Shown piece by piece: positions 1 through 19,530 of a stretch of 19,530 bases of DNA (the stretch's first letter is position 1; every line of letters begins with the position of its first letter). Source of the stretch: Anaerolineales bacterium. Its GTDB lineage: Bacteria; Chloroflexota; Anaerolineae; 4572-78; J111. A program made the translations under genes and the position numbers. The notes under the pieces were generated by a model. That model was not told where the DNA came from, did not search any database, and saw only the letters and a list, made by a program, of their open reading frames with translations. The stretch is from the NCBI GenBank assembly GCA_012032575.1, contig JAAUSP010000072.1:1-19530 (forward strand), written 5' to 3'.

Positions 1-87
1 CTCGCCGAGCTAGTAAACAGCGCCTCGTGAACGAGGCTAGCCGGATTCATCCGGCGTTGTTTACTAGCCCGGAAATTCATTTCCGGG
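1..87. repeat. Cluster of nested palindromes with TTCA/TGAA loops
   Basis: Four perfect inverted repeats are packed together. An outer 10-bp stem pairs 10-19 (CTAGTAAACA) with 58-67 (TGTTTACTAG). It encloses two hairpins, 23-36 (CCTCG-TGAA-CGAGG) and 41-54 (CCGGA-TTCA-TCCGG). A third hairpin, 68-87 (CCCGGAAA-TTCA-TTTCCGGG), follows directly. A small CTCG-C-CGAG palindrome at 1-9 suggests the cluster continues to the left. The stems differ, but the three inner hairpins all carry the same 4-nt loop (TTCA, or its complement TGAA), and CTAG recurs between them. This resembles REP-type or other dispersed palindromic elements. No transposase is visible, so mobility is only inferred. Confidence 0.75.
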
Positions 88-166
88 TGGGTTAGTCAAA
101 AATTCACCCCAAACAGAAATGTACCCTGAAATAATCGCTTGCCGCAAGGGGAAAATTGCCCCGGCG

Positions 167-195
167 TTGACGCACAACCCGGCAAAGGTTATACT
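167..195 (+). promoter_or_regulatory. Sigma70-type promoter of the beta-propeller-like gene
   Basis: TTGACG at 167-172 is followed after exactly 17 bp by TATACT at 190-195. Each hexamer has one mismatch to consensus. Transcription would begin near 202, leaving a leader of about 57 nt before the ATG at 259. Confidence 0.6.
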
Positions 196-258
196 TCTAT
201 TAGCCTGAAACTGCAATTTCGACGACCGATTTTGTCCGCCTTGATGGAGAAACCAGCT

Positions 259-1285
259 ATGTCTCAACCTGTTAAAATCGCGCTTGGGGTTAGTTTGGGG
301 GTCATCTTATTGCTCTGCTGTTTCTTGCCGCTGGCTTGGCTTGGATACGCTGAATATACTCACTTAACCCAGCCCCGCCCCACGGTCAACCCGGATACCG
401 AGGGTCTCATCGTTACTACCGGCACCTTGGAGGTTGTTGTGCCCCAGGCCAGATGGCCTGATGGGGGTCTTTGTGTCTCCCACCGGGCGCTGGCTGGTTT
501 TTCCAACAGAAAATACTACGCATTGGTTTGTGAGGGATAATCAAACCGGCCAGGAACGGGGGGCTGGGCTTTGATCCCTATAGTGACGTGCGTTGGTTAA
601 CGAAGAGGAATTTGTCGCTGGATGGCGAATTGTTAAGGCATCAGATCTTTCCGTAATTGAGCTACATCCATTTGAAACTCCCGAAGATAATATAGCCGAT
701 TTGGAGATTTTGCGAGGGGCCAAGCGAGTTTATTTGTTGCCGCTGTGGAGTGTAGGCGGAGTTGCTGTAATGAGTGGCGACCCGGCTTACCCCTATGGCT
801 TCGATGCCTTTGAAGCTAAGGGGGCTAAGATACCGCCTTATACAGAAGAGACTTATCAGCTGCTTCGAGAGAGTTTTCCCGAAACGGAGTTTGTGGTGAT
901 TAAAGGTAATTACTTCCAACCTACGGCCGGTATTCGCAACCCGGATTATCTCGATTTTATAGATACCCCTAAAGCCACTTACTGGCATGATGATTTTCCC
1001 TCTCCCGATGGTCGTTTCTATGCCCGAAGTGCGAGTGAGAATTGGGGAACAAATTTAGAAATCTATCAATGTGGGCACAAGCTGGTCGCCCACGCAGTAA
1101 AGGACAAATGGCACATTTATCCTAAAGGCTGGGCGTATGATAGCAGCGGCTTTTACTTTCTGTTGCGTCCCCAAGTCGGTTACTTTACGGCAGGAGAAGT
1201 ACCCATCTCTATCCTAAAGCTCAACCTGCCACCGGAGGTATTAGCCAATACACCACCCTATGAGGGCGAGGAGTTTTGTGAGTGA
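259..1285 (+). CDS. Membrane-anchored beta-propeller-like protein, broken by three frame changes
   Basis: Function not recognised. The start at ATG 259 is chosen because GGAG at 246-249 lies 9 nt upstream. The protein opens with one hydrophobic segment (about residues 7-30) and then an extracytoplasmic part. Coding passes from frame 1 to frame 2 near the G5 run at 462-466 (SPTGRWLVFPTEN is in frame 2), to frame 3 near the G6 run at 558-563 (LGFDPYSDVRWL), and back to frame 2 near 593-598 (VNEEEFVAGWRIV). Frame 2 is then open to 1285. Rejoined, the product is about 340 residues. Blade-like phrases SPTGRWLVF, SPDGRFYA and DSSGFYFLL suggest a WD40/TolB-like propeller, an inference from motif style only. 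The gene may be a true pseudogene or an intact gene with sequencing indels. It stands alone, convergent with its right-hand neighbour. Confidence 0.6.
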
Positions 1286-1319
1286 GTAGCGGGTTAGTTT
1301 GTTACCTTCAAAGAAAACC

Positions 1320-1568
1320 CTACCGATGATTGTAAAACTCCACACTCCAGCGCCACTCGCTGCCATCGGCGGCGTGCCACCAGGAGCGCAGCAGGCCAAC
1401 TTCGCCGCCGGGCAGGATCACCGGGCGGCCTATATCGGCCTCGGTGGGCCAGCAGTCTTCGCGCTCGACCTGCTCGCCCCGGCGGGTCAGGCGAGCCATG
1501 GGCCAGGCGTGGACGAGCAGAACATCGGTCGCATCGAGCCGGCCCCGCGCAAACGGCACGCCTTCCAC
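1320..1568 (-). CDS. Small hypothetical protein, start uncertain
   Basis: Not recognised. From the GTG at 1566-1568 the frame encodes 82 residues, but it is open back to a stop at 1677-1679 (119 codons), and the extra part (FYYHLDSLLPRYSKNPEPP and onward) reads like protein rather than random sequence. No ATG, GTG or TTG occurs in that extra part, so the true start may lie across a frame change or overlap the end of the SEDS-PBP gene. The C-terminus is rich in Trp and charged residues (PGGEVGLLRSWWHA, EWRWSVEFYNHR). There is no membrane segment or known motif. It follows the SEDS-PBP gene on the same strand and could be co-transcribed. A C-terminal extension of that gene in another frame is a less likely alternative. 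Confidence 0.4.
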   Translation of the reverse strand: MEGVPFARGRLDATDVLLVHAWPMARLTRRGEQVEREDCWPTEADIGRPVILPGGEVGLLRSWWHAADGSEWRWSVEFYNHR

Positions 1569-1656
1569 TTTGAAACCGACAGACTGTTCTGAAAAGGGCC
1601 GGCGACTGTGATGAATGGGCGGCTCAGGGTTTTTAGAGTAGCGCGGGAGGAGGCTG

Positions 1657-4252
1657 TCAAGGTGATAGTAGAACTTTCAAGGGCGCGCGGGCAATTCTCA
1701 ACGCCGCCCCGCTGTCCGGTTCAGCCGTCACTACCACCGCGACCACCACGTAGCGAGCCGCAGGACGTTCCACTGCGGCCGCTGGCGTGGGCGACGTTAT
1801 TTGGGTGGGGTCAAGAACAAGCTCAGCCTCAGCCTTAGCCTCAACCTGAAGCGCTTCTGCCGGGGCTAACCCCACCAACCAGCTCAGCGAGCGCTGGCCG
1901 GTTTCCAGGGGTGTCGCCACGCCCTGAAACCCGACCATTTGCCGGTCAACCTGCGACAGCAAAGCCCGCACGTAAGCGGCGGTGTCAGGTCGAAAAGAGG
2001 GGGTGGGTGAAAGCAGCGGGTTGGTTTCTGTTCGATGCAAAAGCGGCGTCGGCAGGCGGCCCGCCAACTCCAGCCCGGCGATGACCCGCGCCAAATGCAG
2101 CGGAGTTACCGCCAGGTCTCTGACCGTGCCCCGATTTTCAAAATCCGGCAGGCGGCCCACCTGCGAGGGCAAACCGGGCAGTGGACGCATCAGCCCCAGT
2201 TGGCGGGCGGTGGCCAGATAACCCGGCTGGCTCAACGGGGCCAGTATCTCGGCCAGAGGCGCAACCAGCGGGTCGGCGGGCAGGGTAGCCCCGGCTTCAC
2301 GCAGGCCAATCAGGCCGACCAACCGGGCCAGGTCGCCCACCGGGAAAAGGCCCTGGGTAGCCCGATTGAGCAAGGGCGCACGCTGATCCTGGCGCAGTAC
2401 ATCCCAATTAGCCTCCAGGGTGTTGGGGTCGTAAGTGGGGTGGCTGGACATGACCAGAATTGCCCCGGTTTCGATCTCCATCACCACTACCGCGCCTTCC
2501 TGGTCGCCCAGGGCCACATCGGCCGCTACCTGGGCCGGCAGGTTAATGGTCAGGGTAATATCTCGGCCAACCAGAGGGCGATGGAGCAGGTCGTCCAGCC
2601 ATTGATCCTCCACACTTTTGCCGGCGACCCCGCGCAAAACCGGATCAAAGACGGCCTCCGTTCCCCCCACCCCATAGCGAATACTATAATAACCCGTTAC
2701 CGAAGACAGGCCAGCGTAGGGATAGCGCCGCTCGGCAATACCCTGTTCATTAATAATGGTTTCCGCCACCGGCACCCCGGAGGCAGTCAGCAGCCGCCCC
2801 CGCCGAATCCCCTGCTCGGCTACTACCGGGCGCGGGTTGTCATCCCGGCGGGTCAAAAAAGGGGCCAGTACCACCTGCCAGAAGATCAACCCTCCGGCCA
2901 CAATCATAAAGCCGGTAAAAAGTCCCCAGGCCAGGGGTAAATGAAAAAGTTTGAACGTTTGAACACTTTTACGCTGTCGCGCAATAAACAACAACATGCC
3001 CACCATCACAAAACTGGTGACCAGGCTGCTGCCGCCGTAGCTGACAAAGGGCAGGGTGACGCCGGTGAGGGGCATCAACTTGAGCGTGCCGGCGGTGATG
3101 GTGAGGGTTTGCAGGCTCAAAATGATCCCGATCCCGGCGGCTAATAGTTGCTCAAAGCTGGTCTGAGCGGCCAGGGCAATAAAAAAGCCCGGCTGGTCAG
3201 CAGGACAAAACAGACCAGCACGGCCAGCGCCCCCAGCAGGCCATATTCTTCGCCAATGGCGGCAAAAACAAAATCGGTATGAACCACCGGAATAGCCGTC
3301 GGCAGGCCCTGGCCCAAGCCCTGACCAAAAATGCCGCCGCTGGCAAAAGCCAGCAGGGATTGGACAATCTGAAAGGAGCGGCCCGCCGGGTCGAGCCAGG
3401 GATTCCAGAAGGCTTCGATGCGCAGCCGAACCACATCGAAGAGGTAATAGCCCAGGCTGCCGGCCCCCATGAGCAGCAACACGCCGGCCCACAGATACCG
3501 TTTTTGGCCGATTGCCACGTACAGCATGGCCAGGAAGGTGCAGAAAAACAGCAGAGCCGCGCCCAGGTCGCGCTGCCAGACCAGCAGAACAATGCTCAGG
3601 CCCCACATTAACAGCATCGGTCCCCAATAGGAGGGATGCGGCATGCCGACCGGACCGATGTAAGCCTTAACCTCGACCAGTTGGCGGCGGCGTCCGGCCA
3701 GGTAAGCAGCCAGGAAGATGACAAGCAGTAATTTGAGCGGTTCGGACGGCTGAAAATAAACCGGCCCCAATTGCAGCCACAAACGGGGACCAAAACCGCT
3801 GGGTTAACCCCAAAGATGAGGGTAGCCGCCAGCAGGATCAAGCCGCCGGTCAACCAGGCATATTTGTAGCGGCGCAGCCAATCGAAGTTGCGCGGCAGCA
3901 GGACCACCCCCAGCAGGGCCACCGTGGCCATCACCAGCCAGGCAAGCTGCGGCAGCACAAACGCCGGGGCCAGCCGGGCAATCAACACCAGCCCCAGCCC
4001 GCTGAGAAAGAAGATCAGCGGCAGCAGAATCGGGTCGCCCGGCTGCCGGCGGCGCTGCACCAGGTAAGCCGAAAGGGTGCTGCATACAATCAGGACAACC
4101 AGGGGTAAAAAAGTGGTCAGACCCAGGTCATTGTTAACCAGGGCCAGTTGGGTCAGGGCCAGGCCGGTGAAGAGCCAGCTCAGCCACAGCAGAGGACCAC
4201 CGACCGCTGACCGCTGACCGCCGTTAGAAAGGCGTGTTGCTATCGCACCCAT
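1657..4252 (-). CDS. SEDS glycosyltransferase (RodA/FtsW family) fused to a degenerate class B penicillin-binding module; two frame changes
   Basis: One gene of about 865 codons read in three frames: 4252 to about 3800, about 3800 to 3187 (a base seems missing after the codons for FGVNP), and 3187 to 1657 (the T6 run at 3181-3186 appears one short). The first half is a multi-pass SEDS polymerase, which joins lipid II into glycan strands. Its motifs are intact: QPSEPLKLLL, QRDLGAALLF, HTDFVFAAIGEEYG (the Asp matching the essential FtsW residue is codon 3273-3275) and PLTGVTLPFVSYGGSS. The second half has a membrane segment, a PbpA-like dimerisation region (GYYSIRYG, VVVMEIETGAILVMSS, DPN) and a transpeptidase-like domain. 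Family transpeptidases have SxxK and KTG; here these read D-L-A-R (Asp codon 2332-2334, Arg 2323-2325) and E-T-G (Glu codon 1903-1905), and no SxN is visible. Transpeptidation is therefore unlikely. ATG 4250-4252 has no clear ribosome site. Confidence 0.85.
4195..4222. repeat. Heptamer tandem repeat inside the SEDS N-terminus
   Basis: Four 7-nt units run without gaps: GACCACC, GACCGCT, GACCGCT, GACCGCC. They encode part of the poorly conserved N-terminal tail of the SEDS-PBP protein before its first membrane segment. A related GACCACC-GACAGCC pair with an inverted copy lies at 4455-4497. Confidence 0.7.
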
Positions 4253-4292
4253 ACAATTCAGATGTTTCTTCTCGAATTCCGCTGAAAAAGAT

Positions 4293-4386
4293 CATGTCAT
4301 TCCGACCGGAGGGAGGAATCTTCTTTACCACTGCCCAATATTTCGGGCAAGGACCGAGATTTCTCGCTGGCGCTCGAAATGACATG
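4293..4386. repeat. 94-bp palindromic intergenic element
   Basis: Perfect 9-bp terminal inverted repeats, CATGTCATT at 4293-4301 and AATGACATG at 4378-4386, bound a segment with a purine-rich GGAGGGAGGAATC stretch near the left end and TCTCGCTGGCGCTCGA near the right end. It sits in the 260-bp gap between MTAP and the SEDS gene and contains no reading frame. It looks like a short non-autonomous dispersed element, REP or MITE-like. Copy number elsewhere in the genome cannot be judged from here. Confidence 0.6.
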
Positions 4387-4454
4387 CCAAGAACCGATCG
4401 GGTTAAATCGTGACGACTTTATGCAGTTATGCCCTGAGCAAATAACTTCTCGCC

Positions 4455-4497
4455 GACCACCGACAGCCGCAAGAGCATTAATTGGCGGTCGGTGGTC
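4455..4497. repeat. Inverted heptamer hairpin downstream of MTAP
   Basis: GACCACCGAC (4455-4464) pairs with GTCGGTGGTC (4488-4497), a perfect 10-bp stem that continues as CCGC/GCGG after a 2-nt bulge. It begins 16 nt after the MTAP stop on the minus strand. No T-run follows on that strand, so it is at best a weak terminator or an mRNA 3'-end stabiliser. Its units match the tandem heptamers at 4195-4222. Confidence 0.5.
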
Positions 4498-4512
4498 TGC
4501 CGGCGGGGGTCA

Positions 4513-5385
4513 TTATGCTTCGTAATACTTACTCAGGAAAAGCTCCAGCTTCGCCCAGGTCTCTGCCGGAACGGCGCTGCGCTCGCGATGGCTGATGATG
4601 GCGGTGGAAAGGGCGTGATGGCAGGGCCAATCCGGGTCGCCGGTAAGCTTGCGGACGGTGTTGCGGATGGCCTGCTTGGCCACTTCGACATTGGCGTTGA
4701 GGTTGGCAATCACCGCGTCTACCGTCACCGGCTCTTTCGACTCGTGCCAGACATCGTAGTCGGTCACGTGGGCCATGGTGGCGTAGGCAATCTCGGCTTC
4801 GGCGGCCAGAAAGGCTTCGGGAATGGTGGTCATGCCAATGATGTCGCAGCCCCACTGCCGGAAAATCCTGCTTTCGCCTTTGGTGCTAAAACGCGGCCCT
4901 TCGATGATGACAAAAGTACCGCCTTTGTGGGCGGCCGCCCCGGTTTTTTGAACCCCTTCGTACAACAGCGCGGCCAGTTCCGGGGCAAACGGCTCGGCTA
5001 CGCTCATGTGGACCACCACGCCGCCGCTGTAAAAGGTCAGCTCGCGGGAGCGGGTCCGGTCAAAAAGCTGGTCGGGGATAACGATGTGGCGGGGGGCGTA
5101 CTCCTCGCGCAGGCTGCCGCAGGCGTTAGCGGCAATGATGTATTTGACCCCCAGGCTTTTGAAACCCCAAATATTGGCCCGGCTGTTCAGTTCGGTCGGG
5201 CTGATGGAGTGCTGTCGCCCGTGCCGGGGCAAAAAGGCCACACGCTGGCCTTCAAGCGTGCCGATAATGTAATTATCCGACGGTGAGCCAAAAGGGGTCG
5301 AAAGGGTCACTTCCTCCACGTCGGTCAGGCCATCCATCTGGTACAGGCCGCTGCCGCCGATAACGCCGATCTTTACTTGGGTCAT
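4513..5385 (-). CDS. mtnP: S-methyl-5'-thioadenosine phosphorylase
   Basis: Cytosolic phosphorylase that splits methylthioadenosine, the by-product of polyamine synthesis, into adenine and methylthioribose-1-phosphate. At 290 residues it is full length for the family. Visible motifs are GVIGGSGLY (7-15), RHGRQH (54-59), the NACGSL loop (87-92), EGPRFSTKGES (162-172), MTTIPEA (185-191) and DYDVW (209-213). The paired Asp of DYDxW point to adenine-type MTAP rather than guanosine/inosine PNP. One oddity is AFLAAEAEI (191-199), where many relatives have LAREAE. The ATG at 5383-5385 has AGGAG at 5397-5401, 11 nt upstream. It lies 80 bp after the M42 gene on the same strand and is probably transcribed from the same promoter, with a heptamer hairpin between them. 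Confidence 0.95.
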   Translation of the reverse strand: MTQVKIGVIGGSGLYQMDGLTDVEEVTLSTPFGSPSDNYIIGTLEGQRVAFLPRHGRQHSISPTELNSRANIWGFKSLGVKYIIAANACGSLREEYAPRHIVIPDQLFDRTRSRELTFYSGGVVVHMSVAEPFAPELAALLYEGVQKTGAAAHKGGTFVIIEGPRFSTKGESRIFRQWGCDIIGMTTIPEAFLAAEAEIAYATMAHVTDYDVWHESKEPVTVDAVIANLNANVEVAKQAIRNTVRKLTGDPDWPCHHALSTAIISHRERSAVPAETWAKLELFLSKYYEA

Positions 5386-5423
5386 TTTGATTTACGCTCC
5401 TGTTAGAGTTTTTACAAGATTCA

Positions 5424-5467
5424 CGTGGTGCGTGGTGCGTAAGATCACGCACCACGCATCATGCATT
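5424..5467. repeat. Heptamer repeat forming a 12-bp hairpin between M42 and MTAP genes
   Basis: Units CGTGGTG, CGTGGTG, CGTAAGA are followed after 2 nt by ACGCACC, ACGCATC, ATGCATT. The two arms pair perfectly over 12 bp (5429-5440 with 5447-5458) around a 6-nt loop. The right arm touches the stop codon of the M42 gene. No T-run follows on the minus strand, so RNA processing or stability is a likelier role than termination. Confidence 0.7.
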
Positions 5468-6578
5468 ACGTCTGGGGAGTCAACTCGGCAATAAAACTTT
5501 CGTCCAGTCCGGCGATAAAGTGGGCCATCAACCGCCCGGCCCGTTCGACATCTTTGGGGTGAACAGTTTCAACCGGCGAGTGCATGTAGCGGCTGGGGAT
5601 GGAGATCAACAGGGTGGGGACACCTTCGCGGCTGATTTCGATGGCATAGGCATCGGTGCCAGCGCCGCTGGGCATCATCTCGCTCTGGTATTTCAGCTCC
5701 AACTCCTGGCAGATTTTGACAAACCGCTTTCGCAGCACCGGATGATTGCTCGGTCCCAAGGCAATGACCGGTCCGGCGTTGAGCTTTACCTCGATCTCTT
5801 CCACATCGGCAAAGGTCACATCAATCACCAGGGCCACATCGGGCTGAATGGCGTAAGCCTGGGTGGTCGCGCCGACAAAACTGCCCCACTCCTCGTCCGC
5901 CGTAGCCACAGCATAGACATCCCACTGGTGGCGCAGCTTTTTTAATTCCTGCAAACAGATGACCATCGCCGCCACCGACGAGCGGTTATCCATCGCTTTG
6001 GCGCTGAGCAGACCGTTCAGCAGTTCGGTGGGGGTGCGGGCAAAGGAGACCAGATCACCCACCTGCACCAGCCGCTCGACCTGGCGCGGCGGCAGACCGA
6101 CGTCAATGTGCATTTCGGCCATATCTACCTTATCATTGGGCTGGTTGGGCGGCAGCAGATGGGGCGGGATCGAGCCGATGATACCCGGCAAATCGCGCTG
6201 GCCGTGAACGACCACCTCCTGGCCCATGAGAATCCGGCTGTCCAGGCCGCCAATTTCGGTAAAGCGTAAAAAGCCCCGGTCAACTTTGGTCACAATCGCG
6301 CCGATTTCGTCCAGATGGGCGGCCAGCATCACTTTGCGATTGACGATTTCGGCGCTCTCTTGAGCATGCTGCTCGCCCAGTTTGATACCGATCACGCTGC
6401 CGATCCGGTCGCGCTCCACCCGATCGGCATAGGGGGCCAGTTCGGCGGCCACGACGGCATGAATACCCTTTTCCCGGCTGTAGCCGGACACGCCGACCGC
6501 CAGCGACAGGCGCTTGAGCAATTCGATGGTGGGTTTGGAGCTATCGTTAGTTTCTTTGGTCATAAGAATGTTCCGCAT
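5466..6578 (-). CDS. M42 family metallo-aminopeptidase
   Basis: Cytosolic, di-metal aminopeptidase of the glutamyl aminopeptidase/TET type, usually assembling into large self-compartmentalised particles that finish peptide degradation. The 370 residues match family length. All expected metal and catalytic residues are visible: H88 and D90 in AAHLDEIG, D197 in AMDNRS, the E229-E230 pair in TADEEWG, D253 in VIDVT, and H333 in YMHSP. Substrate preference cannot be read from the sequence. The first in-frame ATG is at 6578, but the consensus promoter at 6596-6624 predicts transcription starting near 6589, leaving only about 11 nt of leader. The second ATG at 6563 (MTKETND) is therefore a good alternative. 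Neither has a strong ribosome site. It appears to head a two-gene unit with MTAP. Confidence 0.92.
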   Translation of the reverse strand: MRNILMTKETNDSSKPTIELLKRLSLAVGVSGYSREKGIHAVVAAELAPYADRVERDRIGSVIGIKLGEQHAQESAEIVNRKVMLAAHLDEIGAIVTKVDRGFLRFTEIGGLDSRILMGQEVVVHGQRDLPGIIGSIPPHLLPPNQPNDKVDMAEMHIDVGLPPRQVERLVQVGDLVSFARTPTELLNGLLSAKAMDNRSSVAAMVICLQELKKLRHQWDVYAVATADEEWGSFVGATTQAYAIQPDVALVIDVTFADVEEIEVKLNAGPVIALGPSNHPVLRKRFVKICQELELKYQSEMMPSGAGTDAYAIEISREGVPTLLISIPSRYMHSPVETVHPKDVERAGRLMAHFIAGLDESFIAELTPQT

Positions 6579-6595
6579 TTGGTTTAAGGCTAAGG

Positions 6596-6624
6596 ATTAT
6601 AAGCGCAGGGCAGACAGGTGTCAA
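6596..6624 (-). promoter_or_regulatory. Perfect consensus sigma70 promoter for the M42-MTAP unit
   Basis: On the minus strand TTGACA (6619-6624) is followed by exactly 17 bp and TATAAT (6596-6601), matching consensus at all 12 positions. Predicted start of transcription is near 6589. Such a promoter suggests strong, constitutive expression. Confidence 0.8.
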
Positions 6625-6650
6625 CTGAGACTCTACAGCACATTAACACC

Positions 6651-6680
6651 TTTACTAAAAATTTATAGAAAAAATAAGAT
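6651..6680 (+). promoter_or_regulatory. Possible weak promoter of the chemoreceptor gene
   Basis: TTTACT (6651-6656), 18 bp, then TAAGAT (6675-6680); each hexamer matches 4 of 6 consensus bases. The region is very AT-rich, so chance matches are easy. The rest of the 162-bp gap between the divergent M42 and chemoreceptor genes shows only the M42 promoter. Confidence 0.25.
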
Positions 6681-6740
6681 TAATGCTAGATAATAGGAGT
6701 TGCTGCGTGCGGTATGTGAATTGAATATAAGGAGTTTAAA

Positions 6741-9074
6741 ATGGGTATCAGAAAACAAATTCTTATTCCTGTTTCGGTCGCGCTCTTAATTACGGTTACT
6801 ATTTTTACTATACTCACAGTTTATTCCCAAAACTATTTAATTGAAGAACAAGAAAATAATAGACTAACAGGCTTGTATGTCGATTTTCAAAACAGAATTG
6901 AGTCTGAGCAAAAAATTGCGGTAAATTTGGCATTGGGATATGCTGAAATGCCCAAAGTACAACAATCTTTTGCTGCCGGTGATCGCGATGCTTTAATTGA
7001 ATTATTGTATAGTAGTTATCTAGCTCTGGATGAGTCAACCGGCATTCCCCAAGCTCAATTTCATTTACCCCCAGCTACCTCTTTTTTGCGATTACATCAA
7101 CTGGATAAATTTGGAGATGACCTATCTTCATTTAGAAATACGGTATTAGTCGCCAACAAAGAAAAAAAGCCAATTAGTGGTTTGGAAAAGGGAAAAGGTG
7201 GATATGGTATTAGAGGGGTGGTGCCTGTAACTTATAAGGGTGAACATATTGGTTCGTTTGAAATGGGATTAGCTTTTGACCAGGCTTTTTTAACAAATTT
7301 TAAGGCCGACACAGATATTGATGCCAGTATTTATATTAGAGAGGACGAGGCAAAAGTTAATACATTTGTAGAAGATAGTCAAACCAATTCTAATGAGGCT
7401 TCAAATTACATACTTTATGCTTCTACGATGGAGTCGCCGCCTGTGGTGGGTGATGATATCCGTAATGAAGTATTTAACTCCGGTACCCCTGGTGTTTTAC
7501 GTATAACCCATAATAATATACCGTTAGCTTTGATAGTCGCTCCGCTCAAAGATTTTAATAATGACGTGGTTGGCTTGATAGAGATGGGGTTCTCTCGCGA
7601 AGATGTATTAGCCCAGATGACAAATAATAGAAATTTAACGCTATTTATTAGTGTAGTAATATTGGTGGGTTTAATTTTTGTGCTGTGGGGTTTAATAAAC
7701 CGGCAAATAGCTCAACCGCTAGAACAATTGAGTAAGGTAGCTAATAGTATCGCCTTGGGTGACACTATTTTAGAAATCAGTTATACAAAGCGTACTGATG
7801 AAATTGGAACATTAGCGAGAGCGTTTCGGAACACCCTTGATTATTTCAAAAACGCGGCTTTTGTTGCGAACACCTTAGCAGAGGGCGATCTTTCCGTTGA
7901 TGTTACTCCCAGATCTGAGCAGGATATGCTGGGGAATGCTTTACAAACAATGGTGCAAAACCTCAGAAATCTTGTTAAACAACTTGCTGAAAATGCTGAT
8001 GTTGTCAACGATGCCTCTTGTCAACTGGCGACAATATCAGACAAAGCCGGATCAACCACCATGGATGTATCATCTACGATAAAACTGATGTCCGTTAAAG
8101 CGTTTGAACAAACAACGGGTGTTGCTAAATCGGCGGAGACAGTAGATCAGTTATCAATCGCCATTAATGGACTGGCAGTGGGAGCGCAGGAACAATCTGC
8201 TGCTATTAGCCAATCTTCCTATCTGGCAAGCCAAATTTTAGAAGCGGTGGAAGAGGTGGCAGGCAATGCTCAAGCCGGAGTTATTGGCGCAACGAATGCG
8301 GCAAAGGTTGCCAAAAACGGTTCAACCATCATCACCGCAACCATAGAAGGGATGCAACGGATAAAAGCCAAGGTTGGATTGTCTGCAAAAAAAGTACAAG
8401 AAATGGGTCAACGGTCTAACCAAATTGGCGTTATAATTGAAACCATTGATGAAATTGCCGCTCAGACCAATTTATTGGCCCTTAATGCCGCAATTGAAGC
8501 GGCCCGAGCCGGTGAGCATGGCAAAGGCTTTGCTGTTGTTGCCGATGAGGTTCGGAAGTTGGCAGAGAAATCGGCAATAGCTACCCAGGAAATTTCAGGG
8601 TTGGTACATCAAATTCAAAGGACCATCACAGAAGCGGTACTTGCTATGCAAGAAAGTACCGCTGAGGTAGAAATCGGCGTCACGCACACTAACCAGGCCA
8701 GCAAAACCTTGTCAGATATATTACAATCATCAGAGCAAACCAATCTACAGTCAGAGAAAATTGCAGCCGCTGCCAAAGCAATAACAAAAACGGTCGCAGA
8801 ACTTGTCTCCGCTATGGAAATTATCTCCTCCGTGGTAGAAGAAAACACCGCCTCTACCCAGGAGATGGCGGCAAATTCTACCAGTGTTGCTAAAGAAATA
8901 GAAGGTATTGCCCGTTTGAGCAAGGAAACTACCAACACCGCAGAGGAGGCAATAGCAATTACAACGAATATGAATGAACATGTAACAATGGTAAACACAT
9001 CGGCTCAAACGCTTAGAAAAATGTCAGAAAATTTGATGCAAGTGGTTTCACAATTTGATCTGGATAGCAATTAA
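6741..9074 (+). CDS. Methyl-accepting chemotaxis protein with Cache-type sensor
   Basis: Transmembrane chemoreceptor that would control a CheA kinase. Order in the 777 residues: short cytoplasmic start, TM1 (about 7-29), extracytoplasmic sensor (30-296) with the phrase [19 protein letters not shown] typical of double-Cache type 3, TM2 (about 299-318), HAMP (319-372), a second HAMP-like unit (about 374-415, [19 protein letters not shown]), and a long coiled-coil signalling domain (about 440-777). The conserved hairpin tip is at 570-592 ([20 protein letters not shown]) followed by [18 protein letters not shown]. No CheR-binding pentapeptide ends the protein. AAGGAG at 6729-6734, 6 nt before the ATG, fixes the start. 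The gene is distinctly AT-richer than its neighbours, with many TTA, ATA and AAT codons, and no che genes are adjacent. The ligand is unknown. Confidence 0.95.
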
Positions 9075-9129
9075 AGTAAGGGCAAATATATAAAGTGGAT
9101 TTGAAGCCAGACAGCCAGCCTTATAATAT

Positions 9130-11615
9130 CTATTTCCCCTCCAACCGGGCCAGGCGCTCCCGGCCCACGCGTAAAAACGGGTCTTCCCCCAACAAAAACT
9201 CATAAATCCGGCGGGCTTCGTCAAAAGCGCTGTTGGGCTTCATACAGCCGAGCCAGTTGCAGCCAGGGGGCGGCAGCAGCGGGGCTGACGCCGATCCGTA
9301 ACAACTGCGGGGCCAGGTCGTTGGCAGCGGCCCGGCCGTAGATGGTGATCTCGATATTTTCAGCGGTGAAGTGAGGCAAAAAGCCGCGCCGGTAAGCTGC
9401 TTCGGCGGCAGGCAGATCGCCCCAGCCTTCGTGGAGCTGGCCCAGGTAATAATAGGCACGATGGCTGCCCAAAAAGGCGGCAGTGCGGAGCAGTGTTTCA
9501 GCCGCCGCCGCATCTTCTGCCAGTTTGGCCCGCCCGGCCAGCAAGTAATCATCCGCACCCACCAGCCCCACCGAGGCCAGCAGCGCGGCGGCCCGGTCAG
9601 ACTGCCCCCGGCTCAGGTAAACTTCAACCAGGGCGTGGCGGACAGTTTCACGGGTTAAGTCCGGCTGCGGCCCCAGCAGCGCTTCCACCGTATCGAACTC
9701 CTCCCGCGCCAGGGCCAGTTTGACCGGCAGCAGGTCCTGATCGGCCACCTTTTGCCGCGCCGCTTCCCCGGTTATCAGCGGCCACGCTTCGGCCCGTGCC
9801 GGGTCAGTTCCCCAAAAATCCGAGCCGGCCAGTTGCGGGTCCAATGCCAGGGCCTGGACGTAAGCGGCGCGGGCCTCGGCCCACTGACCTTCCTGTTCGT
9901 AAAAATAACCCAGGTTGACCCAATAAAGCGGCACTTTCTCGGCGGCCAGGGTGCGCTGCATGGTGGCGATGGCCTCGGTTCGCTGACCCTGCTGCCACAA
10001 CAAGCCGGCCAGGTTAGCCGAATTCAAGCCCCAAATTGGCTCCTGCGCCAGCCCGGCCCGGTAATGGTCAATGGCTGCCTGGGCCAGAGCGGGGTCATCG
10101 TTCTGCCCGGCCAGGCGGGCTTCCAGCAGGGCCAGCCGAAAGAGCCGCCCCACCAGCCAGGGGTCAAGCTCATAAGACTGGCGAGCCTGGGCGACGGCTT
10201 CGGCCAGATTGCCCGCGCTCTCCCGGCTGAAACTCCTTTGATAAGCCAGGTCGGACTGGGCCAGCCGGACAAAAGCGGCGGCATAAACGGCCAGCAGCAG
10301 CGCAGCCAGGGCCGCTGCCCCGCGCTGTCTAGCGGGCGCGGGCGGCAGGTCCAGGGGAGCCACCATCGCGGCGGCCAGGGCCGCCACCAGCAGCATGATC
10401 GGGGTGGAACTGTAAGCATCCACCAGGGTTTGGGCTAATAAACCAACCACAGCCGCCCCGCAGACCAGCAGACGCAGCCGCTCCGGGGTGGTAGTCAACC
10501 GCCGCCAGTGCTGCCACCCGGTTTGTCCCAGCCGGAAGAGCAAATAGCCCCCGGCCAGCAGCCCGGCCAGGCCGAGTTCGGCGGCGGTATTGAGGTAGAT
10601 ATTGTGGGCCGAAGCAATCTGAAATCGCGGCAGGTCGGCCTGGTTCAGACGCAGCAGCGCCCGGCCAAAATTGCCCGGCCCCGCGCCGGTTAACGGCTGC
10701 TGCTGAAAAACAGTCAGGGCCACGTCCCACAGCACAAAGCGGAACTGGGTGCTGCTGCCCCGGCCGGCAAAACTGCTTTGCAGCCAAAACAGCCCCAACC
10801 CCAGCAGCAGCAGGCCGGCGGTCAGGCCCACCAGCCGTTGGGACAGAGTCAACTGCCGCCAGAGGGGGTAAAGTGAAAAGCGCTGCCGCCTGCTGAGCAG
10901 CAGCCAACCCACAGCGGTTAACCCCAGCGAGACCGCCAGGGCCAGCACCCCGGCCCGCGAAAAGGTTAAAACCTGGACCGGCAGCATCAGAATCAACCAC
11001 AGCCACAGCGCCGGGCGCTCCGGGTGTCGTGATGGCAGAGTCAGGAGCAGGCCGAGGGGCGGGTGGGGTCAACAGGGCCAGGTAGGCCGAGAGCGGGGTC
11101 GAGCCGTTGAGGGTAATCGCCAGGCGGTAAAGGGTCGGCGGGATGGGCTGCTGCCAGCCGCCGATACCCCACCAGCCCGAAAACAGTGCCCCGCCAAAGT
11201 ACCAGGCCAGAAATTCGGCCAGGCCGACCAGGCAGACCACCGCCGAGGCCATAAAGAAAGCCCGCGCCAGCCGGGCCGTCCAGCCCCGGCGCAGCATGTC
11301 CACCAACAGGTAAAAAGCCAGGAAATGAGTCAAGGTAAACCAGACTCCTTCCAGGCTAAAACGGGACGACTGGCCCAGGCCGGCGCTCAAAAAATTGGCA
11401 GCCAGGTACAGGGCAATGGCGCCATCCAGGGGGGTGCGCGGCAGGCCCGTGCCTTTTTTCAGCCGGTTAAACAGCCACCCCCCCAGGATTAGGGTGACGA
11501 TAAGCTGGTTGGCAACGCGCAGAAAAAAGTTAAACTGGCTGTAAAACGTACCGCCAATAAAGGTAAAGTAGCTGACCAGTCCGAGTAAGGCGAAATCTTT
11601 GGGGGTTAGTTTCAT
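9130..11615 (-). CDS. O-antigen ligase-like (Wzy_C) membrane protein with C-terminal TPR domain; two frame changes
   Basis: Probably transfers or polymerises glycans at the outer face of the membrane; exact substrate unknown. Rejoined it is about 828 residues. The N-terminal part (11615 to about 11060) is in one frame. Coding then shifts near the G4 runs at 11056-11067, where PLGLLLTLPSRHPERPALW restores the protein, runs to about 9227, and shifts again at the A4 run 9223-9226 to finish as FDEARRIYEFLL and stop at 9130. Many hydrophobic segments precede the Wzy_C signature: LTFSRAGVLALAV, TGAGPGNFGRALL and AHNIYLNTAAELGLAGL. The second half is soluble, Ala/Leu-rich and made of TPR helices (YWVNLGYFYEQEGQWAEARA and others). 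The ATG at 11613-11615 is preferred over TTG at 11621. A near-consensus promoter lies just upstream. The gene appears monocistronic and converges on the chemoreceptor gene. Confidence 0.85.
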
Positions 11616-11641
11616 GGGCAAAAATGGAATATGTCCTAAAG

Positions 11642-11670
11642 ATTTTATCGCACCCCTGGGGAAACGTCAA
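11642..11670 (-). promoter_or_regulatory. Near-consensus promoter of the O-antigen ligase-like gene
   Basis: On the minus strand TTGACG (11665-11670), a 17-bp spacer and TAAAAT (11642-11647). Each hexamer differs from consensus at one base. The spacer contains the dyad CCCC-A-GGGG, a possible operator or chance feature. Transcription would begin near 11635, about 20 nt before the ATG at 11615. Confidence 0.7.
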
Positions 11671-11694
11671 GCAAAACAGCAGACCGCAAATCTT

Positions 11695-11764
11695 GAGGAG
11701 TGAGGCACGCTTCGCGTTAGATGCCGAACGGAGCCGCATCTGACGCGAAGCGTGCTGGCTCCTC
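11695..11764. repeat. Large imperfect palindrome between divergent promoters
   Basis: GAGGAG (11695-11700) pairs with CTCCTC (11759-11764). Inside, GCACGCTTCGCGT pairs with ACGCGAAGCGTGC, and AGATGC with GCATCT, leaving only a few mismatches over about 30 bp per arm. It lies between the leftward O-antigen ligase promoter and the rightward aspS leader. It may be a dispersed palindromic repeat, or act to insulate the two transcription units. No reading frame there looks genuine. Confidence 0.65.
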
Positions 11765-11815
11765 ATCTTTGGAATTGTTGTGGCCCAACTCCTTTACTTT
11801 TCCATTTTCCTTTAT

Positions 11816-11826
11816 TGTGCTAAAAT
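11816..11826 (+). promoter_or_regulatory. Possible extended -10 promoter of aspS
   Basis: TG at 11818-11819, one base, then TAAAAT (11821-11826) fits an extended -10 element. No good -35 hexamer lies 17 bp upstream. Transcription would begin near 11833, giving a leader of about 60 nt that contains the hairpin at 11846-11868. Confidence 0.35.
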
Positions 11827-11845
11827 CTGTCTCTTGAAGATAACA

Positions 11846-11874
11846 TTGGGGTGGGTGCGCCACCCCAAATTTTT
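11846..11874 (+). terminator. Terminator-like hairpin in the aspS leader, possible attenuator
   Basis: TTGGGGTGG (11846-11854) pairs perfectly with CCACCCCAA (11860-11868) around a 5-nt loop, followed by ATTTTT. This has the form of an intrinsic terminator pointing rightward, 20 nt before the aspS start. No plus-strand gene ends upstream, so there is no obvious transcript to terminate except the aspS leader itself. No T-box features are visible. Confidence 0.5.
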
Positions 11875-11894
11875 ATACGGAACGGAAGAAATCC

Positions 11895-13690
11895 ATGCTA
11901 AGAACACATAATTGCGATCAACTTCGCCCCGAACACGAAGGCCAGACTGTCACCCTGGCGGGTTGGGTCCACCGCCGCCGGGATTTTGGGAACCTGATTT
12001 TTATTGATCTGCGCGACCGCTGGGGTTTAACCCAGATTGTTTTTGACCCCGATGTGGACGCCAGCGCCCACCTGTCAGCCGGCGAACTGCGCAATGAATA
12101 CGTTATCCAGGTAAACGGGCGGGTGCGCCGCCGGCCGGCCGGGCAGGAAAATTCGGCCCTGAACAGCGGCGAGGTCGAACTGGAAGGCCACAGCCTGAAG
12201 ATTTTGAACAAGGCCAAAACGCCTCCTTTCGACATCAACAAGGAAGCAACGGTGGATGAAGGTCTGCGCCTGCGCTATCGCTACCTGGATTTGCGCCGTC
12301 AGCGGATGCGCCGCAACATTATGCTGCGCCACAATGTGGTCCGCTACATCCGCAACTTCCTCAGCGAAGAAGGCTTTGTCGAAATCGAGACGCCGATCCT
12401 GTTCAAGACCACGCCCGAAGGCGCACGCGACTATCTGGTGCCCAGCCGGGTCCATCCCGGCAAGTTTTACGCCCTGCCGCAAAGCCCGCAGCAGCTCAAG
12501 CAGTTGATTATGGTGGCCGGCTACGACCGCTATTTCCAGATTGCCCGCTGCTTCCGCGATGAGGACCAGCGCGGCGACCGCCAGCCGGAGTTTACCCAGC
12601 TCGATATGGAGATGAGCTTTGTGGACCGTGACGACATCATGGCCCTGATCGAGCGGCTGATGACCAGTGTGGTCAAGAACAATATCGACAAGCCCATCCT
12701 GCACGAACCGTTCCCCCGTTTGAGCTATACCGAAGCGATGGCCCGCTTTGGCCGCGATAACCCCGATATTCGCTTTGGGCTGGAACTGGTCGAGATCAAT
12801 GCCATTGTGGCCAACAGCAGCTTCAAGGTTTTTAGCGACACGCTGGCGTCGGGCGGGCTGATCAAAGGACTCAATGCCAAAGGCCAGGGCCATTACAGCC
12901 GCAAACAGATTGACGAATTGACCGATTATGTGAAAGATTTTGGGGCTAAAGGGCTGGCCTGGCTGGTGGTAGACCCCCCCCCTCACCCCCCCCTCAGAGG
13001 GGGGGCGAAAGGGGGGTACGTTCCTCGTTTGCCAAGTTCCTTTCGCCGGAGGAAACAGCGGCGATTGTCAGCCAGTTGCAGGGCGAGCCGGGCGACTTAT
13101 TACTCTTTGTGGCCGACCGGCCCGCTGTGACCAACGAGGCGTTGGGCCGGCTGCGGGTCGAGTTGGGCCAGCGTTTGAACCTGTTCGACCCGAATGTGCT
13201 GGCCTTCTGCTGGGTCATTGACTTCCCCTTCCTGGTCTGGAATGAAGAAGAAAAGCGCTGGGACCCCAGCCACCACCTCTTCACCGCCCCGATGGACGAA
13301 GATGTTCCCCTGCTCGACAGCGACCCGGCCCAAGCGCGTGGCAAGCAGTACGACCTGGTTCTGAACGGTTACGAGATTGCCGGCGGTAGCATCAGAATCC
13401 ATCAGCGCGATTTGCAGGAGAAAGTATTTGGCTTGATCGGGCTGGAGATCGAAGAGGCCAAGCGGCAGTTCGGCCACATGGTCGAGGCGTTTGAGTACGG
13501 CACGCCCCCCCACGGCGGCATCGCTCCCGGTATTGACCGCCTGGTGATGCTTTTGGCCGGCGAACCCAACATCCGCGAGGTCATCGCCTTCCCCAAGAGC
13601 CAGTCCGCCGCCGATCTGATGGCCGGCGCGCCCACCGAAGTGTACGCGCAGCAGTTAAGAGATTTGCATATCAAGCTGGATTTGGATTAA
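11895..13690 (+). CDS. aspS: Aspartyl-tRNA synthetase with an internal C/G-rich repeat and frame change
   Basis: Class II synthetase charging tRNA-Asp in the cytosol. The first frame (from ATG 11895, GGAAG 6 nt upstream) runs to a stop at 13130, but homology leaves it near residue 360. The downstream frame, open from before [11 protein letters not shown] through to 13690, supplies the rest. Together they span about 598 codons, normal for the bacterial type. Visible parts: anticodon-binding OB fold with [10 protein letters not shown] (23-32), motif 1 region [12 protein letters not shown] (158-169), motif 2 [16 protein letters not shown] (220-235), the GAD insert, and in the second frame motif 3 [16 protein letters not shown]. 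The break lies in the GAD insert, where the tract at 12974-13016 adds [14 protein letters not shown] residues. If that tract's length is miscounted, the gene is intact. Residue 31 is Phe and residue 83 is Gly, relevant to Asp/Asn tRNA discrimination. A strong terminator follows. Confidence 0.92.
12974..13016 (+). repeat. C/G-rich palindromic repeat inserted within aspS
   Basis: C9, TCA, C8, TCAGA, G7, CGAAA, G6: a C-rich left arm able to pair with a G-rich right arm. It sits exactly where the reading frame changes, between GLAWLVV and RSSFAKFL. Related synthetases have only a short linker here. It looks like an intergenic-type dispersed element that landed in a tolerant surface region, with homopolymers prone to length error. 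Confidence 0.65.
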
Positions 13691-13695
13691 AACAG

Positions 13696-13721
13696 AAGCG
13701 GGCCATCTGGCCCGCTTTTTT
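13696..13721 (+). terminator. Intrinsic terminator of aspS
   Basis: AAGCGGGCC (13696-13704), loop ATCT, GGCCCGCTT (13709-13717), running into a T6 stretch. It begins 6 nt after the aspS stop. The convergent batE gene ends inside its right edge, so it may also stop leftward transcription, though the T-run on that side is weaker. Confidence 0.9.
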
Positions 13722-14548
13722 ATTGGAAGATTTCGGTCACCGGCTCCACCGCCGTATCCGGCACCCAACCCTGCAAATCACCCGGCAGGCTAAGGCGCTG
13801 CCAGCCGGCCCGGCTTTCAATCAGGCTGACTTCTGCGCCGGCGTGAAGGGTGAACTCGACCAGGTATTGCGCGGAGGTGCCTGGGCCGCTGGTCACATCA
13901 ATACTTTCGGCTACAATCACCGCTGCCGGGGAGTCTTGTTCCCGGTAAGAGCGATTAACCATAGAAATCACACCGGCCAACAAAAATATCCCCAACAATC
14001 CAATGGTCAAACCACCCCAGCGGCGCAGCGATGGTTTGAGCAGCATCACCACAGCCAGGCACCCGATGAGCAGCCACAGCGCCAGAGCCAGCAGCATGGC
14101 TTCACTCAAGGTCAGCCATTCTTCCGCCAATTGAACCAGGTTCGACAAGCCTTCCCCCGGTGGGCGCTTCCAGCTTATCCACGGTTTGAGCGCGGGCAAT
14201 ACTCAGGTTAACCGCAATATCGCCATCGCGGGGATCAAGGCTTTGGGCGCGGCGATAATTGAGAATAGCCCGGCCCAAATCCCCCTGCTTAAAGTAAGCA
14301 TTACCCAGGTTGTAATAAACCGAACTGTGTGACAACCCGGAATCAAGGATCGCTTCATAAATGGCCGAGGCTTCGGCGTAGTCGCCGGCTTCATATTTTT
14401 CGTTAGCTACGCGCATGGCCTGGGTCGGCGTCACCGGCTCCTGGGCCAGGGTGACAAGGTGAAGAGGTGACAAGGTGACAAGGTGAATCAGCAGCCATAC
14501 CGCTAAAAAAGCTACGATTATTTTCAACCAATACCATCCAGGCTTCAT
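13720..14548 (-). CDS. batE: BatE-like TPR/SH3 membrane protein, one frame change
   Basis: Last gene of the bat operon. The first frame (ATG 14546-14548) gives a signal or anchor segment (about 8-36) and TPR helices with YYNLGNAYFKQGDLGRAI. At the C5 run 14154-14158 (G5 on the coding strand) the frame changes; with one G fewer the protein reads DKLEAPTGEGLSNLVQLAE and continues in the second frame to 13720. That part has two membrane segments (EAMLLALALWLL and GLTIGLLGIFLLAGVI) and a C-terminal SH3-like domain (about SGPGTSAQYLVEFTLHAG to GWVP). Rejoined length is about 275 residues. TPR plus two membrane helices plus SH3 is the usual BatE plan. The signal region is partly encoded by an 8-nt tandem repeat. 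Only 2 nt separate it from the batD stop. Its biochemical role is unknown. Confidence 0.8.
14450..14489. repeat. Octamer tandem repeat in the batE signal region
   Basis: Five contiguous 8-nt units in plus orientation: GGTGACAA, GGTGAAGA, GGTGACAA, GGTGACAA, GGTGAATC. On the coding strand they encode HLVTLSPLHLVTL within the N-terminal hydrophobic segment of BatE. Confidence 0.8.
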
Positions 14549-14550
14549 TT

Positions 14551-16365
14551 TTATTTCTTACTTCTTATTTCTATATCTTTCAACGACTTTTCCAGATCGT
14601 TAATCAATTTGTTCGTTTCGGCCAAAAATGAACCGACGACCGCATCGCTGCCGGGAGCAAAGCGGCCAATGTCAATTTGGGCCAGCGTCTCCTGGACCCG
14701 GTCAATCAAAGCAGAGTCGAGCCTGGTCGTTTTAAGCAGATTGACCAAACTATCATTGGTGAGACCGGCGGTAGGCCGACTCAATTTGTCGGACAAATAA
14801 CCTAGCAAGGCCCGATGAGCGGCGGCATAACTATCAACGCCGGCCCGCTGCGATTCGGCCAGGATTTTTTGCGCTACCCGTCGGGCGTTCTGACTGCGGG
14901 CATAAGCCGTGTTGGTCAACAGATACTGCCGCCGGTTTTGCCACATCCACATACCGCCCACCAGCAGCACCGGCAAAACCCAGGCGGTCCAATAAAGCGG
15001 CTGGTTGAGCAGAGAAGTCTCTTCGCTGTCCAGCATTGCCGGGGCCGGCTTGATGTGGCGAATATCGGCGGCCAGCACGGCAACTTCCTGCTTGTTGGGA
15101 CCGGCCGCAACCACCGGCGGCGGCAAATCCTCGCCCTGACCGGGTTGAACCATCACTGGAATCGGCTGGCTGTTCATGGTGCGATACTGGCTTGCTTCGA
15201 GATCAAAATAGGTAAAGCTAATCGGCGGAATGGTGTAACTGCCGGACTGACCGGGCACAATTAATCGCTCAAAGCGGCGGGTCCCGTAAACGCGGTCTCC
15301 CTGAATTTCGACAATACTTTGGGCCTGGCTTTCAAAAACGCGCCAGTTGGGCAGTTCGGGCAGGGGTGGTTCAACCAGCGCCTCAATATTGCCCGCGCCT
15401 TTTATTTCCACAATCAAGGTGATCGGCTCGTTGACGACCGTCTCATTTTTGCTCAAACCGGCCCTTATTTCATACTGGCCGACAGCCCCTTTGAAGTCAG
15501 CCGGTGCGCCATCGGGCAGCGACTGCACCTCAACGGTTATGGCTTCGGTTTCCAGCACAATATCCTGATAGGGAAAGTTGGGAATCACAATTTTGGCCGG
15601 GGAAATTGTCACCGGGCCAAGGTTGGCTGGAAAAAGGGCCGTGCGAATTTCCGTTACCAGATAATCCCGGCCGCCGACAGTTATATTATAGGTGGGCTGG
15701 TTGACAATGGTCTGGCTCCAAAAGTTGGTAAACGAGGGCGGCTGATAATCCGGCTGGCCGATAAACCCGGCGGACTGGTACAGCTTGAAAGTGTAAGTGA
15801 CCTGTTGACCCAGGTAAGGCTGCAAGTTATCAACGTCAGCCTCGACAAAAAAATCCTGGCTGCCCAGCGTCCCCGGCTCGACGGCGGGAGGGACTGTGGG
15901 GGTGGGCAGCGGCGCACTGCTGGTCACCACCCGAATGTCTATTGGTTCGGTCTGGTAAATCTGGCCGTTCAGGTTGATGATAACCGGGCTAATCACCAGC
16001 CCGCCTTCACGCAGCGGTTGCAGGGTATAGATAAACACTCCCTGCGTGGTCAAATCGCCGTTGATAATGCTGACCTGGGTGGAGGTGCTGCTGTTGACCA
16101 CCACAAAATCGGTCAATTGGGTTAAATCGGGGTTGGGAATATCCAAAAAATCGCCGGTGACGGTGACGGTGAGGGTAAGCTGCTCTTTGGTGGACAGAAT
16201 GGTCCGATCTACGGTGGCCGTGATCGGCACCTGATCCTGGGCCAGGGCTAAAGGAGTCCGGCCTCCAGAAAAGATCAGCGTCAACAAAAAAGCCGTTATC
16301 ACATAAAATGTAAAACGTGAAACGTGAAACGTGAAACGTGAAACGTGGCCCCTGACACCCAACAT
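14551..16365 (-). CDS. batD: BatD-like oxygen-tolerance membrane protein
   Basis: A 604-residue envelope protein matching BatD in layout and position. A hydrophobic export signal (about 21-42) follows an unusual repeat-derived tail. Then come several beta-sandwich domains outside the membrane (phrases such as ITATVDRTILSTKEQLTLTV, the Pro-rich linker PLPTPTVPPAVEPG near 152-165, and SGSYTIPPISFTYFD), one membrane helix at about 456-475 (LYWTAWVLPVLLVGGMWMW) and a cytoplasmic helical tail of about 129 residues. The ATG at 16363-16365 is 3 nt after the batC stop. Residues 7-20 repeat HVSRFTF twice because the DNA there is a heptamer array, so the true start could instead be the in-frame GTG just after the array (YVITAF). 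Bat proteins are associated with aerotolerance or envelope stress, but their mechanism is not settled. Confidence 0.88.
   Translation of the reverse strand: MLGVRGHVSRFTFHVSRFTFYVITAFLLTLIFSGGRTPLALAQDQVPITATVDRTILSTKEQLTLTVTVTGDFLDIPNPDLTQLTDFVVVNSSTSTQVSIINGDLTTQGVFIYTLQPLREGGLVISPVIINLNGQIYQTEPIDIRVVTSSAPLPTPTVPPAVEPGTLGSQDFFVEADVDNLQPYLGQQVTYTFKLYQSAGFIGQPDYQPPSFTNFWSQTIVNQPTYNITVGGRDYLVTEIRTALFPANLGPVTISPAKIVIPNFPYQDIVLETEAITVEVQSLPDGAPADFKGAVGQYEIRAGLSKNETVVNEPITLIVEIKGAGNIEALVEPPLPELPNWRVFESQAQSIVEIQGDRVYGTRRFERLIVPGQSGSYTIPPISFTYFDLEASQYRTMNSQPIPVMVQPGQGEDLPPPVVAAGPNKQEVAVLAADIRHIKPAPAMLDSEETSLLNQPLYWTAWVLPVLLVGGMWMWQNRRQYLLTNTAYARSQNARRVAQKILAESQRAGVDSYAAAHRALLGYLSDKLSRPTAGLTNDSLVNLLKTTRLDSALIDRVQETLAQIDIGRFAPGSDAVVGSFLAETNKLINDLEKSLKDIEIRSKK
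14552..14572. repeat. Heptamer tandem repeat at the batD/batE junction
   Basis: Three contiguous units in plus orientation, TATTTCT, TACTTCT, TATTTCT. They cover the last codons and stop of batD just before the batE start, and may supply the purine-rich sequence used as its ribosome site. Confidence 0.65.
16309..16348. repeat. Heptamer tandem repeat CGTGAAA at the start of batD
   Basis: Four exact CGTGAAA units (16316-16343), preceded by a diverged unit TGTAAAA and followed by a partial CGTGG. Three units make 21 nt, seven codons, so the array encodes a repeating HVSRFTF heptapeptide at the N-terminus of BatD if the first ATG is used. Confidence 0.9.
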
Positions 16366-16368
16366 CAG

Positions 16369-17184
16369 TTACCAATCCTGGGCAGGTAAGGGTTTGGGCG
16401 CGCCGCCAAAGCCGCCCTCGCTGCTGCCATCGCCATAGATTTCATTGAGCCGCTCTTGCAGAGTCTGGCTGTTTTGGCCCAGAGCATCCAGCAACTGCTG
16501 CGCCTCTTCCGGCGAAAGTTCCGTACCGTTGCCGGATTGCTGCTGTTCTTCGGGCTGCGAACCGCCACCGGAAGGGGACTGGTTCTGGTCCTCCTGATTT
16601 TGATTGCCGCCACCCTGCTGCTGTTGGTCCCCTTGCTGGCCGCCTTGCTGTTGTTGTTGCTGCTGGCCCTGACCGCCGCCTTGCTGTTGTTGCTGGTCGC
16701 CCTGTCCCTGTCCTTGCTGTTGTTGTTGCTGTTGTTGCTGTTGCTGTTGCTGCTGTTGTTGTTGCAGCATTTGCTGGGCCAGTTCCAGATTGTGCTTGGC
16801 GTCCACATCATCGGGCCGCAGCCGCAGCGCTTCTTTGTAGGCTTCTATCGCCGCTTCCCAATCTTCCATTTTGAAAAAACTATTGCCCAGGTTGTAATTT
16901 CCCTGCTGGGCCAGCTCGGCTTCGGCGGCGCGGAGAGACTGCTGGGTTTGAGCAATCGCCGCCTCGAAATCCTCTTTGCGGTGAAAGGTGTTGCCGGCAT
17001 TGTAATAGGGTTCAGCCAGGTCGGGGTCTTCGCGCTCGGCGGCGGTGTAATTTTTTAGCGCCTCATCATAATTTTCCGCCGCAAATTCTTCATTACCCTG
17101 TTGATTGAAGCCGGCCGCCGAAGGTCCACAGGCCGAAAACAGCACCCCGGCCACCAGTAATATAAACAAATAGCTATATTTCAC
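16369..17184 (-). CDS. batC: BatC-like TPR lipoprotein with polyglutamine region
   Basis: A 271-residue secreted protein. The N-terminus is a lipoprotein signal ending at Cys19 (LLVAGVLFSAC), so it is probably membrane-tethered by lipid on the outer face. Residues about 24-135 form TPR repeats (YYNAGNTFHRKEDFEAAI, YNLGNSFFKMEDWEAAIEAY), a likely protein-binding scaffold. After them comes a run of 17 Gln and a long Gln/Gly-rich stretch (to about 225), then a short acidic helix (SPEEAQQLLDALGQN). BatC proteins commonly have such Gln-rich tails, though this run is long. The start is GTG at 17182-17184, fixed by GAGGAG at 17191-17196. It sits between batB and batD with a heptamer repeat upstream. 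A general TPR lipoprotein is the alternative, but the context supports BatC. Confidence 0.88.
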   Translation of the reverse strand: MKYSYLFILLVAGVLFSACGPSAAGFNQQGNEEFAAENYDEALKNYTAAEREDPDLAEPYYNAGNTFHRKEDFEAAIAQTQQSLRAAEAELAQQGNYNLGNSFFKMEDWEAAIEAYKEALRLRPDDVDAKHNLELAQQMLQQQQQQQQQQQQQQQQQGQGQGDQQQQQGGGQGQQQQQQQGGQQGDQQQQGGGNQNQEDQNQSPSGGGSQPEEQQQSGNGTELSPEEAQQLLDALGQNSQTLQERLNEIYGDGSSEGGFGGAPKPLPAQDW

Positions 17185-17197
17185 AGATAACTCCTCA

Positions 17198-17226
17198 AAC
17201 GTTTAACGTTTTAACGTTTAACGTTC
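17198..17226. repeat. AACGTTT tandem repeat at the batB/batC junction
   Basis: AACGTTT, AACGTTTT, AACGTTT, AACGTTC in a row. Each unit contains the palindrome AACGTT. The array supplies the stop codon and last residues (NVKR) of BatB and ends just before the batC ribosome site. Confidence 0.85.
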
Positions 17227-18269
17227 AATGCTCCGCCGGGGACACTCTCCGGCCTGGGCAACTTTTGACGGACCCGGTCAGGAATGAGTTCGCCGGCAAT
17301 AAGCGCCAAAACTGCCAGCCCCAGGAACCATTGGAAGCGTTCGATACCGCGCGTTTCAAAACGGCTCTCCAGCTCGCCCTTTTGCAGGTCACTGATGGCC
17401 TCGCCCACAAAACCGACTTCGCGGCCATCGGCGGAGGCGCGGAAGTAGCGCCCCCCCGTAGCCAGGGCAATTTCCTGCAAAGTGGTCTCATCCAGGCGGG
17501 TCAAAACGGTTTCGCCCTGGCGGTCCTTTTTGTAACCGGTCAGCGTGCCCAGTTCATCATATTCGGGGATTGGCTCTCCATCGGGCGAGCCAAAACCGAT
17601 GGCATAAATGATGATCCCCTCGTTGGCGGCTTCCTGGGCAAGAGTCGCTACTTCATCGCCAAATTCCGTAGATTCACCATCGGTGAGCAAAATGATGACT
17701 TTTTGGCTGGCTCGCTCTTCATTGAACCCGTTCAGGGCCGTTTTGAGGGCATCGGCCAGGTTGGTACTGGTCCGCGAAATCATGCCCGGATGGGCCGCCT
17801 CCAGGAAAAAGCGGGCGGTCGAAAAATCGGCGGTGAGCGGAAACTGAATATAAGCTGCCCCGGCAAAAACCACCAGGCCAACTTCATTCCCTTCCAGCCG
17901 GTCCATCAATTCCGAAATTTCCAGCTTGGCCCGGGCCAGCCGGTTAGGCTTGAGGTCTTCAGCCAGCATACTCTGCGACACATCCAGAGCCACCATAATT
18001 TCGACCCCGCGCCGTTCCACCACCTCCACCTGTGCTCCCCAGCGAGGCCGGGCCAGGGCCACAATCACCAACGCCAGAGCGACAAACCGCAACCGGATTT
18101 GCCAGCGCCGGCCCGACCAGTTGACCGCCGCACTCAGGCGGGCAATCAACTGCGGCGCGCCCAGACGGTCCAGTGCAGCCTGTTTGCGCTTGCTCAGGTA
18201 AAACAGCAGCAGCGCCAGCAACAGCAGCGGGGCGAAACAGGTTAGATAAAGCGGTTCAGCAAAATCCAT
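17211..18269 (-). CDS. batB: BatB-like membrane VWA protein
   Basis: A 352-residue membrane protein with a von Willebrand factor A domain outside or at the membrane, thought to bind metal and partner proteins. Membrane helices are at about 7-27, 60-77 and 317-335. The VWA domain (about 88-275) has a complete MIDAS: DVSQS (the DxSxS motif), the Thr of RTSTNLADAL, and the Asp of LLTDGES. The C-terminal half carries the typical TRLDETTLQEIALATGGRYFRAS. The start ATG is at 18267-18269. The last residues NVKR and the stop codon come from the AACGTTT repeat, so the C-terminus is probably not under strong constraint. It lies between batA and batC in the same operon. The paired batA/batB arrangement supports the call over other VWA proteins. 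Confidence 0.9.
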   Translation of the reverse strand: MDFAEPLYLTCFAPLLLLALLLFYLSKRKQAALDRLGAPQLIARLSAAVNWSGRRWQIRLRFVALALVIVALARPRWGAQVEVVERRGVEIMVALDVSQSMLAEDLKPNRLARAKLEISELMDRLEGNEVGLVVFAGAAYIQFPLTADFSTARFFLEAAHPGMISRTSTNLADALKTALNGFNEERASQKVIILLTDGESTEFGDEVATLAQEAANEGIIIYAIGFGSPDGEPIPEYDELGTLTGYKKDRQGETVLTRLDETTLQEIALATGGRYFRASADGREVGFVGEAISDLQKGELESRFETRGIERFQWFLGLAVLALIAGELIPDRVRQKLPRPESVPGGALNVKR

Positions 18270-18279
18270 AATCTCTCAA

Positions 18280-18324
18280 AAGGATGAAGGATAAAGAAAG
18301 TTTTTTCATCCTTCCTTCATCCTT
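18280..18324. repeat. Inverted heptamer repeat at the batA/batB junction
   Basis: AAGGATG, AAGGATA, AAGAAAG lie next to each other, and CATCCTT occurs twice to the right. A perfect 12-bp stem pairs 18280-18291 with 18313-18324 across a 21-nt loop containing T6. It fills almost the whole intergenic gap and could be a processing or stability hairpin. Confidence 0.7.
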
Positions 18325-18325
18325 C

Positions 18326-19321
18326 CTACGGTATTGTCCTCAAAATTGTCCGGCGCAGCAAAATTTCCAGGGCTAAAATCAGGGCAGCCGGCACAATAAA
18401 CCAGACGGCTAATTCGCGATAGCGGGTAAAGGTTCTGACCTCCACCTGCGAGCGTTCCAAATCGTTAATCGTGTCATAAATTTCCTGCAAGCCCTCGCCG
18501 TCTTCGGCCCGGAAGTACAGTCCGCCGGTAATATCGGCGATTTGGCGCAGCGTTTCTTCATCAATTTCAGAGTCACGGTACTCCACCCGGCCATCGGGAA
18601 ACGGCAGGGCCGCCGGGCCGGGCCGGGCCGCACCGATGGTATAAACCTTAATATCCAGGGCTTTGGCAATTTGCGCCGCCGTGATCGGGTCAACCTGGCC
18701 GGAGTTGTTGGCTCCATCGGTGAGCAGGACTATCACCCGGCTGTCAGCCTTAGACTCGCGCAGCATGTTTGCTCCGTTAGCCAACCCCAGGCCAATGGCC
18801 GTGCCACTGTCCAGACCAATATCCCACGACACCTGGGTTTCGTCGAGCACGCGCTGGACCACTTTGTAATCGAGCGTGGGCGGCACCTGGCTGAAGGCTT
18901 CGCTAGCAAATATAACAAAGCCAAGCCGGTCGTACTTGCGCTGCCCGATAAATTCGTTGATGACCCGTTTGGCCGCGCCCAGGCGATTCGGGTCAAAATC
19001 CAGGGCGGCCATGCTGCCGGAAATATCCAGCACGATGACGATGTCAATTCCTTCGCCGGTGATGATTTCACGGGCGCTGCCGGCTTGAGGCCGGGCCAGG
19101 GCGATAATCAACAAGGCCAGGCCGATCAGGCGCAGGGCCGGCAAAATAACCCGGCTCCGCTCGCGCAGAGTTGGACCAAGCTGGGCCGCCAGCCGCAAAT
19201 CGGAGTATTGCAGGGCGGCGGGCGGGCGGCGGTTTCGAGTCCACAGCGGCAGCAGGGCCAGCCCCAGCGGAACCAGCAATAACAACAGCAGCCAGGGGGT
19301 CGCAAAATGGAGGGTGGTCAT
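18326..19321 (-). CDS. batA: BatA-like membrane VWA protein
   Basis: A 331-residue membrane protein, companion of BatB. Helices at about 8-28, 60-78 and 305-323 bracket a VWA domain (about 88-275). The MIDAS is complete: DISGS (DxSxS), Thr in SGTAIGLGLANG, Asp in LLTDGANNSG. The ending LRQIADITGGLYFRAEDG is typical of the family. The ATG at 19319-19321 overlaps the TGA of the upstream gene (ATGA), which indicates translational coupling. As first of the two VWA genes it would, in most genomes, follow moxR, a DUF58 gene and a small membrane protein gene. Only the last of these is partly inside the window. A metal-dependent adhesive role in an envelope complex is inferred from the domain. Confidence 0.92.
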   Translation of the reverse strand: MTTLHFATPWLLLLLLVPLGLALLPLWTRNRRPPAALQYSDLRLAAQLGPTLRERSRVILPALRLIGLALLIIALARPQAGSAREIITGEGIDIVIVLDISGSMAALDFDPNRLGAAKRVINEFIGQRKYDRLGFVIFASEAFSQVPPTLDYKVVQRVLDETQVSWDIGLDSGTAIGLGLANGANMLRESKADSRVIVLLTDGANNSGQVDPITAAQIAKALDIKVYTIGAARPGPAALPFPDGRVEYRDSEIDEETLRQIADITGGLYFRAEDGEGLQEIYDTINDLERSQVEVRTFTRYRELAVWFIVPAALILALEILLRRTILRTIP

Positions 19322-19530
19322 AACTGCCCTTCCGTTTCCGGCGCGGCCGGTTCCTCCGGCGCTTCGACAACCTGCGGCGTGGTGATATGGACCACCTGGC
19401 GCGCCCGGTTGACCAGACCCTTTACATTATCAGCGTGAGGGACATAACGGGCAAATTTGACCAGATCGCTTTCGGCAAAGATGTCCATAAACTCGGCGGC
19501 GTCCTCGGCCCGCGCGGGCGAGCGGCGAAA
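19318..19530 (-). CDS. Partial gene upstream of batA, C-terminus only
   Basis: The last 70 codons of a gene whose start lies beyond the window, ending in a TGA that overlaps the batA start. The visible protein includes AAEFMDIFAESDLVKFARYV, then HADNVKGLVNRARQVVHIT and a loose Pro/Glu-rich tail ending in EGQL. The pattern DLVKFA followed by a helix with NRA is like the cytoplasmic C-terminus of small membrane proteins (DUF4381-like) often found between the DUF58 gene and batA. That identity comes from memory of the operon layout, not from a search. It is probably co-transcribed with the bat genes. Confidence 0.6.
   Translation of the reverse strand, partial: FRRSPARAEDAAEFMDIFAESDLVKFARYVPHADNVKGLVNRARQVVHITTPQVVEAPEEPAAPETEGQL

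Follow-up and report, generated by a model that had tools for sequence, protein, structure and literature searches.

Chloroflexota fusions of a SEDS glycan polymerase with a PbpA-type penicillin-binding protein that appears to have lost its transpeptidase site

In known RodA–PbpA systems the SEDS polymerase RodA and the class B penicillin-binding protein (PBP) PbpA are encoded by separate genes, and a cluster of FHA genes lies beside the actinobacterial pair. Examples are PBPA of Mycobacterium tuberculosis (3lo7/3un7) and RodA with PBP2b/PbpA of Corynebacterium glutamicum; PBPA forms acyl-enzymes with beta-lactams, according to published titles. A class B PBP normally has two tasks, activation of its SEDS polymerase and crosslinking of the product, and in the published excerpts consulted these were separated in laboratory mutants. 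Mutations affecting activation are concentrated at the contact between the PBP pedestal and loop 4 of the SEDS protein (excerpt of PMC8078798), the membrane helix of E. coli PBP2 alone stimulates RodA in a fusion (excerpt of PMC10449877) and a change in the pedestal raised RodA activity in engineered fusions (excerpt of PMC6207328). Catalysis by B. subtilis PBP2B is dispensable and that by C. difficile SpoVD partly so, according to excerpts on PBP2B and SpoVD active-site mutants, and S. aureus PBP1 without catalysis gives aberrant septa while its regulatory functions remain (excerpt of PMC9426605). Natural SEDS–PBP fusions in one ORF are also on record, with the genome of Rhodococcus RHA1 cited as source (passage of PMC10449877).

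The window analysed here, a stretch of 19,530 nucleotides from an Anaerolineales bacterium, carries on its reverse strand at 1657-4252 a SEDS (FtsW/RodA) polymerase followed head to tail by a PbpA-type class B PBP half. The order of SEDS gene and PBP gene, the PBP_dimer_2 domain and the best structural match all correspond to the RodA–PbpA pair. In contrast to that pair of two proteins, the relatives of the window carry both parts on one chain, and the fusion lacks SxxK, SxN and KTG. FhaA_N/FHA genes were found upstream of the pair in two related loci (L021 and L038); among the window ORFs scanned there were none, the only neighbour matched being PNP_UDP_1.

The single polypeptide is shared with the natural fusions of PMC10449877, where the passage describing them is silent on a lost active site. 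SEDS and PBP folds and the coupling through helix and pedestal would be shared with RodA–PBP2 and FtsW–FtsI of E. coli, whose PBPs are catalytic and whose fusions are synthetic in the excerpts describing them. The PBP2B and SpoVD mutants likewise support the SEDS partner or division without catalysis of their own; as far as the excerpts go, those dead forms were made in the laboratory, whereas here the dead form would be the natural state of a lineage. A literature search on Chloroflexota fusions and on degenerate or inactive PBPs, with most subscription journals outside its coverage, returned no account of such a degenerate lineage.

Architecture of the fusion and its transpeptidase site

Pfam searches with the window ORFs gave matches to PF01098 (E 6.7e-47 and 9.1e-17), PF21922 (E 2.6e-6) and PF00905, the last (E 1.8e-7) covering only the first 41 of 299 profile positions. 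The PBP half is a single open frame, 3186-1657(-). The frame of the SEDS half shifts twice, near 3785-3803 and again near 3177-3190; both sites were placed from overlapping tblastn pieces of relative P0002, which shares 90% identity with the window over the PBP half. The first protein search returned 1004 matches; most of the best 120 were fusions of 850–940 aa with SEDS, PBP_dimer_2 and Transpeptidase domains, several of them named Anaerolineae or Chloroflexota. In relatives such as P0002 to P0005 the fusion is intact in one frame, while the SEDS half of the window is interrupted twice. Since the relatives are mostly intact fusions, the frame changes appear peculiar to the record of the window and the loss of the active site does not.

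Table 1. Features of the fusion and its surroundings, with the basis of each placement (window positions unless a genome is named).
Feature	Position	Strand	Basis
SEDS half, first piece (N-terminal membrane helices)	3785..4252	-	own frame; tblastn P0002 11-164 on 4246-3785; ORF 3608-4252
SEDS half, middle piece	3177..3803	-	second frame; PF01098 E 6.7e-47; tblastn P0002 159-367, 96% identity
SEDS half, last piece	2968..3186	-	third frame; PF01098 on residues 1-73 of ORF 1660-3186
HTDF motif with SEDS catalytic Asp	3270..3281	-	H[TS]DF in 217/217 full-length fused proteins
Membrane helix of PBP half	2869..2943, approximate	-	transferred from helix 454-478 of P0002 model
Pedestal / PBP_dimer_2 domain	2566..2802	-	PF21922 on residues 129-207
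Degenerate transpeptidase domain	1660..2496	-	
DLAR at SxxK position	2323..2334	-	homologue columns and comparison with L038
Pro-Leu-Val at SxN position	2263..2271	-	ungapped extension, with a deletion of about 35 residues ahead of it
FQG at KTG position	1921..1929	-	ungapped comparison with L038; strands of two models
ETG, turn after KTG strand	1897..1905	-	named KTG site in the earlier reading
Phosphorylase-superfamily gene, directly upstream of fusion	4513..5385	-	PF01048; also upstream of SEDS gene in L021
Further SEDS/intact-PBP pair in genome G002	L118 = G002:C3:1183567-1184556; G002:C3:1185135-1186250		

Membership of the SEDS family was indicated by both the FTSW_RODA_SPOVE domain and the fold. 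The Asp of HTDF is the catalytic residue of SEDS proteins (excerpt of PMC6207328), and a reading made earlier from the sequence alone had rightly noted that this motif is kept (Table 1). By its sequence the SEDS motif of the fusion is intact and lipid II polymerisation is predicted.

The PBP half has the fold of a class B PBP, pedestal and transpeptidase fold included, and the landmarks GYYSIRYG, NRATQG and WLVGLAP were all found as that reading had reported. The motifs of an active D,D-transpeptidase are absent. An intact relative, L038, carries SAFK, SCN and KTGT and served as a gap-free reference for the motif positions of the window; the alignment placed SxxK, SxN and KTG on DLAR, PLV and FQG instead of on intact motifs elsewhere in the domain. 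The Asp-x-x-Arg proposed earlier for SxxK was borne out by the homologues: among the best 120 of 1004, a set that includes the window's own ORF (P0001) and one protein read out of frame here (P0117), the nucleophile position is occupied by D in 111 rows, E in 4, S in 2, G in 2 and T in 1, and the Lys position by R in 117, with Q, N and Y once each. The suspected shortening around SxN also held, with about 35 residues deleted and SxN gone, the distance from SxxK to SxN being 21 residues (D657-P678) in P0002 versus 56 (S213-S269) in L038.

The one claim that had to be corrected concerns KTG, which had been read as ETG. Upon ungapped comparison KTG of L038 falls on FQG of the window, and ETG starts 8 residues after the start of FQG. 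Predicted models, made for P0002 and L038 and not for the broken gene of the window, agree: KTGT 416-419 lies in strand 414-420 of L038 and FQG 792-794 in strand 789-796 of P0002, the start of the next strand follows that of the KTG strand after 16 residues in both, and ETG of P0002 (800-802) sits in the turn before this next strand. ETG as the KTG site was rejected as a misalignment on these grounds, and the loss of motifs is more complete than had been held. The best structural match of the P0002 model was to PBPA-type PBPs (M. tuberculosis PBPA, 3lo7/3un7). Loss of the canonical transpeptidase site is well supported by these alignments and models.

Distribution of the loss and order of events

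Motif columns were read in 408 PBP halves, delimited by a profile built from the window's own clade. They came from 358 proteins, from the best 120 each of 1004, 1419 and 7650 matches in three protein searches, and from 50 loci, those with a PBP match among 61 found in a genome scan. The rows were drawn by similarity and some sequences are identical, so the counts should not be read as frequencies in a population. All but one of the 258 fused rows had neither motif, the exception (L056) being truncated; Lys occupied the column of SxxK or of KTG in 0/258 fused rows, and Ser the nucleophile column in 17/258. The 150 unfused rows comprised 51 intact ones (all with SxN too), 19 with K.G only and 80 with neither motif. 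Degeneracy is thus not tied to fusion, as it is already present, with several replacement sets, in unfused SEDS/PBP neighbours. The replacements vary by clade: in 217 full-length fused proteins they were DxxR (86), AxxQ (70), TxxQ (17), AxxE (13), SxxQ (11) and others (20). Among the fused relatives read in this way the loss is family-wide.

For a class-wide draw of 60 genomes, a PbpA-type match was taken, by the analyst's judgement, as one above 200 bits starting by profile position 17. Such a match was present in 15 genomes, one of them truncated, with G001, G008, G009 and G027 among the 15 already in the earlier sampling. The 14 readable halves were fused and degenerate (7), unfused and degenerate (5) or unfused and intact (2).

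In a rapidly built tree (57 SEDS halves, short search, midpoint-rooted) the fused or unfused state changed five times, at least four of these changes being forced by starred branches. A single clade of all fused proteins was rejected (p-AU 1.6e-93, 50 rows with a PBP match). The DxxR rows and L014 form one side of a branch with a support of 97, and within this group the unfused rows lie outside the fused ones. Because the fusion clade of the window nests among unfused, already degenerate pairs, in this lineage the site was, by the tree, lost before fusion. Some of the changes may instead be fissions of an ancestral fusion; the intact L038, however, is unfused, which favours fusion.

Individual loci gave further observations. 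L051 (9280-10419) is 76% identical to L038 and keeps KTG, while its SxxK-SxN stretch is replaced by Glu/Leu/Gly-rich low complexity; this looks like a recent inactivation, judged from the sequence. A similar pattern was seen in three listed proteins (P0273, P0302 and P0318). Four SEDS genes of the same family (L022, L026, L027 and L040) had no PBP match in the downstream DNA. Loss of the PBP gene at such loci was set aside as an explanation, as the genomes of L026 and L027 carry a degenerate PbpA-type gene on another contig; in those of L022 and L040 a weak domain search found no PbpA-type gene above the cut-off.

Constraint on the domain and possible explanations

Selection was assessed by the Nei-Gojobori method. 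The dN/dS of the PBP half was 0.08-0.33 in those 18 of 21 pairs that had an unsaturated dS, many pairs having a dS above 1, and 0.13 between the window and L001; that of the SEDS half was 0.08-0.18 (15 pairs). By these estimates the PBP half is under purifying selection. The ratio of transpeptidase to pedestal distance, a median over non-independent pairs, was 0.92 for intact PBPs, 0.99 for unfused and 1.16 for fused DxxR rows, 1.41 for unfused and 1.55 for fused Q/E-type rows and 1.60 for the remaining rows. At pedestal distances of 0.2-0.4 the fused DxxR rows appear relaxed compared to intact PBPs (1.31 vs 0.86), and at longer distances they do not (1.03 vs 1.05 and 0.90 vs 0.99). On these sequence distances, relaxation of the transpeptidase domain is clear in the other degenerate clades and much weaker in that of the window. 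Across 108 fused D/E-xx-R rows, residues S713, H736 and T801 hardly vary. A comparison of 18 unfused PBPs, of which nearly all are degenerate, yielded 24 invariant columns, 15 of them ahead of the transpeptidase domain (residue 159 onwards). That the dead domain is still constrained in the window's clade suggests that it has some further task.

Other PBPs were listed in the genomes of relatives, not in the window's own genome. As control, 60 PF00905 regions from 27 genomes were picked by match quality and frame length; under the analyst's own labels, SxxK and K[ST]GT were kept in 20/20 FtsI-like and 20/20 PBP2-like domains and, scored more loosely with S..K anywhere, in 19/20 others. Leaving out L113, the intact partner of L038 itself, 58 of 59 other PBP domains are intact, and the one miss (L107) is cut by a stop. 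Per genome 4-10 PF00905 matches were found (30 genomes); PF01098 matches, some of them fragments, numbered 3 or 4 in 26/30 genomes and 2 in 4/30. Class A glycosyltransferases (2-5 matches per genome) and MreB-family proteins were matched in 16/16 genomes searched, the best MreB-family match of G006 reaching only 1.3e-16. With several PF00905 and PF01098 matches and class A PBPs per genome, the fused pair usually comes on top of other SEDS pairs in the same cell. The earlier suggestion that crosslinking is done elsewhere is in line with this inventory, in that the intact FtsI-like and PBP2-like and the class A PBPs of the relatives could make the crosslinks. Besides its degenerate fusion, genome G002 has another SEDS match, adjoining an intact PBP (STFK, SAN, KTGT) that has a PBP_dimer_2 match (Table 1).

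The explanation that we consider probable is that the gene descended from a neighbouring gene pair of the RodA–PbpA kind, whose PbpA partner would have lost its transpeptidase site in this Chloroflexota lineage while still a separate protein and would later have been fused, already dead, to its own polymerase in the window's clade. Through its membrane helix and pedestal the PBP half would act as a fixed activator or scaffold of the SEDS polymerase; it would not be acylated by penicillins, and crosslinking would be left to FtsI-like, PBP2-like and class A PBPs. We infer the activator or scaffold role from the published behaviour of SEDS–bPBP pairs, while the statements on site, fold, selection, SEDS motif, other PBPs and repeated changes between fused and unfused states draw on sequences and predicted models. 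Some findings count against this explanation. A role of helix and pedestal only predicts decay of the transpeptidase domain, yet this domain is constrained (1.16 and 0.99 vs 0.92) and its three residues S713, H736 and T801 are nearly invariant; S. aureus forms aberrant septa on loss of PBP1 catalysis (excerpt of PMC9426605), and the window's own gene is broken by two frame changes. A possible reading, towards which we lean less, is that in this bacterial class the partner of an extra SEDS polymerase lost crosslinking with several outcomes, that fusion of the dead partner arose several times and produced single-chain polymerases carrying their own regulatory PBP fold, and that the dead domain of the window's clade was re-stabilised around a conserved Asp/Arg pair and is again constrained for a new, non-crosslinking job, for example sensing or guiding the nascent strand.

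More specifically, the transpeptidase domain could have gained another activity or binding site, for instance for holding the nascent strand or peptide, on Asp/Arg or other conserved residues. The near-invariant residues, the D and R columns of the best 120 of 1004 homologues and the overall constraint, nearly that of intact PBPs, all speak for it, but the other degenerate clades differ at these places (AxxQ, TxxQ, AxxE, LxxQ) and are more relaxed, and the fused DxxR rows are themselves relaxed at short pedestal distances, so that we consider it unlikely. It is improbable that the fused SEDS protein makes a glycan that is never crosslinked by transpeptidases, which would make PBP catalysis useless: although the gene is usually an extra one beside FtsW and RodA, as the PF01098 counts indicate, its product shares catalytic motif and fold with the SEDS enzymes of peptidoglycan synthesis, and there are unfused orthologues that are intact. 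We give very little weight to a loss favoured for beta-lactam insensitivity of the SEDS complex; no readable fused row keeps the canonical nucleophile/Lys pair, so acylation is not expected, but the other PBP domains sampled in relatives are intact, so the cell should stay sensitive. It is scarcely credible that assembly errors have disguised an ordinary active PBP, or that this single gene is decaying. Two frame changes do lie in the SEDS half and two other genes of the window also appear split between frames, but the motif losses sit, as the sequence-only reading had stated, in one uninterrupted frame away from both changes, they are common to all readable fused relatives examined rather than confined to this assembly, and dN/dS is low. 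An assembly error as the cause of motif loss is refuted by the open frame and this sharing, and the proposal of a pseudo-transpeptidase gains support from the missing Lys residues, purifying selection and the match of the model to PBPA-type PBPs.

Under the preferred reading of a dead partner fused to its polymerase, evolution appears to have split activation from crosslinking in a whole lineage, with several sets of replacements. Such fusions would let one ask what a non-crosslinking PBP does for a SEDS protein and which portions of the fold this requires. A further lesson is that annotation by domain match can label as ‘penicillin-binding’ proteins that should not bind penicillin.

Other features of the window

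An aspartyl-tRNA synthetase-like gene (aspS, 11895-13690(+)) is split over two overlapping frames, and near its frame change a Pro/Gly-rich stretch resembles an inserted small repeat. A Wzy_C/TPR protein (9221-11621(-)) is likewise spread across two overlapping frames, a possible third case next to the fusion and aspS, hinting at indel errors in the record of the window. At the very start of the window (5-72), two adjacent 34-base arms of an inverted repeat are 76% complementary. Just downstream of the fusion a small ORF, 1320-1568(-), matches DUF7712 (E 1.6e-34) at profile positions 70-129 of 129 only, and so probably represents the tail of a longer or truncated gene. A Bat-type cluster at 14551-19321(-) consists of two VWA/BatA proteins, a TPR protein with a long Gln-rich stretch and BatD.
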